From: Merdibacter massiliensis
Lineage (GTDB): Bacteria; Bacillota_I; Bacilli_A; Erysipelotrichales; Erysipelotrichaceae
NCBI RefSeq assembly: GCF_900155395.1
Contig: NZ_LT699726.1
Location: 186,001 to 250,000 of the forward strand
Direction: 5' to 3'
Length of the DNA: 64,000 nucleotides
The translations under genes were made by a program, and so were the position numbers. The notes beneath the pieces are model-generated. The model saw only the letters and a list, made by a program, of their open reading frames with translations. It did no database searches and had not been told where the DNA came from. Shown piece by piece: positions 1 to 64,000 of this stretch; within the stretch, counting starts at the first letter, position 1; every line of letters begins with the position of its first letter.

Positions 1-1
1 T

Positions 2-307
2 TTGCTGCGTGGGATTGCAGAAAATACAGATGCGAATACTTTGATGTTTATGATTACTTCACACGGATACAATGAACGTTATCTTGATGTCATAGAGACT
101 TTAAAGAATAATGGTTCAACGATCATTTATATCACAGATGAAGAAAATCATAAGATAGAAGAATTAGTTCATTACTATATCAATACCAGAGAACCTGGTC
201 ATTATCTTCATAATGTTGATTTTAGCTTTAAGACAAAAACATTGATTTTTATCCAAATCTTGATTGATCTCATTTATAACAATACAATAAACAATAGGCA
301 ACAGTGA
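2..307 (+). CDS. MurR/RpiR-type transcriptional regulator, C-terminal part (partial)
   Basis: The gene enters from the left edge, so only about 101 C-terminal residues are visible. They resemble the sugar-isomerase (SIS) domain that RpiR-family regulators use to sense phosphosugars: a beta strand ending in ITSHGYN, followed by alternating strands and helices. The N-terminal HTH is outside the window. It is convergent with the PTS EIICB gene, and in Bacillus the glv maltose operon also carries an RpiR-type regulator, so control of the neighbouring GH4/PTS genes is a reasonable inference. The family call is moderate because the DNA-binding half is not seen. Confidence 0.55.
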   Translation: MLRGIAENTDANTLMFMITSHGYNERYLDVIETLKNNGSTIIYITDEENHKIEELVHYYINTREPGHYLHNVDFSFKTKTLIFIQILIDLIYNNTINNRQQ

Positions 308-326
308 ATGACTGCTGCCTATTTTA
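293..326. terminator. bidirectional Rho-independent terminator
   Basis: A 13-bp stem (AATAGGCAACAGT / ACTGCTGCCTATT, with one G-T wobble) and a GAATG loop, flanked by A- and T-rich tracts. It lies between the convergent regulator and EIICB genes and can serve both. Confidence 0.8.
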
Positions 327-331
327 ATATA

Positions 332-1160
332 TTAGTATTTCAATACTTCACGAACAGCATCCGCAATTGATTCAACTTTAGGTCCATATATTACTTGAAT
401 ATGTGTATCGCTTGGTTTCACAATTCCCATAGATCCTGTCTTTTTCAAGATATCTTCTTTTACTAGAGACATGTCTTTTACATCTACACGAAGTCGAGAA
501 ATACAGTTATTTACTGTTACGACATTATCAAATCCACCTAGACCTTCGATTACCAAAGCTGCTGTTTGACGTTGTTTTTCATCTAAGCTTACATTTGAAT
601 CCGCAGTATCGTCTTCTTCTGATACATCAATCGAGATATTTTTTCTAGTAAGATACCACTTGAATACAAAGTAGTAAATAAATGCATAGAAGATACCAAC
701 AACGATTACCCAATACCAATTTGATCCTGGTTGGAAAACACCCCAGATGAAGAAATCAATGATACCTCCACCTGTATTACCAATGATAACACCAAGTACA
801 GACATCAGCATGAAAGAGATACCGCCCATGATTGAATGGAATACAAACAATACTGGAGCAATAAACATGAATGAGAATTCCAATGGTTCAGTAATACCAG
901 AAACGAAGCTTGCTGCTACACCAGCAATCATCAATGCTTTTACTTTACCTTTCTTCTCGGAAGGAGAAGTACGATAAATAGCAAGAGCTGCTGCTGGAAG
1001 ACCAAACATCATGAATGGCATTTTTCCTTGTCCTAAGAATTGAGTAAATGGTTGTAATTCAGACAGAGGAACTTTATCTACATATTGCAAGAATATATTT
1101 AAGCATCCCTCAACGCCATCATATACACCACCAAGAGGTGTTGTACGGAATAATGAGTTC
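332..1160 (-). pseudogene. PTS EIICB, maltose/alpha-glucoside type, C-terminal part (split by integrated element)
   Basis: This is the 3' part of a membrane PTS permease. It holds the end of the EIIC channel (the GKMPFMMFGLPAAALAIYRT stretch and several hydrophobic helices) and a complete C-terminal EIIB domain whose phospho-cysteine lies in NNCISRLRVDV. An ATG just inside the element (1189) keeps the frame open but has no ribosome binding site. The 5' part is at 15588-16281. Joining 16281-15588 to 1158-332 gives 1521 nt, an uninterrupted 506-aa protein reading GLHHVLNSLFRTT across the joint. The gene is therefore split by insertion and not decayed. Its natural partner is the GH4 gene at 16309-17634. 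Confidence 0.92.
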
Positions 1161-1187
1161 TTTGCCACAATGTCAAGTGATGAATTC
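1141..1187. other. attL junction
   Basis: The crossover dinucleotide TC is at 1159-1160. The 27 bases on the element side (1161-1187) form one arm of a reconstructed attP. They match the reverse complement of the other arm (15561-15587) at 18 of 27 positions. Confidence 0.8.
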
Positions 1188-1240
1188 AAAAAAGGCAGAC
1201 GCTATCAAAGAAATTCATCTTCAATAGTGTCTGCCTTTTT
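1188..1240 (-). terminator. terminator of the defence operon
   Basis: Long inverted repeat with arms AAAAAGGCAGACGCTAT (1188-1204) and ATAGTGTCTGCCTTTTT (1224-1240), which has one G-T wobble. It lies about 80 bp after the last cargo gene and directly next to attL. It would also insulate the element from the chromosome. Confidence 0.85.
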
Positions 1241-1317
1241 GTGCAATATGTACTCTATATGAATTTTTTGTAAGGTATAAACGTAAGGATTTTAATTGTT
1301 AGCAGCAGCTAAAACCC

Positions 1318-2442
1318 TTATACTTTAATGTATGAATCGCGGATTTTTTTGAAAGTCGAAAAGCGCATCAGATATAAATTGCCACGACTTCGTGTCATTG
1401 CAACATATAGCCTGTTAAGGGTTACAACAGAGATACGGTTTGTTGAAAAACTGTCATCAGCCAATTTTTCAAAATCATCTGTTAAAATTACACAAGCCGC
1501 ATCTACAGTATCTCCTTTAGAGTACGACCAATTCATTGCCCTGAACGTGTAACGTGACGCACCTTTGTAGACCAATTTTATAATAGACGGATCTTCGAGT
1601 ACGCGTGACGCATTTTCATCTACCCAAATTACCGATCCGGGATTTGTACCGAAAGACATAATTTCGATGCCAAGTTTGTTGCTTACATATTCACACACTT
1701 CTGTAGAGCAACGTCTGGATTTATCCAGAGTGGTTATGTCCACTTCAAATCCCGCACGTTCCAACTCACCGATAAATTCATCATAGCTGACATCTACAGA
1801 CTTTTTCTTAAAGGGTCTTCCAGAATTATTAGTTGCCGAAACGGAGTGCTGATAATAATCACCGACAAGTACAACATCGTTCAGTTGTTTCGCCAATGCT
1901 ATAATCAAATCATAGTCATGCTCCCGAAAATCCTGAAACTCATCTATCAGCACACAGTCATAAAACATATTCAGTCTTGCTGCCACTCTCTTTATAAGTG
2001 ACTCTCGCTTTTTCTTCACCTGTAAGGCCAGTTCCGATAAAGTAGCACAGTAATACTGTTTTCTGTCCGTAATATAGTGTGCAAGTTGATCTTTGGGCTC
2101 ATAAAGCGGATTCGCAATGGATTTTCCTGTTTTAGTTTTTATTCTTTGAGGCGGAGGGTCTATCATACAAATTCCACAGCTAACAAACCCAGGCTGTCCA
2201 AAATGCTCCCCTATGCTCGGTTCATAAGGAAGTATCAATTCATGATAAACAAATGAATCAAATGTTGCCACAGTTGTTAACTCCGGCATACACTTGTAAG
2301 CATCATAAAGCTCTTTTTGGATGTTGTGAATATTTTCGTGAGTGAAAGCCAATATGAGATTTCGCTTTTGGGGATCTATCTCATGGCAAATGTGATAGGT
2401 TTTCCCCGCACCAGCTACTGCCAAAATTACTCGCTTAGCCAT
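1318..2442 (-). CDS. UvrD/PcrA-type helicase, Gabija GajB-like
   Basis: A compact superfamily 1 helicase of 374 aa. Walker A is AVAGAGKT (residues 8-15), the DExx box is LIDEFQDF, and motif VI near the C-terminus is LYVAMTRSRGNLYL. The protein is shorter than the known GajB of Bacillus cereus (about 490 aa) and much shorter than UvrD, so accessory 1B/2B subdomains are reduced. It is the last gene of the cargo operon and overlaps the upstream OLD-type nuclease gene by 16 nt, the gene order of Gabija anti-phage systems. In Gabija the helicase partner is thought to act on DNA ends during phage infection. The pairing is seen here; the defence role is inferred. Confidence 0.85.
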   Translation of the reverse strand: MAKRVILAVAGAGKTYHICHEIDPQKRNLILAFTHENIHNIQKELYDAYKCMPELTTVATFDSFVYHELILPYEPSIGEHFGQPGFVSCGICMIDPPPQRIKTKTGKSIANPLYEPKDQLAHYITDRKQYYCATLSELALQVKKKRESLIKRVAARLNMFYDCVLIDEFQDFREHDYDLIIALAKQLNDVVLVGDYYQHSVSATNNSGRPFKKKSVDVSYDEFIGELERAGFEVDITTLDKSRRCSTEVCEYVSNKLGIEIMSFGTNPGSVIWVDENASRVLEDPSIIKLVYKGASRYTFRAMNWSYSKGDTVDAACVILTDDFEKLADDSFSTNRISVVTLNRLYVAMTRSRGNLYLMRFSTFKKIRDSYIKV

Positions 2443-4007
2443 CCGATTGCATCCTTTATATACTGCGGCACCACAAATGTGGTATTCGAGGTTAGCATCT
2501 GATAGGCAACATCAACCTTATGGTTTAACATTTTTCCTAATACAGCGCCATAATCTTTACCATGAAATTTATACTCTGCTCCTGCCTGAACAGTAATCAT
2601 TTCATCCAAAGCATCTTTATTTACTTTATAAATACAGGCTTCCCATGTCCACTCATCTGTCGTAGCCCCCATAAAAATATGTTGCAAATTATTGGATCGA
2701 TTAAAGGCATTAGCTTCCTCAATTCTGAAAGGTTCTTCGTCATTATCGGTAATAACTGCAATTCTTTTATCGGTAGCTTTTGCAATCTCAAGGTATCGCT
2801 TATAAGAAATACCATTGCAAGAAATTATAGAAACACTATCTTTTTCAATAGCACGTCCGGTGATTTGTTCGTAGAACATAGGGAGAAGGAGAAATTCTGT
2901 CGCCCCTTCAACAAGAAAAACCTTTTTGGACAGCAGTAATTGTAAAAAGGCATTATCATCTGCTCGCACAAAGAATTTTGCTACATCTTCATCTACATTT
3001 GCCAGTGTCTTAACACCATCTGAAGTGATCCACAAAACATTATTTAGATTTAACCGACTGGCAATCATATTGTTATGAGTGGCTAAAATTATCTGCGAAT
3101 TGTCCTGCTGGCCAGAAATTTCCTGAAGCATTTTTTGCAAGGTCGAAAAGCTAAGATGATTCTCTGGCTCCTCCATCAGAATGACATCTAAACCGCTCGT
3201 TCTGGATAGAGCAATTTGCGTCTTAATAAGGCTCTCCATTCCGCTACCACGATTTTCTAAGGCAATAGAGTCCTCATACACAGAAAGAATAGTTTCCAAG
3301 ACGACCTTCTTACTATCTATACCGAATTTTCTGTTCTCACTGATTGGCGGTAAATTAGCAGCTTCAAGAACATCCTCTAATTTGGAACGAAATTCGTTTT
3401 TTGCTCTTGCTCTGGTTGCTTCATCGTATCTACTTGTAAATAGAGTTCTGTTGTAATAATTAAATGATGAAGCTGCCGCACCGTTAGTTGTGTCAATTGA
3501 CAAGAAGTTTAGCGGTCTTTTGATAATCTGGTATGGGCGGTTAGCAAAGGTTGTCCATGTCAAAGCATAGTACTCATAAGGAATTTTACCCTCTAAGATT
3601 GATTGCTCCATACCAACGCCGAGTTCTTCGTCATACTTACATTCAAAGCGAATGCCGTACTTCTCGGTCTGCTGCTGCCTCCGCCCATACACCTCTCCGT
3701 AAAAGTATGAAGCATTTTTTTCTTGCGGATCAAGCACCAATTCTACTTCAATATAGATTTTAGGTAGAGTATTGACGCTAGGATTTGCACGAAATTCAGC
3801 AACCATCTGTGCATTAAATAAATCTCGCAATACAGATTTATCTGCGGTTCGATATTGCTGGTTCAGTACGGTTTTTAGAGCATCCAAAATCGTACTTTTT
3901 CCAGCCTCATTTTCGCCAACAAGAATATTCATATGTTCATTAAACGGCACATCAAGGGAGACAAATTTCTTGAAGCCCTCTATGTGCAATAATTTTATGT
4001 AGTTCAT
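2427..4007 (-). CDS. OLD-family ATPase/TOPRIM nuclease, Gabija GajA-like
   Basis: A 526-aa protein from the ATG at 4007. An in-frame ATG at 4034 would add 9 residues, but family members start MxYIKxLxIxxFK, as this one does at 4007. The N-terminal ABC-type ATPase has Walker A GENEAGKST (31-39), Walker B ILMEEPENHLSF and the H-loop ILATHNN. The C-terminal TOPRIM nuclease has the catalytic Glu in FLVEGATE and the acidic pair in AVITDNDEEP. GajA is a sequence-specific nicking nuclease held off by nucleotides. The gene follows the restriction endonuclease by about 50 nt and overlaps the helicase gene, so it probably shares their transcript. Confidence 0.87.
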   Translation of the reverse strand: MNYIKLLHIEGFKKFVSLDVPFNEHMNILVGENEAGKSTILDALKTVLNQQYRTADKSVLRDLFNAQMVAEFRANPSVNTLPKIYIEVELVLDPQEKNASYFYGEVYGRRQQQTEKYGIRFECKYDEELGVGMEQSILEGKIPYEYYALTWTTFANRPYQIIKRPLNFLSIDTTNGAAASSFNYYNRTLFTSRYDEATRARAKNEFRSKLEDVLEAANLPPISENRKFGIDSKKVVLETILSVYEDSIALENRGSGMESLIKTQIALSRTSGLDVILMEEPENHLSFSTLQKMLQEISGQQDNSQIILATHNNMIASRLNLNNVLWITSDGVKTLANVDEDVAKFFVRADDNAFLQLLLSKKVFLVEGATEFLLLPMFYEQITGRAIEKDSVSIISCNGISYKRYLEIAKATDKRIAVITDNDEEPFRIEEANAFNRSNNLQHIFMGATTDEWTWEACIYKVNKDALDEMITVQAGAEYKFHGKDYGAVLGKMLNHKVDVAYQMLTSNTTFVVPQYIKDAIGWLSE

Positions 4008-4056
4008 CCGATGTTTAACGTCCCTCCCCACCATTTTAATCTAAGTCAACAGAGTG

Positions 4057-4980
4057 TTATTTTTCTCGTGGCCCTAAGAACTTGTCGCCGTTCAAGTGAA
4101 TCATATGATCCGGCATGTCAGCAATCCAAACCTCTGTTTCCCAAGCAAGCGTTTCAGAAAACTTCTTAAATGTTTTGAAGTCCAGGAAAGCAGTAATATA
4201 GATTTTCCCAGCTGTTACGCCGCTGGTCATTTCACCAATTTCTTTGATACGCTTCGGCTCCATAGGCCCTACAGATGTTACCGCCTCTATAAAATAGAGC
4301 CAGTTTCTTTCTTCGGAATACAGAACAACATCCGGCATTTTATCATGCAGCGTAATGGAAAATCCTAACTCCCATAGTTTGGCTTCATTTTTAACCAAGT
4401 CCTTTTCAATAGTGTCTCCGATATAGAGACACTCGGCATTCGGTGCAAAACGAGGTGCAAATTCTTCGATGATTGCTTTTTGGAGCTGATTGTGTTTTCC
4501 TGGTGAGAAAGTGAAATCTGCCCCATTAATCTTTACTGGCATCTTCTGTATAGATCGCTTAGAAGCATATAACTCAATAAGCGAGTCATGGTTTTTTAGA
4601 AATGTGGTCAACTGTTGCTCCCACATATCCTGTCCAAAACTTTGAATCAGTCTCAACATTTCGTTCGTCAGACGATAGCGATAATTTGGGCTATTTGTTG
4701 CTTTACCGTTATCCTCAATAAATGCAGCGTTTCTAAAGTGATGCATCGCCTGCTTGCGAAAAGTTTCTCGGCTGTTCTCTGCATAAGTCATTCCATAATG
4801 GCTATTGGCAAAAGCAATTACATCATGTATCCGAATCCAATTATTTGTGGCATCCGACCAGGGGATGTCTTCCGTTAGGCCTGCCATAGCAAGCAATACA
4901 CAGCAGCACATTCCATTTTGCTGTTTTGCAGGGACTTGTAGTGCATTCAAAATTTCTTTTGCATCTGTTAATTTACTCAT
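4057..4980 (-). CDS. type II restriction endonuclease, BsuBI/PstI family
   Basis: A 307-aa protein. The C-terminal half carries the family's nuclease core: YIGDTIEKDLVKNEAKLWEL, then MPDVVLYSEERNWLYFIEAV. The PD and the later Glu supply a PD-(D/E)xK-like site. The N-terminal half looks helical and would serve DNA binding. Characterised members (BsuBI, PstI) cut CTGCAG; specificity here is not shown by the sequence. Its ATG overlaps the methyltransferase stop by 4 nt (ATGA), so translation is coupled with the protective enzyme made first. It is an intact reading frame with no sign of decay. Confidence 0.9.
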   Translation of the reverse strand: MSKLTDAKEILNALQVPAKQQNGMCCCVLLAMAGLTEDIPWSDATNNWIRIHDVIAFANSHYGMTYAENSRETFRKQAMHHFRNAAFIEDNGKATNSPNYRYRLTNEMLRLIQSFGQDMWEQQLTTFLKNHDSLIELYASKRSIQKMPVKINGADFTFSPGKHNQLQKAIIEEFAPRFAPNAECLYIGDTIEKDLVKNEAKLWELGFSITLHDKMPDVVLYSEERNWLYFIEAVTSVGPMEPKRIKEIGEMTSGVTAGKIYITAFLDFKTFKKFSETLAWETEVWIADMPDHMIHLNGDKFLGPREK

Positions 4981-6464
4981 ATAAAGCTCCTTAAAATGTT
5001 GTCACAAGAGGCTTCTGACATATCCTTACTACGAATCAGCGCTTTACCCATAGCCTCAATCGTGTTCATTGGCGGCACTGGCATCGAGTTTATTTCAGTA
5101 GAGTTTACCTGCGTAGATCCATTCAGAATTCTATAATAGCAATCATATAGAGTGGAATTAAATAGTACATATAAACCGTATACCACACACTCAGATAATT
5201 CATGCAATCCACAAATAAAATTAATCTTATTTTGTGTGCTGATTTCTCTGTATTCAGGATGCTTACGAGCTAAATAAATTCCGCATTGAAGTCTTCGATG
5301 TTCCTCTTTGGCTGTAAACCTTTTTACAAAAAGATAGTTTGAATTTTTTTGTAAAAGCCCATTTTGTTCGGTGACGAGATATTCATGTTCTTTGCCAATC
5401 GGGAACTCAACTTTTCCGTTTTTTATATGTTGAGAATAAAATAATGGAACAGCCGTTGCTTCCGCATGATCTCGTAATGCCTCACGATTTCGGAAATCGA
5501 CCGTTAAGCCAGTTTTCATTTTAAGACCAATGCTAGGTAAAGTATTAGGCAATCGGTTTAGTCTCTCTAAAGTTTCGACTTCTTTAGCATTTGTAACCAG
5601 ATACACATATTGATCCTTGCCGTTCACAACCGTATCATAAGGGGCATGGAACACTGTCTTTTGGGAAAAATCAGCATTACTTTGTGTAGTCGTTATTGTG
5701 ACATTTTGAGGTTTGTTTTTTGCCTTTTTCACCTTGATAATGATGGTTTCTTGCAGCACACTTTCTTTTTCAAATACTTTATCACGACTTACAAATAGAT
5801 GGATATGCTCTAAGGCACCCTCATCTAAAAACTTTTGACGGAATTTTTTGAAATAGGCGCCCGAAGTCCAAGAGCGGGGAATGATATATACCATTTCTCC
5901 ATCGCTTTTAAGGTTGAATAGACTCATTGAAGCAAAGATAAAGTATAAATTCGGCGCTCCATAACAGACATCCGGCATTGCTAAGGCCTCCGGTGCATCT
6001 TTTGGGATCTTCATATATGGAGGATTGCCAATGACATAGTCATATTTGGGTGGATTAGGCGATTCCCACAACATATGATTATAGTCTGCCATTTGTGAAA
6101 GGATATAGTTATCCGCCACAATTTCATACTCTATTGGCTTTGAAGCATGAGCACACACCCAATCCATGTTTGAACGTAGCAACTCCAAAATATTAGTATC
6201 ACTCTCATAGCAAACCAGTTTGATTTTAGTAATCGCAGCGACATCCAGCATTCGCTCAATCAATGCAGTCGAAAGAATACCAGAGCCAGCACCAGGATCA
6301 AGAATCGAAACAGTTCCAGAGGCAGATTGTAAGTCAAATAATTCTGCCATGAACACAGCAGTTTCTTTACTTGTAAAGAATTGTCCGTATTTTTTTCTTT
6401 GGGCTTTAGTCATTTGCTCGATATACTTTGTTGTCGAGGTTACGACATAATCAATCTTGTTCAT
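4977..6464 (-). CDS. N6-adenine DNA methyltransferase of the BsuBI/PstI-type R-M system
   Basis: A 495-aa gamma-type methyltransferase. The AdoMet-binding motif I is ILDPGAGSGILSTALIERML (about residues 50-69) and the catalytic motif IV is NPPYMKIP (NPPY), followed by a C-terminal target-recognition region. It should methylate adenine in the site cut by the neighbouring endonuclease, protecting host DNA. It overlaps the small XRE gene by 14 nt upstream and the endonuclease by 4 nt downstream. A run of conserved residues, QKKRKKYGQFFT-like at the N-terminus (TKAQRKKYGQFFTSKETAVF), is typical of Eco57I/PstI-type enzymes. Confidence 0.92.
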   Translation of the reverse strand: MNKIDYVVTSTTKYIEQMTKAQRKKYGQFFTSKETAVFMAELFDLQSASGTVSILDPGAGSGILSTALIERMLDVAAITKIKLVCYESDTNILELLRSNMDWVCAHASKPIEYEIVADNYILSQMADYNHMLWESPNPPKYDYVIGNPPYMKIPKDAPEALAMPDVCYGAPNLYFIFASMSLFNLKSDGEMVYIIPRSWTSGAYFKKFRQKFLDEGALEHIHLFVSRDKVFEKESVLQETIIIKVKKAKNKPQNVTITTTQSNADFSQKTVFHAPYDTVVNGKDQYVYLVTNAKEVETLERLNRLPNTLPSIGLKMKTGLTVDFRNREALRDHAEATAVPLFYSQHIKNGKVEFPIGKEHEYLVTEQNGLLQKNSNYLFVKRFTAKEEHRRLQCGIYLARKHPEYREISTQNKINFICGLHELSECVVYGLYVLFNSTLYDCYYRILNGSTQVNSTEINSMPVPPMNTIEAMGKALIRSKDMSEASCDNILRSFI

Positions 6465-6663
6465 TGCTTGTAAACTCCATTATATCGCCAATATCACAGT
6501 TCAGTGCCGTACATACTTTATAGAGACTTTCCATCGATACAAATTCGTTGCGTCCCATTTTGGCAAGTATATTAAAACTAATCCCCGCGTGCTCCTTTAG
6601 GTCAGTCCGATTCATTTTTTTATCTATTAGTATTTTCCATAGCTTATCATAACTAACCAACAT
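6451..6663 (-). CDS. small XRE-family HTH regulator, likely R-M control protein
   Basis: A 70-aa protein starting MLVSYDKLWKILID. The start at 6663 is chosen because GGAG lies 8 nt upstream; the frame could extend to 6726 but that region is the promoter. It is essentially one helix-turn-helix domain (KKMNRTDLKEHAGISFNILA, then ALNCDIGDIMEF), like YozG-type Cro/C1 proteins. As first gene of the R-M operon it resembles controller (C) proteins that delay endonuclease synthesis on entry into a new host. This role is inferred from position. Confidence 0.82.
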   Translation of the reverse strand: MLVSYDKLWKILIDKKMNRTDLKEHAGISFNILAKMGRNEFVSMESLYKVCTALNCDIGDIMEFTSNEQD

Positions 6664-6697
6664 GACAAAATCTCCATTCGCTCTTGAATTCGTGACT

Positions 6698-6726
6698 ATT
6701 GTAACATGATGTGCATGAACATTCAA
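6698..6726 (-). promoter_or_regulatory. sigma-A-type promoter of the R-M/Gabija operon
   Basis: On the minus strand, -35 TTGAAT (6726-6721) and -10 TACAAT (6703-6698) are separated by 17 bp, about 35 bp ahead of the XRE start at 6663. No second promoter is evident within the following five overlapping or close genes. Confidence 0.65.
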
Positions 6727-6758
6727 GATAATCTCATAATATCATGAGTCTCGAACGC

Positions 6759-6790
6759 AAAAAAACTCACCTCTCAACAAGAGAGGTGAG
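6759..6790 (-). terminator. terminator of the recombinase transcript
   Basis: Perfect 10-bp stem CTCACCTCTC / GAGAGGTGAG with a 5-nt loop and a T7 run on the minus strand. It separates the GC-rich backbone from the AT-richer cargo operon. Confidence 0.9.
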
Positions 6791-6798
6791 GTAAACCG

Positions 6799-8451
6799 TT
6801 ACGCTGCAATCTCCGGGATTTCCCCGACAAAGTTATACACGATCCTGACCTCCTGCACCTTCTGACCGTCCACCTTCTTGACCTCGCCAATCAGGATTTT
6901 GCTGATAAGCCGGTTCAGTATCGCCTCGTCCAGTTCCTCAATGGCGGCATAGCGCCGGATTTCCTTGATAAAGGTGCGGACTTCGCTTTCTTGGGCATCC
7001 GCCCGGCTCTGCATCACCGCCAGATCGTGCAGGCGTTTCTGGTTGGCTTCCTGCTCCTGTTCCAGCGCCGCCGTCAGCTTCATAAACCGCTGTTCGGTCA
7101 GGATGCCTTTTGCCTTATCCGTGTACAGGCTTAAAACCATCCCGTCAATTTCCTGATTCCGAGCTTCCAGCCGTTTCCGTTCCTTCTCTGTCTGGGAAGC
7201 GTCCACCAGATACCGGCGCTCCATCCGGCTGCTGAGCCGCTGGTAGAACGCATCGGCGTCCTTCATGGCCTGCTCCGCCAATTCCTGTATATCCTTCAGC
7301 ACCAGATTGTACAAATCCCTTGCCTCAATCTTGTGGCTGGTACAGGCGTTTTTGCCCAGCCGGTTGTAGGTCTGGCAGATATAGTATGCCTTATCAATCG
7401 GCTCACGCATCTCGCCGGTGAAACGGTTCTTCCCGGTTCTGCCGACTTTTTCATACCGCACCTGCATGGACTTCCCGCAGGTGGCGCAGTAAACCAATCC
7501 GTGGAACAGGTTATAGAAGGGGCAGGCGTTGCCTTTCATAATGGTTGGCCTGCGGTCAATGATTTCCTGCACCTGTTCCCATTCTTCCGGCGTCACAATC
7601 GCCTCATGGCAGCCCTCAATGACCTCCCATTCCTCACGGGGGATAATGTCATAGGTGTTGGAGCGGATGCCTTTCTGATGTGTCCGGCAGACAAGATGTG
7701 CGCCCTTATAAAAGGGATTCCGCAGGATATGGCTGATCCTTGCGCTCCCCCATGAATAGTAGTTCACGTCACATTCTGTATTGCTTTTTACTCTGGTGAT
7801 GGGGATTTTATCATCCATGAGCTGCTTTGCGATCCGCATACAGCCCCAGCCGTCCAGTGCCATATCATAAATTTTTCGGATCACCGGCGCTGTTTCCGGG
7901 TCAAGGATCAGATGCCCTTTGTCCTCCGGGTCACGCATCAGGCCAAGAGGCGGCTGCCCGCCGCAAAACTTTCCCTGCCGGGAACGGGTCATGCGTCCCG
8001 CCAGCACCTTTTTGGAAATATCCCGGCTGTACATATCGTTCAGGATATTCTTAAAAGGCGTGATGTCCATTTCCTGACGGGTCAGGCTGTCCACACCGTC
8101 CGTGACGGCGATATAGCGCACATTGTGTTTGGGGAAAAAGATTTCGATATAGCTTCCGGCTTCGATATAATTCCTGCCGAGCCTCGATAGGTCTTTCGTG
8201 ATGACGCAGCCGATTTTCCCTGCCCCAATGTCAGCGATCATGCGCTGGAAGGCAGGGCGGTTGAAATTGCGGCCCGTATAGCCGTCATCCACATAATACT
8301 CATACTGGAACATTCCATGCTTTTCAGCGAAGTCCCGGAGCATGATTTTCTGGTTGCTGATGCTCATGCTCTCATTGTCGCCGCCGTCATCCAGAGAGAT
8401 ACGGCAGTAGAGAGCGGTGATTTTCTCATAGACTTGTTTTTTCCTGCTCAT
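6799..8451 (-). CDS. large serine recombinase (TndX/TnpX-like integrase)
   Basis: A 550-aa site-specific recombinase. The N-terminal resolvase domain has the catalytic Ser19 in ALYCRIS, with the arginines of KDLSRLGRNYIEAG further on. A recombinase domain follows, then a zinc ribbon (CATCGKS, then YICQTYNRLGKNACTSHKI) and a C-terminal coiled coil (about 400-490). Length and order match large serine integrases of clostridial mobilizable transposons. It should integrate and excise this element at the att sites described here, using a GA core. It is intact. It is preceded by a 55-aa gene and is followed by a strong terminator. Confidence 0.95.
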   Translation of the reverse strand: MSRKKQVYEKITALYCRISLDDGGDNESMSISNQKIMLRDFAEKHGMFQYEYYVDDGYTGRNFNRPAFQRMIADIGAGKIGCVITKDLSRLGRNYIEAGSYIEIFFPKHNVRYIAVTDGVDSLTRQEMDITPFKNILNDMYSRDISKKVLAGRMTRSRQGKFCGGQPPLGLMRDPEDKGHLILDPETAPVIRKIYDMALDGWGCMRIAKQLMDDKIPITRVKSNTECDVNYYSWGSARISHILRNPFYKGAHLVCRTHQKGIRSNTYDIIPREEWEVIEGCHEAIVTPEEWEQVQEIIDRRPTIMKGNACPFYNLFHGLVYCATCGKSMQVRYEKVGRTGKNRFTGEMREPIDKAYYICQTYNRLGKNACTSHKIEARDLYNLVLKDIQELAEQAMKDADAFYQRLSSRMERRYLVDASQTEKERKRLEARNQEIDGMVLSLYTDKAKGILTEQRFMKLTAALEQEQEANQKRLHDLAVMQSRADAQESEVRTFIKEIRRYAAIEELDEAILNRLISKILIGEVKKVDGQKVQEVRIVYNFVGEIPEIAA

Positions 8452-8523
8452 AGCGTTCTCCTTCTATGAACAGGGACACGATACCATTATAGTACCATGT
8501 CCCTGCCCCTGAATCAACCGTTT

Positions 8524-8691
8524 TTACGCAGCATTCTCCGCCATTTCCCGATGTTCCAGCCATTCCTCGAAGTGTTCGCAGGTCTGGCGCTCGATCAGCT
8601 GCTCAAAGGCTTCCCGCATGGACTTCTCCCCGGAGAACTCCCGCACCACCACAAAACGGACTTTATTCTTCTGATTTTTGCTTTTTCCCAT
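8524..8691 (-). CDS. 55-aa conserved small protein of mobile elements
   Basis: A short ORF starting MGKSKNQKNKVRFVVVREFS with GGAGG 6 nt upstream of its ATG, ending AENAA. It is basic at the N-terminus and acidic and helical afterwards (SMREAFEQLIERQ). It sits immediately upstream of the recombinase, in the same direction, and similar small proteins commonly occupy this slot in Clostridia elements. The function is unknown; a recombination-directionality or accessory role is only a guess. Confidence 0.7.
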   Translation of the reverse strand: MGKSKNQKNKVRFVVVREFSGEKSMREAFEQLIERQTCEHFEEWLEHREMAENAA

Positions 8692-8728
8692 AGGCTACCT
8701 CCATAGAGTGACAGGCCGGACGGCAGCA

Positions 8729-9053
8729 CCGGCAACGAAGTCCGGCAACGAACCTCTGAAAACCTGTAAACTATCGTCTGACCTGCAAATCTTACTTTGT
8801 GAATTTTCTTGAAAAGTCTCGTTGCTTTCGTTGCCGGAAATAGAGATAGATATTAGAAAACGCCTTATTTACAGGCTTTTTCCGTATCCAGACCGGAAAA
8901 TCCCCGGCAACGAACCCAGCAACCAAGCGGCAACCATCCCGGCAACAGAACACCATTTTCAGGCGATCCACTCCTTCGGAAGTTCCAACTGGCGGCATTC
9001 TTCCTCGCTCAGTTCCACAAATCCATCTTCGTTGCCGGGCAGTTCGTTGCCGG
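8729..9053. repeat. cluster of six exact 11-bp repeats, iteron-like
   Basis: CCGGCAACGAA occurs exactly at 8729-8739, 8742-8752 and 8904-8914, and in reverse orientation at 8827-8837, 9028-9038 and 9043-9053. Degenerate copies lie near 8926 and 8939. Part of the cluster is in the 267-bp gap between the 55-aa gene and the helicase gene, and part is inside the helicase 3' end, where it encodes a doubled GNE motif. Next to primase and helicase genes it looks like a set of initiator-binding sites. Confidence 0.7.
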
Positions 9054-10365
9054 AAACGTCCCGTTCCCAGCCCTTCTGCCTGCCGTATCCGGCGAACATC
9101 CTCGGATTGGAGAACGACTTCCAGCCTGTCACCACCGTGTTCATAATCTCGTTGATATTGTGCAGCTGCCACCGCTTCGGCTCGTCATAGGTGTGGCCCA
9201 ACGCCTCCTTGAACAGCTGTTTGGAGCAGACCATGCTGCCGGTGTAGTGTTCCAGAAAGCCCTGTATCTGCCCAGCCTCGGTATCCTCCGGCATAAAATC
9301 CTTCTGCACCTCCACAAGCTGCCGTTGGATGGACTTGCTGAATTTCATGGAATACTTCCCGCTGCGGTAAATGGTCATGGCCTCCGCCCACACCTGCAAA
9401 AGATAGGCTCTGGAGGCGTCCTCGTCCTCCAAAATGTGAACCTCCGCATTCTCCGGGTAAATCATGATCGGCAGGAAACGCCGGTTCCCGGCCCGGTCAA
9501 GGGGCAGGAAGTCCAGCGTGTTGGAAGAACCGCCGAACACGCACTGCCGCAGCCGATCTTTGGGCTGGGCCTCATAGGGTGTGCGGTAGGTTTCCTTCTG
9601 GCGGCTGATGAACGAGCGGATTTCCTCTATGCTTTTGGCGCTGCTGGTAGCCAGCATCTCCGACATCTCGATAATCCAGTGGCCTTGCAGCTTCAAAAAC
9701 ACCCGGTCATCGTCCAGCTTTTTTAAGTCATCGGAAAACCACTCGTCCCGGATCGCCAGCAGGCGGAAGAAGCTGGACTTCCCGGCACCCTGCCCGCCCA
9801 CCAGACAGAGCATTTCCTCATATTTGGAGCCGGGTCGGAATACCCGCCGGATTGCCCCCAGCAAAAAGTGTTTCAGCATTTCCTCCACATAGTCGCTCTC
9901 GTCCGCACCTAAGAAGTGATGGAGACAGGAGCGGATACGGGGCGTCCCGTCCCAGACAAGGCCGTTCAGCACGTCCTGTATGGGATGGTAGCAGTTTTCA
10001 TTCGCCACGATGGACAGGGCCGCCGTCATTTTCTTCTCGCTGGTCAGGCCGTAGTTCTGCTCAAAATAGAGAAGCAGATACTTCACATCCGTATCCGTCA
10101 GGGCACTGGTGTTCCTGCGCCAGCCCAAATCCCGCACGATGTCCACCCGGTCAGTCAGGAGGTTCAGCCGGATGGCGTCCCGCAGCAGCGGGTCATGGCA
10201 GAACACTGTCCGGCAGTTACCGATGGTGTTAGCGGGCTGGCCCTTCTCGGTGACAGAGAGGCTTTCCCGCACCTCGTCAACGCTCTGCTCCGGCGCTAAG
10301 GCTTCGGCTGCGCTCATGGCGGCCTGCCGGGTGGCTGGCGGTAAACTCTGATATTCGCTGCTCAA
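8959..10365 (-). CDS. VapE-like SF3/AAA helicase, phage/plasmid replication type
   Basis: A 468-aa protein of the virulence-associated E family. A domain of about 150 residues precedes an ATPase core with Walker A GGQGAGKSSFFR and Walker B-like HWIIEMSEM, followed by the family's FGGSSNTLDFLPLDRAGNRRF stretch (sensor and arginine-finger region). These proteins act as replicative helicases or helicase-primase partners in satellite phages and mobile elements. A TTG start at 10365 has AGGTGAGG upstream; ATG at 10317 is the alternative. It overlaps the CHC2 primase gene by 89 nt, implying coupled expression. Its 3' end contains two copies of the 11-bp repeat. Confidence 0.88.
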   Translation of the reverse strand: MSSEYQSLPPATRQAAMSAAEALAPEQSVDEVRESLSVTEKGQPANTIGNCRTVFCHDPLLRDAIRLNLLTDRVDIVRDLGWRRNTSALTDTDVKYLLLYFEQNYGLTSEKKMTAALSIVANENCYHPIQDVLNGLVWDGTPRIRSCLHHFLGADESDYVEEMLKHFLLGAIRRVFRPGSKYEEMLCLVGGQGAGKSSFFRLLAIRDEWFSDDLKKLDDDRVFLKLQGHWIIEMSEMLATSSAKSIEEIRSFISRQKETYRTPYEAQPKDRLRQCVFGGSSNTLDFLPLDRAGNRRFLPIMIYPENAEVHILEDEDASRAYLLQVWAEAMTIYRSGKYSMKFSKSIQRQLVEVQKDFMPEDTEAGQIQGFLEHYTGSMVCSKQLFKEALGHTYDEPKRWQLHNINEIMNTVVTGWKSFSNPRMFAGYGRQKGWERDVSGNELPGNEDGFVELSEEECRQLELPKEWIA

Positions 10366-10930
10366 TCTTCCTCACCTCTTTTCCGTATTCAGCGACCACG
10401 CAGGCCCGTTCCTCCATACTGCCGGACAAAAGAATATCCAGCAGATACTCGGTGTACGGCTTCTTTTGCAGGGCCTCCACAAACAGCGGGTTCCATGTTT
10501 CCTCCGGCGTCTGTGGGGCATACTCTTTCTCCCAGCGTTCCAGCAAATGCAGGTAATCGCACAGCACCCGGAAACATTTCTGCTTTGCCTGCCGGTAGCG
10601 CAGTTCCTCGCTGATTTTCCGTTTGACCGGCCTCCTGCGGGGCGGGTCATGGCCTTTGGCGTCAAAGCTGACCGAGAAATCCTCCGCCAGCTTCAAGGCC
10701 GCCTCTTTTTTGTTCAGCCCGAACAGACGGGCGGTAAAGTCGATCACATCCCCGTCCGCCTGACAGCCGAAGCAGTGGAACCGGCGGTCAACCTTCATGC
10801 TGGGATGTTTGTCATCATGGAAGGGACAGCAGGCCATCCCGTTCCTGCCGACCTGCACTCCGTAGGATTCCGCAGCCTGCCGTGTGGGGACAGCCTGCTT
10901 TACCGCCTCAAACACATTCGATTTTCTCAC
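10277..10930 (-). CDS. CHC2 zinc-finger primase-like protein
   Basis: A 217-aa protein. The N-terminus has the DnaG-type zinc finger, CCPFHDDKHPSM followed by FHCFGCQADGDVIDF. No TOPRIM catalytic domain follows, so it is a zinc-binding half that may work with the VapE-like helicase encoded directly downstream (89-nt overlap). The exact start is unsure: GTG at 10930 overlaps its own GGAG, and an in-frame GTG codon a little downstream is possible. The gene is part of the element's autonomous replication module. Confidence 0.82.
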   Translation of the reverse strand: MRKSNVFEAVKQAVPTRQAAESYGVQVGRNGMACCPFHDDKHPSMKVDRRFHCFGCQADGDVIDFTARLFGLNKKEAALKLAEDFSVSFDAKGHDPPRRRPVKRKISEELRYRQAKQKCFRVLCDYLHLLERWEKEYAPQTPEETWNPLFVEALQKKPYTEYLLDILLSGSMEERACVVAEYGKEVRKIEQRISEFTASHPAGRHERSRSLSAGAER

Positions 10931-10978
10931 CTCCAGACAGAGAAAAAGGCACCCGGTTTCCGCAGGAAATCAGATGCC

Positions 10979-12223
10979 TTACAACTCCATATCCTGTTCC
11001 TTTGTAGGGGCGATCCGCCCCTCCCGTTCCCAACGCTCCCGGTTATCCCGATCAGCGTTGATCTTTGTCTTTGCCAGCATATCCATAATGGATTCTTTGG
11101 CTTTCTTCTTGACCTGCTCCTTCCCGGCCTGCTTGACTTCCGGCTGCATCAGCGTCCGCTGGATTTTCGCCAGAGCAGTCTGCATGACATTTTTAATCTT
11201 GTTAATGACCCCATCCAGACGGGCGGCGGCATACTCACGTTCCTTCTTTGGAGCCTTGCGTTCCGGCGAAAGCACCCACGTTTTCGTTTCCTCAATCAAA
11301 CGAATATCTTCCTTGTGCGTCTCCTGCCGGACGGTATCGGTCACGACCTCCACCGCCTTGTCATAGGCCGCATCGGAAACATCATCTAACAGAGTCTCCA
11401 CGTCCTCGATTTTGAGCGTCAGTTCTTCCAGCTTCTGCTCCTGCGCCGCAAGCTGCTCCTTCTGCTTCATCAGGATATAATCCTGTTTTTCCAGATAGTC
11501 CCGCCCTCCGTAGGACGGCTCCTGATCCAGATGCAGCCCATGCCGTCTGGCGATGTCAAACAGGATCGTCCGGCAGACCGCATCAAAGGTCTGCTTGCGG
11601 TTGTTGTTCCGGCCTTTGGGCTTCTCCGGGTTGGGGAGAGGGATGCCAAGTTCTTCCAGCGCCTTTTCCTGCTGGGGGCACAGCTCCCCGTAGCGGTTCT
11701 CGCAGTCAAAGACGTGCCGCTCATGGATGTGGGGCGTCCCCTCGTCCAGATGGAGCGCCCAGTCTAAGATGTGGATATGGGAACCGAAGCGGCGCTCAAA
11801 TTCCTCATAAAATTCATTGACAATGGAAAAGAGCGTATCCGGCGGGACGGATTCTCCCATCGTGCCGATCTGGTAGATGCTTTCCTCCGGGCAGGTCTTG
11901 TTGTTTTTCAGCAAGTCCTCCACGGTGCGGTTGCGCTCCGTGTGCCGGGTTTTCTCATTCCGGGCGTTCTGGGCCTCCACATGGCCGCCGTAATGCTCGT
12001 AGTAGTACATCCGCTCGATTTCCTCAAAGCTGAAATCCGGCTGCTCCGGGTTCTCCCGGAACTCGTGTGTCGTAAAGCCCCGGTAGCAGTCCCAGTAGAC
12101 ATTTTGCCTTGCCCGTTCTGCGTCAATGTGTTCGCTGTTCTCCACATCGAACCGGCGGTCATTGTGGCGGGGATTATAGGTGCCATGCTTGCCGGAGCGT
12201 CCATTGTGTCGTGTCAGTTTCAA
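10979..12223 (-). CDS. Pre/Mob-type relaxase (MobV-like)
   Basis: A 414-aa mobilization protein. The N-terminal half has the metal-binding histidine motif LHLDEGTPHIHERHVF (about residues 157-172), as in plasmid recombination/mobilization enzymes that nick oriT. The C-terminal half is charged and largely coiled-coil (KQKEQLAAQEQKLEELTLK). The element has no transfer-channel genes, so it would rely on a helper conjugative element. The hairpin-rich 494-bp upstream region is the likely oriT. The family call is firm; the exact MOB class is less so. Confidence 0.87.
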   Translation of the reverse strand: MKLTRHNGRSGKHGTYNPRHNDRRFDVENSEHIDAERARQNVYWDCYRGFTTHEFRENPEQPDFSFEEIERMYYYEHYGGHVEAQNARNEKTRHTERNRTVEDLLKNNKTCPEESIYQIGTMGESVPPDTLFSIVNEFYEEFERRFGSHIHILDWALHLDEGTPHIHERHVFDCENRYGELCPQQEKALEELGIPLPNPEKPKGRNNNRKQTFDAVCRTILFDIARRHGLHLDQEPSYGGRDYLEKQDYILMKQKEQLAAQEQKLEELTLKIEDVETLLDDVSDAAYDKAVEVVTDTVRQETHKEDIRLIEETKTWVLSPERKAPKKEREYAAARLDGVINKIKNVMQTALAKIQRTLMQPEVKQAGKEQVKKKAKESIMDMLAKTKINADRDNRERWEREGRIAPTKEQDMEL

Positions 12224-12717
12224 ACAGATTTCCTCCTTCCTGCGAAGATGTTCTGGGGCCGGGGAAGGGGCGGCGAAGCCGCAAATCCTGCGAATTTTGC
12301 GTCAGGTAATACCCAGTACAAGTTGACGCAGGCATCAACTTTCCCTGGGCAAGGCGCTTCGCCCTTGACCCGATAATGGCTGCCGCCCTTAACCTGCCAA
12401 TGGGCTTTGGTCTCGGCTTCCGCCTCGGTCGGTGCTTTTGCAGCTTTGCTGCAAAGGTCGCCACTGGCGACCCGCACCCCTTGACCCCAGCAGTGCGCTG
12501 CCGCCCCTGCACCCAGCCACAAAGGGCCTGCCGCCCTCTGTACTCCCGCTCCGGCGAAGCTGGCTTCCACCGCAGAAGCGGTTTCCGCCAGTTTCACCGG
12601 CTCCGCATCCACACATTTACGCTCATCAGCGGGAAGTGGATACGGAATACGCCTGCGGGGATTGCCGGTCAAAACACCGAGTGCAGACCCGGCATTTTGA
12701 CCGTAATCGCCCCGATT
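12224..12717. other. hairpin-rich noncoding region, oriT candidate
   Basis: This 494-bp gap holds a series of short hairpins with 3-nt loops: GCGGC-GAA-GCCGC (12270-12282), GGCG-CTT-CGCC (12353-12363), TTTGCAGC-TTT-GCTGCAAA (12437-12455) and, immediately after it, GGTCGCC-ACT-GGCGACC (12456-12472). It lies upstream of the relaxase gene, the usual oriT location for MobV systems. Open frames cross it (for example 12220-12672 on the minus strand), but they are low-complexity readings of the structured DNA and I do not call them genes with confidence. Confidence 0.5.
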
Positions 12718-13023
12718 TCAGGCGATTTTTTCTTCTGCCGTCACCACCTGAAAACCATGCTCCTTTGCATAGGCGCTGGCGGCGGCTTTCCGTTCCTCGC
12801 TGTAAGGCGGGATGAGCCGGATCGACAGCCGGGACTTGTCCAGCACATAGGTCACGCTCCCCTCCGGCGTACTGCGCTCCAACCGGCACAGCAGCGGATA
12901 CTTCCGGCTGAACTCCGCCAGCCTGCGCTTCAAGCTGACGTTGAAGGTGTAGACGCTGGCAAGGTTCTCCGCCTCGTTCCAGTTGATGATGGTTTCTTTC
13001 TCATATTTAGACAGCTTCCTCAT
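12718..13023 (-). CDS. conserved hypothetical protein of mobile elements (101 aa)
   Basis: The protein starts MRKLSKYEKETIINWNEAEN, with GGAGG 7 nt before the ATG at 13023. It is small, soluble and basic, and is predicted alpha/beta. Proteins with this KYEKETII-NEAE opening are common in clostridial integrative elements, but I know of no assigned function. The upstream gene overlaps it by 17 nt, so the two are translationally coupled. Confidence 0.75.
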   Translation of the reverse strand: MRKLSKYEKETIINWNEAENLASVYTFNVSLKRRLAEFSRKYPLLCRLERSTPEGSVTYVLDKSRLSIRLIPPYSEERKAAASAYAKEHGFQVVTAEEKIA

Positions 13024-13300
13024 ATAAATCCTCCTCATAATCATTGTAAGATTTCAGCACACGCAGGCTGCGCTTGAGACGGCGGTACTCGTCCATCTCC
13101 ATACGCAGATGATGGTAAAAATCCTCGTACCAGCTTTCGTCCACCTCCGTCTCCACCTTCCGGGCCAGCCCCAGCATCCGGCGTTTGGCCTCCGGGTCAA
13201 CCGTCAGGGCCGTCAGCCATTTCAGCCGTGTCACCGTATTGTGGTGGCTGGGACAGGCGAAAGCATAGAGAATCTTCTTTTCCTTCATGCTCAGTTTCAT
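13007..13300 (-). CDS. hypothetical small protein (97 aa)
   Basis: The protein starts MKLSMKEKKILYAFACPSHH, with GGAGG 8 nt upstream of the ATG at 13300. It is helical, with a central acidic stretch and a basic segment DEYRRLKRSLRVL near the C-terminus. It resembles proteins seen beside the previous gene in related elements. No function is recognised. It is the first gene of the leftward backbone block and lies divergent from the XRE regulator. Confidence 0.72.
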   Translation of the reverse strand: MKLSMKEKKILYAFACPSHHNTVTRLKWLTALTVDPEAKRRMLGLARKVETEVDESWYEDFYHHLRMEMDEYRRLKRSLRVLKSYNDYEEDLYEEAV

Positions 13301-13662
13301 AATGATTTCCTCCATTTCTTTGCTGCGGAGCCTTACGTCCCGCATGATAAACTTGTTTCTGTCCGCCGGTCTGCCTGCAAGCCGCTCCTACCCGGAATTT
13401 CTCCCGGCGTATCGGCCTCTTTGGTGCGCTCGATTTCTGTCCTGGCGTCACTTTCCCGGAGGTCATACCCCTTGCAGCCGGTCATTCGATTTTCAAGGTT
13501 CAGTGCCTGTCTGCAAGAACCAGTTTACCGAAAAAAGGGGGCTGCTCCCGTATATCCAAGACGTTGGAAAAACGCTCGAAATCCGCATATTTCCACGCTT
13601 ATGGAATCGTGCTATAATAGGTGTATTCACTGAAAAAACGATAACGAGAGAGGGGGCATTGG
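13301..13662. promoter_or_regulatory. divergent control region of the element backbone
   Basis: This 362-bp gap lies between the leftward backbone genes and the rightward XRE regulator. A -10 TATAAT is at 13613-13618 facing the regulator. An inverted repeat TTCCA-N6-TGGAA (13591-13606) sits just upstream, where a -35 or operator would be, and is a candidate site for autoregulation. I see no gene in the rest of the gap. Confidence 0.5.
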
Positions 13663-14511
13663 ATGTACACAAAGCTGTCAATCCCGGAGCGGCTCAAAGA
13701 CTTGCGGGTGGTGGACAAACACCTGACGCTGGAACAGTTGGCGGAGCAGACCGGCCTGTCCAGATCGGCGCTGGGAAAATATGAAAGCGATGACTATAAG
13801 GACATCAGCCCGTTTGCGATTGCGACACTGGCGGATTTTTACGGCGTGTCCGCCGACTATCTGATGGGGCTGACCGATAACAAGGAGGTTCCCAACGCCG
13901 ATGTGCAGTCGCTCCATTTGAACGATGAGATGATTGAACTTCTGCGGAGTGGTAAGATTAACAACCGGCTTCTCTGCGAACTGGCTACACACCCAAACTT
14001 CCGGCGGCTGATGGTGGATATGGAAATCTGTATCGACCGGATCGCCAATATGCGGGTGGAGCAGATGAATCTGGTGATGGAGGTCACCCGGCAGACCGTC
14101 CTCAGCAAATATGCGCCCGGAGAAGATGACCTCTATGTGCGGACGCTGGAACTGGGGCAGGTGCAGGAAAGCGACTTTTACAGCCACGTCATGCACGATG
14201 ACCTGGATAACATCGTCCAGGATATACGGGAAGCTCACCTGAAGGACAAGACCACCGCCGACCCACAGCCCACGCTGGATGACGTCAAGGAAAAGTTTGA
14301 GCAGGCACTTGAACAGGGCAGCCAGGAGGAAATGGTAATCCATGAATTTTGTGACAGGATGCAGATACCATTTGAGAAGATTTCCTCGGAGGACTTTTCG
14401 GCGTTCCTGCGGATACTGAGCCTGTCCAAGATGCTCAAAAATCCCAACAACATGAGGGGGAAGGTCAAGCCGCAGCCGTACTATGCGCCCAAACGCAAGA
14501 AACGCAGGTAA
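13663..14511 (+). CDS. XRE-family transcriptional regulator of the element
   Basis: A 282-aa protein. The N-terminal helix-turn-helix (about residues 8-70) reads LTLEQLAEQTGLSRSALGKYES, then FYGVSADYLMGLTD. A long helical C-terminal domain of unknown ligand follows, ending in a basic tail (KRKKRR). It is the only backbone gene transcribed rightward and is divergent from the replication and mobilization genes, the classic position of a lysogeny-type repressor. GAGAGAGGGGG precedes the ATG. A terminator follows at 14515-14548. Confidence 0.85.
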   Translation: MYTKLSIPERLKDLRVVDKHLTLEQLAEQTGLSRSALGKYESDDYKDISPFAIATLADFYGVSADYLMGLTDNKEVPNADVQSLHLNDEMIELLRSGKINNRLLCELATHPNFRRLMVDMEICIDRIANMRVEQMNLVMEVTRQTVLSKYAPGEDDLYVRTLELGQVQESDFYSHVMHDDLDNIVQDIREAHLKDKTTADPQPTLDDVKEKFEQALEQGSQEEMVIHEFCDRMQIPFEKISSEDFSAFLRILSLSKMLKNPNNMRGKVKPQPYYAPKRKKRR

Positions 14512-14514
14512 CAG

Positions 14515-14548
14515 AAAAGCCGCCCAACCTGTACCGTTGGACGGCTTT
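14515..14548. terminator. terminator after the XRE regulator
   Basis: Stem AAAAGCCGCCCAAC / GTTGGACGGCTTT with one mismatch around CTGTACC. It separates the regulator from the convergent tnpV-side gene block. Confidence 0.8.
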
Positions 14549-14591
14549 CGACCCGTTTGCGGGCGGAATAAAATATGCTGTTGTACATCCG

Positions 14592-14894
14592 TTAGCTGAC
14601 CGTTTTCATCAGCTTTTTCATAAACTTCCAGAGCCGGATGCCATCTTTAAGGCCCAGCCGGTAAAAGAAGCATTCGCTTTCTGCGCCGGAATCGAAAATG
14701 GAATCGCAATAATTCTTTACAGCGTCCTTCTGTTCCTCGGATAATGCGCTGACCGCTTTTTGATACTCGGTTTCCAGTCGAAGGTAGTCAGCTTTTTTCT
14801 CCTTGCCGGTTTCTGCCTCCCGCCACTTAGCAAACTGGCTCTGCATCCTCTCCTGAATCATCAAATCAACCAGTTTTTCAATATCTGTCCCCAT
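14592..14894 (-). CDS. hypothetical element protein (100 aa)
   Basis: The protein starts MGTDIEKLVDLMIQERMQSQ and has a GGAGGG-type site upstream. It is almost entirely helical and charged (KKADYLRLETEYQKAVSALS), with a C-terminal FYRLGLKDGIRLWKFMK segment. No family with a known role is recognised. It belongs to a three-gene leftward block with the 60-aa gene and tnpV, each with a good ribosome binding site and spaced 9-18 nt apart. Confidence 0.72.
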   Translation of the reverse strand: MGTDIEKLVDLMIQERMQSQFAKWREAETGKEKKADYLRLETEYQKAVSALSEEQKDAVKNYCDSIFDSGAESECFFYRLGLKDGIRLWKFMKKLMKTVS

Positions 14895-14906
14895 AAGCGG
14901 CCCTCC

Positions 14907-15089
14907 TTATGCTGGACGGATATAATTCCGGTATGTTTCCAGGACGGAATCCGACACACCGCTTTTATATACTTTGCGGATGTCGGAGATTTCCTCTTGC
15001 TTCAGCAGTTTCAGCCATTCCAGCAGGTCAGCCCTGCCATTGGCAAAGTTACAGCAGCGTCCATCAGCATATTCGATACGGTATCTCAT
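14907..15089 (-). CDS. hypothetical small element protein (60 aa)
   Basis: The protein starts MRYRIEYADGRCCNFANGRA. The ATG at 15089 is preferred over 15095 because it lies 9 nt after GGAGG. It looks like a small alpha/beta fold (a strand pair, then helices). It lies between tnpV and the 100-aa gene and is probably co-transcribed with them. No function is known. Confidence 0.68.
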   Translation of the reverse strand: MRYRIEYADGRCCNFANGRADLLEWLKLLKQEEISDIRKVYKSGVSDSVLETYRNYIRPA

Positions 15090-15103
15090 AGACATGCACC
15101 TCC

Positions 15104-15487
15104 TTAAACATAAATCATCTCAGACCGGATGATTTCCTCTGCCCGGCTGCGGATGCTGTTCATGGCTCCGACCCAGGCAAGCTGGTCACGGGCTTTCAGT
15201 TCCTCGGTAACACCTTCCGCCGCCTGCATCTGCGAGATGATACACGCCAGCCGGTCAGCGGCCTGCTCGTTCAGGTCGGCAAGATACGTCCAGAGTTTTC
15301 CCGACAGAAGCAGGTCATTGTACTGGCCGGAGCGGTGTTCTTGCAGATATGCCTTGTGCATCCGGCCCCACCTACCGATGGGGCGGCTTTCCTCCGGCAG
15401 CTTCAGGTCTGGTATGTAGTAATCGCCGACAAGAATGTAGTCCAGACCGTTGCTGTCATCATGGATACGGTTTCTTAATTCTTCCAT
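15104..15487 (-). CDS. tnpV: TnpV-like transposon protein
   Basis: A 127-aa protein starting [11 protein letters not shown], with GGAGG 5 nt before the ATG at 15487. The body ([19 protein letters not shown], then [18 protein letters not shown], then [21 protein letters not shown]) matches TnpV proteins carried by Tn4451-type clostridial mobilizable transposons. Their role is not established. It lies about 100 bp inside the right end of the element. The frame stays open upstream to 15574, but those residues read through the attachment-site region. Confidence 0.8.
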
Positions 15488-15560
15488 ATCGACCTCCTGT
15501 ATTCGATTTTGTCCGAATCCAGTTGATCGTGTCCCTGTCCATCTGTTATTCAAGGCAACT

Positions 15561-15605
15561 GAACTCGTCACCATGAATTATGGCACATCAATACGTGATG
15601 CAAAC
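15561..15605. other. attR junction
   Basis: The crossover TC is at 15588-15589. The arm at 15561-15587 lies inside the element. Bases 15590 onward are EIICB coding sequence (GLHHVL on the minus strand). Confidence 0.8.
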
Positions 15606-16281
15606 CAGTTGGAATGAGCAGACGTTCCAAAGTACCAAAGATAAATACTCCAAATGCACCTGCAGCATGAATCAGATCACCTAATGCATTGATACCTACT
15701 GAAATTGGTTCCCAAACAAGAGGAATGAGCAAACCAATAACAGCCATTGTCATGATAACGGCTAATGCAACAAATCGTTTTCCTCCATAGAATGCGATTG
15801 CTGCCGGGAAAGAAATTTTATGATATTTGTTGTGCAGCCAAGTTGTAACCAAACCAGAAATGATACCACCTAACGCACCCATATTGACTGTTTCAACACC
15901 TAATGTTGCTGCAATATTCAATGCACTAAAATCCATAAATCCTGATGAAATTGTACATTGACTTGCAACTAAGAATGCATAATATCCAAGGAATCCGGCA
16001 AAAGCAGCAACTTCCTTATCTTCTTTTGCAAGTCCCATAGCAATAGAAATTGAAAATAATACAGGCAATAAAGTAAATACAATGTTAGAAACTTTATTTA
16101 AAGTAGAAACGATAAAGTATGGAACACCGCTAGCTAAGAACGGGAGGACGTTAAGAACTTGTTCTTTCATCAATGCAGATGTCAGACCAAGAACGATACC
16201 ACATGCAGCTAATGCTGCAATTGGCATCATCAAACTTCTTCCTAAATCAGAGAAGAAGTTCATTATTTTACCTTTCTTCAT
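15588..16281 (-). pseudogene. PTS EIICB, N-terminal part (split by integrated element)
   Basis: This is the 5' part of the interrupted permease. It starts MKKGKIMNFFSDLGRSLMMP with AAAGGG 7 nt upstream. It contains the first EIIC membrane helices and ends at the conserved GLHHVL substrate-loop motif at the junction. The frame runs six codons into the element and stops at 15568, giving a 237-aa truncated membrane protein without EIIB. Such a product cannot phosphorylate sugar. It is 27 nt downstream of the GH4 gene and would be co-transcribed with it. Confidence 0.93.
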
Positions 16282-16308
16282 ATATATACCCTTTCTATGT
16301 AATTATTA

Positions 16309-17634
16309 TTATTTTAATTCTGGCCACATTCCTTTATTTGCTTCAATCAAAGCATCCAAGACTTTGCGTGCTTTCTTCGCATCATTGATCAAGCGGTTCA
16401 GAGTAAATGCCTGCAATGCTTTCTGATATGAATGTTCATAATAAGCATCCACTAATAATTTTTCACATGATACTTGTTGAACCAGCAATCCTAAATAGAA
16501 TTGTGGAATGCTTCCTACACGCATTGGACGTGGACCGTTGATACCTAATTCGCATACAACTTCTACCATTGCGTCTTTTTGCATATTTGCAATTGCACCA
16601 TCATTTTCAACAATCAGAATGAAACGTCCGTTTGTGTTATAAGCAATTGCTTCAGCAACCTTGATCATCATTTCTGCATGTGCATCAGAAATAGCATGGA
16701 ATTTATCCCCTAATTTTCCTTCTTTAATTACTTCTTCACACTCTTTGAATACACGTGTTTCACGTCCTGCAATAACTTCATCCGCACGTGTGTATTCCGG
16801 ATTTAAATGACTTACTTTGTAGTCTGGATATAGATAATATCCATCATATGTATTTGGCAAATAATCTGGGAAATCTTCCATCATTGTTTGTACAAATCCA
16901 TATGTATCCAGCCAAGACTGATCACGTTGTTCTGCATCTTGTGGCAAAAATCCTTTTTCTTTAATGATTTGACGAATCTTTGGCAGCAGATCTTCACCAG
17001 TTTTTCTATCATACATATGTGTAAACCAACCATAGTGATTCAAACCAAAGTATACTGGATCCAGATCTTCCCAAGAACATCCTAACAAACGGCTAGTAGA
17101 ACGAACAACATTTTCAGGCTGGTCGCAAATATTTAAGATTCGTTTATCTTCAGGAAATTCTCTTCTTAAAGCCTCTGCAACAATAGCAGCAGGGTTTGAA
17201 TAATTTAAAATCCATGCATTCGGTGAATAAGTACGAATTTGATGAATTGCTTCGATCATATCAACACATGAACGAAGTCCATATGCCATTCCACCTGCTC
17301 CGCAAGTTTCCTGTCCAATCATACCCATGCTTAACGGGATATGTTCATCTTCACGACGCATCTGCAAGCCACCAGCACGCATTTGCATAAAAATGAAGTC
17401 CATGCCTTCATATGCAGTTTTAGGATCTGTTGTATACGCAAATTCTAATTCTGGATAACGTTCAGAAAACATGATTTCTCCATATTTTCCAATTGGCTCT
17501 TGACGTTTTTCATTAATATCAAACAATACTAGTTTATTTAAAGGAAATTCTTCTTTTAATCGTACAAAAGATTTCAAAAATCCAAGTGTATATGTACTTC
17601 CTCCACCAACGATACATACATTAAATTTTTTCAT
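16309..17634 (-). CDS. 6-phospho-alpha-glucosidase, GH4 family
   Basis: A 441-aa enzyme that hydrolyses phosphorylated maltose-type disaccharides made by the PTS, using NAD+ and a divalent metal. The NAD-binding CIVGGGSTYTLGF is at the N-terminus, the metal-site cysteine is in ICDQPENV, and the conserved histidine is in GLNHYGWFTHM. ATG 17634 is chosen over 17640 because it lies 7 nt after GGAG. It is the first gene of the interrupted PTS operon. The protein is complete, but with its permease split its substrate supply is doubtful unless another PTS substitutes. A second GH4 gene lies at 57406. Confidence 0.92.
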   Translation of the reverse strand: MKKFNVCIVGGGSTYTLGFLKSFVRLKEEFPLNKLVLFDINEKRQEPIGKYGEIMFSERYPELEFAYTTDPKTAYEGMDFIFMQMRAGGLQMRREDEHIPLSMGMIGQETCGAGGMAYGLRSCVDMIEAIHQIRTYSPNAWILNYSNPAAIVAEALRREFPEDKRILNICDQPENVVRSTSRLLGCSWEDLDPVYFGLNHYGWFTHMYDRKTGEDLLPKIRQIIKEKGFLPQDAEQRDQSWLDTYGFVQTMMEDFPDYLPNTYDGYYLYPDYKVSHLNPEYTRADEVIAGRETRVFKECEEVIKEGKLGDKFHAISDAHAEMMIKVAEAIAYNTNGRFILIVENDGAIANMQKDAMVEVVCELGINGPRPMRVGSIPQFYLGLLVQQVSCEKLLVDAYYEHSYQKALQAFTLNRLINDAKKARKVLDALIEANKGMWPELK

Positions 17635-17674
17635 ATTCATTCTCCTCTTTTTTTCTCTTTTAAGGCCTTAACTG

Positions 17675-17734
17675 AGTACGTACATACTATAATAAAAAAA
17701 ATATCTATGTAAATAGTTACTATACTTTTAGTAT
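17675..17734 (-). promoter_or_regulatory. promoter and candidate operators of the GH4/PTS operon
   Basis: On the minus strand, TTTACA (17713-17708) and TATAGT (17691-17686) are 16 bp apart. A near-palindrome AGTACGTACATACT (17675-17688) overlaps the -10, and a perfect ATACT-TTT-AGTAT repeat (17722-17734) lies upstream of the -35. Both are candidate regulator sites. Confidence 0.5.
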
Positions 17735-17755
17735 GTAATCCCTTACATAGATATT
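17692..17755 (-). terminator. long terminator after the HAD gene, overlapping the downstream promoter
   Basis: A perfect 13-bp inverted repeat, AATATCTATGTAA (17700-17712) and TTACATAGATATT (17743-17755), with a 30-nt loop. On the minus strand it is followed by eight T residues. Confidence 0.75.
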
Positions 17756-17781
17756 TATTACTGTTTAAGTAATTTTTTACA

Positions 17782-18516
17782 TTATTTATTTATCGGAATA
17801 TTCCTGCACCAATTATAAAATTGTAGTAATGACCCTTTCTCAAAAGAATTAATAGGTAACTGATCTGCATTTAACAAACAATCTTCGATCAACTTTACTT
17901 CCATTCCTAATTTCATTGCAACACCGTCTTCTTTTACATCATTTCCTACCATAATACAATTTTCCGGTTTTACTTTTAATTTATGACACACTTCTTCATA
18001 ATATTTAGGATTAGGCTTAGCATAATGAGAATTTTCAAATGTAGTGACTAATGGAAAACGTTCAGGTTCTATATTTAACCATTTTAAGCGAGAATAAGTT
18101 GCTATCTCTGGAAAAATAGGATTTGTTGCGATTGCCACTTGATAACCTTTATTTTGTAGCTCTTCGACAATTTTTTTGCTTAGTTCTGTTAAATTGCATG
18201 CAGTCACACATTTTTGAAAATCATTTTTATAAAAATCCATAAATTCATTTTCACATTCATCATAATTTAGTATTGTGTGTTCATTTAAATATTGACGAAA
18301 AGCTTCTTGATTCGTCTTAGAACCATCATTCAATACCATTTGTTTTGTCCCATCCCAGATTACTTTATATAGTTCTTTTGGATGGATACGATTTTTTAGC
18401 TTATTACTTAATTCCATAAAATATTTTTTTTCAAAATTTCGCATATCCATAGGCAATAATGTACCATCTAAATCAAATAAAATCGTTTTTTGAAATTGAT
18501 AATTCTGAAATCCCAT
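17782..18516 (-). CDS. HAD-superfamily hydrolase
   Basis: A 244-aa haloacid-dehalogenase-type phosphatase. Motif I is ILFDLDGTLLP near the N-terminus, the threonine/serine motif is in VAIATNP, the lysine is in AKPNPKYYEEV, and the acidic motif is VGNDVKEDGVA. The ATG at 18516 has GGAG 8 nt upstream; upstream in-frame codons lack one. Substrate unknown. It stands as a single gene between the hsp20 terminator and the GH4 operon. Confidence 0.88.
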   Translation of the reverse strand: MGFQNYQFQKTILFDLDGTLLPMDMRNFEKKYFMELSNKLKNRIHPKELYKVIWDGTKQMVLNDGSKTNQEAFRQYLNEHTILNYDECENEFMDFYKNDFQKCVTACNLTELSKKIVEELQNKGYQVAIATNPIFPEIATYSRLKWLNIEPERFPLVTTFENSHYAKPNPKYYEEVCHKLKVKPENCIMVGNDVKEDGVAMKLGMEVKLIEDCLLNADQLPINSFEKGSLLQFYNWCRNIPINK

Positions 18517-18579
18517 TATCGTCACTCCTTTATACTTTATAATCAATGCTTCCATTCTAGCATAATTCATGAATAAAAT

Positions 18580-18616
18580 AAAAAAATGTTAGTGAATGAT
18601 TCACTAACATTTTTTA
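18580..18616 (-). terminator. terminator of hsp20
   Basis: Perfect 10-bp stem ATGTTAGTGA / TCACTAACAT with loop ATGAT, flanked by A6 and T6 tracts. Confidence 0.92.
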
Positions 18617-18621
18617 CCTAG

Positions 18622-19092
18622 TTATTCAATAGCAATTGTCTTCTTTTCAGGCAGCTTGTTCACTTCTTTAGGGAATGTGATCTTTAATTCTCCATTCTCA
18701 TAACTTGCCTTGATATCTTCTTCGCTTACTTTCTCTCCTACATAAAAGCTTCGCGAGAAACTTCCGCTGTATCTCTCTTGGCGGATCAGATTGCCTTTTT
18801 CATCCTTATCCTCCGTATTCGTGTTCCTTGATGCGCTCACCGTCAGATATCCGTCATTCAATTCCAGATGTATATCTTCTTTCTTGCATCCAGGCAGTTC
18901 CATATCTAATAGATAATTACCATCCTTCTCCGTGATATCTGTCTTCATTGCCATATCATTTCGTGATGTGAAGATCGGTGATGTAAACATATCATCAAAT
19001 ACTGTATCAAATAAATCATTTGTTCTTGGGAAGAATTTCATATCCATCGCCTCCAGTTGTTTTCTCATCCAATGCTTTTTTTGCATCTGCAT
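18622..19092 (-). CDS. small heat shock protein, Hsp20/alpha-crystallin family
   Basis: A 156-aa chaperone that holds unfolding proteins in a refoldable state. The alpha-crystallin domain spans about residues 45-145 (KTDITEKDGNYLLDMELPGC, then YENGELKITFPK). The N-terminus is short and rich in aromatic residues and methionine. ATG 19092 (GGAAAG upstream) is used; an in-frame ATG two codons later is possible. A CIRCE operator lies 54 bp upstream, so the HrcA repressor should control it. A strong terminator makes it monocistronic. Confidence 0.93.
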   Translation of the reverse strand: MQMQKKHWMRKQLEAMDMKFFPRTNDLFDTVFDDMFTSPIFTSRNDMAMKTDITEKDGNYLLDMELPGCKKEDIHLELNDGYLTVSASRNTNTEDKDEKGNLIRQERYSGSFSRSFYVGEKVSEEDIKASYENGELKITFPKEVNKLPEKKTIAIE

Positions 19093-19145
19093 GAAATCTT
19101 TCCATCGGGCCTTCCCCGATTACACTTATCATTATAGTCAAACTT

Positions 19146-19172
19146 TTAGCACTGTAAAGTGTTGAGTGCTAA
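19146..19172 (-). promoter_or_regulatory. CIRCE element (HrcA operator)
   Basis: TTAGCACTG-N9-GAGTGCTAA matches the CIRCE consensus TTAGCACTC-N9-GAGTGCTAA except for one base in the left arm, with the exact 9-bp spacer. It sits upstream of hsp20. Confidence 0.92.
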
Positions 19173-19217
19173 AAGTGGACATTCTCCCCTTTTCTGTCTA
19201 TTTCTTTCATTTATTAC

Positions 19218-19246
19218 AAAAAAAGTCATTCAAATGAATGACTTTT
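19218..19246 (-). terminator. terminator after jag
   Basis: Stem AAAAGTCATTCA / TGAATGACTTTT with a 2-nt centre, directly after the jag stop on the minus strand. Confidence 0.88.
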
Positions 19247-19252
19247 GATAAA

Positions 19253-19873
19253 CTACTCTTTATCTGGTGTATAAAGAATTTTTAATCGGCGTTGATTTCC
19301 TTCTCCTTCACTAACCGTAGAGATATTCTCCATATCGGCCAAATGATTATGAATTGCCTTTCTTTCGTCTGCTGGCATTGGATCTAAGATTGCATCTGTC
19401 TTTGTTCGTCTAACATCTTTGGCAACCCGCATTGCCAATGCACAAACTTTTTTGTATTTATCTTGTTTATAACCGTTAATATCAATTAATACACCGATTT
19501 TCTTTCTAAATTCTGCAGATACTGCAGCTTTTACGATTGTATTTAATGACTGCAAAGCCCTGCCGTTTTTTCCAATTAAAACTGCATTATTTTCTGCATC
19601 GATATTGATGCGGTAAAAACCATTATCATTTATAACAACAACATCTGCCTGCATTTCAATATTTTCAAAGAATTGATCAAGATAATTTTTCATGAATTCT
19701 TCAATGTCTTTGCTGCAGTATACCTCAGCTTCTACCTTGCCGCCAATTCCTAAAAAGCCGCTTTTTTCTTCTTTTACTGTGTAGGTTAAATCATCAACAG
19801 AAACACCTTTTTCTTCGGCAACACTTTTTAACAATTCATCTAGATTCTTACCAGTATAAACTTTTAAGGTCAT
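19253..19873 (-). CDS. jag: RNA-binding protein Jag/KhpB (SpoIIIJ-associated)
   Basis: A 206-aa protein. The Jag-N domain (about residues 1-55) includes EEKSGFLGIGGKVEAEVY; a KH domain follows (VLIGKNGRALQSLNTIV), then an R3H domain at the C-terminus (DVRRTKTDAILDPMPADERKAIHNHL). KhpB works with KhpA as an RNA chaperone influencing cell division and envelope functions in Firmicutes. It follows yidC by 15 nt in the conserved origin-proximal operon rpmH-rnpA-yidC-jag. GGAGG precedes the ATG. Confidence 0.95.
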   Translation of the reverse strand: MTLKVYTGKNLDELLKSVAEEKGVSVDDLTYTVKEEKSGFLGIGGKVEAEVYCSKDIEEFMKNYLDQFFENIEMQADVVVINDNGFYRINIDAENNAVLIGKNGRALQSLNTIVKAAVSAEFRKKIGVLIDINGYKQDKYKKVCALAMRVAKDVRRTKTDAILDPMPADERKAIHNHLADMENISTVSEGEGNQRRLKILYTPDKE

Positions 19874-19888
19874 TCCAGTCTTCCTCCT

Positions 19889-20890
19889 TTATGCTGCTTT
19901 CTTTGAAATAAAGACTTTATGTACAACTAAGTTCTGACATACACGGAAAATAGAGGATACTAACCAGTAGAATGACATTGCTAAAGGCCATGAGAAGGCT
20001 AAAATAGCAATCATTGCCGTACTCATATACATCATCATGTTCATATTTCCCATCATGCCTCCGCTTTGTTTAGGCTGCGCATATTTCTTTTCTTTCACAT
20101 GATGTTTCTTCTTTTCATAAGCTTGCAGCCATTGCGGAATTTTATATGACAAGAAGTTAAATACAACCATTAATACGAAGATTACAATATAAGAGATTTG
20201 TCCGCCTTGTAAGCCGGCTAATGGTGTTCTTGACAAATCAATAGAACCAAATGATCCAACAACAATAGCACTTGCACGCATAGTTGCATAATACATACCC
20301 ATCAGAATCGGCAACTGAATAAACATGACTAAGATCGAACCAAATGGGGAAATATTATTCTTCTTATATAATGCTTGCATTTCTTGTGCCTGCATCATCT
20401 TAGAACGTTCATCTGATTTTCCAGCATATTTGTTTTGAATTTTTTGTAATTCAGGCTGCAACATCTGCATTCTTTGTGATGAAACCTGTGATTTTACCGT
20501 AAATGCAAATACCAGTAACTGAATCAAACAAGTTGCACCAATAATTCCAAATCCAGCATCTGTTTTACTTGCAATAAAATTGATCAATTGTGCGATTGGC
20601 CAAACGATCAATCCATTAAACCATCCTGTATTCATTGCGTCTCCAAAAGATGTAGCTTCAATCGTAATATAATCATCATCACTTAATTTTTCATACTCAG
20701 CTTTCATTTCTTCTGGAACTTCTGTAACATTGACATTCTTTTTCTGAACTTCGAATGTTTCTGATGCGATAATCTCATTTACTTTCGTTTTACCATCGCT
20801 GCCACGTGGTGAAGAACATGCGGTCAAAGAAACCATTATGATCAAACAGATGAATAACAGTCCTTTTTTATTTTTAAAAAATTTCTTCAT
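19889..20890 (-). CDS. yidC: membrane protein insertase YidC/OxaI (SpoIIIJ type)
   Basis: A 333-aa insertase that helps fold and integrate membrane proteins with or without Sec. The N-terminal lipoprotein signal ends in the lipobox LTAC, Cys25, as is usual for Gram-positive YidC. Five membrane segments follow, the second preceded by a cytoplasmic loop (SQRMQMLQPELQKIQNKYAG). The C-terminal tail is basic. Length is slightly above the Bacillus homologues because of an extra periplasm-facing segment of about 40 residues after the lipobox. It lies between rnpA and jag. Confidence 0.95.
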   Translation of the reverse strand: MKKFFKNKKGLLFICLIIMVSLTACSSPRGSDGKTKVNEIIASETFEVQKKNVNVTEVPEEMKAEYEKLSDDDYITIEATSFGDAMNTGWFNGLIVWPIAQLINFIASKTDAGFGIIGATCLIQLLVFAFTVKSQVSSQRMQMLQPELQKIQNKYAGKSDERSKMMQAQEMQALYKKNNISPFGSILVMFIQLPILMGMYYATMRASAIVVGSFGSIDLSRTPLAGLQGGQISYIVIFVLMVVFNFLSYKIPQWLQAYEKKKHHVKEKKYAQPKQSGGMMGNMNMMMYMSTAMIAILAFSWPLAMSFYWLVSSIFRVCQNLVVHKVFISKKAA

Positions 20891-20942
20891 CTACAATCTC
20901 CTCGCTTACTTTTTATACATCATTTAATCGCATATCTATATA

Positions 20943-21272
20943 CTATACTATTTTAACTTTTTTCTTTAATCTTTCCAACCCTTTTTTGTTGTTTCCATAG
21001 TTTTCTTGATGGTATTTTGGTCGAACAATGATAATCGTGTCATATTTTTCCGTAAAATCAAATAATTCATCAACCATCATACGTACCTGCCGTTTAATTT
21101 TATTTCGTACGACTGCATTTCCTAATTTTTTTCCCACTGAAATACCCACTCTTGCATGTTCCAAAGCTCTTGGCTTGACATAAATAACAAAAGATGGATT
21201 AGCATAAAAATTTTTTTCATTCAAAATTTCATTAAATTCGTAACTTTTACAGACGCGATATATTTTCTTCAT
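20943..21272 (-). CDS. rnpA: ribonuclease P protein component
   Basis: A 109-aa basic protein that binds RNase P RNA and the 5' leader of pre-tRNA. The signature RNR-like segment reads GKKLGNAVVRNKIKRQVRMM, preceded by YVKPRALEHARVGISV. GAGGTGG lies upstream of the ATG. It follows rpmH, with a hairpin terminator between them (21301-21324), an arrangement often seen at Firmicutes origins. Confidence 0.95.
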   Translation of the reverse strand: MKKIYRVCKSYEFNEILNEKNFYANPSFVIYVKPRALEHARVGISVGKKLGNAVVRNKIKRQVRMMVDELFDFTEKYDTIIIVRPKYHQENYGNNKKGLERLKKKVKIV

Positions 21273-21300
21273 ACGTCCACCTCATCCATTCTATTCACAA

Positions 21301-21324
21301 AAAAATCACCCGAAGGTGATTTTT
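21301..21324 (-). terminator. terminator or attenuator between rpmH and rnpA
   Basis: Perfect 10-bp stem AAAAATCACC / GGTGATTTTT closed by a CGAA tetraloop, abutting the rpmH stop. Because rnpA and yidC probably need readthrough from rpmH, it may act as a partial attenuator. Confidence 0.85.
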
Positions 21325-21457
21325 ATGCTGATAACACTTTTCTACCTTTTTTACGACGACGTGCTAGAACTTTACGTCCTCCTACAGTAGCCATACGGGC
21401 TCTGAACCCATGCGTTTTTTGGTGTTTTCTTTTGCTCGGCTGATATGTTCTTTTCAT
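21323..21457 (-). CDS. rpmH: 50S ribosomal protein L34
   Basis: A 44-aa, very basic protein, [20 protein letters not shown], then [20 protein letters not shown] and VLSA. Length and sequence are those of bacterial L34. GGAGGTG lies upstream of the ATG. It is the gene closest to the origin on the leftward side, divergent from dnaA. Confidence 0.97.
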
Positions 21458-21988
21458 ACAACTGACACCTCCGATTTCTTTCTTTTATACACATTTTGAG
21501 CATTGCTAACAAATTATACATAATCTCTATCTAAAAGTCAATAAATTTTGTTCATTCTGACTGCTTGCTCCTAAATTAGATTTTATTGATATTTAAAGTA
21601 TTTTCCACTATTCTATTCTTTTTTCCACATCCTATCCACAGTTATTTTTATCCACTTTTCCACATGATGTGGAAAATGTGGAAAACTGTAAAAAAAATGA
21701 TATTTATCCTGTATATTTATCCACAACTTATCCACTTTATATCACGAATCTCCTTCTGGTTATCCACTTTTCCACATTTAAGCTTATCCACAGTCTATTT
21801 TTCCACTATTAATTACTGTGGATATTGTGGATAACTCATAAATCATCGATATTTATCTCTATTTTTTCCACTTTTCATGTGGAAAACTAATTTTTTTATT
21901 ATAAAATTAATTATTTTTTCCACAAAAGCTGCATAGTATTTTATTTCTATTTATAGTAGAATGTTAAAAGAATAGAGAGGAGGTTGCC
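21458..21988. other. chromosomal origin, incA-like DnaA-box region upstream of dnaA
   Basis: A very AT-rich 531-bp gap. Exact or one-off DnaA boxes lie at 21632-21640 (CTATCCACA), 21648-21656, 21717-21725 (TTATCCACA), 21728-21736, 21760-21768, 21784-21792 (TTATCCACA) and 21826-21834 (reverse, TTATCCACA), with many further TTTTCCACA motifs. An A/T-only stretch near 21890-21915 could be an unwinding or promoter region. The position between rpmH and dnaA is canonical. Confidence 0.92.
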
Positions 21989-23356
21989 ATGAACAGCCAA
22001 GAAGAAATACGGTATCAAGAAATATGGGATGCAGTTTTAAAGCTGATCAAAGAAAGCAAGCTCTATGATGATGCAATTTATACAACTTATATCGAACCTA
22101 CTAAATTATTTCGTATGAACGGTGATGTAGCTTTGGTTACGGTACCAAACAATGTATCTAGTTCCATTATTTCTGGAAGTCTAGAACAATGGAAACGCAG
22201 TCTATCTCAAATAGCAGATGGTGAATATACGATACAACTTATATTACATAAAGATGTTGAAAAAATCATGCCAAATGTCATGATCAAAAAACAGACAGAT
22301 TCTTTATTTGAACAGCGTTTTAATAAACTTTATACTTTTGATAATTTTGTTGTTGGAAAAAGTAATCGAGAAGCATATGCGGCTTCCATTGCATGTTGTA
22401 ATTATCCAGGGCAATTTAATAATCCTTTGATGATTTATGGTAATTCTGGATTAGGTAAAACCCATTTACTTCATGCCATTGGAAATTATTTAAAGGAAAA
22501 TCAACCAGAAGCAAAAGTCATTTATATCTACAGTGAGGATATCGTCACATTATTGATAGAAGCCATGAAAAATAAAAATGTTCAAGGAAACAGTGTTGAA
22601 GATATCAAAGCTCGTTTTATGGAATGTGATTTTCTATTAATTGATGATATACAAAGAATGAAGCAATCTGCTTCTCAAGAAATATTTTTTAATTTATACA
22701 ATAAACTCATTGCTGAGAATAAGCAGATCATAATTACTAGCGATATTCATCCAAGTGAATTGAAAGGGATCGAAAATCGTTTAATTTCACGTTTTTTAAG
22801 CGGTTTGAAAGTACGTGTAGGTTCTCCTGAATTTGAAACTGCCAAGGCTATCTTGAAGAAAAAAATTGAAGGCAGAAATGAGTCTATTATGATAGAAGAT
22901 GAAGTGCTAGACTTTATTGCAACTAAATTTTCAAGCGATGTACGGAAATTGGAAGGATCTTTAAATGAACTATTTTTTAAAGCTATCTTAGAAAATCCTG
23001 GTATTATCGATCTTAAATTTGCACAATCTGTATTCAGCAACGAACCTGTTACTGTTGTAGATGAAGATCTAAGCATTGGCAAAATAAAAACTTGTGTTTG
23101 CGAGTATTATGGATTAACAAAAAATCAGATCGAATCAAAATCTAGAACAAAACAGATATCCAATGCGCGGCATATAGCTGTATATATATGCCGGAAACAT
23201 TTGCAGGTTCCTTTTGTGAAAATTGGCTTTTCTTTTGGAAATAGAGATCATTCTACTATTATGTCTTCTTATGAAAAAGCCAAAAAAATGATCAAACAAG
23301 ATCCGTTATTCAAAACTGCAGTTGAACAAATTGAAGCAAAACTAGGTGTCCACTAA
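21989..23356 (+). CDS. dnaA: chromosomal replication initiator DnaA
   Basis: A 455-aa AAA+ initiator. Domain I is at the N-terminus and a short linker follows. The ATPase has Walker A YGNSGLGKTHLL (about 149-160) and Walker B FLLIDDIQRM. The C-terminal HTH ends with the box-reading signature FGNRDHSTIMSSYEKAKK (about 415). It binds TTATCCACA boxes found both upstream and downstream of its gene and opens the origin. GAGGAGG lies 6 nt before the ATG. Boxes in its own promoter region imply autoregulation. Confidence 0.98.
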   Translation: MNSQEEIRYQEIWDAVLKLIKESKLYDDAIYTTYIEPTKLFRMNGDVALVTVPNNVSSSIISGSLEQWKRSLSQIADGEYTIQLILHKDVEKIMPNVMIKKQTDSLFEQRFNKLYTFDNFVVGKSNREAYAASIACCNYPGQFNNPLMIYGNSGLGKTHLLHAIGNYLKENQPEAKVIYIYSEDIVTLLIEAMKNKNVQGNSVEDIKARFMECDFLLIDDIQRMKQSASQEIFFNLYNKLIAENKQIIITSDIHPSELKGIENRLISRFLSGLKVRVGSPEFETAKAILKKKIEGRNESIMIEDEVLDFIATKFSSDVRKLEGSLNELFFKAILENPGIIDLKFAQSVFSNEPVTVVDEDLSIGKIKTCVCEYYGLTKNQIESKSRTKQISNARHIAVYICRKHLQVPFVKIGFSFGNRDHSTIMSSYEKAKKMIKQDPLFKTAVEQIEAKLGVH

Positions 23357-23357
23357 G

Positions 23358-23516
23358 ATATCCACATCTATCCACAATGTATCCACTGTATTTCCACATC
23401 AAAAAAAACGTAAAAAGTCCGTTATTTATCAAATAAAATACAGTTTTCCACATTTATCCACATACTTATTATTATTGTTATAAAGAATATATATAATATA
23501 CAGGAGGATTTTTACC
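23358..23516. other. second DnaA-box cluster between dnaA and dnaN (incC-like)
   Basis: Boxes ATATCCACA (23358-23366), CTATCCACA (23368-23376), GTATCCACT (23379-23387) and TTATCCACA (23454-23462), followed by an almost pure A/T stretch at 23465-23502 that is a likely DNA-unwinding element. With the upstream cluster this makes a bipartite origin. Confidence 0.8.
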
Positions 23517-24635
23517 ATGAATTTTATCATTAATAAACGTTACTTTTATGAAAAACTTTCTATCGTTTCTAGGGCTATCTCCGTGTTTTCTCCATTACCT
23601 GCTTTTTCTGGAGTTAAAATTGATGTCAGTGCAACAGAAATTGTTTTAACCGGCAGTGACTCTGATATCTCTATACGTTCAACGATTTTTCCTAGTGATG
23701 ACAATGCTTTAAAAATCAATGATACTGGCAGCATCGTGATCGAAGCAAAATATATATTGGAAATCGTACGTAAAATTGAAGGGGATGTTGTTGAAATTGA
23801 AGTATTAGATGATACATTGACACAAATATCCGGAACAAACTCTCAATTTAAGATCAACGGGATGAAATCTACTGATTATCCCGCTATCGATTTTTCTAAA
23901 CCTAAAGAATCATTTACTATTTCTTCTGCAAAATTAAAAGAAATTATTACACAGACTTGTTTTGCGACTAGTGATCGTGAGACCAGACCTGTTTTGACCG
24001 GAGTAAATTTCTCATGTCAAAATAAACAATTATATTGTATAGCAACAGATTCTTATCGCTTGGCAAAGAAAACTGTGGAAATTGAAGATGACCTTAATTT
24101 TAATATCACGATCCCATCAAAAAGTTTACAGGAAGTTCTAAAAAGTATTGGTGAAGAGGAAGCTGTACATATCTATGTAGATCATAAAAAATGTCAATTT
24201 TTGATTGATCATACAACTATTCAAACACGATTGATCGATGGTTCTTATCCAGAAACAAATCGTTTGATTCCATCCAATTATCAATATGAGCTTCGTATCG
24301 ATTCTAAGGAGTTGTTAAATGCTATTGATCGTGCTAGTTTTATAAAAAATGATGGTGTATATATTATTAAATTTTCTCTGGATACAAATGAATGTATTTT
24401 ATCTTCCAGCTCTGCAGAGGTAGGTTCATCTATGGAAGTTCTTTCCGATGCAAAGTTTACCGGAGAACACTTGAATGTAAGTTGTAATGGACGTTATGTG
24501 TTTGAGGCTTTAAAAGCTTTGAATGCTGGAGAAATCATATTTCACTTATGTGGTGAAATGAAACCTTTTACCATTCATACAGAAGGTGATGAAAGCATTT
24601 TAATGCTGGTTGTCCCATTACGTACGTATGCATAA
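23517..24635 (+). CDS. dnaN: DNA polymerase III beta sliding clamp
   Basis: A 372-aa clamp. It has three similar domains of about 120 residues. The conserved loop in domain 2 reads FATSDRETRPVLTGV, and the C-terminal MLVVPLRTYA resembles the family end (MPMR-L-type). It encircles DNA and tethers polymerase, MutS, MutL and others. GGAGG precedes the ATG. The gene is followed by its own terminator at 24657-24695. Confidence 0.97.
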   Translation: MNFIINKRYFYEKLSIVSRAISVFSPLPAFSGVKIDVSATEIVLTGSDSDISIRSTIFPSDDNALKINDTGSIVIEAKYILEIVRKIEGDVVEIEVLDDTLTQISGTNSQFKINGMKSTDYPAIDFSKPKESFTISSAKLKEIITQTCFATSDRETRPVLTGVNFSCQNKQLYCIATDSYRLAKKTVEIEDDLNFNITIPSKSLQEVLKSIGEEEAVHIYVDHKKCQFLIDHTTIQTRLIDGSYPETNRLIPSNYQYELRIDSKELLNAIDRASFIKNDGVYIIKFSLDTNECILSSSSAEVGSSMEVLSDAKFTGEHLNVSCNGRYVFEALKALNAGEIIFHLCGEMKPFTIHTEGDESILMLVVPLRTYA

Positions 24636-24656
24636 ATTTTGAATATAATAAGGAGA

Positions 24657-24695
24657 GGTATCATTGTGAAGTATTGATTAATGATACCTTTTTTT
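24657..24695 (+). terminator. terminator after dnaN
   Basis: Perfect 9-bp stem GGTATCATT / AATGATACC, 14-nt loop, seven T residues. A new -10 (TATAAT, 24763-24768) precedes the S4 gene. Confidence 0.88.
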
Positions 24696-24797
24696 AGGAA
24701 TATCTTCGCCGAATAAGGTATAAAAATTAATGGAATTTCAACAAATATATCTATATTTATGATATAATATGATAGATGTGAAGAGAGGCTTTTAGCT

Positions 24798-24997
24798 ATG
24801 GAATTTAAAGTAAAAAACGAATTTATTACGCTTGGGCAGTTGCTGAAAGCTTGTGATTTCATCTCCAGTGGTGCGCAGGCCAAATTTGCTGTAAAAGAAC
24901 TTGATATCAAGGTCAATGATGAGAAAGAAGATCGCCGCGGTAGAAAATTGTATTCCGGAGATGTTGTCGTCATTGATGGATCTGAAATTAGATTAAA

Positions 24998-25001
<4 letters not shown>
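24798..25001 (+). CDS. yaaA: S4-domain RNA-binding protein, YaaA/RlbA type
   Basis: A 67-aa protein that is essentially one S4 domain: FITLGQLLKACDFISSGAQA, then DIKVNDEKEDRRGRKLYSGD. In B. subtilis the equivalent protein is encoded between dnaN and recF and is linked to ribosome assembly. Its stop overlaps the recF start by 4 nt (ATGA). Confidence 0.93.
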
Positions 25002-28043
<3,042 letters not shown>

Positions 28044-28056
28044 GAGGTAAGCATTC

Positions 28057-30510
28057 ATGGATACAAACTATGATAAGCTCGAACAAGTAGATATTTCTAG
28101 TGAGATGCGTACATCCTTTCTTGACTATTCAATGTCGGTTATCGTACAACGTGCTTTGCCGGATGTTCGTGATGGATTGAAACCAGTACATCGGCGTATC
28201 TTACATTCAATGAATACATTAGGCATTACGGCAAGCGTCGCTCATAAGAAGTCAGCACGTATTGTTGGTGAAGTTATTGGTAAATATCATCCACATGGAG
28301 ATACTGCAGTATATGATGCTATGGTTCGTATGGCACAAGATTTTTCTTATCGTTATCCATTGGTTGACGGTCATGGAAACTTTGGCTCTATGGATGGTGA
28401 TGGAGCTGCTGCGATGCGTTATACCGAAGCACGTATGTCAAAGATTGCCATGGAGATGATGAAAGATATTCAAAAAGATACTGTTGATTTCCGTGACAAT
28501 TATGATGGGGAAGAAAAAGAACCAGTTGTTTTACCTTCTCGTTTTCCTAACCTTTTAGTGAACGGATCTGTAGGTATCGCAGTTGGTATGGCTACGAATA
28601 TTCCACCGCATAATTTATGCGAGGCTATTGATGCAACGCTGGCAATCATGGATGATCCAACCATTACAGTGACGGATTTGATGGATAATTATATCAAAGG
28701 TCCTGATTTTCCAACTGGCGGTATGATTCTTGGAAGAAGCGGTATTCGTCAGGCTTATGAAACTGGACATGGCAGTATTCAGATACGTTCGAAAGTACGT
28801 ATTGAAGAAATGGATAATGGCAAAAAAAGAATCGTTGTTTATGAAATTCCTTATCAAGTTAATAAAGCAACTTTAATTGAAAAAATTGCATCTTTAGTCA
28901 GAGAAAAAATAATTGATGGTATTACATACTTAAATGACGAATCGAATCGTGACGGAGTGCGCATCGTCATTGAATTGCGTAAAGATGTACAAGAAGACGT
29001 CATTTTAAATCAGTTATATCGTTTAACGCCATTGCAAACATCATTTGGCATCAATATGCTGGCTTTGCATAAAGATAAACCGGTATTGATGGGAATCAAA
29101 GAAATGCTGCAGCATTATGTGGAACACCAGGTGGAAGTTACAACACGCCGCACACGTTTTGATTTAAAAAAGGCAGAAGATCGTGCCCATATTTTGGAAG
29201 GTTTCCGTATTGCATTAGATCATATTGATGCAATTATTGCACTGATCCGTGCATCAAAAAATGATGAAGAAGCCATAAACGGATTAATGGAACAATTTGC
29301 ATTAAGTGAGATTCAGGCAAAGGCAATATTGCAAATGCAGTTACGCCGTTTGACTGGTTTGGAAAGAGATAAGATCGAAACAGAATACCGAGAATTATTA
29401 GTTACGATTGCGGACTTAAAAGATATTTTAGCTAATGAATCACGGCTTCATGATATCATTCGTACAGAGCTCAATGAAGTAAAAGAAAAATATGGCGATG
29501 CCCGCCGTACGGACATTATGGAAGGCGGTTATGACATGGATGATGAAGATCTGATTCCTGTTGAGGATATTGTTATAACCATGTCAACAAGCGGCTATAT
29601 CAAAAGAGCTCCAGTAGATACGTATCGTACACAACATCGCGGTGGCCGCGGAGTAAAAGGAATGACTTTAAATGAAGATGATGTGATCGACACATTGATC
29701 ACAATGTCAACGCATGATTATTTATTGTTATTTACTAATTTAGGAAAAGTATATCGATTAAAAGGATATAATGTACCTAATGCATCGCGTACTGCTAAAG
29801 GTATACCAGTTGTCAATCTATTAAAATTAGAGAAAGAAGAACAAGTTACAGAACTTGTACCAATGCAACAGGATTCGAAAGCAGAATATTTATTCTTTGT
29901 TACTAAAAAAGGTCTTGTGAAACGTGTAAAGACACAGGAATTTGATTCTATTCGTAATAATGGAAAAATTGCTATTACGCTAAAAGACGATGATGAATTA
30001 TTCAATGTAAAAGCAACGAGCGGCGAAGATGAAATTATTATTGCGGGATCTAATGGTAAAGCTATCCGTTTTGATGAGTCAGAAGTAAGAGTAATGGGTC
30101 GAACAGCAAGTGGTGTTCGCGGATTTAATACAGATGGATCACAAGTAGTTGGTGTTGCAACAAGCAATGAAGGAAAATATATTCTTTCAGTCTCTGAAAA
30201 TGGATATGGAAAGAAAAGTGAAATTAGTGATTATCGAAAAACAAACCGTGGAACAAAAGGTGTTAAGACCATGAATGTGACGACAAAAACAGGATCTTTA
30301 GTGAATGTACGTGCAGTAAATGGTGATGAAGATGCAATGATTGTGACTGACGATGGAATCATTATTCGTATCTCACTTGAAAATGTAGGTGTGTATGGAC
30401 GTAATACACAAGGAGTAAAATTAATTAATGTAAATGATTCTGAGACTGTTTCTAAAATTGCAATTGTAGAAAAAAGCGAGGATGAATCTTCTTTAGAAGG
30501 GGAATCCTGA
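28057..30510 (+). CDS. gyrA: DNA gyrase subunit A
   Basis: An 817-aa subunit. The active-site tyrosine is Tyr122 in [10 protein letters not shown], and the quinolone-determining region reads [18 protein letters not shown] coiled-coil arm follows, then a C-terminal beta-pinwheel of repeated blades, with a GyrA-box-like [10 protein letters not shown] that favours supercoiling activity over plain topo IV. It is co-transcribed with gyrB. Confidence 0.98.
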
Positions 30511-30529
30511 TAAATTAATTTGTTGTATG

Positions 30530-30792
30530 TTGACTTTACTTCTTTGAGATGTTATATAATAATGGAAAACGTTGAGAAGGAAAAGTAATCAGTTGATTTT
30601 GCATAGAGAATCAGCGGCAGGTGGAAGCTGATCAAAAACAATTGATGAAAAGCACCTTCAAGTGAAACAATGAATGAAGTAGTTGTTTACGGTAGTTCCG
30701 TTATCGCTTTGAGTGATTTCCTATTTGGAAATAAGAAGGGTGGCAACACGAGGCATTCGTCCCTTTTCGGGCGATGTCTCTTTTTTTTAAGG
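30530..30792 (+). promoter_or_regulatory. T-box leader (serine) of serS with promoter and terminator
   Basis: A promoter (TTGACT 30530, TATAAT region to 30560) is followed by a T-box RNA. Visible parts are the AGAGA bulge motif and GGTGG loop of stem I (30604-30625), an AGC triplet followed by ACC at 30651-30653 as the likely serine specifier, the T-box core AAGGGTGGCAACACG (30736-30750), and a terminator stem with eight T residues (30750-30788). Uncharged tRNA-Ser should stabilise the antiterminator and switch serS on. Confidence 0.9.
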
Positions 30793-30802
30793 AGGAATTG
30801 AA

Positions 30803-32089
30803 ATGCTAGATATAAAATTTGTCAGAGAAAATCCTGAAGCAGTTAAAGAAAATATCAGAAAAAAGTTTCAAGATCAAAAAGTACCACTTGTAGATGAAGT
30901 AATCAGTAAAGATAAAGAACTTCGAAGCATGAAACAAAGAGTAGATGATCTAAGAGCAATGCGTAATTCACTTAGTAAAAAAATCGGTGGATTAATGAAA
31001 GAAGGAAAAAAAGAAGAAGCGGAATCTGTTAAGCAACAAGTATCTTCTCTGGCAGATGAATTAAAAAACTTAGAAGAAAAGGAAGAAAAAGTTCGTGATG
31101 AAGTACAAGAAATCATGATGCAAATTCCAAATATGATTGATCCAAGTGTCCCTATTGGCAAGGATGATAGTGAAAATGTTGAATTGAAAAAATTTGGAGA
31201 ACCTGTTGTACCTGATTTTGATATTCCATATCATACAGATATTATGGAGTCTTTTAATGGTATTGATTTAGACAGTGCACGAAAAGTTGCTGGTAATGGA
31301 TTTTATTATCTAATGGGAGATATTGCTCGTCTTCACAGTGCAGTTATTTCTTATGCACGCGATTTTATGATTGATCGCGGGTTTACTTATGTAGTACCTC
31401 CATTTATGATTCGCAGCAATGTTGTTACTGGAGTTATGAGTTTTGCAGAAATGGATGGAATGATGTATAAAATTGAGGGTGAAGATTTATATTTGATCGG
31501 TACCAGCGAACATTCCATGATTGGCAAATTTATTGATACAATCTTAGATGAAAAAGATCTGCCATATACTTACACGAGTTATTCGCCATGTTTCAGAAAA
31601 GAAAAAGGAGCACATGGTATAGAAGAACGTGGTGTTTATCGTATTCATCAATTTGAAAAACAAGAAATGATCGTAGTATGTAAACCTGAAGAGAGTGCTG
31701 AATGGTTTGTAAAACTATATATGAACACGGTAGATTTATTCCGTAGCCTGGATATTCCTGTACGTACATTGGAATGTTGCTCTGGTGATTTAGCAGACTT
31801 AAAATGTAAATCAGTAGATGTGGAGGCATGGTCTCCTAGACAGAAAAAATATTTTGAAGTAGGTAGTTGTTCTAATTTAACGGATGCTCAAGCAAGAAGA
31901 CTAAAAATACGAGTGAAAGGAAAGGATGGAAAATACTTTGCTCATACTTTGAATAATACAGTAGTAGCTCCGCCTAGAATGTTGATTGCTTTCCTGGAGA
32001 ATAATTTAAATGAAGACGGATCAGTTAATATTCCAAAAGTATTGCAGCCGTATATGGGCGGTAAAGAAAAGTTAATTCCTAAAAAATAA
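30803..32089 (+). CDS. serS: seryl-tRNA synthetase
   Basis: A 428-aa class II synthetase. The N-terminal tRNA-binding coiled coil spans about residues 28-105 (SMKQRVDDLRAMRNSLSKKI). Motif 2 lies around SPCFRKEKGAHGIEERGVYR and motif 3 around NNTVVAPPRMLIAFLEN. It charges tRNA-Ser and also supplies Ser-tRNA-Sec where used. AAGGAGG precedes the ATG. Its leader is a T-box. Confidence 0.98.
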   Translation: MLDIKFVRENPEAVKENIRKKFQDQKVPLVDEVISKDKELRSMKQRVDDLRAMRNSLSKKIGGLMKEGKKEEAESVKQQVSSLADELKNLEEKEEKVRDEVQEIMMQIPNMIDPSVPIGKDDSENVELKKFGEPVVPDFDIPYHTDIMESFNGIDLDSARKVAGNGFYYLMGDIARLHSAVISYARDFMIDRGFTYVVPPFMIRSNVVTGVMSFAEMDGMMYKIEGEDLYLIGTSEHSMIGKFIDTILDEKDLPYTYTSYSPCFRKEKGAHGIEERGVYRIHQFEKQEMIVVCKPEESAEWFVKLYMNTVDLFRSLDIPVRTLECCSGDLADLKCKSVDVEAWSPRQKKYFEVGSCSNLTDAQARRLKIRVKGKDGKYFAHTLNNTVVAPPRMLIAFLENNLNEDGSVNIPKVLQPYMGGKEKLIPKK

Positions 32090-32180
32090 ACATGTGTTTA
32101 TTTTTAAATGTTATTTCTTTTATAAGATTTACATAATTCATTTCTTTATAATTTATAACAGCTTTAAAATCTGCAGTATA

Positions 32181-32226
32181 AAAAGGAAATATCTCCTTTA
32201 AATATAGGAATATTTCCTTTTTTTTG
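32181..32226 (+). terminator. terminator after serS
   Basis: Perfect 12-bp stem AAAAGGAAATAT / ATATTTCCTTTT with a 17-nt loop and a T tract. Confidence 0.85.
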
Positions 32227-32330
32227 TCATTATATTGAACTTTTTATTTAAAAAAATAGTATATTATGTGTATAACTATATGTATATTTTTTAAATATAT
32301 TTAGTTTTATAAATGAAAGGATATACTGTT

Positions 32331-32885
32331 ATGCCAACATTTAAAATAGATCAATATAATTCTTTATCTCTCATACATAAACAAACTATTGATCAATTTG
32401 TTTGTACCTGTTTTCAAGATGACGAGGTCAGAACAATTCATCCATCAGAATTAAATGTAACTAGTATTCAACTAATTATGAATCATCATTTAATCGGATA
32501 CTGTGGTGTATATCAATGTTCTATGGAAGAAAACCATAACTATATAATTGGGATTGTTTCTTGTTTTTGTATTGATTCAAAATTTAGAAAACAAGGCTAT
32601 GGAAAATTACTTTTAAATTATACGGAACGTTGGATGATTCATTCTAATGCATTTGATTTTTCTATTTTTACATGCAATCATAAAAACTTGATGTTTTATA
32701 TACAGAATAGTGACTGGTGTATCCTTGATATAGAAGTGAAATCATATTTATATTCCTCTTATAATTCTAAAAAATTGAATTTATTTGTTTTATTTCAATC
32801 TTTTCACCCTCAGATCACTACAGATTTTATGACGAAATATTTTCCTACTATTTCTTTGATTTTACCTTTCAAGATATTTGTCTAA
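32331..32885 (+). CDS. GNAT-family N-acetyltransferase
   Basis: A 184-aa protein. The acetyl-CoA motif reads CIDSKFRKQGYGKLLLNYTE, matching the R-x-x-G-x-G/A pattern; the strand before it, IGIVSCFCI, fits motif A. The substrate cannot be told. ATG 32331 is chosen because AAAGG lies 10 nt upstream, whereas ATG 32313 has none. It is very AT-rich, stands alone between terminators, and its C-terminal 50 residues are poorly conserved in type. Confidence 0.8.
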   Translation: MPTFKIDQYNSLSLIHKQTIDQFVCTCFQDDEVRTIHPSELNVTSIQLIMNHHLIGYCGVYQCSMEENHNYIIGIVSCFCIDSKFRKQGYGKLLLNYTERWMIHSNAFDFSIFTCNHKNLMFYIQNSDWCILDIEVKSYLYSSYNSKKLNLFVLFQSFHPQITTDFMTKYFPTISLILPFKIFV

Positions 32886-32903
32886 ATTTAGAATTTTGTT
32901 TTA

Positions 32904-32949
32904 TTCATGTTTATAATTTTGAAGGATTCATGTTTATAATTTTGAAGGA
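32904..32949. repeat. perfect tandem duplication of a 23-bp unit
   Basis: Two identical 23-bp units (32904-32926 and 32927-32949) sit between the GNAT gene and the SRP RNA promoter. The -35 of that promoter begins one base after the second copy. Confidence 0.9.
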
Positions 32950-32978
32950 TAGACATTTTATTTTATATCTGTTATAAT
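32950..32978 (+). promoter_or_regulatory. promoter of the SRP RNA
   Basis: TAGACA (32950-32955), 17-bp spacer, TATAAT (32973-32978); transcription would start near 32985. Confidence 0.75.
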
Positions 32979-32983
32979 TATAT

Positions 32984-33064
32984 AGCTACTGCAATGGTAT
33001 CTTACGAATCAGGTCAGGTCGGGAACGAAGCAGCCTTAAGAAAGCTCTATCATGTGCAGTAGCT
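32984..33064 (+). ncRNA. ffs: signal recognition particle RNA, short bacterial type
   Basis: An 81-nt hairpin RNA. The terminal helix AGCTACTGCA / TGCAGTAGCT closes a rod whose apical part carries the invariant Ffh-binding region (GGTCAGGTC, GGAA tetraloop, GAAGCAGCC). The tetraloop is closed by G-C here, where E. coli has C-G, a compensated swap that preserves pairing. A T-rich tract follows. The Alu domain is absent, so this is the small 4.5S-like form. Confidence 0.93.
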
Positions 33065-33078
33065 TTTATTTTTAATTA

Positions 33079-33094
33079 TGTTTCACGTGAAACA
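33079..33094. promoter_or_regulatory. parS site, perfect 16-bp palindrome
   Basis: TGTTTCACGTGAAACA is an exact match to the Firmicutes ParB (Spo0J) binding site. It lies between the SRP RNA and tadA, 11 kb from dnaA. Confidence 0.93.
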
Positions 33095-33110
33095 TGTGAG
33101 GTTGGTAATT

Positions 33111-33602
33111 ATGAATAGAGAAATTGTATTTATGAAAGAGGCCATAAAGCAAGCAAAAAAAGCTTATGATGCAGATGAAGTACCAATAGGATGTGTTATT
33201 GTACACAATGATAAAATAATTTCTCGAGCTTATAACAAAAGAGAAAAATCACAAATTTCCACAGCACATGCAGAAATATTAGCTATTGAAAAAGCGTGTA
33301 AGAAATTAGGCACATGGCGATTGGAAAATTGTGATTTATATGTTACTTTAGAACCTTGTCCTATGTGTGCTGGTGCAATCATTCAATCAAGAATACATAA
33401 AGTGATATATGGCGCATCTGATCCTAAAGGTGGATCTGTCGATACATGTTTAAAGATGTTTGAAACAAAAGGATTTAATCATTATCCTATTGTCGAGTCC
33501 GGAGTACTAAAAGAAGATTGCAGTTTATTATTGAAAAATTTTTTTAGAGAGAAACGCAAGAGAAAATATATAATCAGAGAATCAAATATCAAAGATCAAT
33601 AG
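33111..33602 (+). CDS. tadA: tRNA adenosine(34) deaminase
   Basis: A 163-aa zinc deaminase converting A34 to inosine in the tRNA-Arg anticodon. The catalytic HAE is in STAHAEILAIEKA and the zinc cysteines are in EPCPMCAGAI. ATG 33111 (GAGG 9 nt upstream) is used; the frame is open further upstream to 33078, but that stretch is the parS palindrome. A strong terminator follows. Confidence 0.95.
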   Translation: MNREIVFMKEAIKQAKKAYDADEVPIGCVIVHNDKIISRAYNKREKSQISTAHAEILAIEKACKKLGTWRLENCDLYVTLEPCPMCAGAIIQSRIHKVIYGASDPKGGSVDTCLKMFETKGFNHYPIVESGVLKEDCSLLLKNFFREKRKRKYIIRESNIKDQ

Positions 33603-33622
33603 ATACACTAAATTTGATATAT

Positions 33623-33660
33623 ACCCTCTTTACTGGTCAAATCAGTAAAGAGGGTTTTTA
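33623..33660 (+). terminator. terminator after tadA
   Basis: Perfect 13-bp stem ACCCTCTTTACTG / CAGTAAAGAGGGT, 7-nt loop, T tract. Confidence 0.93.
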
Positions 33661-33852
33661 TGTAAAATATTCATGAATGTTTGTTTGAAAATACATAAAA
33701 AATAACCTCTAGATGTATTGATTAAAACATTATTGTAGAAGTATAAATTGGATATTATATATACAGAAACTCACAGCAAAAATTAAGATAAAAAAAAGCA
33801 TACATACTATGCTATAATTGAATAAGCAACAATGATTGAGAGCAGGTGACTT

Positions 33853-35634
33853 ATGGCATATCAAGCGCTATATCGTAAATATAGACCAGAAAATTTTGAA
33901 GGTGTTGCTGGTCAAAAAGCAATAGTACAAACATTAAATAATGCGATAAAACAAAATAAAATTGCTCATGCATATTTATTCTGCGGGCCTAGAGGTACAG
34001 GAAAGACATCAATTGCAAAAATATTTGCTAAAATGTTGAATTGTGAGAATCATTCAGAATCTCCTTGTGGACATTGTCAGAATTGTATTGATTTTCAAAA
34101 AGGTACACATCCTGACGTTATTGAGATAGATGCAGCAAGCAATAATGGTGTTGATGAAGTTAGAAATTTGATTGAGAAGGTAAAATATGCTCCGATTGAA
34201 GGTAAATATAAAGTATATATCATAGATGAAGTTCACATGATGTCAACAGGGGCATTTAATGCATTGTTAAAAACGATTGAAGAGCCCCCAGCACATGTTG
34301 TCTTTATATTCGCAACTACAGAACCACATAAAGTGTTACCTACCATTATTTCTAGATGTCAGCGATATGATTTCCATAAAGTGAGTGTACAAGACATGAA
34401 AGAACGTTTAAATTACATTGTAAATCAAGAAAATATTCATGTTGAAGACAATGTAATAGAAACGATTGCCAGACTCGCTGATGGTGGTATGAGGGATGCT
34501 TTATCTATATTAGATCAATGTATCGCTTATGCACAAAATCATATAACTTTGCATGATATTAATGAAATATACGGCATTATTTCAATGGAAGAAAAAAGTT
34601 TGCTGATTGAAAATATCATTCATGGAAATTCAGTTGATTTGGTTCATCAAATTGAAAATTTATCGGAAAAGGGTATAGATATTCGAAGGTTAACTAATGA
34701 TTTGATAGAATTAATCAAAGAAAGTTTGATATACAGTTTTACGAAAGCTAGCGATTTAGTAGCTAGTTCAATGTTAAAAATGATTAAAGAAAAATTGGAT
34801 CAAATTCCAATTGATCGAAGATTAAATATGTTGGATATATTAATGGATACATCTGAAAAATTTAGATATGCTTCGGATGTTGTATCATATTTTGAAATTG
34901 CAGTTATGAAGATGTTATCAACAGTTAAAGAAGTTGCTTCAGATGCTGCAATTGATTCCAATCAAAATTTTTCATCAAATAGGGTTGTTCAACAATCCGT
35001 AATTCAGACTACTGAAGAACAAAAACAGAATTTCATCAACAATGCAGATAAAAAGGAAGATGTTTCACGTGAAACATCAACAGCAAATAGTAAAGTTGTT
35101 CATAAAGAAGAATCTCTCTTACAGAATCAACAAGAAAATGTTGTAAAGAAAAAAGTGTCGCTTAAAATTGATGATCAGTACATAATAAGATTATTAGTTG
35201 GCGCAAATAAACAAGAGCGCCAGATGGATGATGAAAAATTTAAAGAATTAGATGAATATCTGAATGAATTAGAATGGGCAAAATATGCAAATTCATTAAA
35301 AAATACTGAAATTGTAGCTAGCGGGAAAAATTACTTAGTATTATCAACAAATAGTGAAATTGAAGCAAAAGAAATTAATCAAATAGAAAGTGAAAATAGT
35401 TATATCAAATTTACAAATCAGCTATTGGGTTTGCCTAAAAAAATATTTGCGATAGATGAAAATCAAAAGAAAAAAGTAATAACTAAATTTAAAGAATTAA
35501 TGATTCAAGGTAATCTTCCTGAACCAATTCAGATAGAGATAAAAACAAAAAAAGAAAACAAAATAAAACAGGAAACGATTGAAGATAAATTGTCAGATTT
35601 ATTTGGCGATGAAATTGTAATTATGGAGGATTAA
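33853..35634 (+). CDS. dnaX: DNA polymerase III subunits gamma/tau
   Basis: A 593-aa clamp-loader ATPase. Walker A is GPRGTGKTSIAKIFAKML (about residues 45-62), a zinc-binding cluster follows (CENHSESPCGHCQNC), Walker B is VYIIDEVHMM and the arginine/sensor region is TTEPHKVLPTIISRCQRYDF. The C-terminal 200 residues are lysine- and glutamate-rich and poorly conserved; within them DVSRETS is encoded by a perfect parS site. It starts a dnaX-ybaB-recR operon. Confidence 0.97.
   Translation: MAYQALYRKYRPENFEGVAGQKAIVQTLNNAIKQNKIAHAYLFCGPRGTGKTSIAKIFAKMLNCENHSESPCGHCQNCIDFQKGTHPDVIEIDAASNNGVDEVRNLIEKVKYAPIEGKYKVYIIDEVHMMSTGAFNALLKTIEEPPAHVVFIFATTEPHKVLPTIISRCQRYDFHKVSVQDMKERLNYIVNQENIHVEDNVIETIARLADGGMRDALSILDQCIAYAQNHITLHDINEIYGIISMEEKSLLIENIIHGNSVDLVHQIENLSEKGIDIRRLTNDLIELIKESLIYSFTKASDLVASSMLKMIKEKLDQIPIDRRLNMLDILMDTSEKFRYASDVVSYFEIAVMKMLSTVKEVASDAAIDSNQNFSSNRVVQQSVIQTTEEQKQNFINNADKKEDVSRETSTANSKVVHKEESLLQNQQENVVKKKVSLKIDDQYIIRLLVGANKQERQMDDEKFKELDEYLNELEWAKYANSLKNTEIVASGKNYLVLSTNSEIEAKEINQIESENSYIKFTNQLLGLPKKIFAIDENQKKKVITKFKELMIQGNLPEPIQIEIKTKKENKIKQETIEDKLSDLFGDEIVIMED
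35061..35076. promoter_or_regulatory. parS site inside dnaX, perfect
   Basis: A second exact TGTTTCACGTGAAACA, lying in the codons for DVSRETS in the variable tail of DnaX, 13 kb from dnaA and 2 kb from the first site. Confidence 0.93.
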
Positions 35635-35641
35635 TAAAATA

Positions 35642-35950
35642 ATGGATATAAATCAATTATTAGAAGAAGCAATGAAAATACAAAAAGATATTTCGAAAAC
35701 ACAGACATCATTAGATGAAAAAGAATATGAGACAAGTATTGGTGGAGGAGCTGTTGTAGTGCAAATGAAAGGCAACATGACAGTAGAAAGTATTAGTATT
35801 AAAAATGAATTGTTATCAGTAGAAAATAAGGAAGATTTAATAGATATGCTGACTTCTGCATTGAATCAAACTTTACAAAAAATAAAAAATGAAAAGGAAA
35901 ATAGTTTAAAATCTTTGACATCAGATATGTCAACACCGGGAGTATTTTAA
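35642..35950 (+). CDS. YbaB/EbfC nucleoid-associated protein
   Basis: A 102-aa DNA-binding protein. The N-terminal helix MDINQLLEEAMKIQKDISKT leads into the core sheet (IGGGAVVVQMKGNMTVESIS) and the C-terminal helices, as in EbfC dimers with a tweezer-like shape. It lies between dnaX and recR, its usual position, and its stop overlaps the recR start (TAATG). GGAGG precedes the ATG by about 12 nt. Confidence 0.93.
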   Translation: MDINQLLEEAMKIQKDISKTQTSLDEKEYETSIGGGAVVVQMKGNMTVESISIKNELLSVENKEDLIDMLTSALNQTLQKIKNEKENSLKSLTSDMSTPGVF

Positions 35951-36540
35951 TGTATCCGCAAAAATTTGAAGATCTAATTCATGCATTACGTCATTTTCCA
36001 GGAGTAGGTGAAAAAACTGCAGAAAGATATGCATTTACAATTCTAGAATGGGATGACGAAACGATTCAATCCATCATTGATGCTTTTGCTGCAGTAAAAG
36101 GTGGATTAAAGCATTGTAAAGTTTGTGGTAATTTAAGCGAAGAAGATGAATGCTTGATTTGTAAAGATCAGAGCAGAAATCATAATGTGATTTGTGTCGT
36201 GCAGAGTCCAAAAGATGTCATTGCAATGGAAAAAATGAATGAATATAATGGCGTTTATCATGTGCTGAATGGTGTAATCAACACTTCAAAAGGAATTATG
36301 CCTCAAGATTTAAATATTGAATCATTGATAGAACGAGTAAATGAAAATACCGAGGAAGTGATTATTGCGACAAATCCAACGGTTGATGGTGAAACAACTG
36401 CATTGTATTTATCCAAATTATTAGAAACAAAGAAAGTAAATGTAACGCGAATTGCGCATGGACTTCCTATGGGAGGACATTTAGACTATGCAGATGAATT
36501 AACATTAATAAAAGCTTTTGAAGGAAGAAAAAAGATGTAA
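35950..36540 (+). CDS. recR: recombination mediator RecR
   Basis: A 196-aa protein that loads RecA at gaps with RecO/RecF. The helix-hairpin-helix HFPGVGEKTAERYAF is at the N-terminus, the zinc finger is CKVCGNLSEEDECLICKD, and the TOPRIM domain holds TNPTVDGETTALYL. It ends the dnaX operon and is followed by a bidirectional terminator. Confidence 0.97.
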   Translation: MYPQKFEDLIHALRHFPGVGEKTAERYAFTILEWDDETIQSIIDAFAAVKGGLKHCKVCGNLSEEDECLICKDQSRNHNVICVVQSPKDVIAMEKMNEYNGVYHVLNGVINTSKGIMPQDLNIESLIERVNENTEEVIIATNPTVDGETTALYLSKLLETKKVNVTRIAHGLPMGGHLDYADELTLIKAFEGRKKM

Positions 36541-36552
36541 ATTTAAAATTTA

Positions 36553-36590
36553 CAATATAAAAGGTGAATCTATATTCACCTTTTATATTG
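36553..36590. terminator. bidirectional terminator after recR
   Basis: Perfect 17-bp inverted repeat (arms 36553-36569 and 36574-36590) with loop CTAT. It covers the last codons of the convergent gene on the minus strand. Confidence 0.92.
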
Positions 36591-36992
36591 TTTTAACCAT
36601 ATACGATAATCATTTTCTTCTATTAATTGGTCTAAAGTATCTTTCAACTTAGGATTAGTCAAATTATAAAAATATACAGGTAAATGAGCAATACATTTGC
36701 CATATTGATCATAAATAAATCTGTATTCTTTATTATATTCATTTTCAAAAGAGTTGTCCTTATAGAAACCCTCTAAATCATCTAATAATGGTATGACAGA
36801 ATCGTCAACAGCCATGATCTCGCCGCAAATATACCGATTTCCTTCTATCAGTGCAGGATAATCACAGTTTTTTATAGAATATAAAAGTCCTTTCACATAT
36901 GCTTTTTGAATAGATCGAACATGATGCTTTAAATAAATATTATAGTTTCTGCAGCCTTCCAAGAGGGTTCCATATACAAATATTTTCTTCAT
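36576..36992 (-). CDS. gamma-glutamylcyclotransferase-like (AIG2/GGCT) protein
   Basis: A 138-aa protein starting MKKIFVYGTLLEGCRNYNIY. The YGTLLxG signature and a later acidic residue in LDDLEGFY fit the GGCT fold, whose members cyclise gamma-glutamyl amines or trim related compounds. The true substrate is unknown. It follows the CYTH gene by 15 nt and lacks a clear ribosome binding site, so translation is probably coupled. Confidence 0.87.
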   Translation of the reverse strand: MKKIFVYGTLLEGCRNYNIYLKHHVRSIQKAYVKGLLYSIKNCDYPALIEGNRYICGEIMAVDDSVIPLLDDLEGFYKDNSFENEYNKEYRFIYDQYGKCIAHLPVYFYNLTNPKLKDTLDQLIEENDYRIWLKQYKR

Positions 36993-37007
36993 AAAATTAA
37001 GATAGAA

Positions 37008-37559
37008 TCAGTCTTTATCATATAGTGCTCTGGCAATTTTAGATGCGCAGTTTTTTTCATAATGTAAACCCACTTTTTGTAATATTGATTCAAAAACAGA
37101 TAATCCGTCATGTTCTTTTTTATATTCATATTCAATTTCATAATCAACTGTATTCTTATAAATATTTTTATCTAAACAAATTTCGGCATATTCGCTAATG
37201 CATAAAGATCGGTATGTTGTCATATAACCAATTAGTTGAAATGGTCCATTTAAATCATATTTTCTCAATAATTGAGAAATATCTTTATCTAAGAAAACAG
37301 ATGAATCATTCGTTTGTACGATTTTTTCATACTCAAATAAAGAATCTTGATCCTTTCTAATTTTAAGAGTAAAGATGTATTTGCCGTTTTTTTCGCGTAT
37401 CCGCATAGCACCCTTTTTATTTTGAATCTGATGATCTATTGTATCATAATAATAGTTTGTTTGTTTGACTGGTTTATTTGGTGATAGTAAAGAAATTAAT
37501 TGTTGATATTGAAATTCTGTTAAAAGCACCTTATATTCCTTTTCTATATTTTGTATCAT
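37008..37559 (-). CDS. CYTH-domain protein
   Basis: A 183-aa protein of the CYTH (adenylate cyclase/thiamine triphosphatase) superfamily, a beta-tunnel that binds triphosphates. The N-terminal signature is IEKEYKVLL (ExExK), and basic residues recur in MRIREKNGKYIFTLKIRKD. ATG 37559 has GAGGTG 8 nt upstream. Bacterial members act as tri- or polyphosphatases; which one this is cannot be told. It pairs with the GGCT-like gene and is divergent from nadK. Confidence 0.88.
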   Translation of the reverse strand: MIQNIEKEYKVLLTEFQYQQLISLLSPNKPVKQTNYYYDTIDHQIQNKKGAMRIREKNGKYIFTLKIRKDQDSLFEYEKIVQTNDSSVFLDKDISQLLRKYDLNGPFQLIGYMTTYRSLCISEYAEICLDKNIYKNTVDYEIEYEYKKEHDGLSVFESILQKVGLHYEKNCASKIARALYDKD

Positions 37560-37673
37560 ATAATAAACACCTCGGTTATATTTTAACATTACAGAAGAAA
37601 TATTCTAGTCATAATCCGAATATAGAAATAGAAATAAAACTATGTTACACTAACGACAAGGGAAGTGATATGG

Positions 37674-38447
37674 ATGCGATATGCCATTGTGAGAAAGTTA
37701 GATGAGAATTCGGATCATGTTGCAGATGAAGTAACAAAGAAATTACAAGCTTATGGATGGAAATATGATGAAGAAAATCCGACATTAGTAATTTGTATTG
37801 GAGGAGATGGAACCTTATTGTATGGTGTTCATCAGTATATGGAAAATATCAATCAAATAATGTTTTTAGGGATACATACAGGAACTTTAGGTTTTTTAAC
37901 GGATTATACCCAAGATGAATTAAATGTTTGTTTAAATGATTTGATTTCACGTGAACCTAAAATCAACAAGGCTCCATTATTAAAAATTAAAGTAGATAAA
38001 TGGGAAAATCCTGCATATGCATTGAATGAAATGAGAATAGAAAATGTAATTAAATCACAAAATATGGACATCTATATTGATGGAGAATTTTTTGAAAAAT
38101 GCAGAGGTTCTGGTATATGTTTAAGTACACAAGCAGGTTCTACTGCTTATAACCGATCATTAAAAGGAGCTGTTATTGACAGCGGATTGTCTGTGATGCA
38201 ATTAGCTGAGATTACGCCGATTCAACATTCAAAACATCGTTCATTAGGAAATCCTTATATTATGATGGAAACAAGAAAGGTATCAATGCTTAGCGATGAT
38301 TTTACTACAGCAATGCTATGTTATGATCATATTGCAGTTCCATTGAACGATGCAAAAAAAATTGAAGTCTGTTTTTCAGATAAATATGTAAACTTTGCTC
38401 GATATAGGGAATATAGTTATTTAAGAAGATTGAAGAACCTGTATTAA
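37674..38447 (+). CDS. nadK: NAD kinase
   Basis: A 257-aa kinase making NADP. The GGDGTLL catalytic motif lies in VICIGGDGTLLYGVH, the NE/D motif in ALNEMRIENV, and the glycine-rich segment in SGICLSTQAGSTAYNRSLKG. The start at ATG 37674 follows GGGAAG by 8 nt; the upstream in-frame GTG (37665) is less likely. Confidence 0.94.
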   Translation: MRYAIVRKLDENSDHVADEVTKKLQAYGWKYDEENPTLVICIGGDGTLLYGVHQYMENINQIMFLGIHTGTLGFLTDYTQDELNVCLNDLISREPKINKAPLLKIKVDKWENPAYALNEMRIENVIKSQNMDIYIDGEFFEKCRGSGICLSTQAGSTAYNRSLKGAVIDSGLSVMQLAEITPIQHSKHRSLGNPYIMMETRKVSMLSDDFTTAMLCYDHIAVPLNDAKKIEVCFSDKYVNFARYREYSYLRRLKNLY

Positions 38448-38490
38448 TCCTTATATTTTAAATAAAAGATCTAAAATAATTCATACAGTA

Positions 38491-38524
38491 AAAAAGTCTA
38501 CTTTATATGTGAAGTAGACTTTTA
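38491..38524. terminator. bidirectional terminator between nadK and rodA-like gene
   Basis: Stem AAAAAGTCTACTT / AAGTAGACTTTT with an 8-nt loop. Confidence 0.88.
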
Positions 38525-39724
38525 GTTATACGTAAAATCAGCAAATTTTTGTGCATGAGAACTGATATTCATGATCATGCCGAAGCAAATAAAATAGGAA
38601 AGAATCGAAGAACCACCATAAGAAATCAAAGGCAATGTAATTCCGGTAATAGGAAGTAATCCCGTCACCATACCTAAATTTTGAATTTGCTGGTAAATTA
38701 AAATACCAAGTATACCAGAAATAAAATATTTTTCTGTCATGTTAGAAGTATGAATAGCAATACGTAAAATGTAAAGATCAAGCAATAGGCAAACAATCAA
38801 AACGATGGATGTTCCAATAAAGCCAAATGATTGTCCAATTGTAGCAAAAATAAAGTCTGTTTGTGCTTCCGGAATAGCTTGGGCATCCGGTTGTAATCCA
38901 AATCCAGTAATACCTCCAGATCCTAACGATAATAAAGATGTATACAATTGGTGTCCATATGTCGATAAATTTTCTTCTGGATAAAACCATGCAGTAATAC
39001 GAGACAACTTATAGGAAGCAATGAATTTAGTTAATAATTCATATTGGAAGAAAAAAAGATAAAAGAAAATAAGCAGTACGATTAAAATAAAACCGCCGCC
39101 AATCAAAATCCATTCTTTTTTTATTCCGCTGCACATAAGCATTACAACTAAAGAAATCCCGATGATCAAGCAGATACCTGTATCTGGTTGTAATAATATT
39201 AATAATAAGGCAGGTCCAGCCCACTGAAGTATTTTCTTAAAAAGTTCTATATCGCTTGTGTAAGTGACCATCGATCGATTTAAATTATGCTCGTTGATGA
39301 TATCAGCACAGATAATTACTAATACAATTTTCATAAATTCACTAGGCTGAAAGCTGCCAAACGGAAATTGAAACCAAGAATAAGCACCATTGATACTACT
39401 GGCTAATGGTAAATAAAAACCAAGCAATGCTTCACAAAATCTTGATAGTAATAAATAGATCAAACAGCCAATTAATACAAAATACGCTTTTTTTATATAT
39501 TGCAAGATCGTATCATTTCCAAAAAACATAATAACGCCCATAATGATAAAACCTAAACTGTACCATACAAATTGTTGGATCAGAATAGAAGTACCATTTT
39601 CGGTCATTAAGTTAAATGCGCTGTATATAGATATAAAACTAATTAACATTAAACCGACAAGAATAGATAAGAAGCCATAATCAATACGATTTGGTTGTTT
39701 TGTATATTTAAGTGAACGTTTCAT
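38522..39724 (-). CDS. RodA/FtsW/SpoVE-family peptidoglycan glycosyltransferase
   Basis: A 400-aa SEDS protein with about ten membrane segments. The conserved PSEFMKI motif (QPSEFMKIVLVII) and the later GLLPITGITLPLISYGGSS are diagnostic. Such proteins polymerise lipid II with a partner penicillin-binding protein. RodA (elongation) fits better than FtsW because no division genes are near, but sequence alone does not settle it. ATG 39724 lies 7 nt after GGAG. Confidence 0.9.
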   Translation of the reverse strand: MKRSLKYTKQPNRIDYGFLSILVGLMLISFISIYSAFNLMTENGTSILIQQFVWYSLGFIIMGVIMFFGNDTILQYIKKAYFVLIGCLIYLLLSRFCEALLGFYLPLASSINGAYSWFQFPFGSFQPSEFMKIVLVIICADIINEHNLNRSMVTYTSDIELFKKILQWAGPALLLILLQPDTGICLIIGISLVVMLMCSGIKKEWILIGGGFILIVLLIFFYLFFFQYELLTKFIASYKLSRITAWFYPEENLSTYGHQLYTSLLSLGSGGITGFGLQPDAQAIPEAQTDFIFATIGQSFGFIGTSIVLIVCLLLDLYILRIAIHTSNMTEKYFISGILGILIYQQIQNLGMVTGLLPITGITLPLISYGGSSILSYFICFGMIMNISSHAQKFADFTYN

Positions 39725-39937
39725 TCCATCACTCCTCAATCACTTTAAGTAGTAACATTATAGCACGAAAGCAAATGAAAATACGTTGCAAATGTTGTGA
39801 ACAATAAGAAAAAAATAAATGAAATACATAAAAATACGAAAAAGTGAAAACAAGGATTATGATAAGTGATAATAAATGAAATGACACATTTATGTTATAA
39901 TTATATAGTTAAGTAATAAAAATGGAGTTGAGATGCC

Positions 39938-42472
39938 GTGACAGAAAAAAATAAATTTACCCCGATGATGCAGCATTATCTTCAAATAAAAAAAGAAAAT
40001 CCAGATGCCATCATTTTTTATCGTTTAGGAGATTTTTATGAAATGTTTTTTGATGATGCCAAAACAGCATCTTTAGAATTAGATCTGGTTTTAACCGGTC
40101 GTAATGCTGGTATAGAAGAAAAAGTACCTATGTGCGGAGTACCGCACCATGCTGCTAATTCCTATATACAAAGACTCATACAAAAGGGATATAAAGTGGC
40201 TATCGTTGAACAGGTGGAGGATCCGGCACTTGCAAAAGGGTTAGTACAAAGAGAAGTAATACGTATCGTAACTCCAGGTACAATCATGGATGAGAATTCT
40301 GATGAAAAAAATACAAACTACATTGCGTCTCTATATGATTTTCAATATGGCATATGTGTTGTATTGTGCGAGATGACAACTGGTGAAATGAAGGCACAAT
40401 TAATTGATAAAAGTGTCATAGCATTGCAAAAAGTATTATTATTGAATAATGTAAAAGAAATAGTAGTAGAGCATTATTTTGATAAACGTTTGCGCAATAT
40501 GATTGAAGAAATGCAAACAATCACTATTTCTGCCATGAATCAAGATCAAGTGAAAGAGGAATATGAACATTTATTGATCCATGTAAATGATCAAAAAGTC
40601 CGCCATACATTTGGCTTGTTAATGAATTATTTGGATGAAACACAAAAACGGTCAATGACACATTTGCAGCCAATAGAAATGATCTATGAACAGGAATTTT
40701 TACAGATGGATTATGCCACTAAGAAAAACCTGGAATTAACAAGTTCATTGCACGGAAATGGGAAACAAATGACTTTATGGAATTTTATGGATCATTGTAT
40801 GAGTGCCATGGGATCCCGCTTATTAAAAAAATGGATCGAATATCCTTTGATTCAGCCAGAGCAGATCAAAAAAAGACAAACTGCCGTAAAATATTTAAAT
40901 GATGATTTCATGATTCGAGATGAATTAAAAGAACACTTGCGTTATGTCTATGATCTGGAAAGATTAGGAGCCAGAGTAGCTTATGGAAGTGCGTCTCCTA
41001 GAGATATTTTGCGTTTGATCAAAACGCTTGAACACGCTCCTGTTATTTTTGATATATTCAAAGATTGTCCAAGTTATCCTGAATATAAAACGATAGATAC
41101 TTGTATGGCATTACATGATTTGATTGATGGTGCTATTGTGGAGGAACCGCCGTTGACAATCAAAGACGGTGGGGTTTTTGTAGACGGATATAATGAACGT
41201 TTAGATGAATTGCGGAAAGTGAGCAGAGATGGAAAAAGCTGGATCTTAGAATTAGAGGCAAAAGAAAGAGAAAGAACAGGAGTTAAATCATTAAAAATAG
41301 GCTATAATCGTGTTTTCGGTTATTATATAGAAGTAAGAAAAGGAAATTTAGCTGCTATCAAACCAGAATTTGGATATGTTCGCAAACAAACACTTGCAAA
41401 TGCAGAACGTTACATTACAGAAGAATTAAAAGAAAAAGAAGATACGATCTTACATGCGCAAGAAGAAAAAATAAGATTAGAAGCAGAGTTATTTACTGAT
41501 TTATTGAATCAGATCAAAGTTTATCTGCCAAAACTGCATGATCTTGCAAATGCCTTGGCAACAATCGATGTGTTTTATTCACTGGCACAATTAGCAAGTG
41601 AGCATGGATACATCTGTCCACAGTTTCATAAGGGTCATCAAATTGAAATCATAGAGGGAAAACATCCTATTTTAGAAAGTATGATGAAAAAGAAAAGATA
41701 TGTATCAAATGATTTAAAAATGGATGAACAACAAACGATCAGCATTATCACAGGACCTAATATGGGTGGAAAATCTACATTCATGCGGCAGAATGCATTA
41801 TTGGTCATCATGGCACAGATCGGCAGTTTCGTACCAGCAAAAAGTGCATTATTGCCGGTATTTGATCAGATATTTACAAGAATAGGTGCCAGTGATGATA
41901 TCTTAAGCGGAAAATCTACTTTTATGGTAGAAATGATGGAAGCCAATCATGCATTACAGCATGCTACGGAAAATTCTCTTATTTTATTTGATGAAATAGG
42001 AAGAGGTACATCTACTTATGATGGTATGGCATTGGCACAAGCCATGATCGAGTATATCGATGAATATCTTCATGCGAAAACTTTATTTTCTACACATTAT
42101 CATGAATTGACGCAATTAGGAGAAGAGAGTCCTACTATTCATAATTTACATGTAGAGGTGCATGAAGAACAAGAAGAAGTGACTTTCTTATACAGAATGA
42201 TAGAAGGAAAAGCAGATAAATCATACGGAATCAATGTTGCACGCTTAGCAAAGCTTCCTGAGATAGTATTGGAAAGAGCAAAACAAATTCTTGAAGGATT
42301 AGAATTGCAAGGGGATGCAGGAATTTATCAACCGCAGATGATGGTAGTGGAAAAAGAAGATCCACAAATGAAAGAAATTGCTGATTTGATCGATATGATC
42401 GATGTAAATTCTATGACACCGTTGGATGCATTAAATTTTTTATGTGAATTAAAAAATAAAAGAAAAAAATAA
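39938..42472 (+). CDS. mutS: DNA mismatch repair protein MutS
   Basis: An 844-aa mismatch sensor. The N-terminal mismatch-wedge motif reads FYRLGDFYEMFFDDA (about residues 27-41), with the Phe-x-Glu in FYEMF. The ATPase at about 600-790 has Walker A GPNMGGKSTFMRQ and LILFDEIGRGTSTYDG. The start is GTG with GGAG upstream. A perfect terminator follows at 42495-42534. mutL is 7 kb away and not linked here. Confidence 0.97.
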   Translation: MTEKNKFTPMMQHYLQIKKENPDAIIFYRLGDFYEMFFDDAKTASLELDLVLTGRNAGIEEKVPMCGVPHHAANSYIQRLIQKGYKVAIVEQVEDPALAKGLVQREVIRIVTPGTIMDENSDEKNTNYIASLYDFQYGICVVLCEMTTGEMKAQLIDKSVIALQKVLLLNNVKEIVVEHYFDKRLRNMIEEMQTITISAMNQDQVKEEYEHLLIHVNDQKVRHTFGLLMNYLDETQKRSMTHLQPIEMIYEQEFLQMDYATKKNLELTSSLHGNGKQMTLWNFMDHCMSAMGSRLLKKWIEYPLIQPEQIKKRQTAVKYLNDDFMIRDELKEHLRYVYDLERLGARVAYGSASPRDILRLIKTLEHAPVIFDIFKDCPSYPEYKTIDTCMALHDLIDGAIVEEPPLTIKDGGVFVDGYNERLDELRKVSRDGKSWILELEAKERERTGVKSLKIGYNRVFGYYIEVRKGNLAAIKPEFGYVRKQTLANAERYITEELKEKEDTILHAQEEKIRLEAELFTDLLNQIKVYLPKLHDLANALATIDVFYSLAQLASEHGYICPQFHKGHQIEIIEGKHPILESMMKKKRYVSNDLKMDEQQTISIITGPNMGGKSTFMRQNALLVIMAQIGSFVPAKSALLPVFDQIFTRIGASDDILSGKSTFMVEMMEANHALQHATENSLILFDEIGRGTSTYDGMALAQAMIEYIDEYLHAKTLFSTHYHELTQLGEESPTIHNLHVEVHEEQEEVTFLYRMIEGKADKSYGINVARLAKLPEIVLERAKQILEGLELQGDAGIYQPQMMVVEKEDPQMKEIADLIDMIDVNSMTPLDALNFLCELKNKRKK

Positions 42473-42494
42473 AATAAGATAACAGTATAAATAA

Positions 42495-42534
42495 AAAAGA
42501 GAGGATTTACTAAATTGCAAATCCTCTCTTTTAA
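42495..42534. terminator. bidirectional terminator after mutS
   Basis: Perfect 14-bp stem AAAAGAGAGGATTT / AAATCCTCTCTTTT with a 10-nt loop. Confidence 0.92.
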
Positions 42535-42535
42535 A

Positions 42536-43558
42536 TTACCAAATACCTAACACATGCTGCATCATTAAAGAGACAAAGGCAATCATCACCCAGCAGATAA
42601 AGCCAAGTAAAATAGGTTTGCCGCCTGTTTTAACTAAGCGTACGACATCAGTGTTTAATCCAATAGCAGCCATTGCCATAATGATAAAGAATTTTGATAA
42701 TTCTTTTAATGGTGCAAAGATTGCTGTATCAATACCTGCGCTTGCAGCTATCGTTGTAATGATACTGGCCAATACAAAGAATAGAATGAAAAATGGAAAC
42801 ACTTTTTTCAGTGAAAATGTATTAGCAGAATTTCCTTGTTTTGCTTTTCTTGTACGATAAAGTGCCAAAACCAATGTAATAGGAATAATTGCTAAAGTAC
42901 GTGTTAATTTAACAATTGTTGCATAATCCAGCGTATTTGCACCAGGATGCATGCCGTCCCATGCAGCGGCAGCTGCTGTAACAGAAGAAGTATCATTGAC
43001 AGCGGTACCCGCAAATAATCCAAAACCGTCATTAGAAAGACCTAATAAAGAACCTAGAGTTGGAAAAATTAAAGCAGCAATAATGTTAAACAGAAAGATA
43101 ACAGATATAGATTGTGCAACTTCTTCATCTTTAGCTTCAATAACAGGTGCTGTTGCTGCGATGGCTGAACCACCGCAAATAGAAGAACCCACACCAACCA
43201 ATGTAGAAATATTGGTTGGTATTTTTGCAATTTTATGAAAAACAAATGCAACAATAAGAGAGGTTGAAATAGTTGAGATAATTACCGGCAAAGAAATTGC
43301 GCCGACGTGAGCAATTTCCATCAGATTTAATCCAAATCCTAACAAAATAACTGCCAGTTGCAATATTTTTTTAGATGTGTAAGTGATACCTTTTTGTACA
43401 ATTGGTTTAGGAGAATATATCTGTGCAATAATCATACCGATAATGATAGCAAATACAGAACCTCCAATAATTGGAAATTGCTTTCCTAAGAGCCAACAAG
43501 GAATTGAAATGATGAAACAAACAGCAATTCCAGGGGATAAAGTTTTGATTTTTTCCAT
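42536..43558 (-). CDS. YeiH/UPF0324-family putative anion transporter
   Basis: A 340-aa membrane protein with about ten helices. It starts [20 protein letters not shown]; the [17 protein letters not shown] and [15 protein letters not shown] segments are characteristic of the family proposed to export sulfate-like anions. ATG 43558 has GGAGG 8 nt upstream. It is divergent from a LysR regulator, the usual arrangement for yeiH-type genes. The substrate is not proven. Confidence 0.88.
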
Positions 43559-43661
43559 TTTTTTTCCTCCAAACAAAACATAGTATAAAACAATTTATCC
43601 ATTATGTATAATTATAATATATAATAAATGTATAAAATATTTTTATGGATGGAGGATCCTT

Positions 43662-44540
43662 ATGTTTGATTATCGTATAGAGACTTTTTTAGCAGCAGCA
43701 AAGACTTTAAATTTTACAGCAGCAGCAAAACAGTTGCATATTACCCAGCCTGCTGTTTCCACGCATATTCATCAATTGGAACAGGAATATCAAACAAAGT
43801 TTTTCCAACAAGCAGGAAAACAAATCCAATTGACGGAAAATGGTAAATTATTTTTTCAAGTAGCGTCTAGAATGAAAAATGATGATCGGCATATGCGGCA
43901 AAGTTTTTTGTCAGGCAAGGAGATCATAGAATTAAATTTTGGAACAACACTGTCAATAGCAGATTATTGCTTGGAAAAATCATTTCAGAAATTATGGAGC
44001 CGGTACCCCAATTTACATTTATGTTTATCCGTTCAAAATACAAAGACACTATTGGAAAGAATTCACCAAGGAAGCCTAGATTTTGCAATCGTAGAAGGTT
44101 ATTTTTCAAAAGAGTTATACGATTTTATTCCTTTTCAAACACAAGCGTACATTCCAGTCTGTCATCCAAAACATCAATTTTTAAGATCAATCAATTCAAT
44201 TCAAGATTTGCGAGGAGAACCATTATTGATACGTGAGCAGGGGTCTGGCACAAGAGAAATACTGGAACGATTGTTATCGGTTCATGAGTTGACGCTGCAA
44301 GATTTTCAGGTGAAAGCAGAAATTGGCAGTTTACATGTGATCAAACAATTTGTTTTATCCGATATCGGCATTTCTTTTTTCTATCGGCCGGTGGTTGAAC
44401 AAGAATTAAAAGAGAATCAATTAAAACAGATCATGATCAAAGAAAAATGCTCTCATACATTTTCATTAGTATGGTCGAAAAAGAGTATCTTTTCACTGCA
44501 GTATAAAGAAATCGGAAATATTTTAACTGTTGATCAATAA
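43662..44540 (+). CDS. LysR-family transcriptional regulator
   Basis: A 292-aa regulator. The N-terminal winged HTH reads AAKTLNFTAAAKQLHITQPA, then VSTHIHQLEQEYQTKFF; the C-terminal periplasmic-binding-like domain follows (FGTTLSIADYCLEKSF). Divergent from the yeiH-type gene 100 bp away, it probably controls that gene. GGAGG precedes the ATG, and a terminator (44545-44584) follows. Confidence 0.93.
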   Translation: MFDYRIETFLAAAKTLNFTAAAKQLHITQPAVSTHIHQLEQEYQTKFFQQAGKQIQLTENGKLFFQVASRMKNDDRHMRQSFLSGKEIIELNFGTTLSIADYCLEKSFQKLWSRYPNLHLCLSVQNTKTLLERIHQGSLDFAIVEGYFSKELYDFIPFQTQAYIPVCHPKHQFLRSINSIQDLRGEPLLIREQGSGTREILERLLSVHELTLQDFQVKAEIGSLHVIKQFVLSDIGISFFYRPVVEQELKENQLKQIMIKEKCSHTFSLVWSKKSIFSLQYKEIGNILTVDQ

Positions 44541-44544
44541 GAAG

Positions 44545-44584
44545 AAATATGACATTTACGATGTTTCGTGTGTCATATTTTTTT
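44545..44584 (+). terminator. terminator after the LysR gene
   Basis: Stem AAATATGACA / TGTCATATTT with a T7 tract. Confidence 0.85.
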
Positions 44585-44708
44585 ATGAAAAGATAAAAAA
44601 CTGTAATTATGTCACAGAGAATATAAAAATGTGTCATTTTTTCATATTTTTTTAATGCTTATAATTGTCTTGTAAACAGAAGGCCGACTGTTGAGAAAGG
44701 GGGAGTGA

Positions 44709-46163
<1,455 letters not shown>

Positions 46164-46179
46164 AAGGAGGTTTTCTATC

Positions 46180-47562
46180 ATGACTATTCAAGAAACGTCT
46201 ACTAAGATCATTGAATATTTAGGTGGTAAAAATAATATCATTAGTTATACACATTGCGCGACTCGTCTACGTTTTAATCTACGTGATGCAAATAAAGCTG
46301 ATATGGATGCAATAAAAAAATTAGACGGCGTGTTAGGTTCTGCTTTTCAAGGCGGGCAGCATCAGGTCATCATTGGTCCAAATGTAGATACATATTATCA
46401 AGAAATTGAAAAACAAATTGCAGATACAAGCAAGGCAGCTCCAATTTCAGATGAAAATTTAGATGATGTTAAGAAAAAAGGCGTTGTTAATCTAGTATTA
46501 GACACTTTAACAAGTATTTTGTCTCCAATCATTCCGGCATTTTGTGCTGCAGGTATGTTGAAGGTCGTACTTTTAACTTTAGTATCGATTGGCGCTATTT
46601 CTGATTCTTCAGCTACATATACTGTGTTTAGTAATATTTCTGATGTAGCTTTCTATTTCCTGCCTTTTTTGGTAGCAGTAACATCTGCAAAACGTTTTAA
46701 AGTTAATGAGGGATTGGCTATCATCGTTGCCGGCGCATTGCTTTATCCTTCTTTTATCAATGCAGTTTCTGCAGGAGAAAGCATGACGATATTTGGAATC
46801 AATATTCCAATGTATACCTACTCATCAACTATTTTCCCAGCATTATTAGGTGTTTTGTTACTAAGTTATGTATATAAATTATTTGATAAGATCATTAGTT
46901 ATGGACCAATCAAGCTATTATTAGTCCCACTGTTATCTATTCTTATAACAGTACCTCTGGTATATCTGATTGTTGCTCCATTAGGAAACTGGGGTTCTGA
47001 AATTATCGGTGGTGGAATTGAATGGATGTTGAATACATTAGGACCTATTGCTGGTTTAGTTATTGGTTTCTTCTATCCAATTTTGGTTCTTACTGGATTA
47101 CATCAAGGAATGAGTGCTATTCAAATCATGGAAGTTTCTACTTATGGATATACAATTTTATTAGCTGTCGCTTTGTTCCACAACTTTGCTGAAGCCGGAG
47201 CATCTTTCGGTGTAGCATTTGCATCAAAAGACAAGCAAATGAAGAGCATTGCGGCTGAAACAGGTATTACAGCATTTATCGGTGTTACAGAACCTGCCCT
47301 ATATACGGTCATGACAAATGATCGTTATGCAATGCTTTCTTCCATGATCGGCTGTGCAGCTGGCGGTTTCTTCAGTTTATTGTTTGGTCTTCGCGGATAT
47401 GCTTATGTTTGGCCTAATTTCTTTAGTATTCCTTCTTTTGTAGGTCCAGAAAGCCCATTGTTTGCAGTAGTGATTACATTGTTGATTACAATGGCAGTTG
47501 CATTTATTATGCCAACGATATTTGTAAAATTGAAACTGACCACTTTTAAGAAAAACAATTAA
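46180..47562 (+). CDS. PTS EIIBC, beta-glucoside/sucrose type, no EIIA
   Basis: A 460-aa permease. The N-terminal EIIB has the phospho-cysteine Cys26 in THCATRLRFNL. The EIIC channel follows with about ten helices, the GLHQGMSAIQIME motif and FIGVTEPALYTVM. There is no C-terminal EIIA, so an EIIA-Glc must come from elsewhere. ATG 46180 has AAGGAGG 8 nt upstream. It pairs with the GH1 enzyme. Confidence 0.94.
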   Translation: MTIQETSTKIIEYLGGKNNIISYTHCATRLRFNLRDANKADMDAIKKLDGVLGSAFQGGQHQVIIGPNVDTYYQEIEKQIADTSKAAPISDENLDDVKKKGVVNLVLDTLTSILSPIIPAFCAAGMLKVVLLTLVSIGAISDSSATYTVFSNISDVAFYFLPFLVAVTSAKRFKVNEGLAIIVAGALLYPSFINAVSAGESMTIFGINIPMYTYSSTIFPALLGVLLLSYVYKLFDKIISYGPIKLLLVPLLSILITVPLVYLIVAPLGNWGSEIIGGGIEWMLNTLGPIAGLVIGFFYPILVLTGLHQGMSAIQIMEVSTYGYTILLAVALFHNFAEAGASFGVAFASKDKQMKSIAAETGITAFIGVTEPALYTVMTNDRYAMLSSMIGCAAGGFFSLLFGLRGYAYVWPNFFSIPSFVGPESPLFAVVITLLITMAVAFIMPTIFVKLKLTTFKKNN

Positions 47563-47652
47563 ACATTGTAGAGAGTACAAGATATTATATAATGATATTG
47601 TCTTTTTATAGGACAATATCATTATTTCTATTTAAAAATTGAGGTGATAGAT

Positions 47653-48342
47653 ATGGATATGTTTATTGGTCCACTGTTTAATTCAGCGATGGTCATTATT
47701 GGAACAATTGCAGGAATTATATTTAAAAAATACTTAAAACCTACCGCACAGGATATTGTACTCAAGGGGCTTGGATTTGTTACGATTTACATAGCAATCG
47801 GATCTATATTGGATTCAGCTAGTGGAATCAATGTATTGATTTCTATGTCTGTAGGTGCTTTTATTGGAGAAACATTTGACTTGGAAAAACGTTTTAATCA
47901 AATGGGTGATTGGCTGCAAGCAAAATTTGGAAAAGGAAATTCACAATTTTCAGATGGATTTATTGAAGCCAGTTTATTATTTTGTATGGGGTCTATGGGA
48001 ATCTTAGGTTCATTAGAAAGTGGATTGATGCATACACACAATACATTGTTTTCAAAAGGGTTGTTAGACGGTATTGCTTCTGTGTTCTTCTCTGCTAAAA
48101 AAGGAATTTCAGTTGCATTTGCCGGTATCGTATTATTTATTTATCAAGGTTCGCTGACGGCTTTGTCATCTTTGTTAGCACCTGTCTTGAATGATCAGTG
48201 TATGGCACAAATCAATGTGGTAGGAGGAATCATCCTATTATCTGTTGCTTTTAATTTATTAGGTATAGGGAAATTTAAATCAATGAATTATGTTCCTGCA
48301 ATTATTGTTTCTGTTCTTTTGACTTTATTATTCCAAATTTAA
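47653..48342 (+). CDS. DUF554-family membrane protein
   Basis: A 229-aa protein with about six hydrophobic helices, starting MDMFIGPLFNSAMVIIGTIA. Conserved features are VGAFIGETFDLE and LFCMGSMGILGSLESGL, typical of DUF554 (YdfK-like). The function is not known. ATG 47653 follows GAGGTG. It lies between the beta-glucoside PTS and its AraC regulator, in the same direction, so it may belong to that operon. Confidence 0.87.
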   Translation: MDMFIGPLFNSAMVIIGTIAGIIFKKYLKPTAQDIVLKGLGFVTIYIAIGSILDSASGINVLISMSVGAFIGETFDLEKRFNQMGDWLQAKFGKGNSQFSDGFIEASLLFCMGSMGILGSLESGLMHTHNTLFSKGLLDGIASVFFSAKKGISVAFAGIVLFIYQGSLTALSSLLAPVLNDQCMAQINVVGGIILLSVAFNLLGIGKFKSMNYVPAIIVSVLLTLLFQI

Positions 48343-48356
48343 ATAAGAGGTAAATC

Positions 48357-49358
48357 ATGTATTTTCCATCAATTGATGAGTATCTAAGAAGAGAAACAAC
48401 ATCAGAGAAATGGCATAAAGACCATCCTGGGGAAATCAGCAGATTATATTCAAATGCACGTTATTTTAAAGAAGTAAAAAAAGGAGTCTATTATACAAAT
48501 TTGTCTCCAGAATTTAGGATCAATGATTTGATCGTAATGAAAGAAAGCAGATATACAAGACTGTATCCAGGCTTTCATGATTATTATGAAATTACTTTTA
48601 TATATTCAGGAAAAAGTACCTATTATATACATAACAAGGAGATACATCTAAATCAAGGGGATATCATTTTAATTCAAAAAGGTGTCGTAAGAGCATCCGA
48701 TTATAGCGATACAAATGATATTATAGTGAATATCGTATTTAAAGAAGAAATGGTAAATTTAGATTTTTTAAAAGATTTTTCCGATAATAACTACGTGTAT
48801 GAATTCTTTTCAAATAGTTTTTTTCAAAATGGAAATGAAGATGGTTTTATGGTGATTCACAACCATGAAAATCATCTATTGGAATTAGCTTTGGAATGTA
48901 TCTGTACTTTATACTATTCTGAACGTAAATTTAATTATACGCAATTAATGTCAGATTATTTTCATGTATTGTTTCAACAACTGATCACAACAATAAATGA
49001 TAAAGGCTCTTTTGTCAGCCAAAAAGAAAAAAATAATTATGTTATCTATCAGATATTGAACTATGTATCTTCCCATTATCAAGATGGTTCATTAAAAACC
49101 ATGTCGAAAGAATTAGGATATAATTATAATTATCTAAGTAATCTGATACGGCAAAGTTTAGGTAAGTCATTTTCGCAAATTAAACAGGAATATCAATTGA
49201 ATATTGCCTATCGTTTATTAAAAAGCAGTGATTTGCCTATTTATGAGATATGTCAGCAATGCGGATTTCAGAATCGTAATTATTTTTATAAAAAGTTTAA
49301 ACAACGTTATGAAATTTCGCCTATGCAATTACGCATGCAGGAAAAAATGGTTATATAA
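48357..49358 (+). CDS. AraC-family transcriptional regulator
   Basis: A 333-aa regulator. An N-terminal cupin-like sensing part (HDYYEITFIYSGKSTYYIHN, then LNQGDIILIQKG) precedes a C-terminal double HTH (KTMSKELGYNYNYLSNLIRQ, then IYEICQQCGFQNRNYFYKKF). It probably controls the GH1/PTS operon upstream, with which it may be co-transcribed. GAGG lies before the ATG. Confidence 0.92.
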   Translation: MYFPSIDEYLRRETTSEKWHKDHPGEISRLYSNARYFKEVKKGVYYTNLSPEFRINDLIVMKESRYTRLYPGFHDYYEITFIYSGKSTYYIHNKEIHLNQGDIILIQKGVVRASDYSDTNDIIVNIVFKEEMVNLDFLKDFSDNNYVYEFFSNSFFQNGNEDGFMVIHNHENHLLELALECICTLYYSERKFNYTQLMSDYFHVLFQQLITTINDKGSFVSQKEKNNYVIYQILNYVSSHYQDGSLKTMSKELGYNYNYLSNLIRQSLGKSFSQIKQEYQLNIAYRLLKSSDLPIYEICQQCGFQNRNYFYKKFKQRYEISPMQLRMQEKMVI

Positions 49359-49369
49359 ATATTAGAACA

Positions 49370-49396
49370 AGATCTCAGAGCGGAGATCTTTTTTTG
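49370..49396 (+). terminator. terminator after the AraC gene
   Basis: Perfect 7-bp stem AGATCTC / GAGATCT with a 6-nt loop and a T7 tract. Confidence 0.88.
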
Positions 49397-49461
49397 GCTG
49401 ATTAGGTTTCTTTCAAAAAATAGTTTATAATAAGAAAGTATAAAAAACAGGAGTAAAACAA

Positions 49462-51420
49462 ATGGGAAAGATTAATGTATTAAGTGAACATTTAAGTAAT
49501 ATGATCGCTGCAGGAGAGGTAGTAGAGAGACCTAGCGGCGTTGTCAAAGAATTGGTTGAAAACAGCATTGATGCAAAAGCAAAAGACATCACAATTGCAA
49601 TCGAACAAGGCGGTATTGAAAGCATAACGATTATTGACGATGGAGAAGGAATGGATGCACAAGATGCTACCACTGCATTTGAAAGACATGCAACTAGTAA
49701 AATGAAAGATGAAAGCGATTTGTGGAATATTCACACGATGGGATTTCGTGGAGAGGCTTTACCTTCTATTGCTTCTGTATCACATGTATATTTACAAACA
49801 AATAATGGAACAGAATCCTCTGCAGTTGAAATCAGCTACGGAAAATTCAAAGGGGCACATCCTACTGCCTGTCCTTTAGGAACAAGCATTCGAATTGAAC
49901 ATTTGTTTCAAAAAACACCTGCCCGCTTTAAACATCTAAAATCCCCGCAATATGAATTTTCATTGATATCAGAAGTTGTACAAAAATTTGCATTGGCTTA
50001 TCCCGAGATTCGGTTTACATTAACACATGATAATCGAACGATCTTCCAAAGCAAAGGAAGCGGAAACCTACGTGAGATCTTATTTCAGATGTATGATCGC
50101 AGCATTGCAAAAAGTGCAATAGAGATTCATGGAAAAGATATAGATTATCATATAGATGGCATGGCAGTACAGCCAAAATACAATCGAGCAACAAAATATT
50201 TTATCTTTTTGTTCGTAAATCGGCGGATGATCCGCAGTTATCATTTACAAAAAGCAATTTTGGATGCTTATCATCCATATCTGCCAAAAGATCGTTATCC
50301 GATCGTGGTATTAAATATCAAAATGGATGCACAATTGGTAGATGTCAATGTACATCCAAGCAAATGGGAGATTCGATTATCAAAAGAAAGACAATTGGAA
50401 AAATTGATCTATGAAACGCTGCGGGAAGCTTTACAAAAAGAATTTGAATTTGTGTCATTGGAAAGCAAAAAAGAAAAGATAAAAGTAGAAACGCAAAGTT
50501 TAAATTTTGAATTTCCGATCAATAAAGAATTAAAGAAACTGAATGAAGAAGTAAATGAAAGTTTTACAAAAGAAGATAAAAAACCTGCCGACAATCCAGT
50601 TCAGTCCACATTTGTTGTTGAATCAAGTCCATCTAATCAGAAAATAAAACATCAGGAAGTCATTGAGAGCTTATATGCAGTTCCTGTAAAGGATGAGCAA
50701 TTGATGAAAGTGCAAGAAGAAAAGCCAAAAGTCTCTCATAAAATAGAAGAAACTGCAGATGATGATAAAGAACCAGAAGTAAAAAAAGAAGAAAAGAAAC
50801 AAGAAGAAGTGCAGAGTGATAGTACAAAAACAGCAAGAGAACATTTGCCACAGTTACAAGTAATCGGACAATTTCGTAAATCATATATTTTGGCACAAGG
50901 TGATGAGGGCTTATATATCATCGATCAGCATGCCGCTCAGGAAAGATATCATTACGAACAAATTCGAAAAGCCATACTTTCTGGAGATACAAATAATCAG
51001 CAGCTGTTATTGCCATTACAGATAGAGACTACCATTTATGCAGTCAGTCGTATCGATGAATTAAATGCATTGCTGGAAAATATCGGTATTCATTTTGAAG
51101 AATTTGGTGAGCAGACATTGCTGTGCCGTTCCTTGCCTGTATGGATGAAACAAGTGGATGAGGTTGGTTTTTTGCAAGACATGATCGATATCTGGCAAAG
51201 AGATCAGCATATTGATATTGCTGCTTTAAGAGAACATGCCATTGCGACAATGGCATGTCACAGTTCCATACGCTTCAATCGAGCATTAACGATAGAAGAA
51301 ATGCAGAAAGTCATTTATGATTTAGATCAGTGCGAGCAGCCGTTCCACTGTCCTCATGGCCGCCCAACGATTATCTGTATGAGTGATGCGCAATTACGAA
51401 AGGAGTTTGAACGTGGCTAG
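49462..51420 (+). CDS. mutL: DNA mismatch repair protein MutL
   Basis: A 652-aa protein. The GHKL ATPase has IAAGEVVERPSGVVKELVEN (about residues 15-34), DDGEGMD and TMGFRGEALPSIASV. A charged linker of about 150 residues follows. The C-terminal dimerisation/endonuclease half includes QHAAQERYHYEQI and CHSSIRFN, then CPHGRPT. The mutL stop overlaps the miaA start. Confidence 0.96.
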   Translation: MGKINVLSEHLSNMIAAGEVVERPSGVVKELVENSIDAKAKDITIAIEQGGIESITIIDDGEGMDAQDATTAFERHATSKMKDESDLWNIHTMGFRGEALPSIASVSHVYLQTNNGTESSAVEISYGKFKGAHPTACPLGTSIRIEHLFQKTPARFKHLKSPQYEFSLISEVVQKFALAYPEIRFTLTHDNRTIFQSKGSGNLREILFQMYDRSIAKSAIEIHGKDIDYHIDGMAVQPKYNRATKYFIFLFVNRRMIRSYHLQKAILDAYHPYLPKDRYPIVVLNIKMDAQLVDVNVHPSKWEIRLSKERQLEKLIYETLREALQKEFEFVSLESKKEKIKVETQSLNFEFPINKELKKLNEEVNESFTKEDKKPADNPVQSTFVVESSPSNQKIKHQEVIESLYAVPVKDEQLMKVQEEKPKVSHKIEETADDDKEPEVKKEEKKQEEVQSDSTKTAREHLPQLQVIGQFRKSYILAQGDEGLYIIDQHAAQERYHYEQIRKAILSGDTNNQQLLLPLQIETTIYAVSRIDELNALLENIGIHFEEFGEQTLLCRSLPVWMKQVDEVGFLQDMIDIWQRDQHIDIAALREHAIATMACHSSIRFNRALTIEEMQKVIYDLDQCEQPFHCPHGRPTIICMSDAQLRKEFERG

Positions 51421-52330
51421 ACAAGCAGAAAAGATCATTGTGATCATTGGTCCAACAGGAGTTGGAAAAACAGCATTGAGCATTGAACTCGCAAAGCAAT
51501 ATGACGGAGAGATCATCAGCGGCGATTCGATCCAAATCTATCGTGATTTAGATATTGGAAGCGCCAAAGCAACGAAAGAAGAGCAGCAGGGCATTCCACA
51601 TTATTTAATTGATGAATATGATCTGAAACAAGATTATAATGTAAAGCTGTTTCAGAAAAGATGCAGAGAAGTGATAGAAGAGATTCGTCATAAAGGAAAA
51701 CAGCCAATCATCTGTGGAGGTACAGGGCTGTACATCAAAGCAGCTTTATATGATTATGTATTTACAGATGAAGAAGAAGATCGTGAATATCGAGAATTCT
51801 TAGAGGAAAGAAGTGAAGATGAACTGTATGCAGCAGTATCGATCATTGATCCTGAAGCAGCCAAAACCATTCATCATAATAACCGCCGTCGGCTGATACG
51901 TGCTTTGATGATGGCACATAATGGAAAAAAGAAAAGCGAGATCATCCGTGTCCAAGAACATCGGCCTTTATATGATATATTTATGATTGGTCTTATGATG
52001 CCAAGAACGCATTTGTATGAAAGGATCAATCAGCGAGTGGATCAGATGATGCAGACAGGATTGTTAGATGAAATCAAAAATTTAGCAAAAGACCCTTCTG
52101 TCTGGACTTCACCTGGTTTCAAAGGAATTGGATATAAAGAATGGCATGGATATTTCCTGGGAAAAAACACATTGGAAGAATGTGTGGAACAAATTAAGAA
52201 GAACTCAAGAAATTTTGCAAAGCGGCAGTATACGTGGTTTCGCAATCAGTTTGATGTTCACTGGTATGATGTTGATGAACCAGGGTGGAAAGAACAATTG
52301 ACCCAAGATATACAGGAATGGAGGAAATGA
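51413..52330 (+). CDS. miaA: tRNA dimethylallyltransferase
   Basis: A 305-aa enzyme adding dimethylallyl to A37 of tRNAs reading UNN codons. The P-loop is IGPTGVGKTALSIELA, followed by SGDSIQIYRDLDIGSAKAT and later CGGTGLYIKA. The GTG start at 51413 has AAGGAG 7 nt upstream and overlaps the mutL stop; the frame opens further upstream but inside mutL. It follows mutL as in many Firmicutes. Confidence 0.96.
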   Translation: MARQAEKIIVIIGPTGVGKTALSIELAKQYDGEIISGDSIQIYRDLDIGSAKATKEEQQGIPHYLIDEYDLKQDYNVKLFQKRCREVIEEIRHKGKQPIICGGTGLYIKAALYDYVFTDEEEDREYREFLEERSEDELYAAVSIIDPEAAKTIHHNNRRRLIRALMMAHNGKKKSEIIRVQEHRPLYDIFMIGLMMPRTHLYERINQRVDQMMQTGLLDEIKNLAKDPSVWTSPGFKGIGYKEWHGYFLGKNTLEECVEQIKKNSRNFAKRQYTWFRNQFDVHWYDVDEPGWKEQLTQDIQEWRK

Positions 52331-52331
52331 C

Positions 52332-53066
52332 ATGGAACAAACGAATACCAGAACGACACTTCTGCTGGGAGAAGAAGGTATAGAAAAATTAAAACAGAGT
52401 ACAGTGTGCGTGCTTGGTATTGGCGGTGTAGGTTCGTATTGTGTAGAAGCACTTGCTCGTTGCGGAATCGGCAAATTGATCTTAGTAGATGGGGATCAGG
52501 TTGCTTTAAGTAATTTGAATCGTCAGATCATGGCGATATATGATACTGTTGGACAAGCAAAGCCCCAAGTCATGAAAGAAAGAATTTTGCAATATCGCGA
52601 TGATATCGATATCAAATGTATCAATGTATTTTATCAGGCGTCCTTCAATGAACAAGTATTTGATCCTTCTGTTGATTTTGTTGTGGATGCCATTGATACA
52701 ATTAGTTCGAAACGGGATTGCATCGAATACTGTCTTTCCCATAAGATACCGTTTATATCCAGCATGGGTATGGCAAATCGAATGGATCCGACAAAGATTA
52801 CTGTCATGGATTTGATGAAAACAAGCTATGATCCATTAGCGAAAGTAATGCGTAACTTAATGCGCAAATCGACCGTAAAGGGAAAGATTCCTGTTGTCTG
52901 TTCACTGGAACAGCCGACAGTGCAAACAAAGATCATCAATGAAAATGGCAAGACAAGAAAAGAGAAGATGCCGCCTGCTAGTTCTCCTTTCGTTCCAGCA
53001 GCAGCAGGTCTTGCGTGTGCATCCTATGCAGTTCAAACATTGTTGAAAAAGGATGTGAAAAAATGA
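52332..53066 (+). CDS. tcdA: tRNA threonylcarbamoyladenosine dehydratase (TcdA/CsdL)
   Basis: A 244-aa E1-like enzyme forming cyclic t6A at position 37 of tRNA. The nucleotide-binding VCVLGIGGVGSYCVEALARC is at the N-terminus, followed by LSNLNRQIMA and the FVVDAIDTISSKRDCIEYC region. It follows miaA by 1 nt, so two position-37 tRNA modification genes are adjacent. Its stop overlaps the lipid kinase start by 4 nt. Confidence 0.93.
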   Translation: MEQTNTRTTLLLGEEGIEKLKQSTVCVLGIGGVGSYCVEALARCGIGKLILVDGDQVALSNLNRQIMAIYDTVGQAKPQVMKERILQYRDDIDIKCINVFYQASFNEQVFDPSVDFVVDAIDTISSKRDCIEYCLSHKIPFISSMGMANRMDPTKITVMDLMKTSYDPLAKVMRNLMRKSTVKGKIPVVCSLEQPTVQTKIINENGKTRKEKMPPASSPFVPAAAGLACASYAVQTLLKKDVKK

Positions 53067-53959
53067 AACATGTGTTTATTATCAACTCGAAAAGTTCACA
53101 TGCAAAACGTACGGAGTTAGAAAAACAGATTGCTTCTGCTTTTTCTAAAGAAGAATATGCTATCATCTATACCAACTATGCTGGACATGCAAAAGAAATT
53201 GCGAAAGAGGCTGCATCTAAAAATGAAGAAATGCGCATATATGCCTGCGGTGGAGATGGAACGCTGCATGAAGTAGTCAACGGCATATTATCATATCCGC
53301 ATATAGAATTAGCAGTGGTTCCAATTGGAACGGGAAATGATTTTATCAAATCATTTCCTTCTTTAGATAAACAAGATTTTCTAGATTTAAAAAATTATCA
53401 TCACATACAGCGTATTTACAGCGATATCATTATGATCAATGATCAAGCCAGTGTGAATACAGTTTCTGCAGGTTTGGATGTCAAAGTAGCTTATCATGTC
53501 GCAAAATTTAAGCAGTTCTCTTTTTTTCAAGGAATCGTGCCTTATTTTCTGGGATTATTGGTCAGTCTAATTGGAAAAATGACTGAAAAAGTAGAAGTAC
53601 AAATAGATAATGATAAATATCCAATGTCTCCCTATTTGTTTATCGTAGCAGGGAATGGCCGTTACTATGGAGGAGGATATTGTCCTGCACCGAATGCACA
53701 AATCGATGACGGATGGTTTGACTATTCATTGATCAAAAAAGTTTCACGATTTAAAATATTATCATTATCTGGTAAATATAAGAAAGGCACACATTTATCT
53801 TACACAAAATTTGTGGCAAGCGGAAAAGCCAAAAAAATGCAGATTCTTACAAATGGAAGACCGATCCGCTTAAATTTGGATGGAGAATTATATGAAACAG
53901 CAGATCCACAGATTACGTTATATGAGAAAAAAATACAAATAGTATTGCCTAAAAAATAA
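53063..53959 (+). CDS. diacylglycerol/lipid kinase family protein
   Basis: A 298-aa protein of the DagK catalytic family. YACGGDGTLHEVVNGIL is the ATP-site motif, and VPIGTGNDFIKSFPS follows. A C-terminal beta-sandwich with SGKAKKMQ and NLDGELYE follows. It may phosphorylate diacylglycerol for lipid recycling (DgkB type), but sphingosine-like substrates cannot be excluded. ATG 53063 overlaps the tcdA stop (ATGA). Confidence 0.9.
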   Translation: MKHVFIINSKSSHAKRTELEKQIASAFSKEEYAIIYTNYAGHAKEIAKEAASKNEEMRIYACGGDGTLHEVVNGILSYPHIELAVVPIGTGNDFIKSFPSLDKQDFLDLKNYHHIQRIYSDIIMINDQASVNTVSAGLDVKVAYHVAKFKQFSFFQGIVPYFLGLLVSLIGKMTEKVEVQIDNDKYPMSPYLFIVAGNGRYYGGGYCPAPNAQIDDGWFDYSLIKKVSRFKILSLSGKYKKGTHLSYTKFVASGKAKKMQILTNGRPIRLNLDGELYETADPQITLYEKKIQIVLPKK

Positions 53960-54258
53960 GTCTTCTTGTAACATATAGACATATACAAGGGCATGAGAGA
54001 ATGCTGTCAATGATTGCAGGGTATTATTTAGAAAAGTGCAGTATTAAATTGATGTGGTTCTTCTTTTGATCATCTGTTTTACAGTAGAAGAAATAAGGAT
54101 ATAGTTTAAAACCTCAATTATTATTTCATCATGAAAACCCAGGCGGAAATTGTGAATTGCCGTCTGGGTTTTATCTTCTTAATTTTTCATCATAAAATAG
54201 ACAGGGTGATACTTTTGATAGGTATCTTAGTCATTGATCGGGAGATTTCTTTCATTGT
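53960..54258. other. 299-bp gap with one terminator
   Basis: The gap holds a terminator at 54135-54173 (arms AAAACCCAGGCGG and CCGTCTGGGTTTT, one G-T wobble), but no convincing gene or RNA elsewhere. Confidence 0.7.
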
Positions 54259-55131
54259 TTATCCAAAATATTGGTATAAAAAGTGATAAACACCTTCTTT
54301 TTTATTAGATAAGGTTATATTTGATGCAAGTTGTTTAGTTTTGACATCTGCATTTCCCATAGCAATACTATTTGGAAAAGACAAGAATACAGAGTGATCG
54401 TTGGCACTGTCGCCAAATACAAGGACATGTTCTTTGTTGATTGCTGTTTCTTTACATACCTTCAGCAATGCCTGCGCCTTATTTACGTTTTTATGATTGA
54501 TTTCGATGCAATAGGGAGATAAAGAAAAAATACTGAATTGAGAAGGAACATGTTTATCTAAATAGTTTTGCATTCGTTTGATTTGATGCGGCAATCCCCG
54601 AAAACAAAGTTTATATGCATTTTCTTTTAGCGAGATTGGCAAGTCTGGAACGATCTCTACCATAGAGAAAAGATTTTGAATAACTTTCGATCCTGTAGAG
54701 TATTTTTTTGCAACAAGAAATACTTTGTTCAAGTATTTGTTTCCTTCCAAATAATAACGATCTTTATAAGGAGCATAGATAAACATATGAAAAGCGCGTC
54801 CAACATGAATCAAATAATCACTTTCATTTTTCCGCAGTGAAGAAAACTTATAAAGTGTATTTGTTTCATAATTATAGATTCCTGCACCATTGGTATAGAT
54901 CAGGAAACCATTAAATTGAGACAATTGCAATTCTTTGGCATATCGTTTCATTTCAAAGAGACTGCGACCGCTGCATAAAGCAATGCGAATACCTTTTTTT
55001 TGTAAATGAAGCAGATATTCTATGCTTTTGACAGGAATATTTTCTTTCTGATCTAAAAGTGTTCCATCTAAATCCATCGCAATTAATTTAATTGCTTTTG
55101 GAGATGTCTTGAGATTGATCGTCGTTTTCAT
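54259..55131 (-). CDS. Cof-type HAD-superfamily phosphatase
   Basis: A 290-aa type IIB HAD hydrolase. Motif I is LIAMDLDGTLLDQK, motif II is IALCSGRS, and motif III/IV is VLVFGDSANDHSVFL. It probably dephosphorylates sugar or cofactor phosphates. The start at ATG 55131 lies 44 nt inside the DUF3284 gene, with GAGG 13 nt upstream, a wide spacing; coupled translation is likely. Confidence 0.88.
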   Translation of the reverse strand: MKTTINLKTSPKAIKLIAMDLDGTLLDQKENIPVKSIEYLLHLQKKGIRIALCSGRSLFEMKRYAKELQLSQFNGFLIYTNGAGIYNYETNTLYKFSSLRKNESDYLIHVGRAFHMFIYAPYKDRYYLEGNKYLNKVFLVAKKYSTGSKVIQNLFSMVEIVPDLPISLKENAYKLCFRGLPHQIKRMQNYLDKHVPSQFSIFSLSPYCIEINHKNVNKAQALLKVCKETAINKEHVLVFGDSANDHSVFLSFPNSIAMGNADVKTKQLASNITLSNKKEGVYHFLYQYFG

Positions 55132-55585
55132 TATTTTCTGTTTCTTCCTCTTTTTGTGAGCTGTTGCGTTTTTCAATTACATATTTTTCAATATTAGCTA
55201 AACGTTTTTTTGTGCGGCGAATGCCCGTTGTTTTTGCAAAAAGTGCAGTGAATCCAGTATCACCGCTTTTTCCATTTGACTTGATCAATTCTTCTTTATA
55301 AGTGATACCAATTCCTTCATCTAATGGTTCGACAGAGTAACTCATGAAATTGGAACCATTTGTGGAATCAATGCGTGAGCTGTAAACCTTTGGATATTCG
55401 TATGCTGTGATCGTTACTTGGTAAGACTGCCGTTTATTTACTTTTTTGGTATAGGACATTCCTCTTTTGATATTTTTGGGACGGACATGTTTACCGGTTG
55501 CCTGTTGAATATCAAGGGCAATAGCCTCACTGATTGCGTCAAAAAATTCTTCTGGAGTAATCATTAGCTGTACATTCACTTCCAT
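55088..55585 (-). CDS. DUF3284-like protein
   Basis: A 165-aa protein starting MEVNVQLMITPEEFFDAISE. The core with YTKKVNKRQSYQVTITAYEY and the LDEGIGITYKEE stretch resembles DUF3284 proteins, often found near cellobiose-type PTS genes; the C-terminus is a low-complexity acidic tail. It has a START-like strand and helix pattern. The function is unknown. ATG 55585 has GAGG 7 nt upstream. Confidence 0.7.
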   Translation of the reverse strand: MEVNVQLMITPEEFFDAISEAIALDIQQATGKHVRPKNIKRGMSYTKKVNKRQSYQVTITAYEYPKVYSSRIDSTNGSNFMSYSVEPLDEGIGITYKEELIKSNGKSGDTGFTALFAKTTGIRRTKKRLANIEKYVIEKRNSSQKEEETENNENDDQSQDISKSN

Positions 55586-55847
55586 CATAATACCTCAACT
55601 TTCGTATTAAAAAATCTAAATATATATTAACATTTTTCAATTTGAAGCGATAGAAATTTTCGCTTGAAAACGTATAGAGAAGTTTAATTATTTTCCAAAG
55701 GCTTAGGAAATAGTTTAGTTGAGAATGAGATGAAACAGATTTTATAATGACATTAATGATACAGAAAGAAAGTGTGAGGATGAAGTGTGAATAAAACTGT
55801 AAAAAAAAAGCCGACTTAAAAATAAGTAGTAAAAATATCGAAAAAAT

Positions 55848-57104
55848 TTATAAGTTGATTTGAATAGAAGATATATCAATGCCGGATTGTTTCAAAAAGT
55901 TTAATGCTTCTTCAACTGTTAGTGATTGTTTGGTATCGGATCGTGGATTCATGAAGGATTCATAATCCGTTGGTTGAAATACTTCGCCTGTTAGGATCAT
56001 GTGATAGATACTGACCAACATCATGCGTGCGATCGCAATGATGGCTTTCTTGTGACCACGTCGTTTCTTGATATTGGAATACTTTCTTCCAAAATAAGAT
56101 GTCTTATCTTTGATGGTCGATAAAGCACATTGGACAAGCAGTGGTTTGAGATATTGTCCAGCTTTGGAGATACGAACTGACTTTTTCTTGCCGGCACTTT
56201 CGTTGTTGGCAGGAGAAAGTCCAGCCCAACTGACAAGTTGTTTGTCGGATTCAAACTGAGACATATCGATTCCTATTTCAGAGATGATCAGAATGGCCGA
56301 TAAGGAACTAATTCCTTTTATTTGTGTGATATGCTGGAAAGATTCGCGTAAAGGATAAGCCCGCTTGACCAATTCTGCTTCACATGAATTGATGAGTTGA
56401 TCCAAGTACTCCATATGATTCAATGATTTTTCCATCTTGAATCGTTGATCCGCTTCGATGTGATAGCCGTGAAGGGAGTCTAGTATCTTATCTTTGTTCT
56501 TACAATTTTTGTGAATGAGTTTTAAGATCTTGTCATCATCAATCACGTTTGGCTTCATGACTTCTTTCATGATATTGGAAGCTGTCTTGCCAAAAGGATC
56601 GGAGACAACAGAAGCTAATCCGATATTGGAAACGGTCATACAGTTCTGATAACGATTCCGTTCTGAAGAACGCATGCAGACCAGCTTGTATCGGTAACGG
56701 GCGATCTCACGCAGTTCTCGGATTTCTTTTGGAGGGATAAACGAGAATTTGATCAGATCATGTTTGAAGAGATCACAGATCCATTTGGAATCTTTCTTAT
56801 CAGTTTTTTTGCCTTTGATGGCTTTGACATACTTGGGATGAGTTAAATGGACATTGATCTCACCTTCAAGAATGTTGAAGATAGGGATCCAGTATTTACC
56901 GGTAGATTCCATGCAGACATCACAACAGTGATAAGAATTCAGCCAATCCTTTAAACGATATAGGTCCGAGTTTAAAGTGGAAAAAGATTGTTGGAAATAT
57001 TCTGTGATGTTCGACTGTCTATCGGTGATACCAATAGTAGCGACGACCAGATCTTTGTGAACATCCATGCCACAGCAGTTGAAACGAACGATTTTCATTG
57101 CCAT
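55848..57104 (-). CDS. IS110-family transposase
   Basis: A 418-aa recombinase. The N-terminal RuvC-like DEDD domain starts CGMDVHKDLVVATIG and includes CMESTGKYWIP and KKTDKKDSKWICDLF. The C-terminal Tnp domain has QIKGISSLSAILIISEIG and FESDKQLVSWAGLSPANNES, with the catalytic serine in this region. IS110 enzymes insert at short targets using an RNA guide, without classical terminal inverted repeats, so I cannot fix the element's outer ends. The frame is intact. Confidence 0.95.
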   Translation of the reverse strand: MAMKIVRFNCCGMDVHKDLVVATIGITDRQSNITEYFQQSFSTLNSDLYRLKDWLNSYHCCDVCMESTGKYWIPIFNILEGEINVHLTHPKYVKAIKGKKTDKKDSKWICDLFKHDLIKFSFIPPKEIRELREIARYRYKLVCMRSSERNRYQNCMTVSNIGLASVVSDPFGKTASNIMKEVMKPNVIDDDKILKLIHKNCKNKDKILDSLHGYHIEADQRFKMEKSLNHMEYLDQLINSCEAELVKRAYPLRESFQHITQIKGISSLSAILIISEIGIDMSQFESDKQLVSWAGLSPANNESAGKKKSVRISKAGQYLKPLLVQCALSTIKDKTSYFGRKYSNIKKRRGHKKAIIAIARMMLVSIYHMILTGEVFQPTDYESFMNPRSDTKQSLTVEEALNFLKQSGIDISSIQINL

Positions 57105-57113
57105 ATAAAAAAG

Positions 57114-57133
57114 CTCCTTTCATACAAAAGGAG
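57114..57133 (-). promoter_or_regulatory. hairpin sequestering the transposase ribosome binding site
   Basis: On the minus strand CTCCTTT-TGTATG-AAAGGAG is a perfect 7-bp stem, then CTTTTTT. The 3' arm AAAGGAG is the transposase Shine-Dalgarno sequence, 9 nt before the ATG at 57104. Confidence 0.8.
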
Positions 57134-57310
57134 AGGTGGCATTGACTGTCATCAAAGCGAATCGACAACAGTTGATTGAACAATCATAAGTGTCCAGGCT
57201 CAAAGTCCTACTTATTTGTGCTTGATATGATGACGGCAACTTATAAAAATACAGGATATTCAATTGAGTAGAATTCCTACTCACCTCCACGTGCTCTGTA
57301 GTATACCACC
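57134..57310 (-). ncRNA. candidate bridge-RNA region of the IS110 element
   Basis: IS110-group elements encode their guide RNA in the noncoding end upstream of the transposase. This 177-bp segment holds no gene and contains inverted repeats, including GAGTAG-AATTC-CTACTC (57266-57282) and a near-palindrome GTAGTATACCAC (57298-57309). Boundaries and guide loops are not resolved; this is a placement by analogy. Confidence 0.3.
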
Positions 57311-57336
57311 TCTCTTATAGGGTAACACGAAAATAA

Positions 57337-58737
<1,401 letters not shown>

Positions 58738-58750
58738 GGAGGAAAAAACA

Positions 58751-59368
58751 ATGGGTAAAGATTACAGTTTATGGGCAGAGGCGAAAACAAAGCATGGCTT
58801 AGCTGCAGATGAAGTCATTTCAGGTTTACAAAAAGCAATTCGCCGTTCAATGACAGAATTAGCTTGTCGCTATGCATATGAACTTTATACGACAAGTCCA
58901 GTATTGCTGGAAAAAGTATGGAGCCGATTGATGTCAATCTCGGTAGAGGATATTGGATTTGGAAATTTAGATGCAGCAAGACATATTTATGTATTAAATC
59001 AAATGCGCAAGGAATATGCTTATGATGATCCAGATCAGCCGATGTATTTTATTCATGCAATCCGTATATTGTGTTCAAGTCAAAAAGATCGTTCAAGTGA
59101 TTTCTTAAAGAACATCGTGATCAAGACAGCTGCCATGGGAGAAGTACCGGAGATAATCGATCTTGCTTTGGATAAACATACAAAACGAGGAAAAGCAATG
59201 GGCAGAGACTCGAAACACTTCTTTAACGAAGCTTGCAAAGTATTTCCGCAAGCAGAGGTAGATAATGATTATCGCGAGCGTTATGGAAAGATTCTAGAAG
59301 AATATGAAGAATATGATCCGGAAAAAGTTGAAGAAGATGCTTTTCAATATGCAGTAGGTCGTGTATAA
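58751..59368 (+). CDS. stand-alone RarA/MgsA C-terminal-domain-like protein
   Basis: A 205-aa helical protein. SGLQKAIRRSMTELACRYAY and WSRLMSISVEDIGFGNLDAA resemble the C-terminal oligomerisation domain of the replication-associated ATPase RarA (FQKSIR, RRLMxxAxEDIGLA). The AAA+ ATPase half is absent. LALDKHTKRGKAMGRDSKHF follows. AAGGAGG precedes the ATG. It is co-oriented with, and 13 nt after, the GH4 gene, an odd partner. The role is unknown; a regulatory or scaffold role is a guess. Confidence 0.65.
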   Translation: MGKDYSLWAEAKTKHGLAADEVISGLQKAIRRSMTELACRYAYELYTTSPVLLEKVWSRLMSISVEDIGFGNLDAARHIYVLNQMRKEYAYDDPDQPMYFIHAIRILCSSQKDRSSDFLKNIVIKTAAMGEVPEIIDLALDKHTKRGKAMGRDSKHFFNEACKVFPQAEVDNDYRERYGKILEEYEEYDPEKVEEDAFQYAVGRV

Positions 59369-59382
59369 TGGTGATGACGAAT

Positions 59383-59500
59383 ATCCTGTCATGTAAGGAT
59401 ATTGGTTGATGAAGTCCCATTTCATCAACCCTCGCTTTGCATAAAACATTAGAAACTATCGAAGTGATGTCCAAAAGAAACCCCCGGGGTTTCTTTTTAT
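59383..59500 (+). promoter_or_regulatory. structured leader of the MATE gene, guanidine-IV (mepA) riboswitch candidate
   Basis: Two consecutive hairpins, AATATCC-N10-GGATATT (59383-59406) and GGTTGATGAA-N7-TTCATCAACC (about 59404-59430, sharing bases), are followed by a single-stranded stretch CCTCGCTTTGC and a terminator (59473-59497). The layout, directly before a MATE exporter, suits a transcription-control switch such as the mepA (guanidine-IV) class. I cannot confirm the consensus from memory. Confidence 0.4.
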
Positions 59501-59519
59501 GTGTAAAGGAGGAAACAAT

Positions 59520-60851
59520 ATGGAAAATAAAATGGGAACAATGGAAATAAAAAAACTAATCATAACAATGTCATTGCCAATCATGATATCGATGCTGGTA
59601 CAAGCCTTGTATAATATCATCGACAGTATGTTTGTAGCAAGAGTGAGTGAAGATGCTTTGGCTGCAGTATCTTTATGTTATCCAATTCAAATGATCATGG
59701 TTGCAGTGGCATGCGGAACAGGAGTCGGGATCAATGCGATGCTGTCTCGCTATTTAGGAGAGAAAAAGCAAGAAAAAGCAAATCAAGTTGCAGCACACGG
59801 CTTATTTACTGCAATTTGTAACTGGATCGTATTTGCTCTGATTGGGATCTTCTTTTCAAGAAAATTTCTGCAGTTATTCTCAAATGATCCAGCAATCATA
59901 GATATGGGAATTTCCTATATGCGTGTTTGTACGATTCTTTCTTTTGGTGTTTTTGTGGAGATAACATATGAAAGGATCATGCAGTCAACAGGAAACACAA
60001 TTTATAACATGATCATTCAGGGAATAGGAGCCATTGTGAATATCATATTAGATCCCATTTTCATATTCGGCATGTTTCATTTACCGGCTATGGGTGTAAC
60101 AGGAGCTGCAATTGCAACAGTGATTGGCCAGATCATCGCAATGCTGATTGGTATTGTGATTACGCAGAAAAAAGTAAAAGAAGTACAAATTTCTATTCAT
60201 GATTTTCATATCGACAGTCATATTCTAAGAGTAATATATCGAATCGGGATCCCGGCTATCCTAATGCAGTCGATCATGAGCTTTATGACTGTTATAATGA
60301 ACATGATATTAGTTACCTTCTCGGAGACAGCAGTCTCGGTGTTTAGTATTTATTACAAGTTGCAGCAATTTGTATTCATGGCGGTCATTGGGATGAATAA
60401 TGCTTTGATTCCAATTGTATCTTATAATTACGGAGCTAGAAAAATGGAACGAATTCATCACTCCATTCGTTTTTCTATACTGGTATCGTGTATCATCATG
60501 GGGATTGGCACATGTTTATTTGAACTGTTTCCTGCACAGCTGCTGTTTTTATTTGATGCAAAAGAGAATATGTTAGCAATTGGGATACCAGCTTTGCGAA
60601 TTATCTCATTGTCATTTCTGTTTGCAGGTATTTCAATGGTAGCCTGTTCGGTATTTCAAGCATTGGGATCTCCAACGTATTCTTTGATTATTACATTATT
60701 GCGGCAAATGATATTATTGTTGCCTTTAGTATACTTCTTATCTTCAATGTTTGGATTGAATCAATGTTGGTGGGCGTTTTTGATTACAGAAATAGTATGT
60801 GCATGTATCGCATTTGTTCTATTGAAAAAAATAAAAAAACAGATCTTATAG
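59520..60851 (+). CDS. MATE-family multidrug exporter (MepA-like)
   Basis: A 443-aa inner-membrane antiporter with twelve hydrophobic helices arranged in two bundles. It starts MENKMGTMEIKKLIITMSLP, with GGAGG 7 nt before the ATG at 59520. AVACGTGVGINAMLSRYLGE and MNNALIPIVSYNYGARKMER are typical of the family. It exports drugs or small cations with Na+ or H+. It is preceded by the structured leader and its terminator. Confidence 0.93.
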   Translation: MENKMGTMEIKKLIITMSLPIMISMLVQALYNIIDSMFVARVSEDALAAVSLCYPIQMIMVAVACGTGVGINAMLSRYLGEKKQEKANQVAAHGLFTAICNWIVFALIGIFFSRKFLQLFSNDPAIIDMGISYMRVCTILSFGVFVEITYERIMQSTGNTIYNMIIQGIGAIVNIILDPIFIFGMFHLPAMGVTGAAIATVIGQIIAMLIGIVITQKKVKEVQISIHDFHIDSHILRVIYRIGIPAILMQSIMSFMTVIMNMILVTFSETAVSVFSIYYKLQQFVFMAVIGMNNALIPIVSYNYGARKMERIHHSIRFSILVSCIIMGIGTCLFELFPAQLLFLFDAKENMLAIGIPALRIISLSFLFAGISMVACSVFQALGSPTYSLIITLLRQMILLLPLVYFLSSMFGLNQCWWAFLITEIVCACIAFVLLKKIKKQIL

Positions 60852-60941
60852 GAAGTCATGCAGATGCCAGAGCGCATTATTGTTCTTGTTAAAAGAATAT
60901 GATAAAATGATATCAATTAAAAAAGGGGAGATACGCTTTTT

Positions 60942-62213
60942 ATGGATCCAGACTTATCGGCACAGATATTTGTTTTGATTGTTTTGTTAATGTTATCTGC
61001 ATTTTTTTCTTCAGCAGAGACTGCATTGGTTTCTACAAATAAGATTCGCATGCGTACTTTATCGGATGAAGGGAATGCACGCGCAAAGCTCGTTTTAAAA
61101 ATATTAGATAATCAAGCAAAAATGCTCAGTGCAATATTGATTGGCAACAACTTGGTAAATACAGCAGCAGCAAGTATTGCAACAACGATTGCTTATTCAT
61201 TTGGCGGGGCTGCAGTTGGTGTGGCAACTTTCATCATTACGCTGTTGATTTTGATTTTTGGTGAAATTACACCAAAAACGATGGCAACCGAAAAGTCAGA
61301 GAAAATCGCTTTAGCCTATGCACCGATCATTTCTTTTTTGATGAAGTTATTGACCCCGGTCATCGTATTTATCAATGCATTTAGTTATGTCATTCTGCGT
61401 TTGTTTGGGGCTAAATCTGATTCTAATCGTCAAACTTTGACAGAATCAGAATTGCGGACGATCGTGGATGTATCGCATGAAGAAGGCGTTATTGAAAAAG
61501 ATGAAAAGGAAATGATCAATAAAGTATTTGATCTGGGGGATACTAAAGCAAAAGATGTTATGGTACCGCGGGTCCATGTAGTAATGGCAAAACGTGATAG
61601 TACCTATCAGGATCTGATTGAATTATTCCGTCAGGAACAGTTTACACGTATTCCAATATATGATGGATCAGTGGATAATATTGTCGGTCTTGTAAATATG
61701 AAAGATTTATTATTATATCAGGACCTGAATGATTTTCATATCGATAAGATCCTGCGTAAACCATATTTTACTTATGAAAATAAACCTGTGAGCGATCTTT
61801 TATTTGAAATGAAGTATTCTACTTTTAATTTAGCAATTGTAATGGATGAATATGGTGAAATGGTCGGCATCATTACAGTAGAAGATATCGTTGAGGAGAT
61901 CGTTGGGGATGTACATGATGAGTATGATGCACAAGAAGAAGAAAAAATCAAACAAATCAGTGAATATATTTATGAAGTAAAAGGATATATCAGTTTACAT
62001 GATCTGAATTCAACATTGCATTTAGATCTAAATAGTGAAAATTTTGACTCGATCGGTGGATTAGTAATTGATCGTTTAGGACGTTTACCAAAATTGAATG
62101 ACAGCATTACGTTAGACAATGGTATAAAAATTGAAGTAACAGCTTTAGAGAAAAATCGAATTGAAGAAGTGCATTTAACACTTCCAAAAAAGGAAAAAAG
62201 TGAATCTCAATAA
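60942..62213 (+). CDS. CNNM/HlyC-CorC family protein with CBS pair
   Basis: A 423-aa membrane protein. The N-terminal CNNM domain (about residues 1-190, four helices, FFSSAETALVSTNKIRMRTL) is followed by a CBS pair (MVPRVHVVMAKRDSTYQDLI, then IVMDEYGEMVGIITVEDIVE) and a C-terminal CorC/HlyC domain (GLVIDRLGRLPKLND). Such proteins are linked to Mg2+ or cation efflux and haemolysin-like functions. GGGGAG lies upstream of the ATG. Confidence 0.93.
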   Translation: MDPDLSAQIFVLIVLLMLSAFFSSAETALVSTNKIRMRTLSDEGNARAKLVLKILDNQAKMLSAILIGNNLVNTAAASIATTIAYSFGGAAVGVATFIITLLILIFGEITPKTMATEKSEKIALAYAPIISFLMKLLTPVIVFINAFSYVILRLFGAKSDSNRQTLTESELRTIVDVSHEEGVIEKDEKEMINKVFDLGDTKAKDVMVPRVHVVMAKRDSTYQDLIELFRQEQFTRIPIYDGSVDNIVGLVNMKDLLLYQDLNDFHIDKILRKPYFTYENKPVSDLLFEMKYSTFNLAIVMDEYGEMVGIITVEDIVEEIVGDVHDEYDAQEEEKIKQISEYIYEVKGYISLHDLNSTLHLDLNSENFDSIGGLVIDRLGRLPKLNDSITLDNGIKIEVTALEKNRIEEVHLTLPKKEKSESQ

Positions 62214-62234
62214 AACGAGAATTCACTTTTTTTC
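62194..62234. terminator. bidirectional terminator after the CNNM gene
   Basis: Arms AAAAAGTGAAT / ATTCACTTTTT, extended by a CTC/GAG pair, with A and T tracts. Confidence 0.88.
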
Positions 62235-62246
62235 TTGGAAAATATA

Positions 62247-63443
62247 TTATTCTCTTTCTAATAGCCGCTTGTAAGAAAAGTCAATTCCTATGGCACCTAA
62301 AGGTGCTGTGATCAATATTCCTAATACAGCAACAGATAATACAATTGGTCCACAGGATAATCCCATGGCTAATGGAACAGAACCAATCGCTGCTTGTACG
62401 GTTGCTTTCGGTAAATAGGCTATTGTACAGAAAAGACGTTCTTTTTTATTTAAAGGGGATCGTAAAAGACAAATCGAAACACCAATAGAGCGAACACACA
62501 AGGCAATACAAATCATAGCAATGGCAGCTAGACCAGCTTGCAATGTATAACGAATATCTACTGCTGCACCAACCAATACAAATAAGATCACTTCAGATGC
62601 AATCCACAATTTTCCAAACTTTTCAGATAGTCGTTTCGATACAAAAGAGGGACTTTTCTTATTCAGTACACATGCCATTGCAATTACCGCTAATAATCCA
62701 GATATAGAAACAGTTCCTTTTAACCAGGATTCAATTGCTATAAAGAAGAATGAGATACCTAAAATAATAATGATCTTTGTACTATTTCTTACATAGTGTT
62801 TGTGGTTGTAGGCAGATTCAAAAAATAAGCTTAAAAGATAACCAACAACAGCACCTAATGCAATACCCAGCAAGATAGATACGGGAATAGAGATGAAGTC
62901 TGTGATATGTACGCTTCCTCCTTGAGCCATGCTAGAAAAAGTGGAAAATAAGACGATGACAAAGATATCATCACAAGAGGCACCAGCCATGATCAACTGA
63001 GGAATACCTTTCTTAGTTCCATATTTCTTTTCCATTAAATAGACCATTCGAGGCACTACGACAGCAGGAGAAACAGCAGCTAAGACGGAACCCATAACTG
63101 CAGCTTCAATAACAGAAATATGCAATAGCATAGGTGCAAATAAGATATAACCTATTATTTCAAAAGAGGCAGGAAGAAAAGACATAAGGATAGCAGGACG
63201 GCCAACTTTTTTCAAATCTTCTAAGTTCAAAGATAAACCAGCTTTTAATAAAATAATGATCAATGCCATTTGCCGCAACTCGGAAGATATGGATAAGATA
63301 GATGGATCTAATAGATTGCATACATAGGGACCTAAAATAATGCCTGTAATAAGCATGCCAATGATCCGTGGTAATCGAAGGGCTTGTACGATGGACGCCA
63401 TTGCTAATCCAATGATGAAAATAAAGCCAAGTGATGTTAACAT
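62247..63443 (-). CDS. CPA-type sodium/proton (or anion-linked) antiporter
   Basis: A 398-aa protein with about eleven membrane segments. It starts MLTSLGFIFIIGLAMASIVQ; ATG 63443 has GGAGG 6 nt upstream. The family core includes IGMLITGIILGPYV, the unwound-helix region MAGASCDDIFVIVLF with the ion-binding acidic residues, and LLAVIAMACVLNKKSP. It is controlled by a fluoride riboswitch, so it probably helps fluoride tolerance, as other riboswitch-linked antiporters are thought to do. It is convergent with the CNNM gene. Confidence 0.9.
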   Translation of the reverse strand: MLTSLGFIFIIGLAMASIVQALRLPRIIGMLITGIILGPYVCNLLDPSILSISSELRQMALIIILLKAGLSLNLEDLKKVGRPAILMSFLPASFEIIGYILFAPMLLHISVIEAAVMGSVLAAVSPAVVVPRMVYLMEKKYGTKKGIPQLIMAGASCDDIFVIVLFSTFSSMAQGGSVHITDFISIPVSILLGIALGAVVGYLLSLFFESAYNHKHYVRNSTKIIIILGISFFFIAIESWLKGTVSISGLLAVIAMACVLNKKSPSFVSKRLSEKFGKLWIASEVILFVLVGAAVDIRYTLQAGLAAIAMICIALCVRSIGVSICLLRSPLNKKERLFCTIAYLPKATVQAAIGSVPLAMGLSCGPIVLSVAVLGILITAPLGAIGIDFSYKRLLERE

Positions 63444-63460
63444 GATATTCCTCCTAAAAT

Positions 63461-63546
63461 AAAAAAGCTGACAACCCGTGATAAAAATCACAGAAGTCAT
63501 CAGCATACATGCGGTTTAGGTTTCCCAAGGGAGAACTTCATTCCCG
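63461..63546 (-). promoter_or_regulatory. fluoride riboswitch (crcB motif) with terminator
   Basis: On the minus strand the aptamer begins GGGAATGAAGTTCTCCC (63545-63529), then AAACC and GC, then GCTGATGACTTCTGTG (about 63504-63489). This matches the fluoride class pattern, GGN-GATG-x-CC stem, AAACxGC, and GCTGATG; GAAGT can pair with ACTTC as the pseudoknot. The expression platform (GCTGAC / GTCAGC, 63467-63506) is a terminator with a T run. Confidence 0.87.
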
Positions 63547-63689
63547 AAAAGTATTTTACCGGATATTCTTTTTTTGTAAAGACCAATCAGCAGGATGCAG
63601 ACTAAAAATGCTTGCTTGAGAAACAGAAATAAGAGAATTATAATAAAAGTGATGTTAATGATAAAAATAGACATAGAAAGGGGAAACAT

Positions 63690-64000
63690 ATGAATCAAGA
63701 ATTTTTAAATTTAATTAAAAGTCGTCGCAGCATTCGTAGTTATGAAAATAAGAAAATTGATAAGGAACTGTTAGAGGCGGTATTAGAAGCAGGAACATAT
63801 GCACCAACAGCAATGGGAAAGCAGTCACCTGTTATTGTAGCTGTTACAAATAAGAAATATCGTGATGAGCTTTCAAAATTGAACGCGGAAGTAATGGGTG
63901 CAGAAAATGACCCCTATTATGGAGCACCAGTCATTGTGGTAGTATTGGCTGACGGAACAATGCCGACTTTTATTGAAGATGGAAGCTGTGTATTAGAAAA
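63690..64000 (+). CDS. nitroreductase-family protein (partial)
   Basis: The first 103 residues of an FMN-dependent nitroreductase. It starts MNQEFLNLIKSRRSIRSYEN, with the SRRSIRxY signature at about residues 11-18 and EAGTYAPTAMGKQSP, the flavin-binding loop. The C-terminal half lies beyond the window. AAGGGG lies upstream of the ATG. It is divergent from the antiporter. Confidence 0.9.
   Translation, partial: MNQEFLNLIKSRRSIRSYENKKIDKELLEAVLEAGTYAPTAMGKQSPVIVAVTNKKYRDELSKLNAEVMGAENDPYYGAPVIVVVLADGTMPTFIEDGSCVLE

Follow-up and report, generated by a model that had tools for sequence, protein, structure and literature searches.

A candidate riboswitch-like leader with a hairpin of nearly invariant core precedes one clade of MATE exporter genes in Erysipelotrichales

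In translational ON riboswitches with a helix directed against the Shine–Dalgarno (SD) sequence, a sensor hairpin and the SD-masking helix compete for one strand of the RNA. The guanidine-IV riboswitch (the mepA or GGAM-1 motif) is composed of two hairpins, the second of which is the terminator; a G, a U and a G in the terminator loop are essential (PMC7736828, PMC11611296). These letters form a G-U-N4-G pattern that corresponds to G66, U67 and G72 in L. lactis and to G71, U72 and G77 in C. botulinum (PMC7736828, PMC11611296), and conserved nucleotides are assigned to the P1 loop as well as to the loop of the terminator hairpin (PMC7736828, PMC9788692). Its close relative Gd4v is described as nearly identical, with an extra hairpin on the terminator (PMC9788692). 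Both occur upstream of MATE genes, and in both a terminator forms the end of the element (PMC7736828, PMC9788692).

The window examined in this study is a stretch of 64,000 nucleotides from Merdibacter massiliensis, in which 151 bp separate the stop codon of an upstream gene (59368) from the ATG of a MATE exporter gene (59520), matching the gap of 150 bp given in an earlier note on this DNA. That note described the gene as MepA-like and proposed that its leader may be a guanidine-IV riboswitch or, failing that, an undescribed switch. The assignment to the MATE family holds, with the protein scoring 225 bits against the generic matE profile of NCBIfam (cut-off 147), but the score of 145 bits against the MepA profile lies far below its cut-off of 850. 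The leader from 59369 to 59501 has a predicted folding energy of -43.9 kcal/mol compared with -25.2 kcal/mol (sd 3.2) for shuffled sequences (z -5.8; 0 of 200 shuffles as good), and hairpins P1 and P2 alone reach a z of -5.1 against shuffles. The parts of the locus are as follows.

59341..59369, plus strand: TTTTCA-17-TATAAT, a putative sigma-70 promoter for the MATE transcript, with 10 of 12 consensus letters, within the 3' end of the upstream gene
59380..59403, plus strand: hairpin P0, the first, 8 bp, outside the conserved element (predicted fold)
59404..59430, plus strand: hairpin P1, 12 bp, loop CCC (covariation over 14 leaders)
59431..59443, plus strand: 5' strand of the alternative helix P4, CUC.CUUUGCAUA, common to the 5' strand of P2 (minimum-energy fold, partner 59500-59511)
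59432..59467, plus strand: hairpin P2, the proposed sensor, with CNCUUUGCAUAAAACAUNAGAAACUAUCGAAGUG as its nearly invariant core (pairing in 14 of 14 leaders, core conserved)
59473..59497, plus strand: intrinsic terminator hairpin, 11 bp, loop CCG, U run at 59494-59498 (predicted fold; an equivalent picked in 14 of 14 leaders)
59500..59511, plus strand: 3' strand of P4, covering most of the SD (predicted folds, duplex energies)
59505..59512, plus strand: SD sequence AAAGGAGG (read from the sequence)
59520..60851, plus strand: MATE-family exporter gene, the leader's own gene, 443 aa (Pfam MatE, E 6.4e-55; TIGR00797 above cut-off)

P0 and P1 correspond to the two tandem hairpins of the earlier note. 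Both are present, and the first is not conserved: when the leaders were compared by reading, P0 found no counterpart in the others, those of L004 and L005 from the same genus included. The terminator of the note is likewise present, as a hairpin running into UUUUU. It is absent from the output of a consensus terminator scanner (0 found), in our view because the U run takes part in the pairing of the stem. The stretch that had been taken for a conserved-looking linker, 'CTCGCTTTGC', does belong to the most conserved part of the leader; it is not a linker, however, as it is paired in a third hairpin, P2, whose 5' strand it forms. The element also extends beyond 59500, where the note had it end, and reaches the SD at 59512. 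If the promoter-like box at 59341-59369 is used, the transcript would begin with P0 and P1. The window contains two sites of this grade against 1.5 expected by chance, and TATAAT-like boxes were also seen by eye upstream of P1 in several relatives.

We searched 272 genomes of the window's family with the MATE protein and found a match at E 1e-100 in 101 of them; the loci of 30 were retrieved, and named contigs added 14 further MATE loci. P1, P2 and the terminator precede the same MATE gene in 14 distinct leaders (L044 and L104 are identical and were counted once), of which 13 belong to two families of a single order, with nine in the window's family and four in a sister family; the remaining one, L037, is on a contig that carries the label Oscillospiraceae. 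The MATE protein of L037, which is encoded on a metagenome contig together with the full leader, is nearest to that of L013 from the window's family, so that either the label is wrong, through a mislabelled bin, or the gene was transferred. A near relative, L010 (genome G200), stands outside the 14, its contig starting about 100 bases before the gene and inside the end of another element. The window itself carries an IS110-family transposase gene at 55848-57415 (Pfam), and the flank of this element recurs at the start of the G200 contig (L010/L039, 1-107; 107 bp, 90% identity), at the position expected for the MATE leader. In both the window and G200, the end that they have in common leads into the SD sequence GGAAATGGAGG, and the IS110 element may target SD sites.

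Homologous leaders, which the earlier note had proposed to collect for covariation, show covariation in P1: seven of its eight modelled pairs show double changes across the 14 leaders, with 89.8% of cells paired. The seven modelled pairs of P2 (59433-59439 with 59460-59466) form in all 14, three varying on one side and four never varying, and none of the seven shows double-sided covariation. The covariation score of the whole structure is 0.426 compared with 0.218 (sd 0.023) for shuffles and at most 0.142 when the structure is slid along an alignment that was fitted to it and thus favours it. The earlier note's reading of the gap as a structured leader of the exporter gene is supported, as is a role for it in cis regulation. 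We give almost no credence to the idea that the gap holds only the terminator of the upstream gene along with chance hairpins: the upstream stop codon does lie 105 bp before the terminator, but P1 covaries, a promoter-like box is found upstream of P1, and the element, unlike the sequence further upstream, which most leaders do not share, is conserved before the MATE gene. Ribosome-mediated attenuation, in which drug-stalled ribosomes on a short leader peptide would alter the RNA fold, is improbable. A possible frame, MKSHFINPRFA, runs from 59409 to 59444, and similar frames occur in two leaders of the same genus, but at least four of the 14 leaders (L012, L014, L103 and L106) have no ATG in P1 and the frames differ in others; with neither ATG nor frame conserved, we rejected the leader peptide.

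The core of P2 is almost invariant among the leaders. Within it, GAAAC (59452-59456) has no partner in either of the two states predicted for the window leader, and an almost invariant yet unpaired stretch of this kind would suit a putative binding site. A pairing of the core AGAAAC with the 3' arm of the terminator was considered and dropped, as it fits completely in few leaders.

To map the distribution of the leader, a covariance model, R1, was built from a first set of 11 leaders and scanned under stricter filters, with 13-19 candidates scored per genome, a setting in which weak members can escape. Ten of the 272 family genomes matched, nine at training leaders and one inside an ORF; as the nine true matches are all training sequences, the scan added no new member. 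Among 395 genomes of the class there were four matches, two of them training leaders and two inside ORFs. Matches L060 and L061, which fall inside ORFs, were counted as chance. Three leaders outside the R1 training set, L103, L105 and L106, score 57-72 bits. Twelve viral contigs reach at most 13.1 bits, in a range that overlaps the scores of the reduced leaders described below, and all of these matches lie inside open frames of at least 118 codons and were taken as chance.

Pattern searches gave a similar picture. A short core pattern, which was derived from the leaders, matches them by construction and is informative only for other places, occurs exactly in 11 of the 272 family genomes, each time at the MATE locus. 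With one mismatch it is found at 14 further places in the family, one of which is the leader of G002 itself; each of the remaining 13 falls within an open frame of at least 158 codons, and their number, at the level of a reversed-pattern control (14 genomes), led us to reject them. A longer pattern with up to three mismatches is present in 20 of 182 genomes of the order. The 10 genomes with zero or one mismatch all carry it at a MATE gene of this clade, four of them in the sister family (L103, L104, L105 and L106), and the 10 with three mismatches, one of which has the match at a reduced leader of a MATE gene (G083), compare with seven in a reversed control. All 43 genomes of the sister family yielded the same four leaders only, and 354 genomes of the phylum yielded matches only in the M. 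massiliensis genome, which has a single copy of the element, and in G197. Within the limits of these genome scans, no full leader was found outside the order except L037.

Like guanidine-IV, which precedes MATE or other exporter genes in Firmicutes, the element is an exporter leader with a P1 hairpin and a terminator. A pairing of the P1 loop with the terminator, as in guanidine-IV, may also occur. This pairing, with a GG or GGG in the terminator, is possible in all 14 leaders over 4-8 contiguous pairs; its covariation support is weak (permutation p 0.06 for 14 leaders and 0.04 for a reduced set of 10), and against shuffled targets the p values range from 0.01 to 0.54 per leader in a run in which three P1 loops were misassigned. 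The invariant nucleotides, in contrast, sit in P2, which is a hairpin of its own, lies after P1 and before the terminator and has no described place in guanidine-IV. G-U-N4-G is present in one of 14 terminator hairpins, and the terminator loops are short and variable (3-5 nt; CCG, CCGG, GTCGG, TTGG, CGG, TAAG, TTTT, AATG and ATG). Two further differences from guanidine-IV are the SD-masking helix predicted in many members and the occurrence, in the genomes searched, before a single MATE clade. Gd4v, likewise an orphan, is similarly terminator-based and sometimes placed before MATE genes, but its add-on to the terminator hairpin is not seen here, and loops of 3-5 nt in all 14 leaders leave no room for such a hairpin.

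Searches of Rfam 15 at the leaders returned no match (window at gathering, leader at E 10 and 14 homologous loci at E 1), and no match at gathering was found at the leaders of 20 other MATE loci. In the window at large, Rfam reports a fluoride riboswitch on the minus strand at 63484-63554 (RF01734, 44.7 bits), where a gene of the Na+/H+-exchanger family (62247-63506) begins, a T-box leader (30563-30767) and a bacterial small SRP RNA (32979-33072). The silence of Rfam is no test of guanidine-IV, as two leaders of SMR operons that are possible guanidine-IV members, L099 and L100, are also without an Rfam match, and the Rfam copy may lack the family. The leader of the SMR gene pair in L100 (1082-1146; z -6.9) has two hairpins, one with loop GCCG and the other long, terminator-like and with UAUAGGCCUUUGCA as its loop, and is possibly guanidine-related. 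A search of plasmids for SMR genes returned mainly enterobacterial records. An exporter turned on by guanidine or a related compound through guanidine-IV or Gd4v is a very unlikely explanation at this locus: the placement before MATE genes, the terminal terminator and the P1 loop–terminator pairing would all suit it, but the conserved letters lie in a hairpin undescribed for guanidine-IV, and the M. massiliensis genome has no SMR exporter gene at E 1e-15. Although it may work like guanidine-IV in part, the leader is no member of that class on the features tested. The fallback of the earlier note, an undescribed switch, is supported. Among the open-access papers listed in our literature searches, we found no description of the motif; the supplements of large RNA surveys may hold an unnamed entry.

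The resemblance to translational ON riboswitches lies in the strand competition, although no known Rfam 15 family was recognised. The 5' strand of P2 has two mutually exclusive predicted partners, the 3' strand of P2 or the SD region in P4, and forcing P2 in the window leader raises the predicted SD exposure from 0.04 to 0.92. Over the 14 full leaders, the mean gain in SD exposure on forcing P2 is 0.28 compared with 0.10 (sd 0.05) for shuffled tails, with none of 60 shuffle sets as high. Single leaders are more uneven: with 60 shuffles for each, p 0.02 is attained by only five of the 18, and the gain is at most 0.10 in six of the 14 full leaders (L005 0.00, L014 0.10, L015 0.02, L103 0.04, L104 -0.16 and L106 0.01), so that the coupling to the SD is not universal. 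The P4 duplex alone beats shuffles in eight of the first 11 leaders (p 0.012 or less) and is no better than shuffles in L005, L014 and L015 (p 0.28-0.67). P4 pairings within leaders give -12.5 kcal/mol compared with -11.5 kcal/mol for permuted ones (fraction 0.0019; 14 leaders, in a permutation that ignores relatedness).

Four further leaders, L016, L019, L024 and L027, precede MATE genes of 55-58% identity and, by reading, keep the core as CUUCG-loop-CGAAG near the SD without P1 and the terminator. These hairpin-only variants score low with R1 (11-21 bits). Their predicted SD exposure is 0.00-0.37 in the free fold and 0.42-0.97 with P2 forced, when all four are open, and the mean gain of 0.65 compares with 0.40 (sd 0.11) for shuffled tails (0 of 60 sets as high); taken one at a time, their anti-SD duplexes do not reach significance (p 0.06-0.38). 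The joint absence of P1 and the terminator in these variants fits a joint role and proves none.

In a tree of 34 MATE proteins, all 14 genes with the full leader fall in one supported group of 24 (100/98), which also contains the four hairpin-only genes, four with a third type of leader, L021 and L010. The basal forks of this group are unresolved, and the genes of both host families are intermixed in it. Leader type is clustered on the tree, such that leader and gene seem to move together. The third type, found before the sister-branch MATE genes L017, L018, L020 and L022, has another hairpin, which lies a short way upstream of the SD and has the loop AUCCCCUWUGAAWCU. This hairpin is followed in L017 and L018 by CAUAGGGG, which overlaps the SD and looks pseudoknot-like by reading; the one leader of this type that was folded has a z of -1.0, and none of the four has an Rfam match at gathering. 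As a single side branch of the MATE tree contains hairpin-only and third-type leaders intermingled, this leader may be either a type of its own or a derivative of the same RNA. On another MATE branch, the leaders of L023, L026 and L028, and the less alike L025, end by reading in a terminator-like AACCACUCU...AGAGUGGUU hairpin and have no Rfam match at gathering.

Comparison across the leaders thus shows that P1, P2 and the terminator are conserved together with a MATE clade and that the 5' strand of P2 has two exclusive predicted partners. The leaders combine a covarying conserved structure, a consistent position upstream of the gene and a predicted expression platform, whose SD part is weak or absent in six of 14. 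We lean toward the view that the MATE mRNA carries a cis-acting RNA switch as its 5' leader, which would be of the ON type, riboswitch-like and an orphan, with P2 as the sensor. The signal, its binding to P2 and the direction of control are inferred, the ON direction from the general logic of exporters. In the absence of the signal, most transcripts would end at the terminator, and in those that read through the SD would be hidden in P4. The signal, most likely a small molecule removed by the exporter, would bind the conserved P2 loop and stabilise P2, which would block P4, expose the SD and allow the exporter to be made, with the terminator acting as a second lock. More speculatively, P1 may add transcriptional control through pairing of its loop with the GGG in the 3' arm of the terminator.

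An RNA-binding protein that recognises the invariant P2 loop and sets either the balance of P2 and P4 or the terminator would make the leader a protein-responsive attenuator, which we judge unlikely while giving it real weight. Conservation centres on one hairpin whose loop is nearly invariant, a common form of protein site, and the element has one copy in its own genome, with all exact pattern matches in the family at one type of gene. A dedicated regulator is, however, often encoded nearby, and none was seen in the few ORF lists examined. Returning to the cis-acting switch with P2 as sensor, we place the leader as a new candidate of modest distribution within the riboswitch-like leaders. Only tentatively, and with the balance somewhat against it, do we suggest a new riboswitch class with a single hairpin of about 34 nt and loop AAAACAUNAGAAAC as aptamer, which would sense the exporter substrate and act through both termination (by a P1–terminator kiss) and SD masking, while a side branch of the same MATE clade would have a reduced form that acts on translation alone.

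The substrates of MATE exporters can seldom be deduced from sequence, and a substrate-sensing leader would reveal the substrate of this one. Such a leader would also be a small, testable sensor for a compound that these bacteria meet, and the presence of terminator-plus-SD and SD-only forms in a single clade of exporters would illustrate how a sensor can be retained when its expression platform is exchanged.
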